From Verrucomicrobiaceae bacterium (lineage in GTDB: Bacteria > Verrucomicrobiota > Verrucomicrobiia > Verrucomicrobiales > Akkermansiaceae), in contig JAIXWR010000038.1 in the NCBI GenBank assembly GCA_027491155.1, positions 124,001-188,000 on the forward strand: a DNA stretch of 64,000 nucleotides, read 5' to 3'. The notes beneath the pieces are model-generated. The model saw only the letters and a list, made by a program, of their open reading frames with translations, was not told the origin of the DNA and did not search any database. Positions 1-64,000 of the stretch are shown here, in pieces (position 1 is the first letter of the stretch; each line of letters opens with the position of its first letter). The position numbers were made by a program, and so were the translations under genes.

Positions 1-1
1 C

Positions 2-295
2 CAGGAGGCGCTCTTCTGCGGCTGCCCGGCGATCGGCAGCCGGACCGGCGGGATCCCGGAGGTCATCGAGGAGGGTCGCACCGGACTCCTGGTGCCGCCG
101 GGAGATTCTGCTGCGCTGGCAACCGCGCTGGCATCACTGATCGAGAACGAAGCCATGCGCGGGGAGATGAGCCGCCAAGGGCAGGTTTCGATCGCAGCCA
201 AAGGAATGGTTCGCAAAGGCATGATGGACGCCCACCGCAAGCTCTACATGGAGCTGCTGGGGCCGCGTGTTTCGAACCACATCAAGGGCCTCTGA
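2..295 (+). CDS. Glycosyltransferase family 4, C-terminal fragment
   Basis: The reading frame is open from the window edge, so only the last 97 codons are present. The visible part reads EALFCGCPAIGSRTGGIPEV followed by IEEGRTGLLVPPGD. This is the standard end of the nucleotide-sugar binding domain of GT-B retaining glycosyltransferases, with the E-x7-E region cut at the edge. It would add a sugar to a growing lipid-linked glycan on the cytoplasmic face. It stops 4 bases before the next glycosyltransferase gene, so the two are probably co-transcribed. The acceptor and the sugar cannot be told. Confidence 0.85.
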   Translation, partial: QEALFCGCPAIGSRTGGIPEVIEEGRTGLLVPPGDSAALATALASLIENEAMRGEMSRQGQVSIAAKGMVRKGMMDAHRKLYMELLGPRVSNHIKGL

Positions 296-299
296 GATC

Positions 300-1448
300 A
301 TGGGTTTCTCCGTCATTTGTCCGATCCGCTCGGTTTTGGACGACCATGCAAGGGTGCTGGCGAAGCACGCCTTGCTCGATCGTTACATCGTTGGCACCCG
401 ACGAGGCACGAAGGGCATCCCCGGGGAACTTACCTACCTCAACCCTGCTTTCGGGCTTTGGACCATGGGCACGCGGCGGCTCTTTTCCACCTACGGAGCC
501 GAATGGCTGAGAGCGGCGGCCCATCCGGTGTTCGACCGGCTCGCCAGCATCGACGTGAAGCCGGGAGACCATGTGATCTCGAGTTATGGCTATGCCAACC
601 GCTGTTTCGCCAAGGCGAAGTCCGGCGGGGGCAAAGCCTTCGTCGATGCCGGCAACTCCCATCCCGCCGACTTTTGGGAAGTGATCCTGGAGGAACACCG
701 GCGCTGGAACGTGAGACGCGCTCCCTATCCTCGCCACTGGAACCGCCAGGGCCTGCGGACGGTCGAGCTGGCGGACTACATCTTCACTCCCAGCACCCAC
801 GTCGCGAACTCGTTTCGCAAGCGCGGGTTCCGGGACGACCAACTCCTTCATCTTCCTTATCCCGTCGACTTGTCCGTCTTTCATGCCCGGAAAGAACTGG
901 CCCTTCCATCATCGCCCTTGCGCGTCGTCTGCACGGGAAGCGTCTCCCTGAGGAAGGGATTTCCTTATCTGTTCGAGGCCGTCCGCTTGATTCGCAAGCA
1001 ACGGGACGCGGTGCTGGTGCTGACGGAATCCATCGAGAGCAGCATGACGGACGTGATCAAGGCCTACGCGGACGTGCCCGTGGAGTGGGTGCGACCGATG
1101 CCCCACGAGCAACTTGCCGTGCATTTGAAGGGCTGCCATGTGTTCGCCCTCCTTTCCCTGGAAGAAGGGATGGCTCGCACCGCTCTGGAAGCGATGGCGT
1201 GCGGGTTGCCGGTCGTGCTGACCCCGAATACCGGAACTGCAGATCTCGTGACACCGGGTGCCAACGGCGAGATCGTGCCGATCCGGGATGCGGCTGCGGC
1301 GGCTGCGGCGATCGTAAGCTGCCATGAAAGACAGCTGGCAACGGGGCCTCCGGTGACCGGAACCCTTGGTGCGATGCTGTCGCTCGACACCTTCGAAAGT
1401 CGGTTGATGGGCCATTTGCGGGATGCCGGATTCGCGGTCTCCGCTTGA
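300..1448 (+). CDS. Glycosyltransferase family 4 (group 1)
   Basis: A 382-residue GT-B glycosyltransferase. The C-terminal domain starts near residue 205 with CTGSVSLRKGFPYLFEA, where the G-S-x3-RKG pattern precedes the donor pocket. It carries EEGMARTALEAMACGLPVV near residue 287, which is the E-x7-E donor-binding motif. The N-terminal acceptor half is unlike the other glycosyltransferases here. The ATG at base 300 was chosen because the frame's earlier start lies inside the preceding gene, and this ATG begins a typical first beta strand (MGFSVICPI). It is the second gene of the exopolysaccharide run. Its specificity is unknown. Confidence 0.85.
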   Translation: MGFSVICPIRSVLDDHARVLAKHALLDRYIVGTRRGTKGIPGELTYLNPAFGLWTMGTRRLFSTYGAEWLRAAAHPVFDRLASIDVKPGDHVISSYGYANRCFAKAKSGGGKAFVDAGNSHPADFWEVILEEHRRWNVRRAPYPRHWNRQGLRTVELADYIFTPSTHVANSFRKRGFRDDQLLHLPYPVDLSVFHARKELALPSSPLRVVCTGSVSLRKGFPYLFEAVRLIRKQRDAVLVLTESIESSMTDVIKAYADVPVEWVRPMPHEQLAVHLKGCHVFALLSLEEGMARTALEAMACGLPVVLTPNTGTADLVTPGANGEIVPIRDAAAAAAAIVSCHERQLATGPPVTGTLGAMLSLDTFESRLMGHLRDAGFAVSA

Positions 1449-1493
1449 CCTTTGACAACCTCAGTTTCGGGAAAAACCTAACAGATCATCACT

Positions 1494-2231
1494 ATGGACG
1501 CAGAAAAGTCTTACGACGATTATTGGCAAAGCGGAAAACACGGGACCAACGCGTGGACGGAAGAAGAGTTCAACTCGTGGATGGCACCGCTCCGCAACCA
1601 AGGGAAGGTGTTGGATTACGGTTGCGGGATGGGATTCTCCTACCAGAGAGAACTTCTCAAGAACTGCCGTGAGTATGTCGGCGCGGATGTCAGCAACGTG
1701 GCTCTGGAGGATCTGGCGAAGAAGGGGCTCCAAGGGGTGAGGATCTCGCCCGAGGGCCGCATCGACGTGCCCGATGCTTCCTTTGATGCGGCCGTCTGCT
1801 GCGAGGTCATGGAGCACCTTTGGGATCCGCTGAGTGCGGCGCGTGAACTGGCTCGAGTGGTCAAGCCGGGCGGCGTGCTGGTGTCGACAGTTCCCAATTT
1901 CGGCTACCTTCCCTGGCGGTTGCTGGCCCTGTTCCGTGCCCAGGTATGGGACGAGCCTGAAGTTCCCGAAGAGGATCCTTTCAAGGGTGTGCACATTCGC
2001 CATTTCTCGCTCCGGAGATTCCAACAGCTCTACAGGATGGCAGGCTTCAGCCGGGTTGAAGTGGGACATTTCGACGAGTGCAACATCCTGCATGTGTTCC
2101 ATGCGGTAAACATGCAGCGCTTCGGTGGTTATCTCGGTGCGAAGTTGCCGAAGTTTTGCCGGCTGCCGTGGCTCCAGCACGTCTCGCCCTCGCTGTTCGG
2201 CCAGAGGCTCAGGGCCGTTTGCACCCGCTGA
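1494..2231 (+). CDS. Class I SAM-dependent methyltransferase
   Basis: A 245-residue protein of the Methyltransf_11 type. Motif I is VLDYGCGMGFS near residue 38 and binds S-adenosylmethionine. The motif II/III region is CCEVMEHLWDP near residue 101, followed by VVKPGGVLVSTVPN, which is typical of small-molecule methyltransferases. In this setting it most likely methylates a sugar or a lipid-linked glycan intermediate in the cytoplasm. It sits between a glycosyltransferase and a second, larger methyltransferase. The substrate is inferred only from context. Confidence 0.85.
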   Translation: MDAEKSYDDYWQSGKHGTNAWTEEEFNSWMAPLRNQGKVLDYGCGMGFSYQRELLKNCREYVGADVSNVALEDLAKKGLQGVRISPEGRIDVPDASFDAAVCCEVMEHLWDPLSAARELARVVKPGGVLVSTVPNFGYLPWRLLALFRAQVWDEPEVPEEDPFKGVHIRHFSLRRFQQLYRMAGFSRVEVGHFDECNILHVFHAVNMQRFGGYLGAKLPKFCRLPWLQHVSPSLFGQRLRAVCTR

Positions 2232-2264
2232 CATCACGGAAAACCGCAACCGAAACGACCCTTC

Positions 2265-3284
2265 ATGAAACGGCAGATTTGGGACTTTCTCTACAGGTTC
2301 TTCCCCGACCACGGGCATCACTTGGTTCCCAGCGCGGCACTGTTCGATTGGCAAAAGGACCCGGCTCTCGGTCGCGGCAAGGTAAGGCTCGAAGGCCCGG
2401 AGCAGAATGACCCGCGGCTGCGGCCCGACAATCCGGAGCTTCTTTCGTTGAAGGAGCGCTACGCCGCTTTTGACAAAAAAGCCACGACCCCGCTTTTCTG
2501 GAGCAACGAGCACATAACCAAGGACGGCATGTGCCACTTCCGCGGCTCGGACATCTACGTCTCCCAGGATTGCGGCCTGAATTACGGCTTGATGGCGATG
2601 GGGCTGACTTATTACCAGGCGCTCGCGATGGATCGGCTTTGCCTGTTCGAAAGGCTCGACGAGGACGGGCATTTTGCCGCGAGCCTGTTCGAGATCGACG
2701 GCCGGATGGTATCCCGGGATCTCTTGGACTCGATCAACGAAATCCATTTCCTCGATCGGGAGTTCGGGCTGTCCCGCCGGCCGGGCTTCACGATGCTGGA
2801 TATCGGCGCGGGTTACGGGCGGTTGGCGCACCGGATGGCTCGCGCGCTCCCCAACCTGAATCGCTATCTTTGCACTGATGCAGTTCCTGAATCGACGTTC
2901 CTCTGCCGCCATTATGTCGAGCACCGGGGAATCGGGGATAAGGTGGACGTGGTTCCCTTGGACGAGATCGAGCGGAAGCTCGCGACGGAGCCGATCGACG
3001 TTGCTGTCAACATCCACAGCTTCTCGGAGTGCAACATGAGTGCGATCGACTGGTGGATCGCCTTGTTGGCCCGGCACCGGGTGCCGAATCTGGTGATTTC
3101 TCCCAACCAGAAGTACGACGGAGGGAGAACATTGGCGGTCGATGACGGCACGGAGTTTTTGCCCGTTGTCAAAAAGTACGGTTATCGTTTGGAACGTGTG
3201 GTTCCAAAGTATGAGGACCCGTTTGTCATGAAGCACGGGTTGGACCCCGGTTATTTTCATGTCTTCTCCTTCGCCGGCACGTGA
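2265..3284 (+). CDS. Putative sugar O-methyltransferase
   Basis: A 339-residue protein. The SAM-binding motif MLDIGAGYGRLAH sits near residue 176, preceded by a long N-terminal region rich in aromatic residues. The overall layout and the late SAM motif match the putative sugar O-methyltransferase family found in surface-polysaccharide clusters. HSFSECNMSAIDWWI follows the Rossmann core, where these enzymes place substrate-binding residues. It follows another methyltransferase by 33 bases, which suggests that the polymer carries more than one methyl group. Family placement is from recalled pattern only. Confidence 0.75.
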   Translation: MKRQIWDFLYRFFPDHGHHLVPSAALFDWQKDPALGRGKVRLEGPEQNDPRLRPDNPELLSLKERYAAFDKKATTPLFWSNEHITKDGMCHFRGSDIYVSQDCGLNYGLMAMGLTYYQALAMDRLCLFERLDEDGHFAASLFEIDGRMVSRDLLDSINEIHFLDREFGLSRRPGFTMLDIGAGYGRLAHRMARALPNLNRYLCTDAVPESTFLCRHYVEHRGIGDKVDVVPLDEIERKLATEPIDVAVNIHSFSECNMSAIDWWIALLARHRVPNLVISPNQKYDGGRTLAVDDGTEFLPVVKKYGYRLERVVPKYEDPFVMKHGLDPGYFHVFSFAGT

Positions 3285-3352
3285 CCGGATTGCTTTCCTG
3301 CAACTTGCGTCGCAGGGGACGTGGCCTCGCAGGCCAAAGGACAATGGGTTGA

Positions 3353-4543
3353 ATGCGGATCAAAGTGGTGGATTCCGAACCAAGAGAAAGGGTCAGAATC
3401 GTGATTCTCGCGGACTCGCCTTTGCCGGCTCTGCTGGAGGGGGCGCAGGGGCGCGGCGCGGGCCAGGGGGCGACCTGGCTTCCGCCACTGGCGCGGGAGT
3501 TCAGCCGCTTCGGTGATCTGGAGATCACCTGGGTGGCGTTCGGGGATGCGGCTTCCCCGAAAATCGATGTCCGCACGGAGGGCCAGAGATTCATCATCCA
3601 GCCCCATCTGCGGGCGACCCACGACACCTTGACGGGATACCGGGCGGCGCGCTGGCGTCTGCAGCGCATCGTGCGCGAGCTCCAGCCGGACCTTGTCCAC
3701 GCCTGGGGTTCGGAGCGCTCGTATCCTTCGGTTCTGCCCGGCCTGGGGATCCCTTCGGTGCTTTCGATCCAAGGGAACATGACCCGCTATGCGGAGATCG
3801 GCGGATTGCCGGACAACTGGTTCTGGCGGCGGCAGCCGCGATACGAAGCCGGCTGGGTGCGCGCCGCCACCGCGGTGGCCTGCGAGTCGCCGTGGTCGCG
3901 TGAGATCGCTCTCGGCTACTGGCCGGGAATCGATGCTCGGGTCATCGAGTGGGGCGTCCACCCGTCGTTCTACAAGGTCAAGCGCGAGGAGGACACGGCG
4001 GCCCCATACCTGCTCTACTGCGGGGGGCTTGAGTGGCGGAAGGGGATCGATGTCCTGTTCGAGGCCCTCGGCCGGCTGGAGGGCAGGCAATGGTCCTTGA
4101 AGCTGGCCGGCGAGGGGCCCTTGCGGGAGCAATGCGAGGCGGCGGGCCTGCCGCAGGTCGAGTGGCTTGGCAACTTGAAGTGGGACGACATGCAACGGCA
4201 GATGGCGGGGGCCCGGGGGCTGGTGATGCCGACACGGGCCGACACCGGTCCGTCGGTGGTGAAGGAAGCCCTGGTCATCGGCCTGCCGGTCATCGGTTCC
4301 GTGCACGGGGGGCTCCGGGATTACATCGTCCCGGGTGAGAACGGATGGCATGTGGATCCGCTCGACGCCGCGGGACTCGCGGCCGCGATGGACCGGCTGA
4401 TGAAGGGCGGCGGTTTTTCGGATGGAACCTCCGGGCAGCGGACCGAATCGGACCGGGCTTACTTCGAGGCTGGAAGGGCGGCGGCTTCGTTCCGGCAGCT
4501 TTATCTCGAACTCGCCTCCCGTAGGGGCGGTCAACGACCATGA
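3353..4543 (+). CDS. Glycosyltransferase family 4
   Basis: A 396-residue GT-B enzyme. The N-terminal half contains HAWGSERSYPSVL near residue 118. The donor domain begins with LLYCGGLEWRKGIDVLFEAL near residue 220 and has PTRADTGPSVVKEALVIGLP near residue 292, the E-x7-E equivalent. The start is uncertain, since a second in-frame start would remove about 10 residues, but the fold begins at VRIVILADSP. The stop overlaps the start of the following acyltransferase gene by four bases (ATGA), so translation is probably coupled. Confidence 0.85.
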   Translation: MRIKVVDSEPRERVRIVILADSPLPALLEGAQGRGAGQGATWLPPLAREFSRFGDLEITWVAFGDAASPKIDVRTEGQRFIIQPHLRATHDTLTGYRAARWRLQRIVRELQPDLVHAWGSERSYPSVLPGLGIPSVLSIQGNMTRYAEIGGLPDNWFWRRQPRYEAGWVRAATAVACESPWSREIALGYWPGIDARVIEWGVHPSFYKVKREEDTAAPYLLYCGGLEWRKGIDVLFEALGRLEGRQWSLKLAGEGPLREQCEAAGLPQVEWLGNLKWDDMQRQMAGARGLVMPTRADTGPSVVKEALVIGLPVIGSVHGGLRDYIVPGENGWHVDPLDAAGLAAAMDRLMKGGGFSDGTSGQRTESDRAYFEAGRAAASFRQLYLELASRRGGQRP

Positions 4544-5169
4544 CGCTCGGATCCTTGAAGCACCGGCTGGTATTGCTCCAGTCCATCGTATGGCGGCCTT
4601 GGGCGAGGCTGTTCGGCGCCGAGGTGGCGTCCGATGTCTCGATCGTCGGCCGTCCGCTGGTGAAAGTGGCGCGCGGCGCCCGGGTGATCGTTTCCGCGGG
4701 TGTTCGCCTTTACGGCAGTACCTCGGTCAATCCCCTCATTCGCAGCCGGGGTTGCACGCTGTGGGCGATCGTGCCGGGAGCAGAGCTGAGGCTGGGGCCC
4801 GGTGTCGGGTGCAGCGGGGCCTGCCTGTGCGCGGCGAAGGGCATCGAGATCGGCGAGGGCAGCATCCTTGGGGCGGACTGTCTGGTGGTGGACAACGATT
4901 TCCACCTGCCCGGCGAGGGCTGGACCTGGCTCGACCGTTGCGCGGAGACGGCCAGGCCCGTGGTGATCGGCCGGGGCTGTTTCATCGGAGCCCGCTCGGT
5001 CATCCTAAAGGGGGTGACGATCGGCGATGGGGCGGTGATCGGGGCGGGGGCGGTGGTAAGCCGCGACGTGCCGGCGGGGCACCTGGCGGCGGGGAATCCC
5101 GCGGTTTGCCGGCCCCTGACGGCGCCCTGGCGGCGTGAGTTCCCCGGCTCCAAGGAAGAACCGGCATGA
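4540..5169 (+). CDS. Hexapeptide-repeat acyltransferase
   Basis: A 209-residue left-handed beta-helix protein. The imperfect hexapeptide repeats run through IEIGEGSILGADCLVVDNDF and then GRGCFIGARSVILKGVTIGD followed by GAVIGAGAVVSRDVP. The closing AAGNPAVCRPL is the usual end of the LbetaH coil of serine or sugar O-acetyltransferases. It would acetylate, or otherwise acylate, a hydroxyl or amino group of a sugar. Both ends overlap neighbours by an ATGA junction, placing it firmly in the glycosyltransferase operon. Confidence 0.85.
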   Translation: MTLGSLKHRLVLLQSIVWRPWARLFGAEVASDVSIVGRPLVKVARGARVIVSAGVRLYGSTSVNPLIRSRGCTLWAIVPGAELRLGPGVGCSGACLCAAKGIEIGEGSILGADCLVVDNDFHLPGEGWTWLDRCAETARPVVIGRGCFIGARSVILKGVTIGDGAVIGAGAVVSRDVPAGHLAAGNPAVCRPLTAPWRREFPGSKEEPA

Positions 5170-6020
5170 ATCCTTCCGAAATCTGGATCCTGATTCCCGT
5201 CCACAACCGGCGGGAGATCACCCGGGCCTGCCTCGAGCGCCTGCGCGAGCAGGGGATCTTCGAGTCCGCCACCGTTTGCGTGGTGGACGATGCTTGCAGC
5301 GACGGGACGCCTGCCATGCTGCGGGAGGATTTCCCGGCGGTCCGGGTCGTTCCCGGGACCGGCCACCTTTTCTGGGGTGGAGGCATCTGGACGGGCATGC
5401 AGGAGGCCCACGCGAGGGGAGCCCGGGTGATGGTATGGCTTAACGACGACTGCCAGCCCGAGCCGGGGGCCATCGAGGTCCTGGTCCGCCGGGTGACCGA
5501 GACCCGCGGCATTTGCGGCGGTATCTGCCACGATTCCGCGGACCGGAGGGTGCAAACCTACAGCGGCACCCGGTTGGGCGGCGATGCCATGGTTTCGCCC
5601 GGACCGGGCAGGACCGAGCCCGTGGACCTGATCAATGGCAACCTGGTGGCGGTTCACCGGGATGTCGTGGATCGCATCGGATACATCCCCGGGCTGGATT
5701 TGCCGCATTACGGCGGGGATTCGATCTATGCCCTCCGTGCCGTTCGCGCCGGAATCCCCTGCGAGGTGCACGGCGATGCCCTTGCGATCAACCCGCCGAA
5801 TCCCTATTTCAGCCGTTTCGGCACCCGCAGGCCGGCGGCCGAAATCCTGCAGGAGCCGTTCCGCATCGGCTCGATTTATTACTGGCCGACCTACTGGCGC
5901 TTCCTGCGGGAAGCGTTCGGATGGAAGGCCTATCTGAGATGGCCGGCCTTCTTCGTCCGTTTGGCAAAGCAATTCGCCGCGGCGCTGGCCAGGGAACGCG
6001 CGAAAGGCAATCCGTCATGA
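5166..6020 (+). CDS. Glycosyltransferase family 2
   Basis: A 284-residue GT-A enzyme. It opens with IWILIPVHNRREITRACLER, then VVDDACSDGT near residue 39, the nucleotide-binding strand. The metal-binding acidic pair appears in MVWLNDDCQPEP near residue 91. GNLVAVHRDVVDRIGYIPGL is the acceptor-side motif of rhamnosyltransferase-like GT2 proteins. It would transfer an inverting sugar linkage to a lipid-linked precursor. It overlaps the genes on both sides by four bases. Sugar identity cannot be read from sequence. Confidence 0.87.
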   Translation: MNPSEIWILIPVHNRREITRACLERLREQGIFESATVCVVDDACSDGTPAMLREDFPAVRVVPGTGHLFWGGGIWTGMQEAHARGARVMVWLNDDCQPEPGAIEVLVRRVTETRGICGGICHDSADRRVQTYSGTRLGGDAMVSPGPGRTEPVDLINGNLVAVHRDVVDRIGYIPGLDLPHYGGDSIYALRAVRAGIPCEVHGDALAINPPNPYFSRFGTRRPAAEILQEPFRIGSIYYWPTYWRFLREAFGWKAYLRWPAFFVRLAKQFAAALARERAKGNPS

Positions 6021-7177
6021 GCGAGTCACCGCTTTGCATCCTCGTCACCGGATCACTCCAACCCTATGCGGTGGACTTCTACCGGGCGCTGGATCGTTCC
6101 TTGAAAGCCCGCGGATGGCGCTTCGTGGTCCTGGTGGGAAGCCGGGCGACCTACCGGCCTTGGGCCGGGCTCGGGATTGCGGAGGATGATCCCCTGTTCG
6201 GATTCGTCTCCGGGAAGCCGGCTCCGGACTGGGTTCAGAGGCTGTTGGGATCGAGTGCCCGGGACAAGATCCTATTGCCCGGGGGCTCCGGGATCGGGGC
6301 CGCCTTGTCTTCGCGCGGCCCCCAACTGCTGATCGTCAACGAGCGCAATCCGCTCAGCTTGAGCGCGGCGGTCTGGGCCAAGCGGCATCGGCTGCCGTGC
6401 CTGCTTTCGACCGATATCGGGACATCGCCGCCGCCTTATTCAACCACCCGCATGCACCTGTGCTACCATCGGGTGCTGGCGGGCTTGTTCGACGGCGTGA
6501 TTGCCAAGACCGTGGACGCGCAGACGGCACCCGCGAAAGCCGGCGCTCCGCCCGCCATCCTCGCGCCGCATGGGATCGACACGGCACGCTTTCCGTTCTC
6601 GGATCATGCCGGTCAGGAACCCTTCCGTTTCCTTTTCGTCGGGGTGCTTGAAGAGCGGAAGGGGCTCGACACCTTGATGGCGGCGGCGCGGCGGCTGGCG
6701 GCCACGGGCAAGCGCTTCACGGTCCGGGTGGTGGGCAGCGGTCCCTGGTCGCCAGCGGAGGAGGATCGTGATGCCCCCTGGCTTTCGATGGCGGGGTTCC
6801 GCGAAGGTGAAGGCCTGCTCGAGGAATACCGCGCGGCCGGTGCCTTCGTCCTGCCGACCCGGGAAGACACCTATGCGGTGGTGGTCCACGAGGCGGCCTC
6901 GTGCGGACTTCCGCTTCTGGTCAGCACCGGTGCCGGTGCCTGCCACGTGCTGGTGGAGGAAGGGGCGAGCGGCTACGCTTGCGCCCCGGGAGACGCCGAA
7001 ACCCTGGCACAGCGGATGGGGATGCTTCTCGACGACCGGTCGTTGCGATCGCGCCTGAGCCACGGGGCCCGCAAATTGGCGGAGCAGTGGTGCGCGGCGC
7101 GGTCCGGAGAGCGGGTGGCGGAATGGCTCGGCCATTTTCCGGTTGAGAATCATCAAATCAAAAAAACAACCAATTGA
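6017..7177 (+). CDS. Glycosyltransferase family 4
   Basis: A 386-residue GT-B enzyme. The longer open frame upstream runs through the previous gene. The ATG at 6017 overlaps that gene's stop (ATGA) and starts the first strand LCILVTGSLQ. The donor domain begins FLFVGVLEERKGLDTLMAAA near residue 204. PTREDTYAVVVHEAASCGLP near residue 280 carries the E-x7-E equivalent. The last codons are A-rich, marking the junction to the lower-GC methyltransferase gene that follows. Confidence 0.85.
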   Translation: MSESPLCILVTGSLQPYAVDFYRALDRSLKARGWRFVVLVGSRATYRPWAGLGIAEDDPLFGFVSGKPAPDWVQRLLGSSARDKILLPGGSGIGAALSSRGPQLLIVNERNPLSLSAAVWAKRHRLPCLLSTDIGTSPPPYSTTRMHLCYHRVLAGLFDGVIAKTVDAQTAPAKAGAPPAILAPHGIDTARFPFSDHAGQEPFRFLFVGVLEERKGLDTLMAAARRLAATGKRFTVRVVGSGPWSPAEEDRDAPWLSMAGFREGEGLLEEYRAAGAFVLPTREDTYAVVVHEAASCGLPLLVSTGAGACHVLVEEGASGYACAPGDAETLAQRMGMLLDDRSLRSRLSHGARKLAEQWCAARSGERVAEWLGHFPVENHQIKKTTN

Positions 7178-7182
7178 GCCCT

Positions 7183-7884
7183 ATGAATATTCGAAGTCTG
7201 GTTCCCGAGTCGCTTTACCCCCTTGCCCGCCGTATCAAGTATGGCATGCGATCCGTAATCAATAGCGTGCAAGGAATCGAGAATGCGCCGTTTGGTACCG
7301 ACCTTGTTGGTTATGAATCACTGATTCTTCGTTTGAGGGCGCTCGGCATCGACAAGATCGAGGGCGATTTTGTTGAAATCGGGGCGTTCCTCGGGGGGGG
7401 GTCGCGCAAGCTTGCTGCATTCGGCAGGAGCCTGTCCCCTGGTCGGAAACTATTTGTCGCCGATGTCTTTGATCCCGATTTTGATTGGACGGAGACTAGC
7501 GGAGGTCGAGCCATGGCCGAGGTTTACAAGGATTTCATGAAAGATTTCGGATCACTGAAGCAATTGGAGATTTTTCAAAAAGTTACCCACGGACAAGATA
7601 ACATCCATCTCTTGATTGGAGATAGTTTGAATTTGTCAGTGCCGACTGAAAAGATTGCATTTGCGTTCATCGATGGGAATCATGATCCTGTCTATGTTAA
7701 GAACGATTTCAACAAAGTGTGGCCTTTGGTTTCGAGTGGCGGAGTCGTCGCATTTCACGACTATGGCGGGAATCTGCCTCAGACGACGAGGGCCATCGAT
7801 GAGCTTGAGGCCGAACACAGTGAAGAAGTACGTGAAAAAATCACCGAGCCTGCCAAGACGCTCGTGTATCTGATTAAAAAATAA
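7183..7884 (+). CDS. Class I SAM-dependent methyltransferase, low-GC, with poly-G tract
   Basis: A 233-residue methyltransferase resembling the Methyltransf_24/TylF group. DFVEIGAFLGGGSRKLA near residue 64 is motif I, and FAFIDGNHDPVYVKNDF near residue 158 is the acidic metal-type motif of O-methyltransferases. Its base composition is visibly lower in G+C than both neighbours, which suggests recent acquisition. Motif I is encoded across a run of nine G residues, so slippage would destroy SAM binding and everything downstream. The ATG was preferred to an upstream TTG in the same frame. The substrate is presumably a sugar of the polymer. Confidence 0.82.
   Translation: MNIRSLVPESLYPLARRIKYGMRSVINSVQGIENAPFGTDLVGYESLILRLRALGIDKIEGDFVEIGAFLGGGSRKLAAFGRSLSPGRKLFVADVFDPDFDWTETSGGRAMAEVYKDFMKDFGSLKQLEIFQKVTHGQDNIHLLIGDSLNLSVPTEKIAFAFIDGNHDPVYVKNDFNKVWPLVSSGGVVAFHDYGGNLPQTTRAIDELEAEHSEEVREKITEPAKTLVYLIKK
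7393..7401 (+). repeat. Nine-G homopolymer inside the methyltransferase coding sequence
   Basis: Nine consecutive G residues encode three glycines of the SAM-binding motif. In the sequence given the frame is intact. Tracts of this length in early coding sequence are known from phase-variable surface-glycan genes in other bacteria. Whether this one varies is not shown by a single sequence. Confidence 0.8.
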
Positions 7885-7896
7885 GGAACTCTTCCG

Positions 7897-9054
7897 ATGA
7901 TTCATCGCGTTCTCATTGTGGGCTCCGGCTTTTCCGGAGCGGTTCTGGCCCGCCAGCTTGCCGATCTCGGCGGGATTTCCAGCCTCGTCATCGATTCGCG
8001 TAATCACGTGGCCGGCAACTGTCACACGGAGCGCGACGAAGGGACGGGCATCCTGGTCCATCGCTACGGTCCCCACATTTTCCACACCGACCGCGCCGAT
8101 GTCTGGGCTTATGTGAACCGTTTCGGGGAGTTCCGTCCTTTCGTGAACCGGGTCAAGGCTTCGATCCCCCGGGGCGTGTTTTCCCTGCCGATCAACCTTC
8201 ACACCATCAACCAGTTCTTCGGCAAGCGACTGAATCCCGAAGAGGCCCGGGCCTTTCTCCAAAGCAAGGCGGACCGGGGCATCGGTGAACCGGCGAACTT
8301 CGAGGAGCAGGCGCTGAAGTTCATCGGAAGGGAACTCTACGAGGCGTTCTTCCAAGGCTATACCCGCAAGCAATGGGGATGCGAGCCGACCGAGCTTCCG
8401 GCATCGATCCTGACACGGCTGCCGGTCCGCTTCAGTTACGACGACAATTATTACAACAGCCCTTTCCAGGGGATGCCGGCCGAGGGCTACACGGAAATCG
8501 TCCGGCGGATCCTCGATCACGAGCGGATCGCGCTGCGCCTGGAAACGACCTATGACCCTGCCATGGCCGGCGAGTTCAGCCACGTCTTCCACACCGGTCC
8601 GCTGGACGAATACTTCAGGCACCGGTTGGGACGCTTGTCCTATCGCACCGTGTTCTGGGAGAAGTCCGAGTCGACGGGTGATTTCCAAGGCAATGCGGTG
8701 ATCAACTACCCCGGCATGGAGGTGGCGCACACCCGTGTGCACGAGCACAAGCACTTCGCCCCCTGGGAGAAGCACGAAAAGACCCTTTCGTTCGTGGAAT
8801 ACAGCAAGGAGACCGGCGAGGGTGACATCCCGTATTATCCGAAACGGCTTTCCGGAGACAAAGAGCTGCTGGCCGCCTACGCGGCCCTCGCGCGCGGGGA
8901 GGAGCGGGTTTCATTCCTCGGGCGGCTGGCGACTTACCGCTACATGGACATGCACCAGGTGATCGGTGAAGCGATGGATTTCGCCTCGGACTGGCTGGCA
9001 GCGGCCGCGGCCGGAACCCCGTTTCCGGTCTTCCCGCCGAAGTCCGCCTTGTGA
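7897..9054 (+). CDS. glf: UDP-galactopyranose mutase
   Basis: A 385-residue flavoprotein that interconverts UDP-galactopyranose and UDP-galactofuranose, supplying the furanose donor for surface polysaccharides. The FAD-binding Rossmann motif VGSGFSGAVLARQLADLG begins near residue 5. HRYGPHIFHTD near residue 49, YTRKQWGCEPTELP and NYPGMEVAHTRVHEHKHF near residue 270 are signature stretches of the family. The length matches bacterial homologues. Its presence means the polymer probably contains galactofuranose. Confidence 0.95.
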   Translation: MIHRVLIVGSGFSGAVLARQLADLGGISSLVIDSRNHVAGNCHTERDEGTGILVHRYGPHIFHTDRADVWAYVNRFGEFRPFVNRVKASIPRGVFSLPINLHTINQFFGKRLNPEEARAFLQSKADRGIGEPANFEEQALKFIGRELYEAFFQGYTRKQWGCEPTELPASILTRLPVRFSYDDNYYNSPFQGMPAEGYTEIVRRILDHERIALRLETTYDPAMAGEFSHVFHTGPLDEYFRHRLGRLSYRTVFWEKSESTGDFQGNAVINYPGMEVAHTRVHEHKHFAPWEKHEKTLSFVEYSKETGEGDIPYYPKRLSGDKELLAAYAALARGEERVSFLGRLATYRYMDMHQVIGEAMDFASDWLAAAAAGTPFPVFPPKSAL

Positions 9055-9075
9055 ATCGCCACGCCGCGAACCGAC

Positions 9076-10239
9076 ATGAAAAAAAAGCACGCCGTCATCT
9101 ATCTCTGCAAAGGCTTGCCCTCGCGCTCGGGAGGCGGATTGGGAGTCGCCTACAACTACCTTTCGGCAACCTGGAACCAGCCGATGGCTCCCGTGGCGGC
9201 CGATCACATCCTGTTTTGCGGGGAAGCCGAGAAGCTGCTGGAACCCGGGCCTGTCGGCCTCGACGGGTTCCTTTCCTCTCTTGATCCCGGGCCACGCAGG
9301 GGTGCTTCCCTGTTTGCGTGGCAAGCGGGAAGGGTCAGGGAGATCGCGCGGAACTACGAAAAGGTGGTGGTGCTGGCATTCACGCCCTTTTATCTGTGGC
9401 CGCTGGTCCGGCCCTTCAAGGGCGGCAACATCGTCACTGTCCACAGCGAGCACGGCAAGGGCGGCCGTCACCATGAACTGGCGGAGGAACGCGGAAGCTT
9501 CGGCTGGCGCGAGCGCTTCGTCGAATGGTGCGTCGGATGGAATTTCCGGCTACCCGATCATGTCGTTTTCCCGAGCCGCGGTGCGCTGAATCTGTTCATC
9601 GACAAGAACCCCGCGCTCAAGGAGCCGGCCGCATCCAAGTCGGTCATCCTCTACAACGGGGTTGCGACTTGCGAGGCCCCGCCGCCGCGGCCGGGGAGCG
9701 GGCCCTTGGAGATCATTTCAGTCGCCCACCACGTCCGCGAGAAGGGCCTGGACGTCATGGTCGAAGCCCTGCGTCGGACCACGGCTGCCGGGGTCGATTG
9801 GCACATGCTGAACTTCGGTCACCTGTCGGGACTCACCGACGAGCTCCGCGCGCAGGCCGGGGCCGCGGGAATCGGCGACCGGATCGAGTTCGCCGGGCTC
9901 AAGCCCCAGGCGGAAGTCCGGGGCAGGCTCGCTGCGGGTGACGTGTTTCTCCACACGCCGACGATCGTGGTGTTCGATCTCTCCTTGCTGGAGGCGATGA
10001 TGCACGCGATCCCGGTGGTGACCGTGCCGCTCGAAGGCAACCGCGAGGCGCTGGGGGAGGACTATCCGCTGTATGCAACCACGCCGGACGAGATTGCTGA
10101 GCGGCTGCGCTGGATCGCCGGGCACCGCGCCGAAGCGGATGCGATCGGCCGGGGACTCCGGCAAAGGGCGCTCGAGATGTTCACCAACGAGGCCTTGGTC
10201 GGCCACTACGCCCGCTTCCTCGGACGGCTGCTGGAGTGA
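9076..10239 (+). CDS. Glycosyltransferase family 4
   Basis: A 387-residue GT-B enzyme. It begins YLCKGLPSRSGGGLGVAYNY, a first-domain glycine-rich loop. The donor domain starts EIISVAHHVREKGLDVMVEA near residue 214. DLSLLEAMMHAIPVVTVPLE near residue 301 is the E-x7-E region, with the first position changed to Asp/Leu. It directly follows the galactopyranose mutase gene, so a galactofuranosyltransferase role is possible but unproven. Confidence 0.83.
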   Translation: MKKKHAVIYLCKGLPSRSGGGLGVAYNYLSATWNQPMAPVAADHILFCGEAEKLLEPGPVGLDGFLSSLDPGPRRGASLFAWQAGRVREIARNYEKVVVLAFTPFYLWPLVRPFKGGNIVTVHSEHGKGGRHHELAEERGSFGWRERFVEWCVGWNFRLPDHVVFPSRGALNLFIDKNPALKEPAASKSVILYNGVATCEAPPPRPGSGPLEIISVAHHVREKGLDVMVEALRRTTAAGVDWHMLNFGHLSGLTDELRAQAGAAGIGDRIEFAGLKPQAEVRGRLAAGDVFLHTPTIVVFDLSLLEAMMHAIPVVTVPLEGNREALGEDYPLYATTPDEIAERLRWIAGHRAEADAIGRGLRQRALEMFTNEALVGHYARFLGRLLE

Positions 10240-10266
10240 TCGGCTCCCGCAGGAGATTTCCCCCGG

Positions 10267-12465
10267 ATGAACCTTCACTCAACATCGGCGGCCGGCATGT
10301 CCGCCCGGATGCCCGCGCTCGACGGCTTGCGGGGATTGGCGATCCTGATGGTGCTGGTCCACCATGTCTGCCTGCTCCCGCATCCGGTGCACCCGGTCGA
10401 CCGTTTCATCGAGCGCGCCTCGCGCCCGCTCTGGATCGGGGTCGATCTGTTGTTCGTGTTGTCGGGTTTCCTGATCACGCGCAGCGTGCTGGAAACAATG
10501 GGCCGGCCCGGCTGGCTCGGTGGCTTCTTTCTCCGCCGGTCGCTGCGGGTCCTTCCGCTCTACTTCCTTTCGGTAGTGCTGTTCCTCGTCGTGTTGCCGC
10601 AGTTCCCGTGGAGCGGTTTCGACGTTTACCGGGCTTATTCCGATGGCGAACTGGCGTCCTTCCTCTTCGCCTATCTGAATTACTTTTATGCCACGACTTG
10701 GCCGGCGGGCTACCTCGGTCATTTCTGGTCCTTGTGCGTCGAGATCCATTTCTACCTGGTCTGGCCTTTTCTCTTACTGTGGTTCAAGGGGCGTCTCGAA
10801 CTCTTGTGCAAGCTCCTGATCCTCGGGGTGACCTTTGCGAGGATCGGGGCGATCGCCACCGGCTACTGGACCGCCGAACTCGGCTACCATGCGACCCATC
10901 TCCGGCTCGACGCCCCGGTTGCGGGTGCCTTGGCCTACCTCGTCCTGCAGCGCTGCCAGAGTGATCCGAAGTTCCTTCCGCGGGTCCGTCGCCTGTTGGT
11001 TCCCTGTGCCTGCGTTGCCGCCGGGTTTCTGATTTTCGGGCGAACCCGCTCCAGCCATCTGGGCAATCTCGTCGGTTTTCCCTTCGTCGGAGCGACGATG
11101 TGCCTTTTCCTTCTGCTTGCGATCAAGGGAGAGATCCGCTGGCTGGATCGGATCCTGACCAGCCGCTTCATGGTCTGGAACGGGAAGCTGTCGTATGCGC
11201 TCTATGTTTTCCATTTCCCCGCAATCTATCTGGCGTGGCAACTCTTCTACCCCGGTGGCGAGCTTCCGTCATGGCGCGGCATGATTTGGCCCTTCGCGTT
11301 GCTTTCCGCCGCCGTGGCGATTCCGTTCACGTATGGTCTGGCGTGGCTTTCCGGAAAACTCATCGAAGGACCTTGCCAGCGGATCGCCCGATCTCCCGCG
11401 AAGTCCGCGGTCATGGTGGGTCCGGCCGCGCCGGCGGGTGGCGTGGCCGGCGTTTCGCGGCGGGACGAGGCGATCGACATCGCCCGCCTGGTGGCAGCCG
11501 TCCTGATCGTGCTTTACCACGCGGCCCAGTCATACTCCCTCGCGGGCGGAACGGATCTCAACGGCTGGCCGCCCTGGGCGATTGTCGGAACGATCTCGTT
11601 GTGGGGCCGGGTTCCGTTTTTCTTCTTCCTCGCCGGATGGCTGGCTTCGAAGTCGTTGGACAAACCGGGGGCCGATGGTGCTGCCTTTGTCGGGAAGAAG
11701 CTGAAGGGACTCGGGGTTCCCTATCTCTTCTGGAATCTCGTCTGCCTGTTGATGCTCTGGATTGCCGCGACCTCGGGACTTGGTCCCAGGGAAATTGAAG
11801 TTGCGGGCCTATCGCAGGTGCTGATGCAGTGGGTTGGCTTCGGAATGCCTCCCGCGAACGGACCCCTGTGGTTCGTTCGGGACTTGATCCTGGCTTCGCT
11901 GGCAGCGCCGCTGATGATGCGTCTGGGACCTTGGTTGCTCCTGCCCTGCCTGGCCTTGACCACCTGGCCGGAGCCCGTGATGTCCTGTCAGGCTGCGGGA
12001 ATTCCGCTCCCATCCTCGCTCGGTTATTTCGGGCTCGGAATGCTTTTCCGGTATCTGCCGCCGGGCAGCCTCGCCAGGTTCTTCCCCCGGCCGGGAACCG
12101 GAGCCGTTCTCTGCCTGATCGCCGGAGCCGTGGTGCTGGTCTACGATGTACCCCTGCCTCCTCTGGTTGGACCTGCGGTAGGTGCCGCGGGTATCCTGCT
12201 CACGGGGCGTTTCGTCCACGGTTCCCTGCCGGTGCTGGCAGGACGGATGGCGGCTTGGTCGGCGGCTTCCTTCATGTTGTTCGCGGCCAACGTTCCGTTT
12301 TTCGCCGTGGGCCGGGCGATTTACCTGAACCTTCCGGATAGGCCGCCGGCTGCCCTTTATTTCACCCTGCTCGCCTGTGCTTTCATTCCCCTCGGGATCG
12401 CCGGTCACCGCTGGCTCCGGGATCACTGTCCGGGAAGCCTGAGAATCCTGAGTGGAGGACGCTGA
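10267..12465 (+). CDS. Tandem membrane acyltransferase-3 fusion protein
   Basis: A 732-residue polytopic membrane protein made of two acyltransferase-3 units. Residues 15-375 are an OafA-type unit: ALDGLRGLAILMVLVHHVC with the conserved His, FVLSGFLITRS, then HFWSLCVEIHFYLVWPF. Residues 396-732 are a second, WecH/fucose-acetylase-like unit: AIDIARLVAAVLIVLYHAAQ, then FFFFLAGWLASKSLDK and NGPLWFVRDLILASL. Such enzymes move acetyl or other acyl groups across the inner membrane onto glycans. One uninterrupted frame covers both, so this is a fusion and not two genes. It ends 13 bases from a convergent gene. Confidence 0.85.
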   Translation: MNLHSTSAAGMSARMPALDGLRGLAILMVLVHHVCLLPHPVHPVDRFIERASRPLWIGVDLLFVLSGFLITRSVLETMGRPGWLGGFFLRRSLRVLPLYFLSVVLFLVVLPQFPWSGFDVYRAYSDGELASFLFAYLNYFYATTWPAGYLGHFWSLCVEIHFYLVWPFLLLWFKGRLELLCKLLILGVTFARIGAIATGYWTAELGYHATHLRLDAPVAGALAYLVLQRCQSDPKFLPRVRRLLVPCACVAAGFLIFGRTRSSHLGNLVGFPFVGATMCLFLLLAIKGEIRWLDRILTSRFMVWNGKLSYALYVFHFPAIYLAWQLFYPGGELPSWRGMIWPFALLSAAVAIPFTYGLAWLSGKLIEGPCQRIARSPAKSAVMVGPAAPAGGVAGVSRRDEAIDIARLVAAVLIVLYHAAQSYSLAGGTDLNGWPPWAIVGTISLWGRVPFFFFLAGWLASKSLDKPGADGAAFVGKKLKGLGVPYLFWNLVCLLMLWIAATSGLGPREIEVAGLSQVLMQWVGFGMPPANGPLWFVRDLILASLAAPLMMRLGPWLLLPCLALTTWPEPVMSCQAAGIPLPSSLGYFGLGMLFRYLPPGSLARFFPRPGTGAVLCLIAGAVVLVYDVPLPPLVGPAVGAAGILLTGRFVHGSLPVLAGRMAAWSAASFMLFAANVPFFAVGRAIYLNLPDRPPAALYFTLLACAFIPLGIAGHRWLRDHCPGSLRILSGGR

Positions 12466-12478
12466 CCCCACCGCCGGC

Positions 12479-15400
12479 TCAGGGTCCGGTCCGCTCGAAT
12501 TGCAACCTCATGAATCCGCGGGTCGGCGGCAGTTCGGGATCGGTTACCTCCAGCCGGTACTCGCCGCTCTTTTCATCGATGAAACACCCGGTGATGACCG
12601 GTTGGGCGACGGGATTCCATTGTGCCGGGTTGGCAGAGGATTGAAGGCTCCAGGCGGCTCCTCGGCCCGGGTTCGGATCCGGGAAGGCGAGGGAGCGGGT
12701 ACCCTTTTTGATTTGGAACAGTTCCGGGTTGCGGGCCCGCGGGTCGGAAGCGATGGCAAACTCAACGTAGTTGGGGAGTCCGTCGCTGTCGGGATCGGCA
12801 TCCGGATGGCTGAGAATTCCTGCCGCAATTTCCGCCGGGCTGAAGTGGCGGGTACGCCATGTCGCCAGCGAGGGCTCATCCACGGCCGCGAGCCGGTAAC
12901 TGGCGCCCGAAGCAGGAACGGGATAGGTCACGAGAATCATTCCGGGTAGCGACGACCCCGATGTGAAGGCCTCTCCCGTGACAGTGGCGGGTCGCCAGCG
13001 CGAGACGCCCGCGCTTTCCATCAGACGCCAGCCGATTTCCGCATCGTCACGCCACAGGAAGCTGACCTGGCCGTTGGTTTGTGAGATCTGTGGAGCGGCA
13101 TCGGGCAGTCCCGGATTGGTGCCCTGAGCGTATTCGAGCAGGTTGGAGCGACCGTCAAAGTCCGAATCGAATGCGAGCGACATGGGTTGCTCCACCGGGA
13201 GGGGTTGCCCCGCGTATTCCTGCAGCCAGCCGTAGGTGGGGAGCGGATCGCCGCTGCCATTCGGCTGGCCGGCCGCGGGCACGGGGAAGTAACGGGCGAG
13301 GAGATGAGTGGTTCTTTCCAGATCCAGCGAGGCGCGGATGAAGCAGCGGCCGTCGCTGTCGTTCCCATTGTAGGCTTGGATCGCCAGTACGTTGGTTCCC
13401 GGATTGAGCAGACCGGAGAATGCGGAAAGATCCAAAATGGCCTTTTCGAAGCTGCGGGAGTCGTCCCGGGGAACGCTTGCCACCGTGCCGGCGGCGGGCG
13501 CATTGCAGTAGGCGACTTCGGTCCCGTTCAGCCAGGCTCTGAAACCGTCGTCGAACTCAAGCTTCAGCTTGATTCCGGTGACCGGTTCTTGTCCGGCTTC
13601 GAAGGGAATCCGGACGAGGTAGGCGGAATCGGACTGCAGTCCGAACGAAGGGGCTGGATCGGTAACGAGCGGTCGTTTTTCCGGATTATCGTGGGCGAGG
13701 TAACCGTTGGCAGGGTCGGGAGCAAAAGCCCCGGTGAGGTCGTAGCTCGCGTAATCCAGCAGGGCATCCTGGTTGTGGGTGGAGCCGATGGCACCGATGG
13801 TCAGCCAGTTGAAACGGGAGGAATCGCGGGGCTGGCCACCGGTCCGGCCGCTGATTTCCACCCCGTCCCGCCACACGAAGAACCTGCGGGCCGGGGCATG
13901 GTAGGCCATCCGGAACACGTGGAAGCCGTCGTTGTTGGGCGCGGTGGAGATCACGGCACCGTGTTCGTAAGGAGAACCGAGGACGACCCGGTCCGACTGA
14001 ATGAAGAGATGGGTATAAGCACCGCCGGTCGGCTGGGTGCCGCCGCGAATCACAAAGCCTTGGTTGCTGCCGGTCTGGGTGCCATTCAGCTTCAAGCGCA
14101 CTTCCACGGTCCACGAGCGGTCGGCACCGCTGATCCAGCTTGGAACACTGGCCGAAACACCGGGTCCGGTGCAGGCATAAATGCCATAAATGCCGCCACC
14201 TTGTGCGGTCCAGCCGGCCAGCGACGGGAGGAGGTTCCAGACTCCGGCCGGGCCTTGGTCGCAGGTCCACCGACGGGAGAACTGGCTTTCCTCGCGGCGC
14301 GGGAGTTCCTGGCCGAACCCTCCGGTGCCGACGGCCCAGCCCGAAGCCACAAAGCCAGGCTGTTGCCAGCCTGCGGGCGGCTGGCTGGTCACCAGTCGCT
14401 GGTGCACGGAGCCCGGTCCGACCGCGGGGGTGACCGTGGCATCGGCCCGGCCCAGCGATCCGGGAAATGCCCAACTTCCCCAGCCGATTGCATCCATCGT
14501 CTCGCCGTCCCTTCCGATCAAGCGGACCTGCCCTCCCGAATTGCTGACCGTGAAGTTGCTATGCAGATTGCGTGTGCTGTCGCGGGAATACTTCCCGGAG
14601 AGAAAGACGATTCTCCGTTCGCCCGGCCACAATACGGTCGAATCGGTGAACACGTAGCGGTTGCTTTCAGGACCGGCATCCAGTGCCAGCCCGTCGAGGC
14701 AAATGCCGAAATCCCGCGGGTTGTACAATTCCAGCCACGGGAAGCAGGTTCCCGTTTCGTCCAAGGGAGATCCATTTCCGGGCGATGGGGCGACTTCGCT
14801 GAGCCGCGGGAGCGCCGATCGGGACCTGGATTCCCACACCCGGCAATAATTGAGTTCCGCAAGACGTTTCAATCCCGGCTCGATCAGGTGCAGTCCGTCT
14901 CCCGCCCAATCCGCGCGGCTTGCGAGCAGCGAGTAGGAATCGACCGTGCCGAGACCGATCGCGGGGCTCAGACTGTCCACCCGTTGCTGGACAGCCGGCC
15001 GGTTGAGCGCGGTGCCGGAATCGTCCGTCGAAAAAACCCGGGAAGGGCCGAAAACGTTCCCGGGAAAGCCGACCACTCCCAACGGACCCCGGAAATCGGG
15101 AGTCAGCCGGTTCCACAGCCAGATCGATGGATTGCGGCCGGAACTCCGCCACGAAGCCACGAGATCCCGGTAGCCCTGTTCGAACAGCGCGGGATTCACC
15201 CAACTGGAATTGCAGTCGTTGATGCCAAGACCGGCGATGATGAAATCCGGTTGCCAGTTGAACGTGCCGAGCTGTTCCCCGCTGTAAATGAAAGCCCTGG
15301 ACGTTTGGCCGGGATACACGCCGGCGGTGGCGCCGCCGAAACCGTAGTTCCTCACCTGATAGCCGGGCCCGAGAAGCCGGGCGAGATAGTCGGGATAGGT

Positions 15401-15595
15401 TTTTTCGAGCAGGGGCAGTTGAAGCCAGTATCCCCAGGTCACGCTTCCCCCCACGCAAGCGACCTTCTTCGGGGCCGGATCCGCCCATTCGACCGGCTCC
15501 GATCGAACCGGTGCCAATCCCAAGACCGCACAAGCCGCAAGCCCGCTCCACGGGAGCGACCTGCGCCCGGATTTGGGTTTAAGCTCCGACGGCAT
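12479..15595 (-). CDS. Secreted multidomain SGNH-hydrolase-like protein
   Basis: A 1038-residue secreted protein. A signal peptide (LAACAVLGLAPVRS) is followed by an SGNH/GDSL-type domain at about residues 35-265: ACVGGSVTWGYW holds the nucleophile Ser, GINDCN is block III, and DGLHL near residue 250 holds Asp and His. A lamin-tail-like domain follows (WLELYNPRDFGICLDGLALD). Next come a LamG-like domain near 450-610 and a beta-sandwich module near 660-760 (FDDGFRAWLNGTEVAY). Two calcium-type repeats, DSDFDGRSNLLEYA and DADPDSDGLPNYVEFA, lie near the C-terminus. No PEP-CTERM tail is seen. It probably esterifies or de-esterifies polysaccharide outside the cell, and it is inverted relative to the cluster. 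ATG was preferred to a TTG four codons upstream. Confidence 0.8.
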   Translation of the reverse strand: MPSELKPKSGRRSLPWSGLAACAVLGLAPVRSEPVEWADPAPKKVACVGGSVTWGYWLQLPLLEKTYPDYLARLLGPGYQVRNYGFGGATAGVYPGQTSRAFIYSGEQLGTFNWQPDFIIAGLGINDCNSSWVNPALFEQGYRDLVASWRSSGRNPSIWLWNRLTPDFRGPLGVVGFPGNVFGPSRVFSTDDSGTALNRPAVQQRVDSLSPAIGLGTVDSYSLLASRADWAGDGLHLIEPGLKRLAELNYCRVWESRSRSALPRLSEVAPSPGNGSPLDETGTCFPWLELYNPRDFGICLDGLALDAGPESNRYVFTDSTVLWPGERRIVFLSGKYSRDSTRNLHSNFTVSNSGGQVRLIGRDGETMDAIGWGSWAFPGSLGRADATVTPAVGPGSVHQRLVTSQPPAGWQQPGFVASGWAVGTGGFGQELPRREESQFSRRWTCDQGPAGVWNLLPSLAGWTAQGGGIYGIYACTGPGVSASVPSWISGADRSWTVEVRLKLNGTQTGSNQGFVIRGGTQPTGGAYTHLFIQSDRVVLGSPYEHGAVISTAPNNDGFHVFRMAYHAPARRFFVWRDGVEISGRTGGQPRDSSRFNWLTIGAIGSTHNQDALLDYASYDLTGAFAPDPANGYLAHDNPEKRPLVTDPAPSFGLQSDSAYLVRIPFEAGQEPVTGIKLKLEFDDGFRAWLNGTEVAYCNAPAAGTVASVPRDDSRSFEKAILDLSAFSGLLNPGTNVLAIQAYNGNDSDGRCFIRASLDLERTTHLLARYFPVPAAGQPNGSGDPLPTYGWLQEYAGQPLPVEQPMSLAFDSDFDGRSNLLEYAQGTNPGLPDAAPQISQTNGQVSFLWRDDAEIGWRLMESAGVSRWRPATVTGEAFTSGSSLPGMILVTYPVPASGASYRLAAVDEPSLATWRTRHFSPAEIAAGILSHPDADPDSDGLPNYVEFAIASDPRARNPELFQIKKGTRSLAFPDPNPGRGAAWSLQSSANPAQWNPVAQPVITGCFIDEKSGEYRLEVTDPELPPTRGFMRLQFERTGP

Positions 15596-15860
15596 TGGGA
15601 GAACCAATCACCGCACCGCACAGGCCGCAAGAGACCTTTCAATCCTTCGCAAAGCTGAATAAATCGTGACTCGGAGGATCCTTCTGCAACCGGTTGCTTG
15701 CTCGTGGCTTATTGCTCAGGTCGAAACTCGAGAAGTAATCCCGGGAGAAATGATTGTGCCCGCGACGTTAACTTGCCGCCGCCGTCTTTCTGGCCCGCGG
15801 CCCTTCCGGTCATTTGGTGCGGGACTTTCATCCGGCCGTAATTCTTAGAGAGCCTCAAGT

Positions 15861-16709
15861 ATGCAAAGCGTTTCGGAATTCTGCTGGGCACTGAGTTATC
15901 GATTTCTGGTTTTCGCCGAAAAGGCGCTTCCGATGAAGGGGCTGTGGTTCGGCATCCGGTTTCGGATGGAATGCCAGCGCCGTCACGGGCCGTTCCAACG
16001 GGAGTTCGTTAAGAAGGTCTATCAGGGAGGGGCACCGAGAACCCTTGGGGGACCCTTTGCGGGGATGCGTTATTTCGACGGGACCTTCTTCGGTCCCGTC
16101 ACGCCCCGGTGGCTGGGAAGTTACGAGGAGGCGTTGCATCCCGTGATTTCCGAGGTGATCGCAAAGAAGTACGGGACGGTGATCGATGTTGGAAGCGCCG
16201 AAGGATACTACGCGATCGGGTTCGCCCGCGCCATGCCGGCCAGCGATGTTTATTCCTTCGATACCGATCCGGTGTCGCGTAGCCAGCAGCGGAAGCTCAT
16301 CGCCTTGAACAGCGTGACCAACCTGCAACTGGGTGGTTTCTGCAGCCACGAATTCCTCGGTTCGACGGGATTCAAAACTCCTGTTTTCCTGTTGGTCGAC
16401 ATCGAGGGCTGGGAATACGAGCTACTCGATCCCGCCCGCTGCCCGGCGCTCGCGGGGATGGACATCCTCGCCGAGTTGCATGACGGGTTCGGGCTAACCT
16501 ACGAGCAGATGATCGAGTGCCTCTCGGACCGCTTTTCGGCCACGCATGCGATCGAAAGAATTGTCGATGGGGCAAGGCATCCCGGCGATTATGCCGCCCT
16601 TGCCGGCCAACAATTGGATGAGGCTGAGCTGGCGGAAGCGATCAACGAATACCGTCCATGGCAAAACTCATGGTTGTATTTGCGAAAGCGAGAGGCCGCC
16701 GGGCGCTGA
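15861..16709 (+). CDS. FkbM-like SAM-dependent methyltransferase
   Basis: A 282-residue protein. TVIDVGSAEGYYAIGFA near residue 107 is SAM motif I, and FLLVDIEGWEYELLDP near residue 175 is the D-x-E-G motif typical of FkbM-type methyltransferases. The N-terminal 90 residues are basic and aromatic and may contact membrane or glycan. It is read divergently from the SGNH-protein gene across a 265-base gap with lower G+C, which probably holds both promoters. The acceptor is unknown. Confidence 0.75.
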   Translation: MQSVSEFCWALSYRFLVFAEKALPMKGLWFGIRFRMECQRRHGPFQREFVKKVYQGGAPRTLGGPFAGMRYFDGTFFGPVTPRWLGSYEEALHPVISEVIAKKYGTVIDVGSAEGYYAIGFARAMPASDVYSFDTDPVSRSQQRKLIALNSVTNLQLGGFCSHEFLGSTGFKTPVFLLVDIEGWEYELLDPARCPALAGMDILAELHDGFGLTYEQMIECLSDRFSATHAIERIVDGARHPGDYAALAGQQLDEAELAEAINEYRPWQNSWLYLRKREAAGR

Positions 16710-16748
16710 AGGGGCCCTGATCCAGATCCCATCCCCAAACCTTTCCTC

Positions 16749-18317
16749 ATGCTCTTCAATTCCTGGGAGTTCCTGATCCTGCTGGCGGTGACCTTCGCGC
16801 TCTACTACGCGCCTTGGTCGAGGGGGCGGCATGGCAAGGCGTGGCAAGTCACTTTGGCACTTGCGGCGAGCGTCGTGTTCTATGGTTGGGAGGATCCCCG
16901 GCTGATCGTCCTGCTGGCCCTTTCCGCGGTGGGCAATAGCATCGCCACTGCCAGGATCATCCAGCACAAGGTCGCCGGCGACGAGGCGAAGGTGAAGCGA
17001 TGGACCTCGCTCGCGGTGATCCTGAACCTGGCCCTGCTTGCGGGATTCAAGTACCTGCCGTTCCTCGCCGGGATGTTGCCCTTCCTCCCCGCGTCCTGGG
17101 TGGAGGCGCTGAAGGGCATCCCGCTTCCGATCGGCATTTCGTTCTACACCTTCCACGGCATCAGCATGATTGTCGACGTGTCGCGGGGGGAGGTGACACG
17201 GGAAGGCGATGCCTTGCTTTCCAAGGGAGGCCGCTTTGCCAAGGGCGTGCGGGACATCGGCTTCTATCTCCTGTTTTTCCCGCAACTGGTCGCGGGCCCG
17301 ATTGTCAAGGCGAAGCAGTTCTGGCCTCAGATCGCGGCGAAGCGGATCGAGGATATCCCGTGGAAGAAAGTCGTGCGCGCCCTGGTTGCGGGCTACTTCC
17401 TCAAGGTGTTCGTGGCCGACAACCTGGCGGAGCAGACCGTCTTGCTGACGATCGGGACGGCGGAGCTGTCGAACTCGGGACCCTTCTTCCTGCTGCCCCT
17501 GCTTTATGCATACAGCCTGCAGATTTTTGCCGACTTTGCCGGTTACTCCCTGATTGCGATCGGGCTGGCCTGGATGTTCGGCTACCGGTTTCCGGACAAT
17601 TTCAATTTCCCTTATCTCTCCACCAGCATCACGGAGTTCTGGCGCCGCTGGCACATGTCCCTGTCCGCCTGGCTGCGCGACTACCTCTACATTCCGCTCG
17701 GCGGCAACCGCAAAGGGCCGGGGCGGACCTATGTGAACCTGTTCCTCGTGATGTTCCTCGGCGGCTTGTGGCATGGAGCGGAGTGGAAGTTCGCGTTGTG
17801 GGGGAGTTTGCACGGGCTGGCCCTGGCGGTGGAGCGCTTGCTTGGGGCAAGGAGAGGCGAGCAAAGAGACGAGAGGGAGACCGGGGAGCAGGGAGAGGCG
17901 AGACGCAAGCAAGAGAGGCGCTTGGCGGGTCCTTTGGTCGGTTCAAGCTCTCCTGGCTCGAGTCTCCCCCCTCGCGTCTCCCTGCTCAAGAAGGCTCTCG
18001 CGTGGTTCTGGACCTTTCACCTCGTCACCCTGCTCTGGTTGACCTTCCTGATGCCGGACATCGCCCACATCCGCGCGTTCTTCGAGGGGGCCTTGAGCGG
18101 ACGAACCTTCCTGTCCGGCCCGCCGGTCTTCTCGCTGCTGTTCTACGGCACGGCCGTGGTGCTCTACCATGCATGGGGTTGGCTCAAGGAGCATCGTGAA
18201 GCAGTGGCCGCGAAGCTGGAGGGCTCGTCGCTGGAGCCGGTGCTCCACGGCATCATGCTGTTCCTGATCGTGACCAATCCCGGTGCGCCGCAGGGCTTCA
18301 TCTATTTCCAGTTCTAA
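16749..18317 (+). CDS. MBOAT family O-acyltransferase (AlgI-like)
   Basis: A 522-residue polytopic membrane protein of the AlgI/DltB family, which brings acetyl groups to periplasmic polysaccharide. FYTFHGISMIVDVSRG near residue 134, ITEFWRRWHMSLSAWLRDYL near residue 295 and LGGLWHGAEWKFALWGSLHG near residue 337 are family signatures. The second His of LWHG is the proposed catalytic residue. Between VERLLG and KKALAWFWTFH it carries about 48 extra hydrophilic, low-complexity residues encoded by a palindromic DNA insert. Other members pass straight from the HG helix to the next membrane segment. It is followed by its usual SGNH partner. Confidence 0.92.
   Translation: MLFNSWEFLILLAVTFALYYAPWSRGRHGKAWQVTLALAASVVFYGWEDPRLIVLLALSAVGNSIATARIIQHKVAGDEAKVKRWTSLAVILNLALLAGFKYLPFLAGMLPFLPASWVEALKGIPLPIGISFYTFHGISMIVDVSRGEVTREGDALLSKGGRFAKGVRDIGFYLLFFPQLVAGPIVKAKQFWPQIAAKRIEDIPWKKVVRALVAGYFLKVFVADNLAEQTVLLTIGTAELSNSGPFFLLPLLYAYSLQIFADFAGYSLIAIGLAWMFGYRFPDNFNFPYLSTSITEFWRRWHMSLSAWLRDYLYIPLGGNRKGPGRTYVNLFLVMFLGGLWHGAEWKFALWGSLHGLALAVERLLGARRGEQRDERETGEQGEARRKQERRLAGPLVGSSSPGSSLPPRVSLLKKALAWFWTFHLVTLLWLTFLMPDIAHIRAFFEGALSGRTFLSGPPVFSLLFYGTAVVLYHAWGWLKEHREAVAAKLEGSSLEPVLHGIMLFLIVTNPGAPQGFIYFQF
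17844..17988 (+). repeat. Palindromic element inserted in frame in the MBOAT gene
   Basis: This is a purine-rich then pyrimidine-rich stretch. Its arms 17886-17902 and 17971-17987 are inverted repeats matching at 16 of 17 positions. It encodes about 48 charged and Ser/Pro-rich residues absent from the family pattern. The 11-mer CTCGCGTCTCC in the right arm recurs at 18386-18396 just upstream of the next gene, so this looks like a dispersed repeat family. The reading frame is kept. Confidence 0.7.
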
Positions 18318-18425
18318 CAGCGCAGGGAGAAGCGGGCTAATGGAGCTTGATCCACTCCCCGAACTTTCCAAGCACCGTTCTTTGGCTCGCGTCTCCAAGC
18401 TCCAAGCTCTTTGCTTCGCCATCCC

Positions 18426-19262
18426 ATGCAATACACCCTCCTGCTCACCCTCACCCTTGCGGCCTGCTTCGCGTTGCAGTCGCTTGCCCTGCGGACCAGC
18501 GGCGGGAAAACGACCAAAAGCGAATCGAACTTTTTTTCATCGGTGGCGCGGATCCAGACAGGGCAGCGGGGGCAAGCTGAAACCCTGCTTCTCGGTTCTT
18601 CCATCACGGGTAGGCTGCCGGACCGCTCGGCGGGCTTCGCCGGGGTTGCCAACCTCGGGATCGATGGAGGCAGCGCGGCGGACACCCTGCGGGCCCTCGA
18701 CCGCGGCCTGATCGAACTCCCGCCCCGGGTGATCGTGGAGGGTAACACCTTGCACCGAGCCGCAGGGCAGGAACCGGGAGAAGTGGCTCGGGCCATGGAG
18801 TCCGGCTGGTTTGCGGTGGGACGCGAGATTCCGAACCTCGGTGCGACCGCCCGGCCGTCGGCATTCCTTTACTCTTGGCTGATGGAGCGGAAGCACGGCG
18901 GACCCGGGAGCGGAGACACGGCGGCGCTTCCCACGGGAAGCGTTCCTCGGATTCCAGCGAAAAACGAGGCACCGCCGCTGGAAGGTGCGGATGAAGAGCT
19001 GGCGGAGGAACTTGCAGCAATCCTGCGACGGCTGGAGTCGAAGGGGTGCCGGGTGACCATGGTTCTGCTCCCGCCGGGCGCGGACGCCGATTCGCCCAAG
19101 CGCCGGATTCCCCTGGCCATTGCATGCCGTGCCGGGGTGAGATGGTGGGACTTGACCGAGGGTCTGCCGGCCGGAACAGTCGAGTTCACGGACGGGGTGC
19201 ACATGTCCCCCGAAAGTGCATCTGCCACCCTGACAAGCCTGCTCGCCCAGTGCGCCCGATGA
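18426..19262 (+). CDS. SGNH-hydrolase-like partner of MBOAT acyltransferase
   Basis: A 278-residue protein with an N-terminal membrane/signal segment (TLLLTLTLAACFALQSLAL). The SGNH block I appears as LLLGSSITGRLPD near residue 59, giving a candidate nucleophile Ser. NLGIDGGSAADTLRALDRG is block II, and FTDGVHMS near residue 258 supplies the Asp-x-x-His pair. Gene pairs of this kind transfer the acetyl group delivered by MBOAT to polysaccharide in the periplasm, as AlgJ/AlgX do for alginate. The ATG was chosen over an in-frame TTG because it begins the hydrophobic segment. Confidence 0.78.
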   Translation: MQYTLLLTLTLAACFALQSLALRTSGGKTTKSESNFFSSVARIQTGQRGQAETLLLGSSITGRLPDRSAGFAGVANLGIDGGSAADTLRALDRGLIELPPRVIVEGNTLHRAAGQEPGEVARAMESGWFAVGREIPNLGATARPSAFLYSWLMERKHGGPGSGDTAALPTGSVPRIPAKNEAPPLEGADEELAEELAAILRRLESKGCRVTMVLLPPGADADSPKRRIPLAIACRAGVRWWDLTEGLPAGTVEFTDGVHMSPESASATLTSLLAQCAR

Positions 19263-19311
19263 AGTGACGGCATTCCCCTCCTCAAGTCCGGCGAGGTCCG
19301 GCGATCCCGCG

Positions 19312-20520
19312 ATGATTTCGATTCTCCAGGTGTTCAACCAGTATCTCGAGTCCGGGGGCGAGGAGGTCTGGGTGAACGAAATCTCGGGTTTCTCGGGGAA
19401 CGGGTTCCTGGTGAACGATCTCCGCTTCCTGAGCAGCGACTGGAAGCGGAAGGACGCGCCGACCCGTTTGATTCAGGCGAGGAAAGTCTGGGACAATCCC
19501 GAGTCCCGGGCGAAGTTGAGGGAGGCGGTCGGCCTGTGTCGGCCGGACGTGTTGCTTTTCCACAACCTGATCCCGGTCGGTTCGCTGGGCCTCTACGATG
19601 AAGCGGCGAGGCTGGGCTTGCCGGTGGTGCAATACATTCACAACTTCCGGCCCTTCAGCCCGTCCGGGACGATGTGGGTCCGGGGAAGGATCCACGAGGG
19701 TGGATTGCATGGCAATCCCTGGCCCGAGGTTTTCGGCCGCGCCTGGGAGAGTTCATTCCTCAAGACCCTGCTGGTCGCGACCTACCAGTCGCGGCTGCTG
19801 CGCGAGGGGAGCCTCGCCTCGGTCCGGCGCTGGATCGCGGTGTCCGAGTTCATGCGGGAGAAGTTCATCGAAGCGGGTGTTCCCGCGGACCGGGTGGTGA
19901 CGCTCCGCCATTGTTGGAAATCGCGCGGTGAACCGGTGCCCGAACCGGAATCCGGACACTACCTTTTCCTCGGCCGCCTCGTGCCGGAGAAGGGGATCGC
20001 AACGATGCTCGACGCGTGGCGCCTGCTGGAAAAGCGGCTGGGGGATGCCTGCCCGCGGCTGGTGATCGCCGGATCCGGTCCCGAGGAGGCCAGGGTGCAG
20101 CAGGCGGCGACCCGCATGAAGAATGTGGTGCCGGTCGGTTTCGTGGCGGGAGAGCCGAAGGAGCGGCTCCTGCGCGGCTGCAAGGCTCTGGTCGCGCCGT
20201 CGATCTGGTGGGAGCCGCTGGGATTGATCGTTTATGAATCCTATGACCACGGGAGACCGGTCCTCGCGGCGCGCTCGGGCGGGCTAACCGAAACCGTCAC
20301 CCCGGGAGTCACCGGATTCCTGCACGCGCCCGGCGATGCGGAGGCCCTGGCCGCGGATGTGGAGCGGATGGAATCGCTCGGGCACCACGGGCGGGCGGTG
20401 ATGGGTGCGGCGGGCCGCGAATGGCTGGCCGCGAATGCTTGTCCGAAGCAGTGGTTGGAAAGCTTCACCGCCATCCTGCAAGCCGCGGCCGGAGACCAGC
20501 GCAACCAGGTCTTTTCATGA
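19312..20520 (+). CDS. Glycosyltransferase family 4
   Basis: A 402-residue GT-B enzyme. It starts ISILQVFNQYLESGGEEVWV and has FHNLIPVGSLGLYDEA then QYIHNFRPF in the acceptor domain. The donor domain begins YLFLGRLVPEKGIATMLDAW near residue 217. APSIWWEPLGLIVYESYDHG near residue 294 carries the E-x7-E motif. The in-frame GTG 16 codons upstream lies almost at the previous gene's stop; the ATG fits the fold start. The stop overlaps the next gene by ATGA. Confidence 0.86.
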   Translation: MISILQVFNQYLESGGEEVWVNEISGFSGNGFLVNDLRFLSSDWKRKDAPTRLIQARKVWDNPESRAKLREAVGLCRPDVLLFHNLIPVGSLGLYDEAARLGLPVVQYIHNFRPFSPSGTMWVRGRIHEGGLHGNPWPEVFGRAWESSFLKTLLVATYQSRLLREGSLASVRRWIAVSEFMREKFIEAGVPADRVVTLRHCWKSRGEPVPEPESGHYLFLGRLVPEKGIATMLDAWRLLEKRLGDACPRLVIAGSGPEEARVQQAATRMKNVVPVGFVAGEPKERLLRGCKALVAPSIWWEPLGLIVYESYDHGRPVLAARSGGLTETVTPGVTGFLHAPGDAEALAADVERMESLGHHGRAVMGAAGREWLAANACPKQWLESFTAILQAAAGDQRNQVFS

Positions 20521-21101
20521 AGAAGATCCCTTCCAGGTTCATTCGCTTTCTGAAATCGGTTCGCGATTGGTATCTCGTGCACGTGGTCTGGCGGAGATAT
20601 GAAATCGGCCGCGGTTTTCATGCCGGCCGCAACGTCGTGCTGTGGGCCCCCACCACCCTGAAGATCGGCGAGAACTGCTACATCGGCCGGCACAGCCAGA
20701 TCGAGTGCGATGCCGAGATCGGGCACAACGTCATCATGGCCAACCAGGTCGCCTTCGTGGGCCGCTACGACCATTGTTTCCAGCACGTTGGAACACCGAC
20801 ACGGCTGGCCAGCCAGATCCGCGATCCCGACTACGACTGGAAGGGTGCCGGCACGAAGGTGGTGGTCGGCGACGATGTTTGGATTGGCTACGGGGCGATC
20901 ATCCTGAGCGGTGTGACCCTAGGCGAAGGCTGCGTGGTCGCCTCCGGGGCGGTGGTGACCCGCGATGTCGAGGCCTACACGGTCGTGGGCGGCAACCCGG
21001 CCCGCCCGATTTGCCAGCGCTTTGGGGATCCCGCCGATTTGGAGCTGCACCGGTTGGCCATCGCTGCGAGGAGAAAGCTCGCGACGGCACGCAGCCACTG
21101 A
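20517..21101 (+). CDS. Hexapeptide-repeat acetyltransferase (CatB-like)
   Basis: A 194-residue left-handed beta-helix protein. Repeats include LKIGENCYIGRHSQIECDAE followed by IGHNVIMANQVAFVGRYDH, where the final His is the likely general base. VVVGDDVWIGYGAIILSGVT is the xenobiotic/serine acetyltransferase signature. The longer frame upstream belongs to the previous gene, and the chosen ATG overlaps its stop. It probably acetylates a sugar nucleotide or a lipid-linked sugar. Confidence 0.87.
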   Translation: MKKIPSRFIRFLKSVRDWYLVHVVWRRYEIGRGFHAGRNVVLWAPTTLKIGENCYIGRHSQIECDAEIGHNVIMANQVAFVGRYDHCFQHVGTPTRLASQIRDPDYDWKGAGTKVVVGDDVWIGYGAIILSGVTLGEGCVVASGAVVTRDVEAYTVVGGNPARPICQRFGDPADLELHRLAIAARRKLATARSH

Positions 21102-21153
21102 GATCCACCGGGCCTCCGGGACATTCCGGCGAGTTCAAGATGCCGATGATGCA

Positions 21154-22407
21154 ATGCGACTGAACCTCCTCATCTCCGCTTACTACTGTTCTCCCTACCG
21201 GGGTGGTGAGTCCGCGGTCGGATGGAAGGTGGCCACGGGGCTGGCGCGGCATCACGACGTCACCGTGATCTGCGGGGATTTGTCCGCGGACGCCCCGTCG
21301 GCCGCGGATCTCGATCGCTGGGAGCGCGAGGAGGGAATGCCCGAGGGCATGACGGTTCATCACGTCCAGGCAGAAGGCATGACGCGCAGGATCCACGACC
21401 TTCATGCGCTGCCGGGGCTATGGTTCCTTTTCTACGAGGCCTACCGACGCTGGCAGCTGCAGGTGCTTGAGCTGGCGTCGGGTCTTCACCGGGCGAAACC
21501 TTTCGACGCCGTGCATCATGTCAACGTGATCGGCTTCCGCGAGCCGGGTTACCTGTGGCGACTGGGCGTGCCCTTCTTCTGGGGGCCGGTCACCGGGGCG
21601 CCGATGGTTCCGGCGGCTTTCCTCGGTGATTTCAGCGCCAGGGAGAAGTTCCGCTGGGGCAGCCGCAATCTTCTCAATGCCCTCCAGATCCGGATGGCCG
21701 GGAGGTCGGCGGCCGCCGCCCGTGTCGCTACCCGGGTGTGGGCCGTTTCAGGGGAAGACCGCGAGGTGTTCCGGCGCTGGGGGGTGGAGGCGGAACCGAT
21801 GCTCGAGACCGGCAGTTCCGGGCCCGCCGGGGGCGAGCCGCGGCGGCGGAAGCCGGGGGAGCCCCTGCGCTTGTGCTGGAGCGGGCTTTTCCAAGGGATC
21901 AAGGCGCTCCCCTTGTTGTTGAGGGCCATCGCGGAAATCGATCGCACCGACATCGTGCTCGACGTTCTGGGCGACGGCGTGGAGGCCGGACGGTGGAAGG
22001 AACTGTCCGCTTCCCTCGGTCTGGAGGGCCGGGTGGTCTGGCACGGGATGCTGCCCCGGGATCAAGCGCTGCGGAAGATGGCTGCGGCCCACGCGCTGGT
22101 GCACACCTCGGTCAAGGAAGGCACCCCGCATGTGGTGCTGGAGGCGCTGTCGATGGGGCTGCCGGTGATCTGTCACGACGCCTGCGGGATGGGCACGGCG
22201 GTCACCGGGGATTGCGGGATCAAGGTGCCCTTGCGGGATCCTGCGACCAGCGAAGAGGGATTCCGTCGTGCGCTCGTACGCTTGCTGGTGGAGACGGACT
22301 TGCTGGAGAAGCTCTCCCGCGAAGCGCTGGCGAGGGCGGATGAACTGACTTGGGAAGCGAAGATAACCCGGTACGAACAATCCTACCGCGAGGTGACGGG
22401 CCGTTGA
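21154..22407 (+). CDS. Glycosyltransferase family 4
   Basis: A 417-residue GT-B enzyme. It begins MRLNLLISAYYCSPYRGGE followed by SAVGWKVATGLARHHDV, a known N-terminal pattern of exopolysaccharide glycosyltransferases. FFWGPVTGAPMVP lies near residue 144. The donor domain begins LRLCWSGLFQGIKALPLL near residue 239. HTSVKEGTPHVVLEALSMGL near residue 317 is the E-x7-E region. The earlier in-frame start overlaps the acetyltransferase gene and was rejected. Confidence 0.86.
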   Translation: MRLNLLISAYYCSPYRGGESAVGWKVATGLARHHDVTVICGDLSADAPSAADLDRWEREEGMPEGMTVHHVQAEGMTRRIHDLHALPGLWFLFYEAYRRWQLQVLELASGLHRAKPFDAVHHVNVIGFREPGYLWRLGVPFFWGPVTGAPMVPAAFLGDFSAREKFRWGSRNLLNALQIRMAGRSAAAARVATRVWAVSGEDREVFRRWGVEAEPMLETGSSGPAGGEPRRRKPGEPLRLCWSGLFQGIKALPLLLRAIAEIDRTDIVLDVLGDGVEAGRWKELSASLGLEGRVVWHGMLPRDQALRKMAAAHALVHTSVKEGTPHVVLEALSMGLPVICHDACGMGTAVTGDCGIKVPLRDPATSEEGFRRALVRLLVETDLLEKLSREALARADELTWEAKITRYEQSYREVTGR

Positions 22408-22473
22408 TGCACCCGCCACCCGGTCCTCGCTTCTCCCCGTGCCCGTATCCGAGTTTTAACCGCAATCCGAATC

Positions 22474-23241
22474 ATGAAGTGGAGCCGGATCCTTGACCAA
22501 CTGCTGCCCCCTCTTGTCACCAGGGTGCTCACCCGCGGCGAGCGCCGGAGGCAGGAGATCGAATGCTTCCGCACGCTCTACCGGCAGTTCGTCCGCGACG
22601 GGGACCTGTGCTTCGACATCGGGGCCAACCTCGGCAACCGGCTGCGCTGTTTCCGGGCCATGGGGTGCCGGGTGGTGGCGGTGGAACCGCAATCATTCTG
22701 CTTGCGCCGCTTGCGCAAGGATTTCGGGCGCGACCGGGCGGTGATCCTCGTGCCCAAGGCCGCGGGCGCCGCGGCCGGAACGGCGACACTGCGGACGTCC
22801 CCGGTGCACGTGCTTTCGACCCTGTCGGATACTTTCGTCGACACGACCCGTGCGTCGGGCCGCTTTGCGGCGGTCGAGTGGAGCGGTGAGGAGACGGTCG
22901 AATTGACGACGCTTGACGCCTTGATCGCGGAACACGGTTTGCCGCGCTTTGTGAAGATCGACGTGGAGGGCTTCGAGTCGAAGGTGCTGGCAGGGCTTTC
23001 GCAGCCGGTGCCGGCGCTTTCGTTCGAGTGGACCCCGGAGATTCCGGGGAACGCGCTGGGCTGCCTTGAAAAGCTGGAGGCCTTGGGCGATTACGAATTC
23101 AATTATTCCTGGGGGGAATCGATGCGGTTGGCACGCCCGGACTGGCTGGATGCGGCCGCGATGAGAAGGGTGGTGGAGGAGTTTGCCGGGGAGAACCAGA
23201 TGTTCGGTGACATCTATGCGAGGCTGCGGCAGCATGCCTGA
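22474..23241 (+). CDS. FkbM family methyltransferase
   Basis: A 255-residue protein. DLCFDIGANLGNRLRCFRA near residue 44 is motif I with the D-I-G-A-N signature of the family. RFVKIDVEGFESKVLAGL near residue 158 is the second family motif. FkbM enzymes O-methylate sugars or macrolides. It overlaps the following glycosyltransferase start by eight bases if that gene begins at 23234. This is the second FkbM-like gene of the locus. Confidence 0.9.
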   Translation: MKWSRILDQLLPPLVTRVLTRGERRRQEIECFRTLYRQFVRDGDLCFDIGANLGNRLRCFRAMGCRVVAVEPQSFCLRRLRKDFGRDRAVILVPKAAGAAAGTATLRTSPVHVLSTLSDTFVDTTRASGRFAAVEWSGEETVELTTLDALIAEHGLPRFVKIDVEGFESKVLAGLSQPVPALSFEWTPEIPGNALGCLEKLEALGDYEFNYSWGESMRLARPDWLDAAAMRRVVEEFAGENQMFGDIYARLRQHA

Positions 23242-24433
23242 GCGCGCACATGGAATGGAGAACCAAGGCATGGTGACAGGCCCCAGGGTGCTCATCGCCG
23301 CGATGCTGAAGTGGTATCTCCACCACACGGCCAAGGCGTTCGAGGCGCGCGGTGCTTTGGGCGGGTACTGGGTGAGCAATGCGAATACCACGGGAGTCGA
23401 ACCCTACCGCCGGATCTGGCCGTATCATCTCCTGAAAAAGCCGTTCTATCACCTGCCTTTCGTCCAGCTCGAGGAATGGACCCGCTGGTGGTTGCTTCCC
23501 GTCTATGACGCGTGGGTGGAGCGGCAGGAGATTCCGGAGGATTGCAACGCGGTGATGGCGCCGATGGGATCCTGCGAACCCTTGTTCCGCTTGGCGGACT
23601 TGTCGGGTCGGCGGGTGCTGAAAGTCTTCGACGCACCGAACAGCCATCCCGCGGACTGCGCCCGGACCTGGCAGGAAGAATGCGATCGCTTCATGCCGGG
23701 CTACCGCATTCCGTGGCCCGCCCGGGCGGTGCGGAGGATGGCGCGCGAGATCGAATCCGCGGATCTGGTGATCTGTCCGAGCGACTTCGTCAGGGAGTCG
23801 ATGGTCTCGCGGGGAGTGCCGGCGGAGAAATGCCATGTCCGCCATTTCGGGGTCGACACCTCGATCTTCCGGCCGCGGCCCGGGGTTCCGGAACGGCCGG
23901 TGTTTGTCTGCGTGGGCAGCATCTGCCTGCGGAAGGGACACCAGTACTTGTTCCGTGCCTTTGCGAAACTCCGGGAGAGTCATCCGGAGGCGCGGTTGGT
24001 TTGCATCGGCGGCGTGCGGCCTGATTTCGCGGTGGAGTGGCCCGCATGGAGGGGAATGATCGAGCACCATCCCCAGCTTTCCCAGTCCGCGCTGGCGGAG
24101 ATCCTGCGGGAGGCGAGCGCCTTCGTGCTGGCTTCCGTGGAAGAAGGGTTCGCGCGAGTCCTCTCGGAGGCGATGGCGGCAGGCTTGCCCTTGATCGCGA
24201 CCCACGAAAGCGGGGCAACCACAGTGATCACCGACGGATTGCAGGGCATGGTGGTGCCGGTGCGCAGCGTGGAGGCGCTGTATGTGGCGATGAAGCGCCT
24301 CGCGGAAGACCGCGCGATGAACCGCCGGATGGGCGAGGCGGCACTCGTGGCCGGAGCCGTGAAGAACAGCTGGCAGGACTACGGCGACAATCTGCTCGGG
24401 CGGATTTCGCGGGAACTTGAAGCGAATGCGTGA
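23234..24433 (+). CDS. Glycosyltransferase family 4
   Basis: A GT-B enzyme of up to 399 residues. The acceptor half contains KVFDAPNSHPADCARTW. This resembles AFVDAGNSHPADFWEVI in the gene at 300-1448, so the two are probably paralogous. The donor domain begins FVCVGSICLRKGHQYLFRA near residue 224, also like that gene. SVEEGFARVLSEAMAAGLPL holds E-x7-E. Starts at 23234, 23255 and 23270 are all possible; the last has a GGAG about 10 bases upstream. Confidence 0.84.
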   Translation: MPERAHGMENQGMVTGPRVLIAAMLKWYLHHTAKAFEARGALGGYWVSNANTTGVEPYRRIWPYHLLKKPFYHLPFVQLEEWTRWWLLPVYDAWVERQEIPEDCNAVMAPMGSCEPLFRLADLSGRRVLKVFDAPNSHPADCARTWQEECDRFMPGYRIPWPARAVRRMAREIESADLVICPSDFVRESMVSRGVPAEKCHVRHFGVDTSIFRPRPGVPERPVFVCVGSICLRKGHQYLFRAFAKLRESHPEARLVCIGGVRPDFAVEWPAWRGMIEHHPQLSQSALAEILREASAFVLASVEEGFARVLSEAMAAGLPLIATHESGATTVITDGLQGMVVPVRSVEALYVAMKRLAEDRAMNRRMGEAALVAGAVKNSWQDYGDNLLGRISRELEANA

Positions 24434-25184
24434 GGCTCCGGACGAGGAGTCCAGGATGACGTCGGGCACCATGAAACATCTCCCGAAACAAATCGACGAA
24501 GCGGGAAACCGGCATCATTTCCATGAGAACCACTGGAAGCGGGTGGGGCTGGATTTGCTGGCCGCGAAGGCCGGGGAATTGAGCGGATGGAGCCTGCTCG
24601 ACTACGGTTCCGGCCGTGGGGAAACCCTGCGGCTGGCCCGTGAGCGGGGGATGGAAGCGCTCGGCACCGATCTGGATCCGGAATGCGTGGCGATCAGCGG
24701 GAAGCACGGCGAGGCGGTGCGGCTCGAGAGCCCCCGGGACCCGGTCGCCCAGTTCGGCGCGAAGAGTTTCGACGTGGTGACCTGTTTTCACGTGCTGGAG
24801 CATGTCGACCGGCCGATGGAAGTGCTGGCAGGCTTGGGGAAGATCGCGCGGCGATACGTCGTGCTGGCGGTGCCGAACCTGCGGGTGCTGCCGCGGCCGC
24901 GCTTCCTGCGGCGGGAGCCACTGTCGGTGAACGAAGGTCATCTCCAGGGGTGGGACCATGCGCACCTGAGAAACCTGGCCGAGCGCCATTGCGGCCTGGA
25001 GCTGGTCGCGTGGGGGCACGACCACTGCCGGATCCCGATCCTGGGCGAAGGGGTGTCCAGGGTGTTCGGCGAGCGGGCGCTAATCCGGCTGGAGACCGGC
25101 CTCTTCGTCCGGCTGTTTCCTTTCCACTCCGCTTCCTTGATCGCGCTCCTCAAGCCGCGGGAAGACCATCCGACATCGCCATGA
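24426..25184 (+). CDS. Class I SAM-dependent methyltransferase
   Basis: A methyltransferase of about 252 residues. SLLDYGSGRGETLRLARERG near residue 56 is motif I, and DVVTCFHVLEHVDRPMEVLA near residue 113 is the Methyltransf_11 acidic loop. VVLAVPNLRVLPRPRFLRR follows. The N-terminus is uncertain: an ATG at 24426 overlaps the preceding stop, while ATGs at 24456 and 24471 would remove 10 or 15 residues. The end overlaps the fucosyltransferase start by four bases. Confidence 0.85.
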   Translation: MREAPDEESRMTSGTMKHLPKQIDEAGNRHHFHENHWKRVGLDLLAAKAGELSGWSLLDYGSGRGETLRLARERGMEALGTDLDPECVAISGKHGEAVRLESPRDPVAQFGAKSFDVVTCFHVLEHVDRPMEVLAGLGKIARRYVVLAVPNLRVLPRPRFLRREPLSVNEGHLQGWDHAHLRNLAERHCGLELVAWGHDHCRIPILGEGVSRVFGERALIRLETGLFVRLFPFHSASLIALLKPREDHPTSP

Positions 25185-26098
25185 TCCGTGTCGTCCTGTT
25201 AGGCCGCACCGGCAACAACCTGTTCCAATATGCCATCGGCCGCGCGCTGGCGGTGCGCCACGGGGTGCCGTTGACATTGGACGGAAGCGGGTTCAACCGG
25301 CGGAGCTGGTCTTCGGTGTCCTGTCTCGGCCGACTGCCGCTGAATGCGCGGATCGCGCGGCCGTTTTCGGCGGGTTCGCGGTTGTTGAAGAAGCTGACCG
25401 GCCGGCATCACTGGGAGTTTCTGGGCTTGCCGGTGCTGCGGGAGGTGCCGGGCGACCAGCGCTTCGACGAGCGGTTCCTGCAGGCGCCGGAGGATTGCGT
25501 GTTGACGGGATATTTCCAGACACCGCGGTATTTCGCCGGCATCGAAGCCCTGCTGCGGGAGGAATTGCGGATGGACCGGTTGCCGTGGGCGGAGGAAACC
25601 CGGCGGGTGGTCGAACGGCTGGAGCAGGAAGGGGGCGTGGCGGTCCATGTGCGGCGGACGGATTACATCGGCAACGCCGACGTCGAGGTGTGCGGGATCG
25701 ACTACTACCGCACTACGATGGACCGCTTGCGGGGGCGGCGGGAGGGCTTGCGGTTCTTTCTGTTTTCGGATGACCCGGCGTGGTGCCACCGGCATCTTGC
25801 GGGAAGCGATGCGGAAGTTTGCGCGCTGGAGGCCGCGCGCGGGAATGCCTTGCACGATCTCCACCTCATGAGCCGGCCACGGCATCAAATCATCGCCAAC
25901 AGCAGCTATTCGTGGTGGGCGGCATGGTTGGGCAAGAAGCCCGGACAGGAGGTGTTGATGCCTTCGGTGTGGTATCGCAGCGGTATCGTGGCGCCGGTGG
26001 AGGAGAAATGCTGCGAATGGTGGGAAACGGTGGAAGTGGAACCCGCAGACTTGAGCCCGGAGGATGGGACATCACGGGACTCTCGGCTAATCCAATGA
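25181..26098 (+). CDS. Alpha-1,2-fucosyltransferase (GT11-like)
   Basis: A 305-residue protein. It begins VVLLGRTGNNLFQYAIGRAL, the G-x-x-GNxxFQY signature of GT11. VLTGYFQTPRYFAGIEALL near residue 107 and VAVHVRRTDYIGNADV near residue 154 form the GDP-fucose binding H-x-R-x-x-D-Y motif. IIANSSYSWWAAWLGKKPGQ near residue 237 is the third conserved block. It would transfer fucose from GDP-fucose in the cytoplasm. The long open frame upstream belongs to the methyltransferase; the ATG overlapping its stop is the true start. Confidence 0.93.
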   Translation: MIRVVLLGRTGNNLFQYAIGRALAVRHGVPLTLDGSGFNRRSWSSVSCLGRLPLNARIARPFSAGSRLLKKLTGRHHWEFLGLPVLREVPGDQRFDERFLQAPEDCVLTGYFQTPRYFAGIEALLREELRMDRLPWAEETRRVVERLEQEGGVAVHVRRTDYIGNADVEVCGIDYYRTTMDRLRGRREGLRFFLFSDDPAWCHRHLAGSDAEVCALEAARGNALHDLHLMSRPRHQIIANSSYSWWAAWLGKKPGQEVLMPSVWYRSGIVAPVEEKCCEWWETVEVEPADLSPEDGTSRDSRLIQ

Positions 26099-27222
26099 AG
26101 CCAAACGCTGGGAAACTGGGCCGCAGGTGGAAGCAGCGGCTGGCAGAGCGGCTTGGCTTTCCCTGGGTCCGGCGCTGGCGCTCCTGGCGCGGGCCGGGCC
26201 CGGAAGCGGGCGGGGTGCCTCGGGGGATTTTCCACGAGAGGCGGGAGATCGAGGCGGGACGGGTGGAAGGGGCCATCGTGGCGGATGGACAGGAGCTGCC
26301 GGAGCTACCGGCGGATTCGGAGATCCTGAACTGTGGATTGGGACAGGCGGCCTTCGCGGATTGGCCGGTCATTTGGTCGAAGAGAGAGTCGCTGCGCTTG
26401 CTGGGGGAGTCGCTGGTGCCGGTCGATCCCGCCGGTCGAGCTTGTTTCGAGGCGATGTATGGTCCGCAGGCCTCCGGCGACCCGGTCTGGCGGCCCGGCG
26501 GGTTCGGGCCGGCGCGGGATTTGGCTGGAAACTGGACCTCGCTGGTATCGCGATGGACGCTGGGATCGAACTATTACCACTGGTTGACCGACGCCTTGAC
26601 ACGGCTTTCGCATCTTTCGTTCTTTCCCGCGGACACCGGGATCCTGGTGCCGGCCGGCCTGCCGGGTTTCGCCCGGGACAGCTTGAAGTTGCTCGGCTTG
26701 TGGGAACGGGCATGCGAGGTGGAAGACCGGCATTTGGTTGTCGGGACCCACTGGTTTTCCGGACCCGGGGCGCCCAGCGGCTGCGTGAATCCCCTGGGAA
26801 CCCGCTGGCTGCGTCAGGCCTTCGGACCGGAACCTGCGGTTGGAAGCGGACATCGCCGGATTTTCGTGTCCCGCCGCGGGACGACGCGGGATTTGATCAA
26901 TTTGCCGGAGGTGGAGAGGGAGCTTTCGGCGGATGGGTGGGAGGTCCTCGATCCCGGGACCTTGTCGTTCCGGGAGCAGGTCGAGACATTCCGCGAGGCG
27001 CGGGTGATTGCCGGAGTCCATGGGGCCGGGATGTCGAACCTGCTTTGGGCCCCGGCTGGTGTTCGGGTGATTGAGCTGATGCCAGACACCTTTCGCAACG
27101 GTTGCTACGAGGCGATCTCACGGGTGATCGGGCACCGGCACGAAGTGCGCTTGTGCCGGGCGGACGAGCGGGGGAACTTCCGCTTGGAGAAGCCGGACTT
27201 GGCCGGGATCCTGGAAAGCTGA
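26095..27222 (+). CDS. Glycosyltransferase family 61 (DUF563)
   Basis: A 375-residue protein. The central SNYYHWLTDALTRLSHL near residue 160, RIFVSRRGTTRDLINLPE near residue 256, and VIAGVHGAGMSNLLWAPAG near residue 303 are the conserved blocks of GT61. The HGAG stretch and VIELMPDTF sit at the donor site. Bacterial members are found in exopolysaccharide loci but are rarely characterised. It overlaps the fucosyltransferase stop by four bases. The N-terminal 50 residues are very basic. Confidence 0.88.
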   Translation: MKPNAGKLGRRWKQRLAERLGFPWVRRWRSWRGPGPEAGGVPRGIFHERREIEAGRVEGAIVADGQELPELPADSEILNCGLGQAAFADWPVIWSKRESLRLLGESLVPVDPAGRACFEAMYGPQASGDPVWRPGGFGPARDLAGNWTSLVSRWTLGSNYYHWLTDALTRLSHLSFFPADTGILVPAGLPGFARDSLKLLGLWERACEVEDRHLVVGTHWFSGPGAPSGCVNPLGTRWLRQAFGPEPAVGSGHRRIFVSRRGTTRDLINLPEVERELSADGWEVLDPGTLSFREQVETFREARVIAGVHGAGMSNLLWAPAGVRVIELMPDTFRNGCYEAISRVIGHRHEVRLCRADERGNFRLEKPDLAGILES

Positions 27223-27284
27223 AGAGAAAGGGTGGAGCGCGGCACGCAGGTGCCTAAACTCGATCGGCCACCTGCAACGAACCC

Positions 27285-28064
27285 ATGTTCACCATCATCA
27301 CGCCGAATCTGAACGGGGCGGAGTTCCTGCGCGATTGCCTTGAAAGCGTGGCCGGCCAGAAGGGGGTGGAATTCGAGCACTGGGTGATCGACGGAGGGTC
27401 GACCGACGGCAGCCCGGAGGTGGTGCGGGATTTCCCGGCGGTCAAGTGGCTGCAGGAGCCCGACGAGGGCATGGCGGATGCGATCAACAAGGGTTTCGAC
27501 CGGGCGGCGGGGGATTGGGTGATGTGGTTGAACGCGGACGACTGCCTGTTGCCCGGGGCGCTGGCGATGGTGGAGGCATTTGCGCGCCTCCATCCCGAAG
27601 CCGACGTGATCCACGGGGATTGCCGCTTTGTCCGGCAGGACCGGTCCTTGGTCCGCAGGAAGCGCGACCATCCGATGAACGAGTTGGTGCTCGCCTTCGC
27701 CGGTTGTTGGGTCCCGTCGACGGCCACTTTTTTTCATCGACGGGTGCTGACTGCCGGGCATCGGTTGGACCGGCGTTTCAAGAACAGCATGGACTGGGAA
27801 TTCTACCTCAGGCTGCTACGGATGGCGTTTGAGTTCCGATATCTGCCCGAGGCGCTGGCGGATTTCCGTTGGCACGCCGGTAACCTGACGCTGCTGCACG
27901 ACGCGCGGCGACGGGCGGAAGACCGGGAGTTGCAGCGAGCGCACCTGGCGGCGCGCCGATGGCCGGCATGGCTCGGATGGCGGCCGGTGCTCGCGGTGCT
28001 GCGTTGCATATTCAAAGCGAGACGGGTGATGTTGCGTTGGGAAGCCCACCGGCGCTTGGGTTGA
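27285..28064 (+). CDS. Glycosyltransferase family 2
   Basis: A 259-residue GT-A enzyme. FTIITPNLNGAEFLRDCLES starts the fold, WVIDGGSTDGSPEVV near residue 33 is the uridine-binding strand, and WLNADDCLLPGALAMVEAF near residue 82 holds the metal-binding acidic residues. SMDWEFYLRLLRM near residue 168 is the acceptor-binding region typical of WcaA-like enzymes. It is the last gene before a good terminator, so it closes this transcription unit. Confidence 0.9.
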   Translation: MFTIITPNLNGAEFLRDCLESVAGQKGVEFEHWVIDGGSTDGSPEVVRDFPAVKWLQEPDEGMADAINKGFDRAAGDWVMWLNADDCLLPGALAMVEAFARLHPEADVIHGDCRFVRQDRSLVRRKRDHPMNELVLAFAGCWVPSTATFFHRRVLTAGHRLDRRFKNSMDWEFYLRLLRMAFEFRYLPEALADFRWHAGNLTLLHDARRRAEDRELQRAHLAARRWPAWLGWRPVLAVLRCIFKARRVMLRWEAHRRLG

Positions 28065-28098
28065 CGAGGTGGTGCGGGGCCGCATGATGCGTCCGGCG

Positions 28099-28120
28099 CG
28101 GCGGGTCCCGCCGGTTTTTT
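28099..28120 (+). terminator. Rho-independent terminator after the glycosyltransferase run
   Basis: A stem of six pairs (CGGCGG with CCGCCG) closes a three-base loop and is followed by G then six T residues. It lies 34 bases after the GT2 stop and just before the prenyltransferase gene, separating the two units. Confidence 0.72.
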
Positions 28121-28132
28121 GATTCCAAGCCG

Positions 28133-29017
28133 ATGAGCGAAACGCCCCCTGCAATCCCGGGCTTCCGGCCGTCCGAATGGCTGGCGCTGATGCGGCCGCG
28201 GCAGTGGATCAAGAACGCGGTCTGCCTGGCAGGCGTGTTCTTCTCGGGTTCGGCAGGCGATCCGGCGGCGCTGGGGGCGGCGTTCCTGGCCGCCGCGGCT
28301 TTCTGTCTGCTTTCGAGCGGAATCTACGTTCTCAACGATTACACCGATCGCGAGGAAGACCGGCATCATCCGGTGAAGCGGCACCGGCCGCTGGCCAAGG
28401 GCAGCGTGGGCCCGGGATCGGCCGCGCTGCTGGCGGCGTTGCTGGCGGCCGGGACTTCAGCGATCCTCATGTTCCTGCCGCCGACGGTGGCGACGGTGGC
28501 GGCGGCCTACCTGATGTTGAACCTGGCCTATTCGGGAGGCGGCAAGCGGGTGGTAATCCTCGATGTAATCATGATTGCAGCAGGATTCGTACTGCGGATC
28601 CTGGCGGGCACCGAGGCGTGCGGGGTGGAGGCGAGTTCGTGGATCCTCGCGTGCGGATTCTCATTGGCCTTGTTCCTCGGCTTTGCCAAGCGGAGGGCGG
28701 AGCGGGCGGCGACCGGGAGGGTTTCGCCGCGGGCCGTGCTGAAGGATTACAGCGTCGCCCTGCTTGACCGCTTGTGCCTTGTGACGGCGGCATTGACCCT
28801 GTGCTCCTATTTCTTGTTCGCGGTGCTTGCGCACGAGGGCAGGGGCCTTCTGATCACCTGTCCGCCTGTGGTTTTCGGCACCTTGCGCTATCTTTTCCTG
28901 CTCGCCGAGCGGGGCTGCGGCGAAGCGCCGGAGGTGGTGCTGTTGCAGGACCGGCCGATCCAGATCGCGATTCTGGTCTGGGCGGGGCTCTTCGGCTGGG
29001 TTCTCTACGGAGGGTGA
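28133..29017 (+). CDS. UbiA-family decaprenyl-phosphate phosphoribosyltransferase homologue
   Basis: A 294-residue membrane protein with about eight hydrophobic segments. MRPRQWIKNAVCLAGVFFSG near residue 20 and YVLNDYTDREEDRHHPVKRH near residue 65 match the first aspartate-rich motif of the phosphoribosyl-decaprenol synthase branch. LDVIMIAAGFVLRILAG near residue 143 is the second motif region. The family transfers phosphoribose to polyprenyl phosphate, giving a lipid-linked pentofuranose donor in arabinan-making bacteria. Here it may provide a furanose donor alongside UDP-galactofuranose. No epimerase partner is visible. Confidence 0.85.
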   Translation: MSETPPAIPGFRPSEWLALMRPRQWIKNAVCLAGVFFSGSAGDPAALGAAFLAAAAFCLLSSGIYVLNDYTDREEDRHHPVKRHRPLAKGSVGPGSAALLAALLAAGTSAILMFLPPTVATVAAAYLMLNLAYSGGGKRVVILDVIMIAAGFVLRILAGTEACGVEASSWILACGFSLALFLGFAKRRAERAATGRVSPRAVLKDYSVALLDRLCLVTAALTLCSYFLFAVLAHEGRGLLITCPPVVFGTLRYLFLLAERGCGEAPEVVLLQDRPIQIAILVWAGLFGWVLYGG

Positions 29018-29057
29018 AGCGGGGAGGGCTTCCATTGTGCCGAAAGACTCCGGCGTT

Positions 29058-30326
29058 TCAGTCGGCTTGCGGACGAAGGTCGGACTCGGCCTTGGCGCGC
29101 CGGTGAGGCGGGATCAGGTCGCTCCTGCCGGCCAGGAAAAGCCAGGAGCTCAAGCTCAAGGTGGTGACCGGCTGGCGGTGGGCGCTGGCGGTGAACTGGA
29201 GGAGGAAAGCATTCGCCAAGGCATCGCGGGCCGAGGCCGGAGGCTGTACGGGCCGCGGGATGAAGAAGAGAAGCATTGCTGCGAGGATCTGGGCGGCACT
29301 CACCCGCAGGAGCGCGGGGGATGGCCGGAGCACCCGTGCCAGCAGGATGAAGACGGGCGGAAGCGCGGCGGCGAGGTAGCCCGGATGGACGCAGAGGTAG
29401 CCGAAAATCACGAACAAGACACCGCAGGCGAGGGCTGCGGGAAGAAGAAGCGGCCAGTCGGGAGAAAAGGCGTCTGCGCGGCGGCGGCTGTTCGCAAAGG
29501 CGAGGAGCGGCAGCAGCGGGAGGGCGAGGAACAACCAGAAGCCGGCGCGAAGGAGGTTCATCCCGCCGGCCTTCAATCCGCCGCCGGTGAGCAGGCCGGC
29601 CTTCGAGTTGTTGGTGTGGAGGGCGGCTGAGATTTCCCTGTAGGTGTCCCAGCCGCCGTAGCAGCGGGCGGTGATGGCGACGATCGCTCCGGCCAGCACG
29701 GTGGCGGACAGTGCGGAAATCCAGAACCTTGGCAGTCGCCAGTCCCGCAGCATCACGAGGGCGAGGAATGGCGCTGCCATGACCACGGTGCTGGTGCGGA
29801 AGGAGACTGCCCAGGCAATCGTCATGAACAGCGCCGGATGCCAGCCGCGCGAATTGCGATCGGGCCGCGGGAGGGAGGCTAGGTAAACAAGGATGCCGCC
29901 GAACAGGAGGTCGCTCGCATGAGAGGTGCCGACCGTCGCGATGTTGAGGCTGACCCAGCCGAAGGCGTAGGCAAGGGTCAAGGCGCGTGCAGCGGGGGCG
30001 CTCGTGTGCCGCCGCAGGGCGAAGCACACGAAGGGGATCGAGGCGAGATAGCAGATGGCAGAAATGAATTGCAGTGCCCGGTAGGGCGATCCGAACAAAG
30101 GATCCAAGAGGCTGGCCAGTCCGATGAATCCGATGTAGCCCGGAGGTTGAACGACCTTCTCGCCTTTCGTCACCGCCGCGACGTAGCCGGTGGCATCGAT
30201 CCAGAATTCGCGGGGGCTCAGGTAGCAGGCGAGCAAGGCGGCTGCCGCAATCATCACGCAGGCAGGGAATCGCCAGGTAAGCGGACGATCGCCTTTCGGA
30301 TGAGGCTGGTTTTCGGCAGGAACCAT
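29058..30326 (-). CDS. Polytopic membrane protein, GT-C glycosyltransferase-like
   Basis: A 422-residue protein with about ten to eleven membrane segments. After the first one it has SPREFWIDATGYVAAV, which resembles the first periplasmic loop with acidic residues of GT-C enzymes that use polyprenyl-phosphate sugars. GTSHASDLLFGGILVYLASL and FRTSTVVMAAPFLALVMLRD follow. It may add sugars on the periplasmic side from the lipid-linked donor. The start at MVPAENQPH was chosen because the longer frame overlaps the upstream VanZ-like gene. It ends 40 bases from the convergent prenyltransferase gene. Confidence 0.6.
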   Translation of the reverse strand: MVPAENQPHPKGDRPLTWRFPACVMIAAAALLACYLSPREFWIDATGYVAAVTKGEKVVQPPGYIGFIGLASLLDPLFGSPYRALQFISAICYLASIPFVCFALRRHTSAPAARALTLAYAFGWVSLNIATVGTSHASDLLFGGILVYLASLPRPDRNSRGWHPALFMTIAWAVSFRTSTVVMAAPFLALVMLRDWRLPRFWISALSATVLAGAIVAITARCYGGWDTYREISAALHTNNSKAGLLTGGGLKAGGMNLLRAGFWLFLALPLLPLLAFANSRRRADAFSPDWPLLLPAALACGVLFVIFGYLCVHPGYLAAALPPVFILLARVLRPSPALLRVSAAQILAAMLLFFIPRPVQPPASARDALANAFLLQFTASAHRQPVTTLSLSSWLFLAGRSDLIPPHRRAKAESDLRPQAD

Positions 30327-30384
30327 GGTTTCGAAAATGAGGGGCGAGCCGTCACCGGCAAGCCGGAAGCGCCTGGGCGAGGTT

Positions 30385-31530
30385 TCAGCTTCCGGCGCGA
30401 GCGAGGGCCGGAGGCAGGCGGCGGAGCAGGTGGGGGTGGATCCAGAGGGCGAGCGCGATGCCGGCGGCATTCCACAGCAGGTCGAGCAGATCGGTAGCGT
30501 CGAAGCCGTAGCCGAAGAGCGTCTGGGCGAGTTCGATGCTTCCGGAGCAGGTCGTGGCGATGACCAGAGCCCGCTTGCGCGGAATCAGGAACAGGACCAG
30601 CAGGGTAGGCACGAACAGCAGCAATCCGTGGAGGAGCGGCCGGACGCGGGGAAGGGCCGCCTTGACGCGAAGCACGGGATTGCCGGCGGTGGGGATCCGT
30701 CCGGAAGGCAGGGCTTCCGGTCCCGGTTCGGCGGGTTGGTTCGGCGCGGCCACGGGCTCCGCCGCAGCTTCGAGGATCGCGGGCGACGGGAGGGAGGTCG
30801 GGGACTCGGGACCAAGCTGGAACGACGCCGCCATCGGACGGGCGGACTTCCAAGGGCCGGGGACAATGAACTCAAAGGCGAAAACCAGCCAGATCCCCGC
30901 GGCGAGAAGGGGCCGCCAATGTCCTCTTTGAAATCCGGCGGCCAGCGCGGCGAGGGCGAACCACCCCGCCAACAAGGGCCAGCTTAGAAGTTTCCAGGCA
31001 AGGCGCTCGCGGACCGGGGTCGCTTCCACCCGGGTGACGGAGAAATCGCCGGCCGAGCCGAGGTGTTCGATGCGGAGGACCGGCAGGGCCGGTCGGTTGA
31101 CGGGTCGCGCGACCAGTTCCCAAGGGCCCTTCCTTTCATTCCCGCGGGCGGAGGCGATCGGGTCGAGCTCCATCCCGCCCGACTGCCCTCCGGGTTGCCA
31201 TTCGACCAGCAGGCGGCCGTCGTCCCAGTCGTGCCGGCCGATCGACAGGTTGGAGGCCTCGACCTGCACGACCAGATGCAAGGCTTCAACCCGCGGGGTA
31301 TCGGGAAGTTTCAGCCGGACCACCGGGGGAGGAGTGCCGGCGGTGATGGTCAGGCGGGTCTGCCGCCCGTTTCCCGACCAGGCGGCCGTCCCGGGGGACG
31401 GATTCTGTCGCGCGAGATCTGCCAGTCCTAAGGAGCCCGCGCCCGGGATCTGCTCGTAGCGATGGTTCCAAAGCAAGCCCGTGGCAGCCGCTAGGACCAG
31501 TAGGAGAATCGGCGGGAGAAAGCGGCGCAT
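30385..31530 (-). CDS. VanZ-like membrane protein with extracytoplasmic domain
   Basis: A 381-residue protein. One N-terminal membrane segment (ILLLVLAAATGLLW) leads to about 150 residues of beta-rich extracytoplasmic sequence. Two further segments follow, then a Pro/Glu-rich linker. A C-terminal VanZ-like part (LLLFVPTLLVLFLIPRKRAL, then SIELAQTLFGYGFDATDLLD) carries the S-x-E-L-x-Q and D-x-x-D-x-x-x-N pattern of that family. VanZ-like domains are common in exopolysaccharide loci but have no settled function. It is divergent from the initiating transferase gene. The ATG before RRFLPPILLL was chosen; the longer frame runs into the divergent gap. Confidence 0.7.
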   Translation of the reverse strand: MRRFLPPILLLVLAAATGLLWNHRYEQIPGAGSLGLADLARQNPSPGTAAWSGNGRQTRLTITAGTPPPVVRLKLPDTPRVEALHLVVQVEASNLSIGRHDWDDGRLLVEWQPGGQSGGMELDPIASARGNERKGPWELVARPVNRPALPVLRIEHLGSAGDFSVTRVEATPVRERLAWKLLSWPLLAGWFALAALAAGFQRGHWRPLLAAGIWLVFAFEFIVPGPWKSARPMAASFQLGPESPTSLPSPAILEAAAEPVAAPNQPAEPGPEALPSGRIPTAGNPVLRVKAALPRVRPLLHGLLLFVPTLLVLFLIPRKRALVIATTCSGSIELAQTLFGYGFDATDLLDLLWNAAGIALALWIHPHLLRRLPPALARAGS

Positions 31531-31567
31531 TGCGGATTGCTGCGCGGCGAGAATCCGCGGCGGGGAG

Positions 31568-31647
31568 GGTCGTGGCAAGGCTGCTTCGCCACGGCTTACG
31601 TGCGTAATCCCCGCCGGCCGCGCCCAAGCTTGGCTCTTGCCACGACC
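31568..31647. repeat. REP-like inverted repeat between divergent genes
   Basis: Twelve bases GGTCGTGGCAAG at the left are perfectly repeated in inverted form, CTTGCCACGACC, at the right, 56 bases apart. A smaller GTGGC/GCCAC hairpin lies inside. The layout of an outer stem with inner hairpins resembles the other REP elements in the window, though the sequence differs. It lies in the divergent gap of the VanZ-like and initiating transferase genes. Confidence 0.6.
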
Positions 31648-31687
31648 AGAGCCTTTGGATTCTTTTGTGCGTCCTCGCAAAACCCTC

Positions 31688-33094
31688 ATGGCTGTCGGCC
31701 GAAAAGAAGCGTTCTCGATCCAATTGCTCCAGCTGGTGGATGCCGCCATGGTGTGGTTCGCCTTCTGGTTGGCATCATGGTTCCGGATTCCGGTGCTTGA
31801 AGTGCTGACCCGGGGGGAAAGTCAGATGCTGGAGCTGTCCACCATGAGCTGGGTCCTCTACATCGTGGTCCCTTTCACGCCGCTGGTTCTCGAGTTCTTC
31901 CGGTTTTACGAGAGGCCTCGTACCAAACCCGCCTTCCAGTCGTTCAGCCAGCTCCTGAAAACGTTGATGGTCATGGCGCTGGCGATTGGCATGATCTCGA
32001 TCTTCGCCCAGCTCGGCGGGGCCAGCCGCTTGATCCTCGGGATCGGCGGCGTTTTGACGGTAATCGTGCTGATGGCACGGGACCGCGCCTACCAAGCCTA
32101 CCTCCGCCGCGAGGCCTTGAGTGACTACGCCAAGGAGCGGGTGGTGATTGCGGGTTCGGAGGAAGAGATCGACCAGTTTCTTGACGAGATCGACGAGGAA
32201 ACCAAAGGCCTCTGGAAGATCGTGGCGCGATTCGATCTTTCCAACACGCCGGTCGAGGAACTCTACACGATCCTGAAGGAGGGATCGGTCGAGCGGGTCA
32301 TCTTCACCGCGCGCGACACCGGGTTCGGCAAGGTGGCGGAAGGGGTCGAGGTCTGCGAACTGCAAGGGGTGGAGGCCTGCATCGTGGCCTCCTTCATCCG
32401 CACGCAGATCGCGCGGCCGGCTTTCGATCTGGTGGGCAACAAGCCGATGCTGGTGTTGCGGTCCACCCCGGAACTGTCGTGGGAGCTGTTCCTCAAGGAC
32501 GTGATCGACCGGGTGGGCAGCTTGATCCTGATTCTGCTGAGCTCGCCGCTGTGGATCATCGCGATCATCGGCATCCGTCTCTCGAGCCCCGGCGCACCGG
32601 TGTTTTTCCGCCAGCGGCGGGCCGGTCGCTACGGCAAGCCGTTCCGGATGTGGAAGTTCCGGACCATGGTGCCGGATGCCGAGGCCCAGTTGGCGAAGAT
32701 CAAGCAGGAGCACGGCAACCACATGGAAGGTCCTGTTTTCAAGCTCGACCGCGACCCGCGGGTCTTCGCGTTCGGCGCCTTGCTTAGGAGGCTGAGCATC
32801 GACGAACTGCCCCAGTTGCTCAACGTGGCCTCGGGCAACATGAGCCTGGTGGGGCCGCGGCCGCTGCCGCTTTACGAGGTCGATGCCTTCGAGAAATCCG
32901 AGCACCGGCGGCGCCTGAGTGTGAAACCGGGCATCACCGGTGAATGGCAGGCCGGGGGGCGGAACAAGATCACCAGCTTCGAGCAGTGGGTGGCGATGGA
33001 TCTGAAATACATCGACAACTGGTCGCTGTGGCTCGACATCAAGATCCTGCTGCGGACGATTCCGGCGGTCTTGTTCGGCCGGGGTGCGAAATGA
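31688..33094 (+). CDS. Exopolysaccharide polyprenyl glycosylphosphotransferase
   Basis: A 468-residue membrane enzyme that starts glycan assembly by moving a sugar-1-phosphate from its nucleotide onto undecaprenyl phosphate. The N-terminal 130 residues hold four membrane helices, then a CoA-binding-like domain (VVIAGSEEEIDQFLDEIDEE). The catalytic bacterial sugar transferase domain covers about 275-468. It shows FRQRRAGRYGKPFRMWKFRT near residue 306, LRRLSIDELPQLLNV near residue 365 with the key D-E, and SLVGPRPLPLYEV near residue 387. It heads the segment running to the O-antigen ligase. The start at MAVGRKEAFS avoids a spurious extension into the repeat. Confidence 0.93.
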   Translation: MAVGRKEAFSIQLLQLVDAAMVWFAFWLASWFRIPVLEVLTRGESQMLELSTMSWVLYIVVPFTPLVLEFFRFYERPRTKPAFQSFSQLLKTLMVMALAIGMISIFAQLGGASRLILGIGGVLTVIVLMARDRAYQAYLRREALSDYAKERVVIAGSEEEIDQFLDEIDEETKGLWKIVARFDLSNTPVEELYTILKEGSVERVIFTARDTGFGKVAEGVEVCELQGVEACIVASFIRTQIARPAFDLVGNKPMLVLRSTPELSWELFLKDVIDRVGSLILILLSSPLWIIAIIGIRLSSPGAPVFFRQRRAGRYGKPFRMWKFRTMVPDAEAQLAKIKQEHGNHMEGPVFKLDRDPRVFAFGALLRRLSIDELPQLLNVASGNMSLVGPRPLPLYEVDAFEKSEHRRRLSVKPGITGEWQAGGRNKITSFEQWVAMDLKYIDNWSLWLDIKILLRTIPAVLFGRGAK

Positions 33095-33119
33095 AGGTGT
33101 CCGGCGGACGAGGCGTATC

Positions 33120-35069
33120 ATGCAAACGCTAACCGGAATCCTATTCTCGCTATCACTGGTGATGGCGGTGGCGCTGGGCGGTCAGACGATTGACTACACT
33201 TGGGGTCCGGCTTTGGTCATGTTGGGCGGCGCGCTGCTGGCGGCTTGCGGCGAGGGCTGGCGGCTCTGGCGGCGTGGCCCGGCAGGTTGGGTGGGTCCAT
33301 TGCTGATCATCGCGGCGGCAGGTTGGATCGTCTGGCGCTGCATGTTGAGTCCGGTCCACGAGTTTGGGCGGTCGGATGCCTTGCTGGTTGTTGCGATGGT
33401 CGCGGCCTGCGTTTGGGGGATGGTGGTGCCAGCCCGAGGGGTTGCGATACGGATGACGATGGCGATTCTTGGCGGTTTGGGGGTCGCCAACCTCGGGATC
33501 GGTCTGTGTCAGCTTGGGAATCCCGATTTTTCATGGCCCTTCGCCTGGCGGATTCCCGGTTTCCCATCCGGACTGTTCGGGCACTACAACCACCTCGCGG
33601 ATTTTTCCTTGGTGTCTGCGGCTTTCCTCGCGGCACGATTTTTTTTCGGTGGGGACAGGGTCTGGGAGCGTTGCTGGCAGGCGACCGGCGTGCTCGCGCA
33701 TGTGTGCTGCGTGCTGTTATCGGGGTCCCGCGGCGGGATGCTTTCAATTTGCGCCGCGGCGGTGGCTTTGGTGTTCATTTGCGCCCTCATCGCCTGGCGG
33801 GACAAATCGCGGCGGCTGAAGTTGCTGGTGGTGCTGAGTTTTGGAACGCCGCTGGTTGCATTGGCGCTGGCGGTGCCCGTGATGCGGCATTTTCAGGAAC
33901 GCCGGGGTATCGAGGATGTTACCTTGCAGGAATTCGGCGATAACCGGACCCGTCTCGTTTCGCTGGGACTTGCGATCGACACTGCAGGGCGGCATTTCTG
34001 GACGGGAGGAGGCAGCCGGAGCTTCGGCTGGGAAAAGTATGCGGCCTGGGATCCGGAAGTCCACGGCCTGCAGGCGCAGAACGATGATTTCGTACACAAC
34101 GAGATCCTGCAAGTAGCCACCGATTACGGTTGGATCGGAGCTTTGTTGGTGTTGGCAGCGGTGATCGCCATGGTTTTGAACGGATTGTCCGGCTTGATGG
34201 TCCGGCAAACTGGCAGCGGGGACGATGCACTCACCGCGGGAGGGTTGGCGGCGCTGGCGGGAACACTCGTGCATTCGAATTTCAGCTTCGTGACGCATAC
34301 CCTGCCGGGTGCGGTTTACCTCGGTCTGGCGCTTGGCCTTGCCTTGCCTAGAGTGGCCGCGGAGGAGGTTGCTTCAGGCCGGAAGACCGGAAGCTTCGGC
34401 GCCTTTGCCGCATTCCTTCCTTTGGTCGTGGTTCTAATGGCCTACGGAGTGATTGCGAGCCGAGCTTATCACATCGTGTGGCCGGTCTGGTATGGTTCGG
34501 CGAACCTTACCGTGGCTTCACCCGGCGAAGCGATCGAAAGACTTGGTGCACTCTCCCGGCTGTGGCCGGCTGCCGAGACCTCGGGTCGGATTGGACATCT
34601 TGCGCGTTCGATTTCGGAGCGTGAAGGGATGCCGGACAAACAGCGGATCGAATGGTTGGAACGAGGCGGTGACTTTTACCGGGAGGCAGGCCGACTGAAT
34701 CCGTTTGATCCGGAATGGCCGGTCAACCGGGCGAACGTCCTTTCATTTCTAGGGCGCGACATCGAGGCGGAAGAGGAATTCGAGCGGGCGATCTTCCTTC
34801 AGGGCGGAACGGAAGGCGGTTTCCGCGCTCGCTACTATCTGGCAGCTCACCTTTACCGGCGTTGGTACCAGGCCTGGACCCGGGAACGGCGTGCGGGCGA
34901 GGCGTTGGGCGGATTCCTGCGGGCTCGGGACTTGCTCGACGAGGCCGAGAGGCTCACCGAACCGTGGGTCCGCGGGTCGGAGGGCAAGGAGCTCCGGGCA
35001 GGACTCGAAAAGACGATTTCCTTCCTGGAAGGTGCGAAGGTAATGCCCGAGCCGTCGCGAATTGATTAG
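33120..35069 (+). CDS. O-antigen ligase/polymerase family protein
   Basis: A 649-residue membrane protein with about twelve hydrophobic segments, a Wzy_C-type domain and a soluble C-terminal part. VLLSGSRGGMLSICAAA near residue 197 and NDDFVHNEILQVATDYGWIG near residue 320 match the O-antigen ligase pattern, with the periplasmic His and Arg. The C-terminal 170 residues (AGRLNPFDPEWPVNRANVLS) look TPR-like, as in longer ligases that handle polymer or glycoprotein. It would polymerise the repeat unit or ligate it. Its stop overlaps the convergent EpsI stop by four bases. Confidence 0.87.
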   Translation: MQTLTGILFSLSLVMAVALGGQTIDYTWGPALVMLGGALLAACGEGWRLWRRGPAGWVGPLLIIAAAGWIVWRCMLSPVHEFGRSDALLVVAMVAACVWGMVVPARGVAIRMTMAILGGLGVANLGIGLCQLGNPDFSWPFAWRIPGFPSGLFGHYNHLADFSLVSAAFLAARFFFGGDRVWERCWQATGVLAHVCCVLLSGSRGGMLSICAAAVALVFICALIAWRDKSRRLKLLVVLSFGTPLVALALAVPVMRHFQERRGIEDVTLQEFGDNRTRLVSLGLAIDTAGRHFWTGGGSRSFGWEKYAAWDPEVHGLQAQNDDFVHNEILQVATDYGWIGALLVLAAVIAMVLNGLSGLMVRQTGSGDDALTAGGLAALAGTLVHSNFSFVTHTLPGAVYLGLALGLALPRVAAEEVASGRKTGSFGAFAAFLPLVVVLMAYGVIASRAYHIVWPVWYGSANLTVASPGEAIERLGALSRLWPAAETSGRIGHLARSISEREGMPDKQRIEWLERGGDFYREAGRLNPFDPEWPVNRANVLSFLGRDIEAEEEFERAIFLQGGTEGGFRARYYLAAHLYRRWYQAWTRERRAGEALGGFLRARDLLDEAERLTEPWVRGSEGKELRAGLEKTISFLEGAKVMPEPSRID

Positions 35070-35812
35070 GGCGCCTCCGTGCTTTGCCGGCGGATCTGGT
35101 TCCAGTTGATGTTCCGGGCGGACAGCTTGCCGAGCAATTCGCGGACTTTCCGATCCGCGGTTTCGATGTCGGGCAAGTTGCTGCCATCTTCTTCCGCGGC
35201 GAACCACATCGAGGCGGAAACGTAGGCCCAGCGCTGGGCCTCGCCCTTCTTGAGGCGATCCTCCATGTCGATCAGTGTGCGGCGGGTGTGGCTTTCGGTG
35301 ATGGTGTCGTGGCCGACGAAGAAGTAGTAGGTGAGCGCGTTGTAGCGCGTGATCACGGCGTTTGGCCCCTCGCCGTCTACCTTTTCTTGCACGGACAAAA
35401 GCCGACGTACCGGTACCGAACCATGGCCGGGGATCTCGATCTCGGATCTGCCGGATCCGTAGATCTTGTGGCCTTGGGCCGGCATGCATCGTTCCGGGCG
35501 GTGGATCGAACTCGCCAAATCGTTGCCGGACAGCACGATTGAGAGGTCTGCAAGGTCGACGAGCGTTGGGGAGCCGAAGGAAGGAGGCTGCTCCCAGCGA
35601 ACCCGGAGACAATGAGCTTTGGAAAACTCCGTGTCCTTGGCCAAGGATTCGCGTTCCTTTTTCGAAGGCTCGTAAGGTTCGCAGGTCCATCCGTCCATCC
35701 GCTCCGGCAGGTCAAGCTCGATCGCCGAGTCCGTGTTCTTGAAAGGGGGCAACAGGAAGGCTGTCGAAAGCGTTGCCATCAGGAATAGCAGGAGGAAGCA
35801 GGCGCGTTTCAT
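35066..35812 (-). CDS. Exosortase-associated EpsI-like protein
   Basis: A 248-residue protein with one N-terminal hydrophobic segment (FLLLFLMATLSTAFLLP). LSIVLSGNDLASSIHRPERC then MPAQGHKI near residue 98 is the conserved H-x-P-E-x-C-x-x-x-x-G block of the EpsI family (DUF3485). NALTYYFFVGHDTITESHTR near residue 157 is the second one. EpsI proteins are encoded with, or fused to, exosortases in exopolysaccharide loci. The start overlaps the exosortase stop by four bases. The longer upstream frame lies in the exosortase gene. Confidence 0.88.
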   Translation of the reverse strand: MKRACFLLLFLMATLSTAFLLPPFKNTDSAIELDLPERMDGWTCEPYEPSKKERESLAKDTEFSKAHCLRVRWEQPPSFGSPTLVDLADLSIVLSGNDLASSIHRPERCMPAQGHKIYGSGRSEIEIPGHGSVPVRRLLSVQEKVDGEGPNAVITRYNALTYYFFVGHDTITESHTRRTLIDMEDRLKKGEAQRWAYVSASMWFAAEEDGSNLPDIETADRKVRELLGKLSARNINWNQIRRQSTEAP

Positions 35813-36786
35813 CCGTTGGCTTCGGCGTGTTTGTTGACGACGTGGCGGATTTCCCGCTTCCGCGGTCTTTTCCAGGGAAGGCCGCCCTCCAGCAGCGAAT
35901 GGAACGCCAGCAGCAGCGCCAGAGAAATCGGGTAGAATAGAAGCAATCCCGACCAGTCGTGCCAAGTTTGCCGGGCAAACACGGGATCGCCATAGTTGGC
36001 GATCACGAAAATCGAAGTAAGCCGAAGCATGTTCCCGAAGATTGCCAACGGCAGGGCCGCAAGGCAGAGCAGGGCTTTTTTCCAAAGCGGGACATCAGCA
36101 ATGTAGGCCCAGACCGAAGAAATCATGACGAGGGCCATGAGGGATCTTATGCCGCCGCAGCCCTCGTCGATCTCGAGTGGTTTCCACTTGTCGCCTATCG
36201 AATGGATCTGGGTGCCGCGGACCTCGGTTTCAACCCCGAACAAGGACGAACCCCACTGGGCCAGTTTGGTGGAAAGGATCTGCAGCTTGGTAGTGGCCTG
36301 TTGGAACTCCGGCACCGGAATGGCCAGCCACAGGAAAAAGAGAGGGAACAACAATAGCCGTCCCACTCCCCAGCCCCAAAGGAAAAGCGATGCCCCCCAG
36401 AGAATCATCGGCAGCCCGCCGGCCGCGAGTCGCGGCTGGCCGGTCCGGTGGGCCGCCACGAAGAGCATCGCGCCGAGCAGTGCCACCGGCAGGCCCCAGA
36501 AACTACCCTTGCCGGCGGCCCTGCAGAGCGCCTTCCATTGCCAGGCGACAAGACCGATCATGATCACCGGTACGAGAAAGCCGTGTTCGTAGTCGGTCTC
36601 GGGATTCCAAGTGGTTCTCAGCCAGCCGAGAGGCGACAGGTGGCGCTCTCCTCCGAATCCGGGTATCAATAGGTAAAAGACCGCGACCACGGCGAAGCAG
36701 GCCGTCCACACAGCGGCCAAGCCTTTCGGGACGGGACCCGCCTGAGCCGCGGGGGTCGCGTGACGTGACTCGGATTCCTTCTCCAT
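35809..36786 (-). CDS. Exosortase/archaeosortase family transpeptidase
   Basis: A 325-residue membrane protein with about eight helices. The catalytic cysteine is in IDEGCGGIRSLMALVM near residue 209, the arginine in FGNMLRLTSIFVIANYG near residue 254, and the histidine in TWHDWSGLLLFYP near residue 274. These three form the exosortase triad. The family recognises PEP-CTERM-type tails, cleaves them and probably transfers the protein to a new anchor. It forms a two-gene operon with EpsI at the end of the polysaccharide locus. I could not assign a subtype, and no protein in the window has a recognisable PEP-CTERM or VPDSG-CTERM tail. Confidence 0.93.
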   Translation of the reverse strand: MEKESESRHATPAAQAGPVPKGLAAVWTACFAVVAVFYLLIPGFGGERHLSPLGWLRTTWNPETDYEHGFLVPVIMIGLVAWQWKALCRAAGKGSFWGLPVALLGAMLFVAAHRTGQPRLAAGGLPMILWGASLFLWGWGVGRLLLFPLFFLWLAIPVPEFQQATTKLQILSTKLAQWGSSLFGVETEVRGTQIHSIGDKWKPLEIDEGCGGIRSLMALVMISSVWAYIADVPLWKKALLCLAALPLAIFGNMLRLTSIFVIANYGDPVFARQTWHDWSGLLLFYPISLALLLAFHSLLEGGLPWKRPRKREIRHVVNKHAEANG

Positions 36787-36850
36787 TCTTCTGGGGAGGC
36801 TTGCGCAGGGTCAAGGGCTTGTCAACGTCCGCCCGCGGCGTTCCGCCCGC

Positions 36851-36880
36851 TTGACAGGGGCGGTTTCCCGTGCATCCTCC
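36851..36880 (+). promoter_or_regulatory. Possible promoter of the L31 gene
   Basis: A perfect TTGACA at 36851-36856 is followed, 16 bases on, by CATCCT, a poor -10 match. It lies about 45 bases before the L31 start in the divergent gap with exosortase. The -35 match is convincing but the -10 is not. Confidence 0.3.
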
Positions 36881-36924
36881 GCCTCCCCGCCGCGTCGGTA
36901 ACGTGTCCGGGGCCTCTCACCGCC

Positions 36925-37197
36925 ATGAAAAAGGATCTTCATCCGAAATACAATCCGGTCGTCTTCGTCGACATGACCACCGGGGCCCGCTTCGTCACGC
37001 GCTCGACCAAGTCTTCCGACAAGAAGGAAGTCATCGACGGCGTGGAACACTCGATCGTCTCGATCGGCATCACTTCCGACTCCCACCCGTTCTTCACGGG
37101 CAAGGCGCAGTTCATCGACACCGAGGGCCGCATCGACAAATTCCAGAAGCGCTTCGGTGCCGTCCGCCGCGCCGGCAAGCCGAAGCTCGAAGCCTGA
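36925..37197 (+). CDS. rpmE2: 50S ribosomal protein L31 type B
   Basis: A 90-residue protein beginning MKKDLHPKYNPVVFVDMTTG. The HP-x-Y-N-P-V-V-F-x-D start, then TSDSHPFFTGKAQFIDTEGR and DKFQKRF, are diagnostic for L31. There is no cysteine, so this is the zinc-free B type, which in other bacteria replaces the zinc form when zinc is scarce. It has its own terminator and probably its own promoter. The last residues are Ala/Lys-rich and variable. Confidence 0.96.
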   Translation: MKKDLHPKYNPVVFVDMTTGARFVTRSTKSSDKKEVIDGVEHSIVSIGITSDSHPFFTGKAQFIDTEGRIDKFQKRFGAVRRAGKPKLEA

Positions 37198-37230
37198 TCG
37201 CCGGAGAAGATCCCGCGCATCGTTTTTCCG

Positions 37231-37265
37231 AACGCCCGTCCGCCATCTGCGGCCGGGCGTTTTTC
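37231..37265 (+). terminator. Rho-independent terminator of the L31 gene
   Basis: ACGCCCG pairs with CGGGCGT across a 15-base loop and is followed by five T residues. It lies about 35 bases after the L31 stop and fits a strong intrinsic terminator. Confidence 0.82.
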
Positions 37266-37330
37266 TTTGAGCCGGCGGGCAGCCGGTTTCCCGTGCTTGC
37301 CCTGACGCCGCCATCCCCTAGCGTGGCGGG

Positions 37331-38299
37331 ATGATCGGGAAAATCCTCGCCCTGACCCTGGTGTCGTCGCCCCTGGTCCTCGCCCAGCACGACCATTTCC
37401 CGGCCGGAAAGTGGAAGGAGAAGAAATCGGACCACTTCACGCTCCGGATCGACGGCACCAGCGCCGATCCCGCCTCCCGCAACGCCGAGAAAGTCTGGGA
37501 AATCTGCGTGGAGGTGCTGCCCGGGATGAAGCGGGATTTCGAGAAGAACGAGTTCCGCACGCCGTCGGGCGGCGAGGCTTCCGACGACGCGCCGTTCCGC
37601 TTCACCGTTTACCTGCTCGGCGATGGCAGCGATTTCGACGAGGTCGTGAAGGTCGACACCGATCGCAACGGCTGGACGGATAATCTCGTGAAGCTGGTCA
37701 AGCAGACCGGCACCTACGCCGACCCGCAGCACCGCTACGTGGTGCTTTGCAAGGGAGCGACCGACCAGTCGGCCGGCGGCGACCGCGACATGACGCCGGT
37801 CTTCGTCCACTCCACCGGCTCGACCCTGATGGAAGGCCAGGCGCGGGGGGTGAACCTGCCGTTCTGGATGACCGCGGGCTTCGGCTACTACGTCGAACAC
37901 CGGATGTTCAAGCTGTGCCGCGTCCACTACCTCGACTTCGAGGCCTACTACGAGGACCAGAAGGCCGAGGTCAAAAAGGGCGAGACGCTCGGGCCCGACG
38001 AGTCGTGGGCGAAGGTGCTCAGCAAGATGTGCAAGAAAGGCGAGCGGGTGAGCCTGGAGAAGGTGTGCAGCGCGGACATCATCGGGCTGACACCGGAGCA
38101 GTCCGGTTACATCTTCGCGCTGACCTGTTTCCTGGTCCGCGACGAGCCGGCGCGGGTGAAATACCGCGATTTGGTCGCGAAGTCGGCCGCCGGCAGCAAG
38201 ATCGACAAGGAGATGCTGCTTTCCTGCTACGGCTACGCGGACGACGCGGCGCTGGAGAAGGAGTGGTACGAGTGGGTGGAGAGCCGCCAGTTCAAGTGA
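37331..38299 (+). CDS. Secreted protein resembling a degenerate peptidase-MA-like domain
   Basis: A 322-residue protein with a signal peptide (ILALTLVSSPLVLAQ). The central FVHSTGSTLMEGQARGVNLP then FWMTAGFGYYVEHR (about residues 157-190) resembles the peptidase-MA pattern H-E-x-x-H followed by LP-x-W-x-x-E-G-x-A-x-Y. Here only the first His remains: Glu and the second His are Ser and Ser, and the later E-G is A-G. It is therefore probably not a zinc peptidase. I do not recognise a named family. It is followed by an 8-base gap and a small membrane protein gene. Confidence 0.75.
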   Translation: MIGKILALTLVSSPLVLAQHDHFPAGKWKEKKSDHFTLRIDGTSADPASRNAEKVWEICVEVLPGMKRDFEKNEFRTPSGGEASDDAPFRFTVYLLGDGSDFDEVVKVDTDRNGWTDNLVKLVKQTGTYADPQHRYVVLCKGATDQSAGGDRDMTPVFVHSTGSTLMEGQARGVNLPFWMTAGFGYYVEHRMFKLCRVHYLDFEAYYEDQKAEVKKGETLGPDESWAKVLSKMCKKGERVSLEKVCSADIIGLTPEQSGYIFALTCFLVRDEPARVKYRDLVAKSAAGSKIDKEMLLSCYGYADDAALEKEWYEWVESRQFK

Positions 38300-38306
38300 A
38301 GCCGCG

Positions 38307-38837
38307 ATGGGGGAAGCTCCGCGCAGGAAAGTCCCGGGATTGACCCTGCTTGATGAAAAACGGGGGGTCACTTACGCCATCGTCTTCGGGATCTGGGCGC
38401 AGGTCTTCCTCTACTGCGTGCTGCACGACCAGTACCTGATCCGGATCGCGCCCGAGCACTTCACCGAGTGGCATCCGCCGCTGTGGGGGATCGAGAACCT
38501 GACGCTGCTCGCGCTGGGCTGGGGCTTTCGCGCGTCGGTCGGGCCGGGGTTGGGCCTCGGGCTGGCGGCCTTGTTTCTGGGCCGCGCGGGCAGCCGGCCG
38601 AAGGTAGAGCCGGTCACGATGCTCAAGGTGCTTCCGCTGGGGATTCTGGCGACGGAGTTCGCCGGATTGCTGGCCGGGGCCTGGGTGTGGAGGACCGGAC
38701 TGCCGCTCTATCCGGCGGCGTTTTATCCGGATTTCTCCAAACCGCTGCTGATCACCCAGACCATCCAGCTCACGTGCTACGTGACGGGAGCGGTGGCGGG
38801 GATGGTCTACCTGGTGTGGATCGTGCGGCGGCGGTAA
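38307..38837 (+). CDS. Hypothetical membrane protein
   Basis: A 176-residue protein with about four or five hydrophobic segments, roughly residues 20-40, 60-100, 105-125 and 140-172. The C-terminus is Arg-rich (IVRRR). I do not recognise the family. It is likely co-transcribed with the secreted protein 8 bases upstream. Its TAA stop codon is the first three bases of a REP repeat, so the natural end of the gene may have been altered by the repeat's arrival. Confidence 0.7.
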   Translation: MGEAPRRKVPGLTLLDEKRGVTYAIVFGIWAQVFLYCVLHDQYLIRIAPEHFTEWHPPLWGIENLTLLALGWGFRASVGPGLGLGLAALFLGRAGSRPKVEPVTMLKVLPLGILATEFAGLLAGAWVWRTGLPLYPAAFYPDFSKPLLITQTIQLTCYVTGAVAGMVYLVWIVRRR

Positions 38838-38889
38838 GGAGTGTTGACCTGTGGTCAACACCGTGTCGACGGAACGTCGACACTCCTTA
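38835..38889. repeat. REP element, family 1, left copy
   Basis: Fifty-five bases with an outer stem TAAGGAGTGT/ACACTCCTTA. It encloses two hairpins: GTTGACC-tgt-GGTCAAC and GTCGAC-ggaac-GTCGAC. It differs at one base from the copy at 39506-39560 and lies in the same orientation. Its left end TAA is the stop of the membrane protein gene, and its right end, read on the other strand, is the TAA stop of the transposase gene. Confidence 0.9.
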
Positions 38890-39495
38890 CAGGTGCTCCG
38901 CACGGGGGCTTTGCCAGAGGGTGAAGGCGTCGGCGGGCAGTTTCGCTTTAACTGGATTCCGCCGGATGTAGCGGACGGCGTTTGCAAAGTGATCCGCATC
39001 GCGGATCAGCGTGTCCCGGTAGTTGCGTTGCCAGATGCGCCCCTTCCCAATGCGGCGGGCCGAGGTGGACTTCCATGCCTGGATGAGCTTCTCCAGCGTA
39101 ACGACAGGCCTGAAGAGCAGATGCACGTGATTCGGCATGATCACCCAAGCGTGATGCTCCAGCCGGTCGCCGTGGAATCTCATCAGCACTTCCGTAAGGA
39201 TGCGGCGGGCGGACGGGTCGCGGAAGATGCAAGAGCCCGCGCCTTGGTCGAGCCAGCGTTCGAGTTTCCAGATGAACTCCTTTTGATACTCCGCTTCGGT
39301 GGCGGGATCCCAAGGCAGCGGGTGATGGGTGAGCCAAACGCGTCGTTGGTCGAGCCAGAGCCGAAGTTTCTCCCGCGGGAGGGCGTCGCCGAGGCGGAAT
39401 GTGACGAATTGCATCACTTCGCCTTGCTGCCAGTGGGGCAGCTGGTCGCCGTGCTTTTGGATGTCTCGAGACGAGTCGAAAAATTCCGGCACCAT
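38887..39495 (-). CDS. REP-associated tyrosine transposase (RAYT), Y1/HUH family
   Basis: A 202-residue single-strand DNA transposase of the IS200-like Y1 superfamily. FVTFRLGDALPREKLRLWLD opens the fold. The HUH metal motif is in VIMPNHVHLLFRP near residue 120. The catalytic Tyr is in IWQRNYRDTLIRDADHF near residue 155. Y-I-R-R-N-P-V-K follows, typical of RAYTs. It lies between two near-identical REP copies, the arrangement of a REPtron. Such proteins cut and rejoin REP hairpins rather than moving as classical insertion sequences. Confidence 0.93.
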   Translation of the reverse strand: MVPEFFDSSRDIQKHGDQLPHWQQGEVMQFVTFRLGDALPREKLRLWLDQRRVWLTHHPLPWDPATEAEYQKEFIWKLERWLDQGAGSCIFRDPSARRILTEVLMRFHGDRLEHHAWVIMPNHVHLLFRPVVTLEKLIQAWKSTSARRIGKGRIWQRNYRDTLIRDADHFANAVRYIRRNPVKAKLPADAFTLWQSPRAEHL

Positions 39496-39505
39496 GGGTC
39501 GAGAC

Positions 39506-39557
39506 TAAGGAGTGTTGACCTGTGGTCAACACCGGGTCGACGGAACGTCGACACTCC

Positions 39558-39560
<3 letters not shown>
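39506..39560. repeat. REP element, family 1, right copy
   Basis: Fifty-five bases identical to the left copy except one position (CCGGG for CCGTG). Its right end, read on the minus strand, is TAAGGAGTGT, and the TAA is the stop codon of carB. It is 11 bases upstream of the transposase start. The double hairpin may also serve as a bidirectional terminator. Confidence 0.9.
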
Positions 39561-42764
<3,204 letters not shown>

Positions 42765-42891
42765 GGCGGGACGGCGGCAGGCGCGCGGGGAGTAAATTTC
42801 GGGGTGTTTCGCAGGGTCGGGGGGGCTTGTAAAGGGTTGGCTTGAAAAGGCGTCGCGATTCGCGGGACGGGGCTTTGACGGGGCGGATTTT

Positions 42892-42913
42892 TGTGATACT
42901 TGGAAGTATCACA
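42892..42913. promoter_or_regulatory. Perfect palindrome, probable antitoxin operator
   Basis: TGTGATACTT is followed by GG and its exact inverse AAGTATCACA. The palindrome ends two bases before the antitoxin ATG. A TTGACG at 42875-42880 may be the -35 element, which would put the -10 and start site within the palindrome. Phd-type antitoxins bind such palindromes and repress their own operon. Confidence 0.72.
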
Positions 42914-42915
42914 TC

Positions 42916-43170
42916 ATGAAAACGGCATCCGTCAGGGACCTCCGCTACGACTTTCCGAAGGTGGAAGCGTGGCTGAAAGCGGGGGAGGAGATTCAGATCA
43001 CCAAGCGGAACAAGGTGATCGGGAAGCTGATGCCCGAATCGAAGCCGGAAGCGCGGGTGCTGCCGCCGCTGCCGGACTTCGAGGCGCGGCGGAAGCGGAT
43101 CTGGGGAGACCGGGTTTACACCCAGGCTGAATGGGAGGCGGACAGGCAATGGGAAACCGGCGAGCCATGA
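42916..43170 (+). CDS. Phd/YefM-type antitoxin
   Basis: An 84-residue protein. MKTASVRDLRYDFPKVEAWL opens with the strand-helix of the Phd/YefM DNA-binding domain. EEIQITKRNKVIGKLMPE is the next hairpin (usual form: x-x-I-T-x-x-G-K-x-V-A-x-L). The C-terminal half is the flexible part that wraps the toxin. It overlaps the PIN toxin gene by four bases. The palindrome just upstream suggests autorepression. Confidence 0.86.
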   Translation: MKTASVRDLRYDFPKVEAWLKAGEEIQITKRNKVIGKLMPESKPEARVLPPLPDFEARRKRIWGDRVYTQAEWEADRQWETGEP

Positions 43171-43622
43171 TCGCCTACCCCGACACCAGCTTCCTCTGTT
43201 CCGTTTACCGCGAACAAGAGCACTCGGCCAAGGCGAGCGACTATCGGCGCGCGATGACGGAGCCGCTCTGTTGTTCCCAGTTGCTGGAGTTTGAATTCCT
43301 GCAGGCCATCGAGCTACAGGTCTTCCTTTTCGCCCAGGACCGCAAACGCGGATACAGCCGGCGGGAGGCGGAACTGATGCTCGTGGACTGGGAGCAAGAC
43401 GTCGCCGCGGGTCATGTGTCACTCGTCCCCTGCGACACCGACGAAGTCATCCGCTATGCCCTCAAGCTCTCCCGTGCTCACACCGCGGGCGGCGGGCATC
43501 GCTCGCTCGATCTTTTGCACCTCGCCACCGCGGTGCACCTCGGGGCGAAGGAGTTCCTCAGCTTCGACGACCGCCAGGTGAAGCTGGCGCGCAAGCTGGG
43601 CCTGGCCACGCCGCTGGTCTGA
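43167..43622 (+). CDS. PIN-domain toxin (VapC-like ribonuclease)
   Basis: A 151-residue PIN-domain protein. MIAYPDTSFLCSVYREQEHS gives the first metal-binding Asp (residue 6). SLDLLHLATAVHLGAKEFLS near residue 112 gives the middle acidic residue, and FDDRQVKLARKLGL the last. PIN toxins cleave RNA with magnesium. The ATG overlapping the antitoxin stop was chosen; two other in-frame ATGs upstream lie inside the antitoxin gene. The gene ends five bases from a convergent thioredoxin gene. Confidence 0.87.
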   Translation: MIAYPDTSFLCSVYREQEHSAKASDYRRAMTEPLCCSQLLEFEFLQAIELQVFLFAQDRKRGYSRREAELMLVDWEQDVAAGHVSLVPCDTDEVIRYALKLSRAHTAGGGHRSLDLLHLATAVHLGAKEFLSFDDRQVKLARKLGLATPLV

Positions 43623-43626
43623 CGGC

Positions 43627-44193
43627 TCAGCGGCGCTCGATTCCCGGCGGCAGCCAGTCCTTTTTCATCGGCTGGATGACCGGTTCGGCCTCGGGTGCCG
43701 CCGGGGCCGCTTCGCCGGCGGGTGCCGCCTCGATCCCGGCGCTGTGCTTCTCGAAAAGTTCGCGGATCCGGCCGGCATCGATCGAGCCGACGAACTTGTC
43801 CACCAGCTTGCCATCGCGGTAGAGGCGGACATCCGGGATGCCGCTGACCCCTTCCTTGCCCGGCAGGTCGCCGGCGTGGTCGACGTTGATCTTTCCGATG
43901 TAGACCTTGCCGGGGAACTCGCCCGCGACCCGCTCCATCACCGGCCCGAGGGTCTGGCAGGGGCCGCACCAGTCGGCGTGGAAATCGACCACCATCAGCC
44001 GGCCCGGGCTGGCGATGAAGGATTCAAATTCCTCCGCCGCCAGGTCGCGCACGGCCGGTCCCGTCGGTGCCTTGCCCGATGGAGCCACGGCGGCGGTTCC
44101 CGATTCGCGGGCCTTTTCCACGAGGTTCTTGGCCTTGTCGCAGGAGGTGGCGAGGAGGCAGAGGGGTAGCAGGATCAGGAAGCGGGTGCTCAT
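43627..44193 (-). CDS. Thioredoxin-domain lipoprotein
   Basis: A 188-residue predicted lipoprotein. The lipobox LLATSC places the lipidated Cys at residue 18. A thioredoxin domain follows: VVDFHADWCGPCQTLGPVME near residue 72 has the active W-C-G-P-C, and VSGIPDVRLYRDGKLVDKFV near residue 113 has the cis-proline. A Pro/Ala/Glu-rich tail ends the protein. It would act as a periplasmic thiol oxidoreductase anchored to a membrane. The start overlaps the stop of the upstream partner by four bases. Confidence 0.9.
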   Translation of the reverse strand: MSTRFLILLPLCLLATSCDKAKNLVEKARESGTAAVAPSGKAPTGPAVRDLAAEEFESFIASPGRLMVVDFHADWCGPCQTLGPVMERVAGEFPGKVYIGKINVDHAGDLPGKEGVSGIPDVRLYRDGKLVDKFVGSIDAGRIRELFEKHSAGIEAAPAGEAAPAAPEAEPVIQPMKKDWLPPGIERR

Positions 44194-44780
44194 GGCGGTG
44201 TCGGGCTGGCGGGTTTCGGCGGGGCCGCGGGCTTGATGTCGAGCACCGGCTGGCCGCGGTCGCGCTCCATGCCGGGCACGGTGGGCAGCCAGTCCTTGTC
44301 GATCCGCTGCAGCAGTCCCGCAAGCATGCGGTCGATCGTTTCCTCCACCACCTTCGGGTCGGTCTGCTTGACCAGTTGGCCGAGCTTCTTGCCGTTGGCG
44401 TGGAAATCCAGATGGCCGGCGAATTCCTTGGTGTCCACCCCCTGGCTCGCGGCGAGTTCGGGCTGGGCGCTGGCATCGAGTTCGGCCAGCACCACCTTGT
44501 CGCCGTATTTCTCCTGCTGGAGCTTGTGAAGGATCTCCTTGAGCTTCTCCGCGTCCGGATTCCCATCGATCATCATGTTGGTGACCGTGACCTTGCCGGG
44601 CGAAGCCTGGACCTGCGCGAGGTTCTCCTTGGTCACCTGGAGTCCCGTCTTGGGCTTCTTCGCAATGCCCTTCCACCAACCCTCGGGCATCACGAAAAAC
44701 AGGCCCGCCGCGACGGCGCCGGCGATCAGGGTCAAACTGAAGATCCGGCGGATCCAGTTGGCTTTCTCTTGGGAGGTCAC
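44190..44780 (-). CDS. Membrane-anchored protein, possibly thioredoxin-like without CxxC
   Basis: A 196-residue protein with one N-terminal membrane helix (IFSLTLIAGAVAAGLFFVMP) and a soluble region. GKVTVTNMMIDGNPDAEKLK then YGDKVVLAELDASAQPELAA resembles the thioredoxin beta-alpha-beta start, but there is no cysteine pair at the expected place. KEFAGHLDFHANGKKLGQLV resembles the cis-Pro strand, without the proline. It is translationally coupled to the thioredoxin lipoprotein, so a structural or chaperone partner is plausible. The family is uncertain. Confidence 0.6.
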   Translation of the reverse strand: MTSQEKANWIRRIFSLTLIAGAVAAGLFFVMPEGWWKGIAKKPKTGLQVTKENLAQVQASPGKVTVTNMMIDGNPDAEKLKEILHKLQQEKYGDKVVLAELDASAQPELAASQGVDTKEFAGHLDFHANGKKLGQLVKQTDPKVVEETIDRMLAGLLQRIDKDWLPTVPGMERDRGQPVLDIKPAAPPKPASPTPP

Positions 44781-44815
44781 CCCGGAGGCTTAGCAAGAAG
44801 CTAAAGGAATGTGAA

Positions 44816-46693
44816 CTATTTTGAAGCCGGACCCGGCGAGGCCTTGCGGAGCAGGATGGCGGACGAAGCGCCGATCCGGGGATGGATGCGTCCGTCCTCG
44901 CCGACCACGACCGGCGGTGGCTGAGCTTCGCCACAGAGGGGCAGGGCTGTTAGACGGGTGCCTGGAGGCAGGTCTCCGGCGGGGAGGGCAGGGCTGCGGG
45001 GTGCGGCGGCCGCATTGAAAACGAGCGTCAGTCGCTCGCCGCCGGGCAGCCCGCGGGTGAAGGCGAGGACCCCGTCGTCATCCGCGCTCTCCGGGCCGTC
45101 GACCCACAGCGGCGCAAAGTCGCCGTCCCGCAGCGCGGGGAGGGCGCGGCGCAGGGCGGCGATCCGGGCGATGGTCCGGAAGGAGCCGGTTTTCTTCGCC
45201 AAGGCGGGAGTCAGCGCGCGGTCCCTGCCGAAGAGCGTGCGGCGACCGCTTTCGCTGGGGTCCCCGGGCCGGCTGTCGGGGTCCTGCAAGGCCGCCTCCG
45301 CCCCGTAGTAGAGGCAGGGAATGCCGGGCAGCGTCAGGACCAGGGCCTGCGCCAGTTCGCTGCGCTCCTCCGTGATCCCGGCGACGCGGAAGCGGTTCAG
45401 CGCGTCGTGGTTCTCGATGAAGGTAATCGATTTCTGCCGCGAGTTCTTCCCGTCGGGTCCCGGGTTCGGGTTGAAGACCGGCCTGGCCCGGCCGTCGCCA
45501 AAGAGCGTCGCCATCGCCTTCTCGATGCCGGACGCGTGGCCGTGGGCCTCTCCTGCCTGCCCGAGATAATCCCGCGCCGCGTGGCAGAGTTGGAAATTCA
45601 GGACACCATCCAGGCAGGGGTCCTTCCGTGCCGGCCAGTCGCTGCGCCAGGTGTAGCGGCCCAGGATTTCCGGGTTGGCGTCGTAGACCTCGCCGAAGAT
45701 CAGCTTGTCCTTCGCCGCCGGGCCGAGTCGCTTGCGCAGCCGCTCCGTGAAGGCGTCCCAGAAGCCGTGGTGGACGTGCTTCACGGTGTCGATCCGCAGG
45801 CCGTCGACGCCGACGTCCAGCAGGTAGAAGGCGTGGATTTCGACGAACTCGTCCACCAGCCGGTCGAAGTGGCCGCTGCCCGGCGCGGTCCAAAGGTCGC
45901 GCAGCGAGTGGAAGTCGCACTCGAGCTCCTCGCCGTCGGTCATCCCGAGGCTGCCGCCGGAGAAGCCCTTCCGTCCGTAGATCGAGAGGTCGGCCAGCAG
46001 GCCGCGGGTGGCGATTTTCCGGCCGAGCAGCTCGCGGGGGCCGTCGGGCTGCGTCCGCCGCAGGTTCCAGGCCGCGATGTCCGCCCAGGCCGCGTTGCCG
46101 TGGTAGCCGTCGCGCTTGAAGGGCTGCTCCCACTCGTCGTGCCGGTCGTGGTCGAAGCTGCCGTCGCCGTCGGCGTCGTAGTAGAAAACGGGACCGGCGT
46201 GGTTGAGCACCACGTCCTGCACGACCTTCAGCCCCTTCGAGCGGGCCAGCGCCACGAAGTCGCGGTAGTGCCGCATCCGGCCTTCGGCGGAGTCGGGGTA
46301 AGGCTCGCCTTCCAGCGAGGCGGCGCTGGTCAGGTGGGGATCGATGTCCAGGAAGTCCTGCGGCCAGTAGCCGTGGTAGCCGCTGGCTCCTTCGCCCGCG
46401 CCGGATTTCCAGGCGTTGCGCACCGGCGGGGTGATCCACAGCGCCGTCACGCCCAGGTCCTTGAAATAGCCGCTCTGGATCGCCCGCTCGAGGCCGCGGA
46501 GGTCGCCGCCGTGATACTTCCGGATGTTCTTTTGCGCCGGGTCGTAAAGTCCGGGATCGCTGCCAGCCGGCACGTTGTTCGACGGGTCGCCGTCGTGGAA
46601 GCGGTCCGTCAGCACGAAGTAGAGCACGTCTTCCGTCCACGGCCGGGCATGGGCGGTGGCAAGGACGAGCAGCAGGGTGAGGAGGCGGAGCAT
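44816..46693 (-). CDS. Secreted alpha-amylase family glycosidase (GH13)
   Basis: A 625-residue enzyme with signal peptide MLRLLTLLLVLATAHA. The GH13 barrel shows VVQDVVLNHAGPVFYYDADG (region I), GVDGLRIDTVKHV near residue 292 with the nucleophile Asp, LIFGEVYDANPEILG near residue 327 with the acid/base Glu, and FIENHDALNRF near residue 425 with the third Asp. A C-terminal beta-domain follows. It would hydrolyse alpha-1,4-glucans outside the cytoplasm. The start was set at the signal peptide; the 21 upstream in-frame codons do not fit one. It stands alone, divergent from sppA. Confidence 0.92.
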   Translation of the reverse strand: MLRLLTLLLVLATAHARPWTEDVLYFVLTDRFHDGDPSNNVPAGSDPGLYDPAQKNIRKYHGGDLRGLERAIQSGYFKDLGVTALWITPPVRNAWKSGAGEGASGYHGYWPQDFLDIDPHLTSAASLEGEPYPDSAEGRMRHYRDFVALARSKGLKVVQDVVLNHAGPVFYYDADGDGSFDHDRHDEWEQPFKRDGYHGNAAWADIAAWNLRRTQPDGPRELLGRKIATRGLLADLSIYGRKGFSGGSLGMTDGEELECDFHSLRDLWTAPGSGHFDRLVDEFVEIHAFYLLDVGVDGLRIDTVKHVHHGFWDAFTERLRKRLGPAAKDKLIFGEVYDANPEILGRYTWRSDWPARKDPCLDGVLNFQLCHAARDYLGQAGEAHGHASGIEKAMATLFGDGRARPVFNPNPGPDGKNSRQKSITFIENHDALNRFRVAGITEERSELAQALVLTLPGIPCLYYGAEAALQDPDSRPGDPSESGRRTLFGRDRALTPALAKKTGSFRTIARIAALRRALPALRDGDFAPLWVDGPESADDDGVLAFTRGLPGGERLTLVFNAAAAPRSPALPAGDLPPGTRLTALPLCGEAQPPPVVVGEDGRIHPRIGASSAILLRKASPGPASK

Positions 46694-46874
46694 GGATCGG
46701 GGCGTCCCTGACCAATGTCGGAATTCGCCGGCCGGGCACGAACTTTTCCCGGGCATGCCGGCGGATTTTCACTAGGGTGGGACTGCAACGTGCTGCCGGG
46801 AGGGGATCCCGCGGGTGATCGGACAAATCCGCTGCAACCTGCCGCTTTCCCGGTGCGAAACATTGCCAAGACTC

Positions 46875-48659
46875 ATGAAAACCATCGTCCTCCTCAGCCT
46901 CGTCGCCGCCCTGCCGCTCACCGCCGCGGAGAAAGAAAAGTCGGTCGTCGCGATCTACGATCTCGAAGGCGCGCTCTCCGAATCCGGCCGCGCCGAGGCC
47001 TCGTTGCTCGGCGGGTTGGGCATGGAGTCGGGCCGTCCGCTGACGCATTTCGACCTCACCCGCTCCTTGAAGAAAGCCGCCGCCGATCCGCAGGTGAAGG
47101 CCGTGGTGCTGGATGTCGACGACGCCTCGATGGGCCTGTCCCAGATCCAGGAAGTCCGCCGCCGCCTTCAGGCCGTGCGCGAGGCCGGCAAGGACGTCTG
47201 GCTCTACAGCGATTCCTTCAGCAACGCCACCGCGCTGCTGGGCTCGGCGGCGAATCATTTCACCCTGATGCCGGAGGGCGATGTCTCCTTCAGCGGGCTC
47301 TACTCGGAGTCGATGTATTTCAAGGGCATGCTCGACAAGGCCGGCGTGGTCGCCGATGTGATCCACATCGGCGACTTCAAGAGCTTCGGCGAGGAATACT
47401 ACCGCAGCGGCCCCAGCGAGTTCGCGAAGCAACAGCAGGAAGAACTCATCGGCGGGATCTTCGACCAGATCGTCGGCGACGTCGCGGAAGGCCGCAAGGT
47501 GCCGGTGGAAAAGGTCCGCGAACTGGTGGACCTCGGCACCTTCACGCCGCAGCAGGCGAAAGAGGCGGGGCTGGTCGACGACCTCAAGCACCGCACCGAT
47601 TTCTCCGCCGCGGTCAAGGCCGCCTACGAAGGTGCCGAACTCAAGCACGGTTACGAGCTGCCTGACCTCGATGGCCCGGAGATCGAGGGCATGATGGACA
47701 TCATGAAGCTGATGTTCCAAAGCGACAAGTCGAAGGCCGGCAAGAGCGACTACATCGCCGTGGTGCCCTTCGAGGGGGAAATCTCCAGCGCGTCGGTCGC
47801 CCCGGTGCGCGCCCAGATCCTCAAGCTGATCAAGGACAAGCACGCCAAGGCGCTGGTCCTGCGCGTCGATTCCCCCGGCGGCTCCGCGCTCGCCAGCGAG
47901 GTGCTGTGGGAGGCCACCGACGAGTGGAAGGCCAGCGGCCGGCCCTTCGTGGTCTCGATGGGCGGCGTCGCGGCCAGCGGCGGCTACTACATTTCTAGTG
48001 GAGCCGACCGGATCTTCGCGGAAGAGGGCACCGTCACCGGATCGATCGGAGTGGTCGGCATGAAGATGGTCCTCGGCGGCGCGATGGAAAAGCTGGGCAT
48101 CACCACCCACGCCACCCAGCGCGGGAAGAACGCCGGCGCGCAGTCGATGAGCCGGCCCTTCTCGCCGGAGGAATCGAAGCTGGTCCGCGACTCGATGCTG
48201 CAGGTCTATGGCACTTTCAAGAAGCGGATCGAAGCGGGCCGCGGCGACCGCTTGAAAGGCGAGCTCGAAGGTATGGCCGGCGGCCGCGTTTTCACCGGCA
48301 CCCGCGCCCTCGAACTCGGCCTGGTCGATGAACTCGGCGGCCTCGGCGAGGCGATCGCCCACGCCGCGGAGAAGTGCGGCGCCGATGCCGATGCGATCAA
48401 GCTCCTGCCCGAGCCGAAGGCCGCGCTGGAAGGCTTGTTCGCCACACCCGAGAAGCCGTCCGACGACGAGGTCGTGCGCATGGGCAGCACGTCATCGCCC
48501 GCCGCCGACGCCGTTCTCGCGACCCTTGGCGAGGTGAAGCTCGCCGGGCTTCCGAAGCCCGCCCGCGAAGCCGTGGCGAAGGTCTTGGAGCGCATCGAAA
48601 GCTGCTCCGACAGCACCATCCAGCTCATCGGTCCCGACATCGCGATCCCGCTGGATTGA
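46875..48659 (+). CDS. sppA: Signal peptide peptidase SppA, long type
   Basis: A 594-residue S49 serine peptidase with two tandem domains, close to the 618 residues of the E. coli enzyme. The catalytic Lys is in VIHIGDFKSFGEEYYRSG near residue 172 of the first domain. The Ser is in SMGGVAASGGYYISSGADRI near residue 370 of the second, after VLRVDSPGGSALASEVLWE. It degrades cleaved signal peptides at the inner membrane. The N-terminus (MKTIVLLSLVAALPLTAAEK) looks like a cleavable signal and not the usual anchor. It is followed by a REP-like element. Confidence 0.93.
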   Translation: MKTIVLLSLVAALPLTAAEKEKSVVAIYDLEGALSESGRAEASLLGGLGMESGRPLTHFDLTRSLKKAAADPQVKAVVLDVDDASMGLSQIQEVRRRLQAVREAGKDVWLYSDSFSNATALLGSAANHFTLMPEGDVSFSGLYSESMYFKGMLDKAGVVADVIHIGDFKSFGEEYYRSGPSEFAKQQQEELIGGIFDQIVGDVAEGRKVPVEKVRELVDLGTFTPQQAKEAGLVDDLKHRTDFSAAVKAAYEGAELKHGYELPDLDGPEIEGMMDIMKLMFQSDKSKAGKSDYIAVVPFEGEISSASVAPVRAQILKLIKDKHAKALVLRVDSPGGSALASEVLWEATDEWKASGRPFVVSMGGVAASGGYYISSGADRIFAEEGTVTGSIGVVGMKMVLGGAMEKLGITTHATQRGKNAGAQSMSRPFSPEESKLVRDSMLQVYGTFKKRIEAGRGDRLKGELEGMAGGRVFTGTRALELGLVDELGGLGEAIAHAAEKCGADADAIKLLPEPKAALEGLFATPEKPSDDEVVRMGSTSSPAADAVLATLGEVKLAGLPKPAREAVAKVLERIESCSDSTIQLIGPDIAIPLD

Positions 48660-48669
48660 CCGGATTCAA

Positions 48670-48744
48670 GGGAGCGCCGGCTTTAGCCGGCTTTCGCTGG
48701 TCCGGGGCCCCCGGCCGTCCAAGCCGGCTGAAGCCGGCGCTCCC
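48670..48744. repeat. REP-like element, family 3
   Basis: Seventy-five bases. GGGAGCGCCGGCTT at the left end pairs perfectly with AAGCCGGCGCTCCC at the right end. A GCCGGCTTTAGCCGGC hairpin can form at the left. It starts 11 bases after the sppA stop and may work as its terminator. There is no transposase beside it. Confidence 0.85.
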
Positions 48745-48761
48745 AAAAGCCCGCTGAATCC

Positions 48762-49196
48762 ATGCATCCCCGCCCGCTCCACCGCTGGAAGTCCTTCTGG
48801 CTCGGCGTCTTCGTCGTGGTCTTCATTGGATGGGCGTGGGCGAGGTCGAACTCGCATTGGGATATTCTCGCTCTTTGCTGGAACACACACGGCGATGTCC
48901 TCGGCTTCGACCACTCCGGATCGATGGCTGCGTTGAGCTGGGGGAGGGATTCCGGCGGGCGTCCGATGGGATTCCGCTTGGGCCACTACGCCCAGAATGG
49001 TCCTGAGAAGTGGTTCCCAAGCCCGGTTTCGGGAACACACAATGCGAACGGATTCGGATACATGGGCATCGCCCACTGGTTCCTCATCCTCCTCTTCCTC
49101 CTCCCTTGGACCACCTGGCTCGTGTGGCGATCCCGCCGGATGAAGCTCCTGGCCCCAGGGACCGCCGGTCCTCAGACCGGCCCGAGTGGTCCCTGA
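48762..49196 (+). CDS. Hypothetical membrane protein with repeat-derived tail
   Basis: A 144-residue protein with two hydrophobic segments (FWLGVFVVVFIGWAWA near residue 12 and HWFLILLFLLPWTTWLVW near residue 108) flanking a polar loop rich in Gly, His and Trp. I do not recognise a family. The last 14 residues (APGTAGPQTGPSGP) are coded by a palindromic repeat, which also supplies the stop codon. This suggests that an older C-terminus was replaced. It sits between two REP-like elements. Confidence 0.55.
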   Translation: MHPRPLHRWKSFWLGVFVVVFIGWAWARSNSHWDILALCWNTHGDVLGFDHSGSMAALSWGRDSGGRPMGFRLGHYAQNGPEKWFPSPVSGTHNANGFGYMGIAHWFLILLFLLPWTTWLVWRSRRMKLLAPGTAGPQTGPSGP

Positions 49197-49213
49197 CTGC
49201 CGGTCTTCAGACC
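49157..49213. repeat. REP-like element, family 4, overlapping a gene end
   Basis: An outer stem AGGGACC/GGTCCCT encloses GCCGGTC-ctca-GACCGGC. A second, diverged half (GCCGGTCTTCAGACC) lies immediately downstream. It overlaps the last 14 codons and the stop of the small membrane protein gene. Confidence 0.7.
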
Positions 49214-49268
49214 ACCGCTCCCGGATAAGTGCTTGCCGCCCCAAGCGCCTTCCCCGGATGCTCCCACC

Positions 49269-51371
49269 ATGCCCGACCCGGCCGATGCCTTCCTCGACGC
49301 CGCCGTCCGTTGCTTCGTCGACAACGCGGAGCTGCAGGTCATTGCGAGACGGGAGCTGGAAGAGCTTGTCCAGCGCGCGCCGGACCGCGGCGAGCCGCTC
49401 GACGCACTGGCCCGGCGCTTGGATCGGAAGGACGCCGGGCCGTGCCACAGGCGGCTGATCGTCATTGGCTCGGCGCTGGTCGTCTCCGCAGTCATCGCCG
49501 TGTGGACCCTGGCGGGGCTGTACTCGCAGCGCGAAGAGGTTCTCTGGCTGCGCGCGTTGATGGACTCGGACTTCCATTTACTCGAAATGCCGGCCGACAA
49601 GATCACGAGCGGTCTTTCCCCGCAGGACCGCTTGCTGCTGATGGGCGATCCCGAAGCGAGACCAGCGGGCGACCGGATGAAGCGGCTGTGGGAATCCGAT
49701 CCGGCAACCCCGGCTTATCTTGCCGAACATGCGCGGTGGCAGGTGAAGGAAGAGAAGTCCCTGCCACCGGAGTTGCTCGCGGAGGCGCTGCGGCTGGAGC
49801 CGGACAACGGCTACATCCACTACCTGGCGGCGATCGCGGAGTCGCCCGGCGCGGTGAAGTCCGTGGACGTGCCGCGGAAGCCCGGGCAGCCGCGACCGCC
49901 CAAGCTCTACGAAGTCACGGACGAGGCGAAGTGGCGGAAGACGCTCGATCACTTGTACGCCGCTGCGATGGCACCCCGCTTCGACGGCTACGAGGACGAG
50001 CTGCTGTCGAAACGCCTGCCGTTGCTGCCGCCGGCAGACGATCTCCTGTCGATGGCTCCCCGATGCCAATACTTTTACGGGAACCACATCGTGAACGTGA
50101 GTGGATACCGGCTCCACGAAGTGATCTCTGCCACGGCGCAAACTTACCGGGTGCAAGGCGATCGCGGGGGGTTTCTCAAGCTGGTGGAAAACTGGGACCG
50201 GCTCATCGACCGAATGCTGACAGATGGCTGCCGCTCGCCGCTGGAACTGTCCGCCCTAAGGCTGAATGCCGGCGCGCCATTGGATAGTTTCATCGATGCG
50301 GCAGATTCCATGGAGCTTTTCGACATGGCGGGCCGACTCGATTCTCGGAAAAGCTGGCTTTCGAGCGCGGAGGATTCGCCATTGAGGACGGCCATATCCA
50401 ATCACTTGGCGAAGGAACGGGCGGCGATGAAGGGATGGCTCTTCACAAGCTACACCTTCCATGCTGAAACGCCCCGCGAGGAAGACCTGCGGCCCGGTCG
50501 GCTGGCGGAGTATGCGCTGATGGATCGCGTGGCGGCCATCGCGGGGTGGGCCGTCCTCGCGTTGGCGGCCTTGGCCGTGGCGCTCTATCGTTTCCGCGCT
50601 TCCGCTTTTGTGCGGCGCTTGTCGGGGCGGCTCGCGATGCTGGCAGGGCCGCGCGACTTGCTACGTGTGGCGTTGGTGGGCGCGATGCTGCCATGGTTGC
50701 TGGTCGTGGCGTTCATCCATTTGACCCCGCTGGGCAGTCGTGCGTGGAGCCTCTCCTCGCAGGGCGCCGCGATTCTGGCGGGGCAGCTCCTCGCCGTGCT
50801 GCTGGTCATGCTCCTGCTGCCGCCGCTGGTCGCTCGCGGCTTTCTGATTCGCCGCGCCGCGCGCGCGGGCCTCGTGGCGGGTCGGCCGGTCGCAGGCTGG
50901 GTTGCGGTGATCGCAGCGGGCGCGGCGCTGCCGGTTTTCGGATTGGCGCAATGGATGACGTTGCCGGAGCCGTTGATGGAAGGCGGCGATTTTTTCTCGG
51001 GCCGGTCCATGATCGAGCTGGATCCCGGAGAGGCGAGGCATCCTGGACAAGGCTGGCTGTGGGCCGGGACTGGCTTGCTGGGCATCGCACTGCTGGTCGG
51101 ATTGTCGGGCGTCTTGCGAAGCCTGTTTTCGCGGAGGAGTCATTTGCTGCGGCGGCTCGTCATGGCGCGGCTGGTCTTCCCCGCCTACGCCGCAGGGGCC
51201 TTGATGTTCGCCATCGCCATGCCGCTCTACCACGCTGTCGAGCGCCACTGGTTCGCCCGCGATACAACCATGACCTTCCTCCCCGAGAACCGGGGGCTGA
51301 CACCGGCCGAGGCGGAATTGGTCCGGCAGGAAGCGGCACAGATCCGCGGGGTGCTGGAGGAGACGAAGTAG
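49269..51371 (+). CDS. Hypothetical polytopic membrane protein
   Basis: A 700-residue protein of unknown family. A short cytoplasmic N-terminus of about 65 residues is rich in Asp, Glu and Arg. It is followed by one helix (LIVIGSALVVSAVIAVWTLA) and a soluble region of about 320 residues with Leu-rich helices. Six or so membrane helices occupy about residues 415-690 (WAVLALAALAVALYRF, WLLVVAFIHLTP, AAILAGQLLAVLLVMLLLPP). The ATG at MPDPADAFLD was preferred to an earlier start because the hydrophilic start fits better. There are no catalytic motifs I can recognise. Confidence 0.7.
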   Translation: MPDPADAFLDAAVRCFVDNAELQVIARRELEELVQRAPDRGEPLDALARRLDRKDAGPCHRRLIVIGSALVVSAVIAVWTLAGLYSQREEVLWLRALMDSDFHLLEMPADKITSGLSPQDRLLLMGDPEARPAGDRMKRLWESDPATPAYLAEHARWQVKEEKSLPPELLAEALRLEPDNGYIHYLAAIAESPGAVKSVDVPRKPGQPRPPKLYEVTDEAKWRKTLDHLYAAAMAPRFDGYEDELLSKRLPLLPPADDLLSMAPRCQYFYGNHIVNVSGYRLHEVISATAQTYRVQGDRGGFLKLVENWDRLIDRMLTDGCRSPLELSALRLNAGAPLDSFIDAADSMELFDMAGRLDSRKSWLSSAEDSPLRTAISNHLAKERAAMKGWLFTSYTFHAETPREEDLRPGRLAEYALMDRVAAIAGWAVLALAALAVALYRFRASAFVRRLSGRLAMLAGPRDLLRVALVGAMLPWLLVVAFIHLTPLGSRAWSLSSQGAAILAGQLLAVLLVMLLLPPLVARGFLIRRAARAGLVAGRPVAGWVAVIAAGAALPVFGLAQWMTLPEPLMEGGDFFSGRSMIELDPGEARHPGQGWLWAGTGLLGIALLVGLSGVLRSLFSRRSHLLRRLVMARLVFPAYAAGALMFAIAMPLYHAVERHWFARDTTMTFLPENRGLTPAEAELVRQEAAQIRGVLEETK

Positions 51372-51428
51372 CGCCCGGGGCCTCCCCTGAAAAGCGGGCT
51401 TGCCCTATGCCGTAGGATGGCACCGCCC

Positions 51429-53579
51429 ATGCGAACCCTTGCCTGCCTCTCCCTCCTCGCCGCCGCGAGTGCCGCTGAAATCGAAAGCACCTCCTTCGCG
51501 GAGACCCTGCGCGATCCGATGGAGATCGCGGTCGCGCCGGACGGCGACCTCTACGTGGTGGAGCGAGAGGGCCGGGTGCTCCGGGTCCGCCCGTCGACCG
51601 GCGGCGTCTTCGAGATCGGCAATATCCCGGTCACCGCGCTGAAGCAGGCCGAGTCCAACTCGCCCTGGGCCCGCGAGGACGGGATCCTCGGCATCGCGCT
51701 CGACCCCGCCTTCGCGAAGAACCAGCGGGTCTTCATCTACTACAGCCACGCCAAGGAGATGCTCAACCGCCTGTCGCGCTTCACCTTGAAGGACGGCAAG
51801 CTCGACCTCGCTTCCGAGAAGGTCATCCTCGACGTCGCCAGCGACCGCCGCGACCGCGTCTGCCACCACGGCGGTTCGCTCGCTTTCTCCAAGGACGGCC
51901 TGCTCTTCATCACCACCGGCGACAACACCAACCCCTTCGAAAGCGGCGGCGTGGCCCCGATCGACGACCGCGACGGCCGCGACCATGTCAACGCGATGCG
52001 CAGCGCGGGCAACACCAACGACCTCCGCGGCAAGGTCCTGCGGATCCGCCCCACCGAGGACGGCTACGAAATCCCCGCCGGCAACCTGTTCCCGCCCGGC
52101 ACCCCGAAGACGAGGCCGGAGATCTACGTGATGGGCTGCCGCAATCCCTTCCGCATGTCGATCGACCCGAAGACCGGGACGATCTACTGGGGCGAGGTCG
52201 GCCCGGACGCCGGCGACCCCGGCCCCAAGGGCCCGCGCGGCCACGACGAGGTGAACCAGGCGAAGAAGGCCGGCAACTTCGGATGGCCCTTCGTGATCGC
52301 CGACAACAAGCCGTATCCGATCGTGGACTTCGCCAGCGGCAAGCCCGGCGCGATGACCGATCCCGCCGCGCCGAAGAATCCCTCCAAGCACAACACCGGC
52401 CTGACCGACCTGCCGCCCGCGCAGAATGCCTTCATCTGGTATCCCTACGCCGAAAGCCCGGAGTTCCCCGTGATGGGCAAGGGCGGCCGCAACGCGATGG
52501 CCGGCCCGGTCTTCTACTACGAGCCTGGTAGGAAATACAACCTGCTCGCCAAGGAGGACGATTTCACCCTGCTGACCTACGACTGGATGCGCGGCAACAT
52601 CTGGAAGGCCAAGCTCGGCGACGGGGAGAAGCTGGTGAAGATCGAACCGCTCATCGGCGGCCTGAAACACCCGATGGACCTCGAGATGGCCGCCGACGGC
52701 ACCGTCTGGTTGCTCGAGTACGGCACCGACTGGTATTTCAACAAGGACGGCCGGATCCGCCGCATGCGCCCGGCCGATGGCAACAAGCCGCCGGTGGTCA
52801 AGATCGCTTCCTCCGGCAATGTCCACACCGCGACCGCTTCGGATCCGGACGGCGGCGAGGTGAGCATCGAGTGGTGGCTGACCGAAGGGGCAGGCGAACT
52901 GAAGGTCGGCAGCGGTCCCTCGATCACCCACGTCTCCGGCGGCAGCGAGCTGCGCGCCGTGGCCACCGACGCGAAGGGCAAGACGGCCGTCGCCCGCGTC
53001 GCGCTGGTCCAGGAGCAGGCGCTTCCCGCCCTCGCCCTCGAGCTTTCTGGAAAGCCGTCGCAGCTCGGCTTCGGCGAGGAACTCGCCTTCGCCGTCAAGG
53101 GTGCCGCGGATGCGTCGAAAGTCGTCGTCCGCGCCCGCTACATCCCGCCGACCGGCCACGATGCCGGCGGCCCGCAGTTCAGCTCGGAGATCGAGAAACT
53201 GGTGACCGCCAAGCAATGCCTCGCCTGCCATCAGGTGGAGAAAACCTCGGTCGGTCCTTCCTACCTCGACGTCGCGATGAAGAACCGCGCCGATGCCGGC
53301 GCGCTGGAGCGGCTGCGAGCCAAGTTGAAGACCGGCGGTGCCGGCGTCTGGGGCGAGGTCCCGATGCCGCCGCAGACCGCCGTGACCGATGCCGAGGGAG
53401 AAACCATCATCCGCGCCATCCTTGCCCTGTCCGAAGGCATGTCCGAGACCCGCGGCAGCGCGGCCGGCAAGCTGGCCCTCGCCCCGAAGCCCGCGAACGC
53501 CGGCAGCGGCGGGGCCTGGGAGATCACCGCCGAAGCCCCAGGCTTCATCCCGGCGAAGACCCGCATCGCGGCGAAGTAG
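51429..53579 (+). CDS. PQQ-dependent sugar dehydrogenase with cytochrome c tail
   Basis: A 716-residue secreted protein. After a signal peptide (LACLSLLAAASAA) a six-bladed propeller of the glucose/sorbosone dehydrogenase type spans about residues 20-460. VCHHGGSLAFSKDGLLFITT near residue 140 and EIYVMGCRNPFRMSIDPKTG near residue 232 are family blocks. A PKD-like part follows (SDPDGGEVSIEWWLTEGAG). A C-terminal cytochrome c has AKQCLACHQ near residue 594 and the axial Met in VPMPPQ near residue 644. It would oxidise a sugar or polyol in the periplasm and pass electrons to its own haem. Its TAG stop is followed by repeat A. Confidence 0.87.
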   Translation: MRTLACLSLLAAASAAEIESTSFAETLRDPMEIAVAPDGDLYVVEREGRVLRVRPSTGGVFEIGNIPVTALKQAESNSPWAREDGILGIALDPAFAKNQRVFIYYSHAKEMLNRLSRFTLKDGKLDLASEKVILDVASDRRDRVCHHGGSLAFSKDGLLFITTGDNTNPFESGGVAPIDDRDGRDHVNAMRSAGNTNDLRGKVLRIRPTEDGYEIPAGNLFPPGTPKTRPEIYVMGCRNPFRMSIDPKTGTIYWGEVGPDAGDPGPKGPRGHDEVNQAKKAGNFGWPFVIADNKPYPIVDFASGKPGAMTDPAAPKNPSKHNTGLTDLPPAQNAFIWYPYAESPEFPVMGKGGRNAMAGPVFYYEPGRKYNLLAKEDDFTLLTYDWMRGNIWKAKLGDGEKLVKIEPLIGGLKHPMDLEMAADGTVWLLEYGTDWYFNKDGRIRRMRPADGNKPPVVKIASSGNVHTATASDPDGGEVSIEWWLTEGAGELKVGSGPSITHVSGGSELRAVATDAKGKTAVARVALVQEQALPALALELSGKPSQLGFGEELAFAVKGAADASKVVVRARYIPPTGHDAGGPQFSSEIEKLVTAKQCLACHQVEKTSVGPSYLDVAMKNRADAGALERLRAKLKTGGAGVWGEVPMPPQTAVTDAEGETIIRAILALSEGMSETRGSAAGKLALAPKPANAGSGGAWEITAEAPGFIPAKTRIAAK

Positions 53580-53592
53580 CGCGACGTTTCAA

Positions 53593-53702
53593 GTAGCGGA
53601 ACGACTGCGTCGTTCCCGGAGGGCGCGGTCCGTCTCCTCACGGCGGAATGACATCCCCCTTCGAAACCCCGCCCCGCCGGAAGGGCGCAGCCCTTCCGCT
53701 AC
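53593..53702. repeat. REP element, family 2, copy A
   Basis: About 110 bases with ends GTAGCGG and CCGCTAC forming an outer stem. Two hairpins lie inside: GGAACGAC-tgc-GTCGTTCC and GGAAGGGC-gca-GCCCTTCC. It is followed after 28 bases by copy B, giving a 138-base period. Confidence 0.9.
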
Positions 53703-53730
53703 GGCTCCCGTGTGCCCTACGGCGTTTCCA

Positions 53731-53841
53731 GTAGCGGAACGACTGCATCGTTCCGGGAGGGTGCAGTCCGTCTCCTCACGGCGGAATGACACCACCCTGC
53801 GTAACCTCGCCTCCGCCGGAAGGGCGCAGCCCTTCCGCTAC
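53731..53841. repeat. REP element, family 2, copy B
   Basis: This element has the same structure and orientation as copy A, with scattered base changes between the hairpins. Its right end overlaps the transposase gene: the TAG stop at 53838-53840, read on the minus strand, lies in the repeat's end stem. Confidence 0.9.
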
Positions 53842-54407
53842 TCCCCCGAGGACGCGTGCTTCTTCACCTCCGCGTGATGGATCAGCCAGAAGCGTTCGAA
53901 CCATCCTTCCGCCCTGGGATCCGTGTCAGGATACCCGGCAGCAAAGGCACCGAGATACCGCCAATCCCGCCAGTCCTTCACCAACTCAGCCCGTTCGGGA
54001 TTCCCCAGCACGTAAAACACCGTGTCTTCGAACGCGGTCGGATTGCGCTCGTGTTCGTTCAGCACGTGGTCGTAGCCCTGCTTTTGGAGCTCGAACCCGC
54101 GTGCTCGAAGTTCCCGGTTCCAATAGCGGCGGAGAAAGGCCGCCGCCGCGAGCTGGTCGGAGGCCGGCGCGGTGCCGAGCCAGAGGAAATGGGCGTGGTC
54201 CGGCATCAGGCAATAGGCGGGAGCGACGAGGTGGTGGCGAGCCATGGTGTGGAGGAGCAGTTCGCGGAAGCGGGCATGCATGGCTTCGTCCAGCCAGCCG
54301 CGTTTCCTCCCTTGGATCGTCATGCTCCAGTGAACCCACGCATAGCCGGTGTACCAGCCCCCGGGGAGGCGGCGGAGATAGTCCGGCGATTCGTCGGAAA
54401 GAGGCAT
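53838..54407 (-). CDS. REP-associated tyrosine transposase (RAYT), second family
   Basis: A 189-residue Y1-type transposase, only distantly like the one at 38887-39495. YCLMPDHAHFLWLGTAP near residue 73 contains the HUH metal-binding pair as H-A-H. LQKQGYDHVLNEHERNP near residue 117 holds the probable catalytic Tyr. YVLGNPERAELVKDWRDWRY is the typical downstream block. It starts at an ATG rather than at the TTG that extends the frame. REP copies A and B lie downstream; copies C and D upstream. Confidence 0.9.
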   Translation of the reverse strand: MPLSDESPDYLRRLPGGWYTGYAWVHWSMTIQGRKRGWLDEAMHARFRELLLHTMARHHLVAPAYCLMPDHAHFLWLGTAPASDQLAAAAFLRRYWNRELRARGFELQKQGYDHVLNEHERNPTAFEDTVFYVLGNPERAELVKDWRDWRYLGAFAAGYPDTDPRAEGWFERFWLIHHAEVKKHASSGE

Positions 54408-54503
54408 GGGATCATGGGGAGATAAATCCAAGATCTCAGCCCGGGGCGAGAGGTTTTCGTGGCTCCGCCACTCCTTTTGCGGAATCGGCAGCTCACGCCT
54501 CCA

Positions 54504-54612
54504 GTAGCGGAACGACTGCGTCGTTCCCGCGGGGTGCGGCCCGCCTCACCAAGGCGGAATGACGAGACCCGACAAAGCCCGCCCCGCCGGAAGGGCGCAG
54601 CCCTTCCGCTAC
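54504..54612. repeat. REP element, family 2, copy C
   Basis: A full copy with the same outer stem and both hairpins as copies A and B. It lies upstream of the transposase start. The 28-base spacer after it resembles that between A and B, so the A-B and C-D pairs are copies of one dimer unit. Confidence 0.88.
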
Positions 54613-54640
54613 GGATCCCGTGCGCTCTCTCGCTTTTCAC

Positions 54641-54682
54641 GTGGCGGAACGACTGCATCGTTCCCTCCGGGCTTGCGCCCGG
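54641..54682. repeat. REP element, family 2, truncated copy D
   Basis: Only the left hairpin (GGAACGAC-tgc-ATCGTTCC) is kept. After it comes an unrelated hairpin, CCGGGC-ttgc-GCCCGG, 14 bases before the trpE start. It begins 137 bases after copy C. Its position means that trpE is expressed through, or past, this structure. Confidence 0.8.
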
Positions 54683-54695
54683 CCCGCAGCTCGCC

Positions 54696-56210
54696 ATGCT
54701 CCCGCGCGTCGTGAATCCCATCCCGGTCGAACCGTCGTTCGAAGCCTTCCGCAAGCTCGCCGAACAGGGCAATGTCATCCCTGTTTACACCCAGCTCGCG
54801 GCGGACTTCGAGACGCCGCTGTCGGCGTACCTCAAGGTGCGCGACGCGCGGCATTCCTTCCTGCTCGAAAGCGCCGAAAGCACCGACAAGAGCGGACGAT
54901 GGTCGATCATCGGCAGCGGCCCGCGCCGCGTCATCGAGGCCCGTGGCAAAGACCTCACGATCCGCGAAGGTTCGTCGGTCGAAAAAGTCACCGTGGAAGA
55001 CGACGTGCTCGCCGCCCTGCAACGCCACATGGCCGGCTACCAGCCCGTGCTGCACGGCAACCTGCCGCCCTTCTGCGGCGGGCTGGTCGGCTACCTCGCC
55101 TACGATGCCGTCCGGCAGTTCGAGCCGACCGTGCCGCCGCCGCCGAAGGACGAACTCGGCATTCCCGACGCCGTTTTCATGCTGGCCGACACGCTGATCG
55201 TCTTCGACCAGCGCCTCCGCCGCCTGCAGATCATCGCCAACGCCTTCACCGGCGACCATGCCACGCTGGAGGAAGCCTACGCCGCCGCCCGGACGAAGGT
55301 CGCCGCACTGGTGGAAATGCTCAACCGCCCGCTCCACGTGCCTGCCCTCAACGGCCTCGCGCCGGTCGAGCCGGAACCCGCGGCAAGCAACACGACCCAG
55401 GCCGAATACGAAGACATGGTGCTGCGTGGGAAGGAATACATCGCCGCCGGCGACGTGTTCCAGTTCGTGCCGAGCCAGCGCTTCGCCACCGATTTCCACC
55501 GCTCGCCGGTCGATCTCTACCGCGCCCTGCGCCACGTGAATCCCTCGCCCTACATGTTCATCCTCGAACTCGGCGAGTTCGCGCTGGTCGGCTCCTCGCC
55601 GGAAGTCCACGTCCGCGCCATCCACGGCCGGATCGACATCCGCCCGATCGCCGGCACCCGCTGGCGGGGCAAGACGCCGGAGGAGGACGACGCCCTCGCC
55701 GCCGACCTGTTGGCCGACCCGAAGGAACGCGCCGAGCACCTGATGCTGGTCGACCTCGCCCGCAACGACGTCGGCCGGATCGCCAAGCACGGCAGCGTGA
55801 AGGTGGACGACTTCATGATCGTGGAGCGCTACAGCCACGTCATGCACATCGTCTCGAACGTCACCGGCGAGCTCGACGAGACCCATAGTAGTTACGACGT
55901 CCTGCGCGCCACTTTCCCCGCCGGAACCGTCAGCGGCGCGCCGAAGATCCGCGCGATGCAGGTCATCAACGAGCTCGAGAAGAGCAAGCGCTGCGCCTAC
56001 GCCGGCGCGGTGGGCTACTTCGGCTTCGACGGCGGCCACGACTCCTGCATCACGCTGCGCACCTGCCTGCTCAAGGACGGCAAGGCCTACGTCCAGGCCG
56101 GCGCCGGCGTCGTCGCCGACTCGAATCCGACCTACGAGTACGAAGAGACCGTCAACAAGGCCAAGGGCATGCTCCGCGCCATCGCTTTGGCCAAAACCCT
56201 CGAAGCATAG
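54696..56210 (+). CDS. trpE: Anthranilate synthase component I
   Basis: A 504-residue enzyme converting chorismate to anthranilate, the first step of tryptophan synthesis. [20 protein letters not shown] near residue 50 is the tryptophan-binding allosteric region. The chorismate-binding domain has [13 protein letters not shown] near residue 255, [16 protein letters not shown] near residue 316, and [20 protein letters not shown] near residue 406. Upstream codons in the same frame come from a REP element, so the ATG at [10 protein letters not shown] was chosen. trpG follows after 43 bases. Confidence 0.95.
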
Positions 56211-56253
56211 CTGCCTTTCCTTGGCACCTGATACTTCTCACTTGGAACTTCCC

Positions 56254-56817
56254 ATGCTCCTCATCATCGACAACTACGACTCCTTCACCTACAACCTCGT
56301 CCAGTATTTCGGCGAGCTCGGGGCGGAGATGAAGATCGTGCGCAACGACGCGTTGACCGTGGACGAGGTGAAGGCGCTCAAGCCGGAGCGGATCTGCATT
56401 TCGCCCGGTCCCTGCACGCCGAACGAGGCCGGGATTTCCTGCGAACTGATCGAGAAGCTCGGCGCAAGTACGCCAATTCTAGGAGTTTGCCTCGGCCACC
56501 AGTCGATCGGACAGGTCTATGGCGGCGAGGTGGTCCGCGCGGCGCAGCTGATGCACGGCAAGACCTCGCCGATCCACCATGAGGGCAAGAGCGTCTTCGC
56601 CGGCCTGCCGAGCCCCTTCGAGGCGACCCGCTACCATTCGCTCGTCGTCAAGCGCGAGACCTTGCCCGACTGCCTGGAGATCACCGCCTGGACCGCCGAC
56701 GGCGTGATCATGGGCCTCAAGCACAAGGAACATCCGGTCCACGGCGTGCAGTTCCACCCGGAGTCGATCCTGACCCAGGACGGGAAGAAGATCCTCGAGA
56801 ACTTCCTAGGGTTCTGA
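56254..56817 (+). CDS. trpG: Anthranilate synthase component II, glutamine amidotransferase
   Basis: A 187-residue class I amidotransferase that supplies ammonia to TrpE (and may also serve PabB). It starts [18 protein letters not shown]. The catalytic Cys is in [20 protein letters not shown] near residue 77. The His and Glu are in [19 protein letters not shown] near residue 165. The 3' end is duplicated about 1 kb downstream. The stop overlaps the convergent ion-channel gene by 12 bases. The in-frame TTG upstream was rejected. Confidence 0.95.
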
Positions 56818-57636
56818 GCGGCCTTCGAGCCGGGCGCGGAGGGTCTTGAGATCGGCCTCGAGCCGGTCGAGCAATTCCTTGTCCGGGGCGGGCGCCTTCC
56901 GCTCCGGTGCCATCGCGAGTTCCTGCATGGCGGATACGATCACTCCGATGAACAGGTTCAACGCGGTGAAGGTGGCGGTCAGGATGAAGGGCAGGAAGAA
57001 TGCGGGAGCCCACGGATGGGTCTTCATGATCACCCGCACCATGTCCGCCCAGCCTTCCAGGGTGAGGATCTGAAAGAGCGTGAACAGGCTGCGGCCGAGA
57101 CCGCCGAACCATTCGGGGTAATCATCGCCGAAGAGGTTCGTGGCCAGCACCGCCGAGGTGTAGAGCAGGATGCCCAGCAGGGCCGACACGCCACCGAGGC
57201 CGGGAATGGCGTGAAGAAAGGCGGCGACCACCTTGCGCAGCGAGGGAACCACGCTCAGCAGGCGTAGCACCCGGAGGACACGGAGCGAACGCAGCACCGC
57301 CCACGGGCCTGCACCCGGCACCAGCGCGATCCCGATGACGAAAAAGTCGAAGCAATTCCATCCGTTGCGGAAGAAGCCGCCGCGTTGCGCGAACAGCTTG
57401 GCCATGAGTTCCGCGACAAAGAGCAAAAGGCAGAGCCTGTCGATACCGATCAGCAGTCCGCCCCAGCCGGCCATCAAGGCATCGCTGGTTTCCAGCCCGA
57501 GGACCAGCGCGTTGACCAGGATGGCCGCGACCACCACCCGTTGAACCCGCGGGGACTCGACAAATTCCGCGACCGCCACGCGGGTGGGTGACTCATCTGG
57601 GGCCGCCCGGAGCTGTTTCAAATCGTCTTCACCCAT
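56806..57636 (-). CDS. Voltage-gated-type ion channel (single six-helix unit)
   Basis: A 276-residue ion_trans protein, the size of bacterial NaChBac-type sodium channels. [20 protein letters not shown] near residue 115 is the S4 voltage sensor with Arg at every third position. The pore has [20 protein letters not shown] near residue 180, where T-L-E-G-W aligns with the T-L-E-S-W sodium filter. A last helix precedes an acidic/basic helical tail, likely a coiled coil. The start at MGEDDLKQ was preferred. It lies between two copies of the trpG 3' end. Confidence 0.88.
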
Positions 57637-57795
57637 TCCGAGTCCAGTAATTGAACGGCGGCCGGAAGGCCATCTGGAAAGACGGTTGTATTTTCCATTC
57701 TGGGCGATCATCGCCCGCCCATTGGTCTCCGCAGCGGGGCGGCGCGAGGCTCGAGGGCAAGAAGCCGGACTTCGGATTTCCTGGAGCCCGGCGAA

Positions 57796-57858
57796 CACCC
57801 GGAGTCGATCCTGACCCAGGACGGAAAGAAGATCCTCGAGAACTTCCTGGGTTTCTGA
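57796..57858 (+). pseudogene. Duplicated 3' end of trpG
   Basis: Sixty-three bases match 56755-56817 (the last 21 codons of trpG including the stop) at 60 positions. All three differences are synonymous third-position changes in the trpG frame. No other part of trpG is present. It is a direct repeat 1041 bases from the original, bracketing the ion-channel gene. It ends four bases before the end of the convergent phosphodiesterase gene. Confidence 0.93.
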
Positions 57859-57861
57859 CCC

Positions 57862-58656
57862 TCACTTCGCCGCCAGCGCCTGGCGCAGGAAGCCGGGGCG
57901 GTTGGTGGTGATCGAAAGGGCGCCGAGGCCGAGGAAGCGCTTCGCGGTGGCGGGGTCGTCGACGGTCCAGCAGTGGTATTCGAAGCCGGCGTCGCGGATG
58001 GTCTTCACGAAGGCCGCATCGATGCGGGCGTCCGCCTTCGAGCTGAAGCCGTCCGCCTTGATCCGGCCGACGGTGGCGAGGACCTCGGCGGTGCCGGGAT
58101 CGAGCGGCGATCCTTTGCCGAACGACGACAGCCAGCAGGCCTTGTAGTCCGGCTTGCGCTTCTTGAGTTCCTCGATGACCGGCGCGTTGAACGAGATCAC
58201 GACGAGTTGCTCGGTCTTGAGTCCGGAGGCGGCGAGATCTTGCAGCATCGCGGGCACGATCTCCGGGCCGCATTTCACCTCGAGGTAGAACTTCTTGCCC
58301 GCCGGGACGGTGGCAATGACGTCGCGCAGGGTCGGCATCGTGGTGCCTTTGAACTCGGGCTTGAACCAGGCCCCGGCGTCGAGCGCCTGCAGCTCGGCCA
58401 GGGTGCTGTCCTTGACCGACTTCTTCGTGCCCGAGACGCGCCTGGTGTCGTAATCGTGGATGCAGACGATCTTGCCGTCGGAGGTCAGGTGGAAGTCGCC
58501 CTCGATCGCATCGGCACCCTGTTTCCAAGCCAGCTCGAAAGCCGGCAGCGTGTTCTCCGGGGCATCGTGCGAAGCGCCGCGGTGGGCGACGAGGAAAGGT
58601 TCGGCGGCCTGAAGGCCGGCGGCGGCGAGGGTTAGCATCGTGAGGAGGGTGCGCAT
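57862..58656 (-). CDS. Glycerophosphodiester phosphodiesterase
   Basis: A 264-residue secreted protein with signal peptide LLTMLTLAAAGLQA. FLVAHRGASHDAPENTLPAF near residue 21 has the catalytic His-Arg and the metal-binding Glu-Asn pair. AIEGDFHLTSDGKIVCIHDY near residue 49 has E-x-D and the second catalytic His. FYLEVKCGPEIVPAML carries the third metal-binding Glu. It would hydrolyse deacylated phospholipids in the periplasm to glycerol-3-phosphate. The start was chosen at the signal peptide. Confidence 0.93.
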   Translation of the reverse strand: MRTLLTMLTLAAAGLQAAEPFLVAHRGASHDAPENTLPAFELAWKQGADAIEGDFHLTSDGKIVCIHDYDTRRVSGTKKSVKDSTLAELQALDAGAWFKPEFKGTTMPTLRDVIATVPAGKKFYLEVKCGPEIVPAMLQDLAASGLKTEQLVVISFNAPVIEELKKRKPDYKACWLSSFGKGSPLDPGTAEVLATVGRIKADGFSSKADARIDAAFVKTIRDAGFEYHCWTVDDPATAKRFLGLGALSITTNRPGFLRQALAAK

Positions 58657-58777
58657 GGGAAGAATCCGGTCAGACTGCCGATACGCGGCGGCGGAGTGGA
58701 GCCTTGCCGCGCGACGCATCCGTCACCGGGTCGGGTCGCCTGCTTGCCAAGGAAGGTGGCGTGGGGTCGTGTGAGGA

Positions 58778-58972
58778 ATGGCCGGGAATGAGAAACCGAA
58801 TTTCGAGGACGACCCGCTCTTCCAAGCGATCCTACGGGAAGGTCCGGCGATTCAGGCCCGCTTCAAGGCTGAGCCGGTTTATGCTCGGACGGGCAAAGGG
58901 TATCTGAAGAGCGTCGGAGTCCGCGAGATCGAGGAGGCGAAAAGGAAGGCCGGTGAAGAAGATGTCTTTTGA
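58778..58972 (+). CDS. Small hypothetical protein
   Basis: A 64-residue hydrophilic protein, NFEDDPLFQAILREGPAIQA with a Lys/Glu-rich helical end (REIEEAKRKAGEEDVF). It has no recognised domain. GAGGA lies immediately before the ATG, too close for an ideal ribosome site. The codon pattern looks real, and it precedes the M42 peptidase gene by about 100 bases. It could be a small regulatory or structural protein; it is also possible that it is not expressed. Confidence 0.45.
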   Translation: MAGNEKPNFEDDPLFQAILREGPAIQARFKAEPVYARTGKGYLKSVGVREIEEAKRKAGEEDVF

Positions 58973-59074
58973 AGGCTCCCCATGAGCGGGAAATCCGCGC
59001 CTTCCGCGAATTCCGCGCCTCGCTGGGCTGACATCCCGGTTGCCCTCCGCCGTGCACCTGCTTCAATGGCGGGG

Positions 59075-60151
59075 ATGACGAAAGACGACCGGGAATTCCT
59101 GTTCCACCTGCTCCAGACGCCCAGCCCCACCGGCTTCGAGATGCCCGGCCAGCGGGTGTGGGCGGATTATCTCCGGCCGATCGCCTCGGAAGTGGCTTGC
59201 GATGCCTACGGCTCGACCTGGGCGCGGCTGGAAGGGAAATCCCCGCGGACCGTGATGCTGGCCGCCCACGCGGACGAGATCGGCTTCATGATCAAGGCGA
59301 TCCAGTCCGACGGCTTCATCCGCATCGACCGGGTCGGCGGCAGCGACGTGGCCACCGCGCGCGGCCGGCGGCTGGTCTTCGCCGGCGACAAAGGGCCGGT
59401 CCTCGGGATCATCGGCAACACCGCGATCCACCTGCGGCGCGACAGCGCCGGCGACGAGAAAGCCCCGCAGGTCCACGAACTGTGGGTCGATGTCGGGGCG
59501 TCGAACGCCAAGGAAGTCGCCGCGCTCGGACTCCGCGTCGGCCACCCGGCGGTCTATCAGGACGGCCCGGCGGAGCTCGCGCACAAGCGGCTGATCGGCC
59601 GGGCGCTCGACAACCGGATCGGCGGCTACATCATCGCCCAGGTGCTGAAACGGATCGCCAAGGGCCGCAAGAAGCCGGCCTTCTCGCTGCTTTGCCTGAA
59701 CGCGGTGCAGGAGGAGATCGGCGGCAACGGCGCGATGATGGCGACCTACCGCCATTTCCCGGACGCCTGTATCTGCCTGGATGTCACCCACGCGACCGAC
59801 ACGCCGGGGATCGACCCGAACAAGCACGGCGCGGTGAAGCTGGGCGGCGGTCCCACCCTGTCGCACGGCACCGCGAACCACCCGCGGGTGGTCAAGCGGC
59901 TGATGGACGTGGCGGCGAAGGCAAAGATCCCGGTGCAGCACGAGGCCAGCAGCCGCTACACCGGCACCGATACCGACAAGATTTTCCACATGCGGGAAGG
60001 GGTGCCGAGCGCGCTCGTCTCGCTGCCGCTGCGCTGCATGCACTCGGTGGTGGAGACCGCCCACCTCGACGACATCGAGCGGACGATCGGGCTGCTGGCC
60101 GGCTTCGTGATGTCGCTCGACGCCGCGGACGACTTCCACCAGTCGCTATGA
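59075..60151 (+). CDS. M42 family metallopeptidase
   Basis: A 358-residue aminopeptidase/glucanase-type enzyme. The two-metal site is visible: VMLAAHADEIGFMI near residue 64 (His, with catalytic Asp), LIGRALDNRIGGYII near residue 173 (bridging Asp), NAVQEEIGGNGA near residue 209 (Glu base and ligand), CLDVTHATDTPG near residue 231 (Asp), and LPLRCMHSVVETAHL near residue 318 (His). It trims peptides in the cytoplasm as large assemblies. The start MTKDDREFL was chosen from three; upstream codons look non-conserved. It overlaps the next gene by ATGA. Confidence 0.9.
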   Translation: MTKDDREFLFHLLQTPSPTGFEMPGQRVWADYLRPIASEVACDAYGSTWARLEGKSPRTVMLAAHADEIGFMIKAIQSDGFIRIDRVGGSDVATARGRRLVFAGDKGPVLGIIGNTAIHLRRDSAGDEKAPQVHELWVDVGASNAKEVAALGLRVGHPAVYQDGPAELAHKRLIGRALDNRIGGYIIAQVLKRIAKGRKKPAFSLLCLNAVQEEIGGNGAMMATYRHFPDACICLDVTHATDTPGIDPNKHGAVKLGGGPTLSHGTANHPRVVKRLMDVAAKAKIPVQHEASSRYTGTDTDKIFHMREGVPSALVSLPLRCMHSVVETAHLDDIERTIGLLAGFVMSLDAADDFHQSL

Positions 60152-62102
60152 AAGCCCTGGTCGTCCTGCTCGCGCTTGCTGCAAGCGTCCGTCTTCCCGC
60201 CGCCGAAGGCCCGGGCGAGGCGGCCTTGAAGTTCCTGCGCGGCTTGACGGCGGAGAACGGCGTCTTCGCGGTGGGGGAGACCGCGATTTCCCCCGACATT
60301 CCCGCGGATCGGCGGGCGGACATCGCGCAGCGGCTGACCCGGCTCGGCCGGCAGATCCGCCCGGACGACCTGCGTTTGCTGGACCAGAAGGTCGATGGCG
60401 ACCTCGCGGGGGTGCTGGTTTCGCAGATCACCGATTTCGATTCGAGCAGCGTCCAGGTCCACGCCGTGGGCATGGTGAAAGGGGGCGACAAGTGGTTGCC
60501 GGCGCCGCTCCCGTCGTCCTTCGACAGCACCGGCCTCAGCCTGCGGCCCGGATTCCTGAAGCGGGCGAAGGCGCTGGAGGACTGGATGCTCCGGGCCCGC
60601 AGCGAGCAGGTGCTGCGCTTGAAGGAGGATTCCTTCGCCCTGCTCGCCGAGGAGATGCGGAAGCTCCGCAGCCCGGATGAACTGCACGAGGCCTCGCCCG
60701 ATCGCCTGGCCGCGGATTTCCTCGCGGCGCTGCGTGCCCGCAGCCTGCCCGGGGTGCTGGCGCTGCTCGGCGGCCTCGAAGACCAGCGGCCTTCCGAATG
60801 GGAGGACGCGTTCCAGGTCATGGCGCGCCTGATGCGGCATGCAAAGATCGACCATCCCGGCTGGCGCCTGCTCGCCGCGCCGGAAGCCGCCCGGGCGATC
60901 GTGCTGACCGAGCACGACGGGGAAGACGGCCTCGTGAGCATCGTCGCGCTCGATCCCGCCGACGAAGCGCCCGGCAGCGTGCGGCCGCGCGCGGTTCACC
61001 TGCCCTTCGTCCGCTCGGAAGGCGGGATGTGGAGGATCCGCCTGCCGGAGGAACTCCTGATGAGCGCGGCGAAGGCCCGGGATTTGCACGACGAGATGGA
61101 GGGCGATGTCGATGCGGAGATCATCGCGGCCTTTCCTTCCAAACTCCGCGACACCGTGGCCGCGGTTCCGGAAGCCAGCCCGCATGCCGCGGCCAAGGGA
61201 CTGCTGGCGGCGATCGTCGGTCCCTCGCTGCAGGATCTGGTGCCCCGCCTCGGTTTGGACGCCAGCCCGGCGGCCGCGATCGACGGTCTGGTGCGCGCGG
61301 CGCGGCTCTGGCAGCGCGTCCACCACCCCGACCAGCTCGTCCGGCCGGTGCTGCTGGAGGTGCATGAATCCGGCGACGATGCCTGCGCCCTGATCCAGAT
61401 GTTTTCCGCCTCGACGCCGGAGAAGACGGAGCTGGAGGCGGTTTATTTCCAGCGCGACGAGAGCGGCTGGCTGGCGAATCCCGGGTTTTCCGGCAACTCG
61501 GCGCTGGCTCTGGTGAAGGAGGACGACGAGTTCAAAACCTGGGCCGACCGGCAGCGCCCGCTGCGCGAAGGCGATTGGGCCGGAAGCCTGGCCGTCCGGC
61601 TGGGCGGGATCGCCGCCGACTCCGCGCCGGCCGAAGACGAGACCCGCCGCGTGGTCGCCGCCTGGCGGGAAGCGATCGTCGGCCAGGACCCCGCCACGAT
61701 GCTCGCGCAATCCGCCTGCTTCGACGATGCGGCCGGCTTGTCCCGCCTGCTGCGGAACTCGGGCTATGAAATGCTGGGCCGCCAGAAAGGCGAGATCCTC
61801 GGGGTCCACCGCGCCGGCCGCTGGGCCGCGGTGTCGATGCGCGTGCCTGCCGCCCCGGGCGACGATTCGGCCGATGCCTATCCGCTCTACGTCGTCGCCG
61901 CCACGCCCGGCGGTCCCCGGGTGCTGCCGGAGCTGGATCTCTTCGACCCGCTGACCCGCGGCCGCGAGTTCCTCAACCGCAAGGTTTGGGAACGCCTGGC
62001 CGCCCGCCTGCCCGACGGTGCCAGCGGCGAGCTGGAATCGATCTACGAGAAACATCGTACCCTCGCCGCCGCCGACCGCGAGCAACGTCCAAAAACCGCC
62101 GA

Positions 62103-62106
<4 letters not shown>
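60148..62106 (+). CDS. Secreted hypothetical protein
   Basis: A 652-residue protein with an N-terminal signal peptide (VVLLALAASVRLPAA). The rest is soluble, helix-rich and without a domain I recognise. Segments such as FLRGLTAENGVFAVGETAIS and HPDQLVRPVLLEVHESGDDA suggest a repeated alpha/beta unit. The gene overlaps the M42 peptidase stop upstream and the MoxR start downstream, each by four bases, so the three are translationally coupled. A role linked to the MoxR chaperone is possible. Confidence 0.75.
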
Positions 62107-63050
<944 letters not shown>

Positions 63051-63059
63051 GCGGCGGGC

Positions 63060-63805
63060 TCACCGGTCGCGGGCGACGATGAAATCGAACGGATAGATCT
63101 CGCCGTCGGCTTCCGCGAGGATGGCATTTTCCGGCCGGACGTCGGTTGCGATGATGTTTCCCCGCCGCCATGTAAGCGTGGCCAGCATGTCGAGATGAGT
63201 CTTCGGGCGATGAGGTTGCCAGCCATGAAGGCGCATCCATCGGTCGAGGTCGGACACGGTCGGATTTTCGCCAACGAGGAAGGGCTGCCGCAGGAGAAGA
63301 AAGCGGCCGTCCGAGCCCACGGCGTGAAGGTCAAGGCCGGTGGGGAACTGCTCCTCAGCCAATGCGAAGCGGATCAGCGACTCGGCGAGATGCCCGGGCC
63401 GGAGGATCCAGAAACCCTCGTGATCCCGGTCCATGGCCCATCCGAAGCCGGCTTTGCCCGCGCCGCCGAGGAGCTTGATCACCTGCTGGCGGGAGGGATC
63501 AAAGAAAACGACAGCCTCGCCACCACCGCCGATGAGTGTCAGCTCGCCGCGGGAATCGCTCTCATGAAAGTCGGCGAGACGCAGCGCGAGCGACCTTCCG
63601 AATTCCGGCGTCTCGCGGAAGAATTCGCTCAGCTCGCTTTCGACCTGGGCACCATCGAGGCTTTCGGCGAACTGACCGGCTTCAACGCATCCTCCGGCGT
63701 CACGGGCCCACTGCGTGATTCCAGCACCGCCGAGCGGAGTCGGTTGCGGCGGGTTTGTTCGAGAGCTTCCTCGGCGGTCACCCGGCGCTGGTTCTTCGGA
63801 GGCAT
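63060..63805 (-). CDS. Protein kinase-like protein of the polyvalent-protein type, probably frameshifted
   Basis: The main frame covers about 245 residues downstream of TQWARDAGGCVEAGQFAESL. ELTLIGGGGEAVVFFDPS with VIKLLGG is a glycine-rich nucleotide loop and Lys. IIATDVRPENAILAEADGEI then PFDFIVARD is like a kinase D-x-x-x-x-N loop and DFG-like end. This matches the kinase found in phage polyvalent proteins, from recalled pattern. The best ATG (MPPKNQRRVTAEEALEQTRR) is in the next frame and joins the main frame only through a one-base shift near 63720. It may be a recent frameshift or sequence error. A longer start (to 63860) exists in the main frame but looks non-coding. Confidence 0.6.
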
Positions 63806-63896
63806 GGCCGGAAAGTAGCAGAGCCGCGAGGTTCTTCAAGCTGAAGGTCGACGAGGGCATGGCTGGCGAGGGGCGGAGGAGCTCTCAAGGAGTAAC

Positions 63897-64000
63897 ATGA
63901 ATCCCGTGACAAGCCACCTCCGTGACGCCGGGAGGAATCCGCCGCTGAAATTACAGTCGATCTTTGCGTCGGGGATGGTCCATATGTCACCGCTCACCGC
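63897..64000 (+). CDS. Start of a hypothetical gene, cut by the window end
   Basis: An ATG preceded by a good AAGGAG ribosome site seven bases upstream opens a frame that runs to the edge, 34 codons in all (MNPVTSHLRDAGRNPPLKLQ). No motif can be named from so short a piece. It is divergent from the kinase gene. Confidence 0.45.
   Translation, partial: MNPVTSHLRDAGRNPPLKLQSIFASGMVHMSPLT

Follow-up and report, generated by a model that had tools for sequence, protein, structure and literature searches.

A predicted channel gene between two copies of the trpG 3′ end in a Verrucomicrobiaceae bacterium: probable one-sided recombination anchored on trpG

The trpG locus and its repeated 3′ end

The window (i.e., the whole stretch of Verrucomicrobiaceae DNA that was analyzed, 64,000 nt in length) contains a complete trpG at positions 56254..56817 of the forward strand, which encodes a working anthranilate synthase glutamine amidotransferase (Pfam GATase, 210.8 bits) and is conserved in relatives. 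The last 63 bp of the gene (copy 1; 56755..56817, forward strand) occur again on the same strand at 57796..57858 (copy 2), forming a direct repeat with 95% identity and a spacing of 1041 nt. The initial annotation had described exactly such a repeat, with three synonymous differences, and the repeat finder together with a check of the reading frame confirmed it. In a self-BLAST of the window the pair was recovered with E = 2e-21, and the first 29 bases of the repeat, which form the longest run of identity between the copies, were found twice in the window vs. 0.00 times expected (100 shuffles). The mismatches lie at repeat positions 30, 54, and 57, and all three are synonymous in the trpG frame, although synonymous changes make up 21.7% of the possible single changes in this stretch (P ~0.01 for three of three by chance). 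Similarity to trpG was not found upstream of the copy-2 boundary in the window. Copy 2 consists of a truncated trpG 3′ end, which may be the old gene end of the recipient.

Comparison of the 63-mer with the whole 5.7-Mb genome gave three matches with E < 0.01, namely copy 1, copy 2, and the end of a diverged second trpG, which lies on contig C24 (E 1.8e-10); the fourth-ranking match had an E-value of 0.09. The repeat is therefore not widespread outside this site, as it might have been if the initial annotation's reading were wrong. The second trpG is complete (L035 8118-8681; G000 contig C24), and its product shares 86% amino acid identity with that of the first. The small surrounding locus held no trpE match; by eye, a sigma-factor-like ORF adjoins the gene, and the first bases downstream of it resemble those following a trpG of G047, a member of another family. 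A 79-bp perfect repeat brackets this second trpG (L035 5886-5964 and 9980-10058, 4.1 kb apart). In G047, a 71-bp sequence ending AAGCGATTTCCTAGCAGT occurs 11 times in the 13 kb around trpG (L053 5374-18737), and the 79-bp repeat resembles it at the ends only, by eye; both are possibly mobile palindromic repeats. The window itself carries a 55-bp repeat (38835-38889 and 39506-39560, 98% identity) that flanks one ORF, presumably a REP-associated transposase, and a group of related repeats (53589-54664; 115-166 bp, 83-84% identity) immediately upstream of trpE.

The insert between the two copies of the trpG end (56818..57795) is 978 bp long and has a GC content of 0.643, vs. 0.647 for the window. 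Its sole recognizable gene lies on the reverse strand at 56806..57636, convergent with trpG, and gave a Pfam Ion_trans match of 128.4 bits, in agreement with the single sodium-channel-like gene described initially. The start at 57636 is our choice, whereas the mechanical ORF start is at 57798; ~160 bp (57637..57795) separate the putative start codon from the join with copy 2. The closest solved protein chain was 5hvx (E 8.6e-71), in which the pore sequence reads TLESWSM where the window protein has TLEGWAD, and the S4 arginines are visible in the alignment. With an Ion_trans domain, S4 arginines, a TLExW-type pore motif, and a single unit of 6TM size all present, the protein is predicted to be a member of the bacterial voltage-gated sodium channel family, presumably of the NavAb/NavMs kind. 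PADLOC returned no match for the channel, and relatives of it were found in 39 of 72,556 plasmid records, every one at <60% identity.

The channel gene owes its TAG stop codon to the complement of a leucine codon, CTA, close to the copy-1 end. At this place copy 2 reads CTG, so the channel frame would not terminate there; the match between copy 1 and the channel as a single unit is suggestive. CTA accounts for five of the 170 leucine codons across five genes here and is not that rare, so its role as the channel stop is no proof of co-transfer.

Downstream of copy 2, a glycerophosphodiester phosphodiesterase gene (GDPD; Pfam GDPD, 143.6 bits) is located on the reverse strand at 57862..58719. 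Its stop codon (57862-57864) is 3 bp from the end of copy 2 at 57858, and the placement of copy 2 beside the phosphodiesterase stop was thus borne out. GDPD may be the old convergent neighbor of trpG. A putative peptidase-like gene (58982..60151, forward strand; with a match in 17 of the 18 genus genomes) forms the right edge of an interval that varies among relatives.

trpG loci in relatives

A DNA search for trpG covered 57 genomes, including those of 17 other genus members, and gave a match in 52; G005, a genus member that is 61% complete, had no trpG match in this search and its locus was left out. Twenty trpG loci, most of them preceded by trpE, were compared (two from the window genome, 16 from other genus members, and one each from the family and the order), each trpG being aligned with the 4-10 kb that follow it. 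A second trpG end on the same strand turned up at just two loci, that of the window and that of G012. The other genus loci (15 of 16) have a single trpG end, and this channel was next to trpG in none of the 16. The comparison of junctions proposed at the outset therefore succeeded in part: single ends without the channel are the rule in the genus, but an empty trpG-phosphodiesterase site was not found. No relative carried both copies without an insert, a pattern that would have spoken against the insertion reading.

Neither a trpG-channel donor nor an empty trpG-GDPD junction was found when trpG, the channel, and GDPD were searched in the 57 genomes, and an exact 27-base pattern had no match in the genome contigs. 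The channel was matched in five of the 17 other genus genomes, i.e., G001, G006, G014, and G017 with 58-64% identity and G002 with 27%; these matches are on a different contig from trpG or, in G002, >1 Mb away from it. The search for the channel and trpG was extended to 386 genomes of the order, a subset of a larger group. Outside the window genome, the best channel match by E-value was that of G006 (64% identity), and G122 had a shorter match of higher identity (65%, the maximum found). By eye, there was no channel match ≤20 kb from trpG among the genomes that had a trpG position in the matches listed. The order-wide trpG search scored two candidates per genome and missed copy 2 of the window, making it no test for short copies.

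The trpG-end repeat was present in none of 40 further loci of the order, which were selected from the listed order-wide rows and three of which have <2 kb of downstream sequence, and in none of the 80 trpG loci of named genomes (four with <2 kb downstream). The footprint thus occurs in two of 17 genus genomes that have trpG, one of the two being the window genome, vs. none of 42 loci outside the genus (the 40 order loci, G029, and G047). By hand calculation the chance of this distribution is 136/1711, or ~0.08; the excess in the genus is not significant, and the window genome was chosen for its repeat, the count being one of 16 when it is set aside. Several other matches were left out of the copy counts. 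These are a 34-bp match downstream of trpG in L102, within a restriction-subunit-like ORF; a 25-bp match upstream of trpG in L120; four matches of 21-30 bp in L209, L214, and L219; amidotransferase paralogs in L222 and L229, with 31% identity and on the opposite strand; and inverted matches of 16-25 bp in L042, L049, and L051. In L102 (a named Verrucomicrobia MAG, JAPLTG010000004), two type I restriction-modification-like ORFs were seen by eye directly after trpG (9001-12359).

The DNA downstream of trpG is in part common to some of the relatives. G008 and G011 share downstream sequence, one gene is common to G003, G009, and G015, and another to G013 and G017. In six genomes the peptidase-like gene follows trpG at a distance of ≤16 kb, namely at ~2.2 kb in the window, 1.7 kb in G003, 3.6 kb in G009, 4.8 kb in G015, 8.7 kb in G012, and 15.5 kb in G006, and the content of the interval is variable, being partly common to some relatives. 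In G002, a single contig, the two genes are 2.4 Mb apart; in the remaining genomes they are on different contigs. GDPD was seen beside trpG in no relative. It adjoins the peptidase gene in G007, G008, and G011 and is 4 kb from it in G010, with trpG on other contigs in these genomes; in G006, GDPD is on a different contig from both trpG and the peptidase gene. The linkage of GDPD to the peptidase gene makes it plausible that trpG-phosphodiesterase-peptidase was the old order here and that copy 2 represents the old trpG end.

A parallel structure in G012 and the origin of the insert

In G012, trpG is followed by a convergent NACHT/HEAT gene and then by a 450-bp truncated trpG. The cargo protein of 1197 aa has NACHT and HEAT domains (Pfam), with a DUF4062 match under its cut-off, and its first 316 residues match the PADLOC candidate PDC-S60 (E 2.6e-27). 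The truncated copy, or stump, lies beyond the start of the NACHT gene and begins near trpG position 118. Its stop codon overlaps that of a convergent cyclase gene, just as the window stump abuts the convergent phosphodiesterase gene. From position 127 onward, 32 of 441 sites distinguish the stump from the working gene of G012 (93% identity), affecting 29 codons, of which 27 are changed synonymously (P ~4e-15 vs. random change); they therefore look like two alleles, each of them formerly a working gene. At the 32 sites, the commoner base among ten genus members is that of the stump in 20 cases and of the working gene in 11, with one tie, in a hand tally that covers the sites from 132 on and leaves out three differing sites at the edge of the join (124-126). 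On this comparison, the working-gene end of G012 leans toward being the newcomer and the stump toward being the old end. An allele switch near trpG position 200 of G012 was considered and rejected, as a site-by-site check showed no clear switch. If numbering begins three bases ahead of the ATG, the first trpG position present in the stump is 505 in the window and ~118 in G012. With its different cargo and truncation point, G012 is an independent parallel to the window event.

The initial annotation had likened the repeat to the footprint of an integrative element. A site-specific element with its attachment site in the trpG 3′ end, which would rebuild the gene on entry in the manner of islands at tRNA genes and of which a decayed remnant is left, would account for the restored trpG end and for a 63-bp direct repeat with a 29-bp identical run. 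However, no recombinase was recognized in either the window or the G012 insert; the genes that the family search covered, the channel and the NACHT gene, occupy nearly all of their inserts. The repeats are imperfect (95 and 93%), that of G012 is 450 bp long, and their truncation points differ, so no common core is seen, and the differing stump starts are evidence against one fixed site. The absence of the trpG-end repeat from the 40 other order loci and 80 named loci also argues against such an element, which we regard as very unlikely, and this part of the early interpretation was dropped.

The two window copies were compared with 16 genomes, as had been suggested for deciding which copy matches relatives better. 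Copy 1 was nearer in nine genomes and copy 2 in three, in each case by one or two bases, with four ties. The two closest relatives disagreed, G006 being nearer to copy 2 and G010 to copy 1. The direction was not settled by this comparison, which, if anything, leans slightly against copy 1 as the newcomer. There are just three differing sites by which to judge an allele switch within the window repeat. The window copies are nearest to one another (three differences vs. at least six to any relative), and both have a lysine codon, AAG, that neither G006 nor G010, the nearest relatives, has. This shared codon implies either that the donor was very close or that the copies diverged after a local duplication. 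In the latter case, the trpG end would have been duplicated in tandem within the lineage and the channel inserted later between copies that then drifted apart. While the mutual proximity of the copies and their common lysine codon fit this course of events, drift of an unselected stump should produce non-synonymous changes, and what was seen is three of three synonymous differences in the window and 27 of 29 codons in G012. Two events would moreover be required in each of two species. We therefore consider a tandem duplication unlikely.

It is very unlikely that the structure arose during assembly through the wrong joining of a trpG-channel haplotype and a trpG-phosphodiesterase haplotype from two strains. 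A draft in 46 contigs with an estimated contamination of 4.56% might permit such an error, but an erroneous join would be needed between the DNA upstream of the channel and the stump, where the window has no shared sequence, the composition of the insert equals that of the window, and a structure identical in kind sits inside a 128-kb contig of G012.

We propose instead that a DNA fragment of a relative, carrying the channel gene, was probably joined behind trpG by one-sided, homology-anchored integration. In the donor, a close relative, the channel would already have been convergent with the trpG end and have overlapped it. The left join would have been homologous, within trpG or farther upstream, and the right join non-homologous, with or without 3-10 bp of microhomology, the DNA past the upstream region of the channel being fused into the recipient trpG 63 bp before its end. 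Such a combination of joins would leave trpG with a full end received from the donor, add the channel behind it, and strand the last 63 bp of the recipient gene before its old neighbor, the phosphodiesterase. That trpG is complete and conserved across the repeat shows the gene to be intact at the presumed homologous end. An analogous event, with another cargo and truncation point, would have taken place independently in G012. Two routes may be envisaged, one with linear DNA that resembles homology-facilitated illegitimate recombination (HFIR) and a single crossover of a circularized fragment; the 63-bp repeat, with its identical run of 29 bp, is a short crossover substrate. All of the following are inferred: the transfer from a relative, the route, the former order of trpG and phosphodiesterase, and the direction, with copy 1 coming in and copy 2 already present. 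Recombination with the allele of a relative, the other possibility raised initially, is thus supported as plausible by the 15 of 16 single-end loci and by the allelic copies of G012, though a donor was not found.

ComEC- and DprA-family proteins were matched in all 18 genus genomes, so DNA uptake is possible; since ComEC was also matched in 10 and DprA in 11 of 14 control genomes, competence is unproven and the support is weak. To our knowledge, gene acquisition in this group has been little studied. Somewhat doubtfully, we suggest that the trpG end may be a recurrent landing place in the genus, where one-sided homology to a core gene repeatedly loads accessory genes of relatives without the machinery of mobile elements. 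If so, the stranded gene ends would record the order of events, and truncated allelic ends of core genes beyond a new gene would be a readable mark of natural one-sided recombination. Two independent trpG cases in one genus could also allow one to ask how often accessory genes spread by core-gene homology alone.

Comparison with known systems

A literature search for islands at trpG found none, and we make no claim that such cases are unpublished. The window event is a new example of an already known, ordinary kind of event. In Vibrio cholerae, T6SS effector modules are displaced sequentially while orphan immunity genes are retained, and an HFIR-like route was suggested by the authors (PMC5361080). 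As in that system, the upstream anchor is conserved, a new module is brought in, and the old 3′ part is moved downstream. In V. cholerae the region is a toxin cluster; the anchor here belongs to core biosynthesis, and its cargo has no relation to trpG.

In an E. coli conjugation experiment, PCR detected a duplication in 56 of 60 clones, and sequencing of 14 showed 109-950 bp to be duplicated (PMC3240628). The authors attributed the duplications to single crossovers by circles that lacked part of the homology and regarded the remaining four clones as HFIR with deletions (PMC3240628). The product of such a circle crossover consists of the gene, the insert, and a partial gene copy, as in both the window and G012; the absence of a clear allele switch along the G012 copies is a point of difference. 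HFIR itself has been reported from Streptococcus pneumoniae, Acinetobacter baylyi, and Pseudomonas stutzeri (summarized in PMC3240628). The window event resembles it in having one homologous and one presumably non-homologous end and a cargo of ~1 kb. It differs in that the usual HFIR product deletes recipient DNA, whereas here 63 bp (450 bp in G012) are kept twice. Thus, the event works like HFIR, but because recipient DNA was duplicated rather than deleted, it is not classed as classical HFIR.
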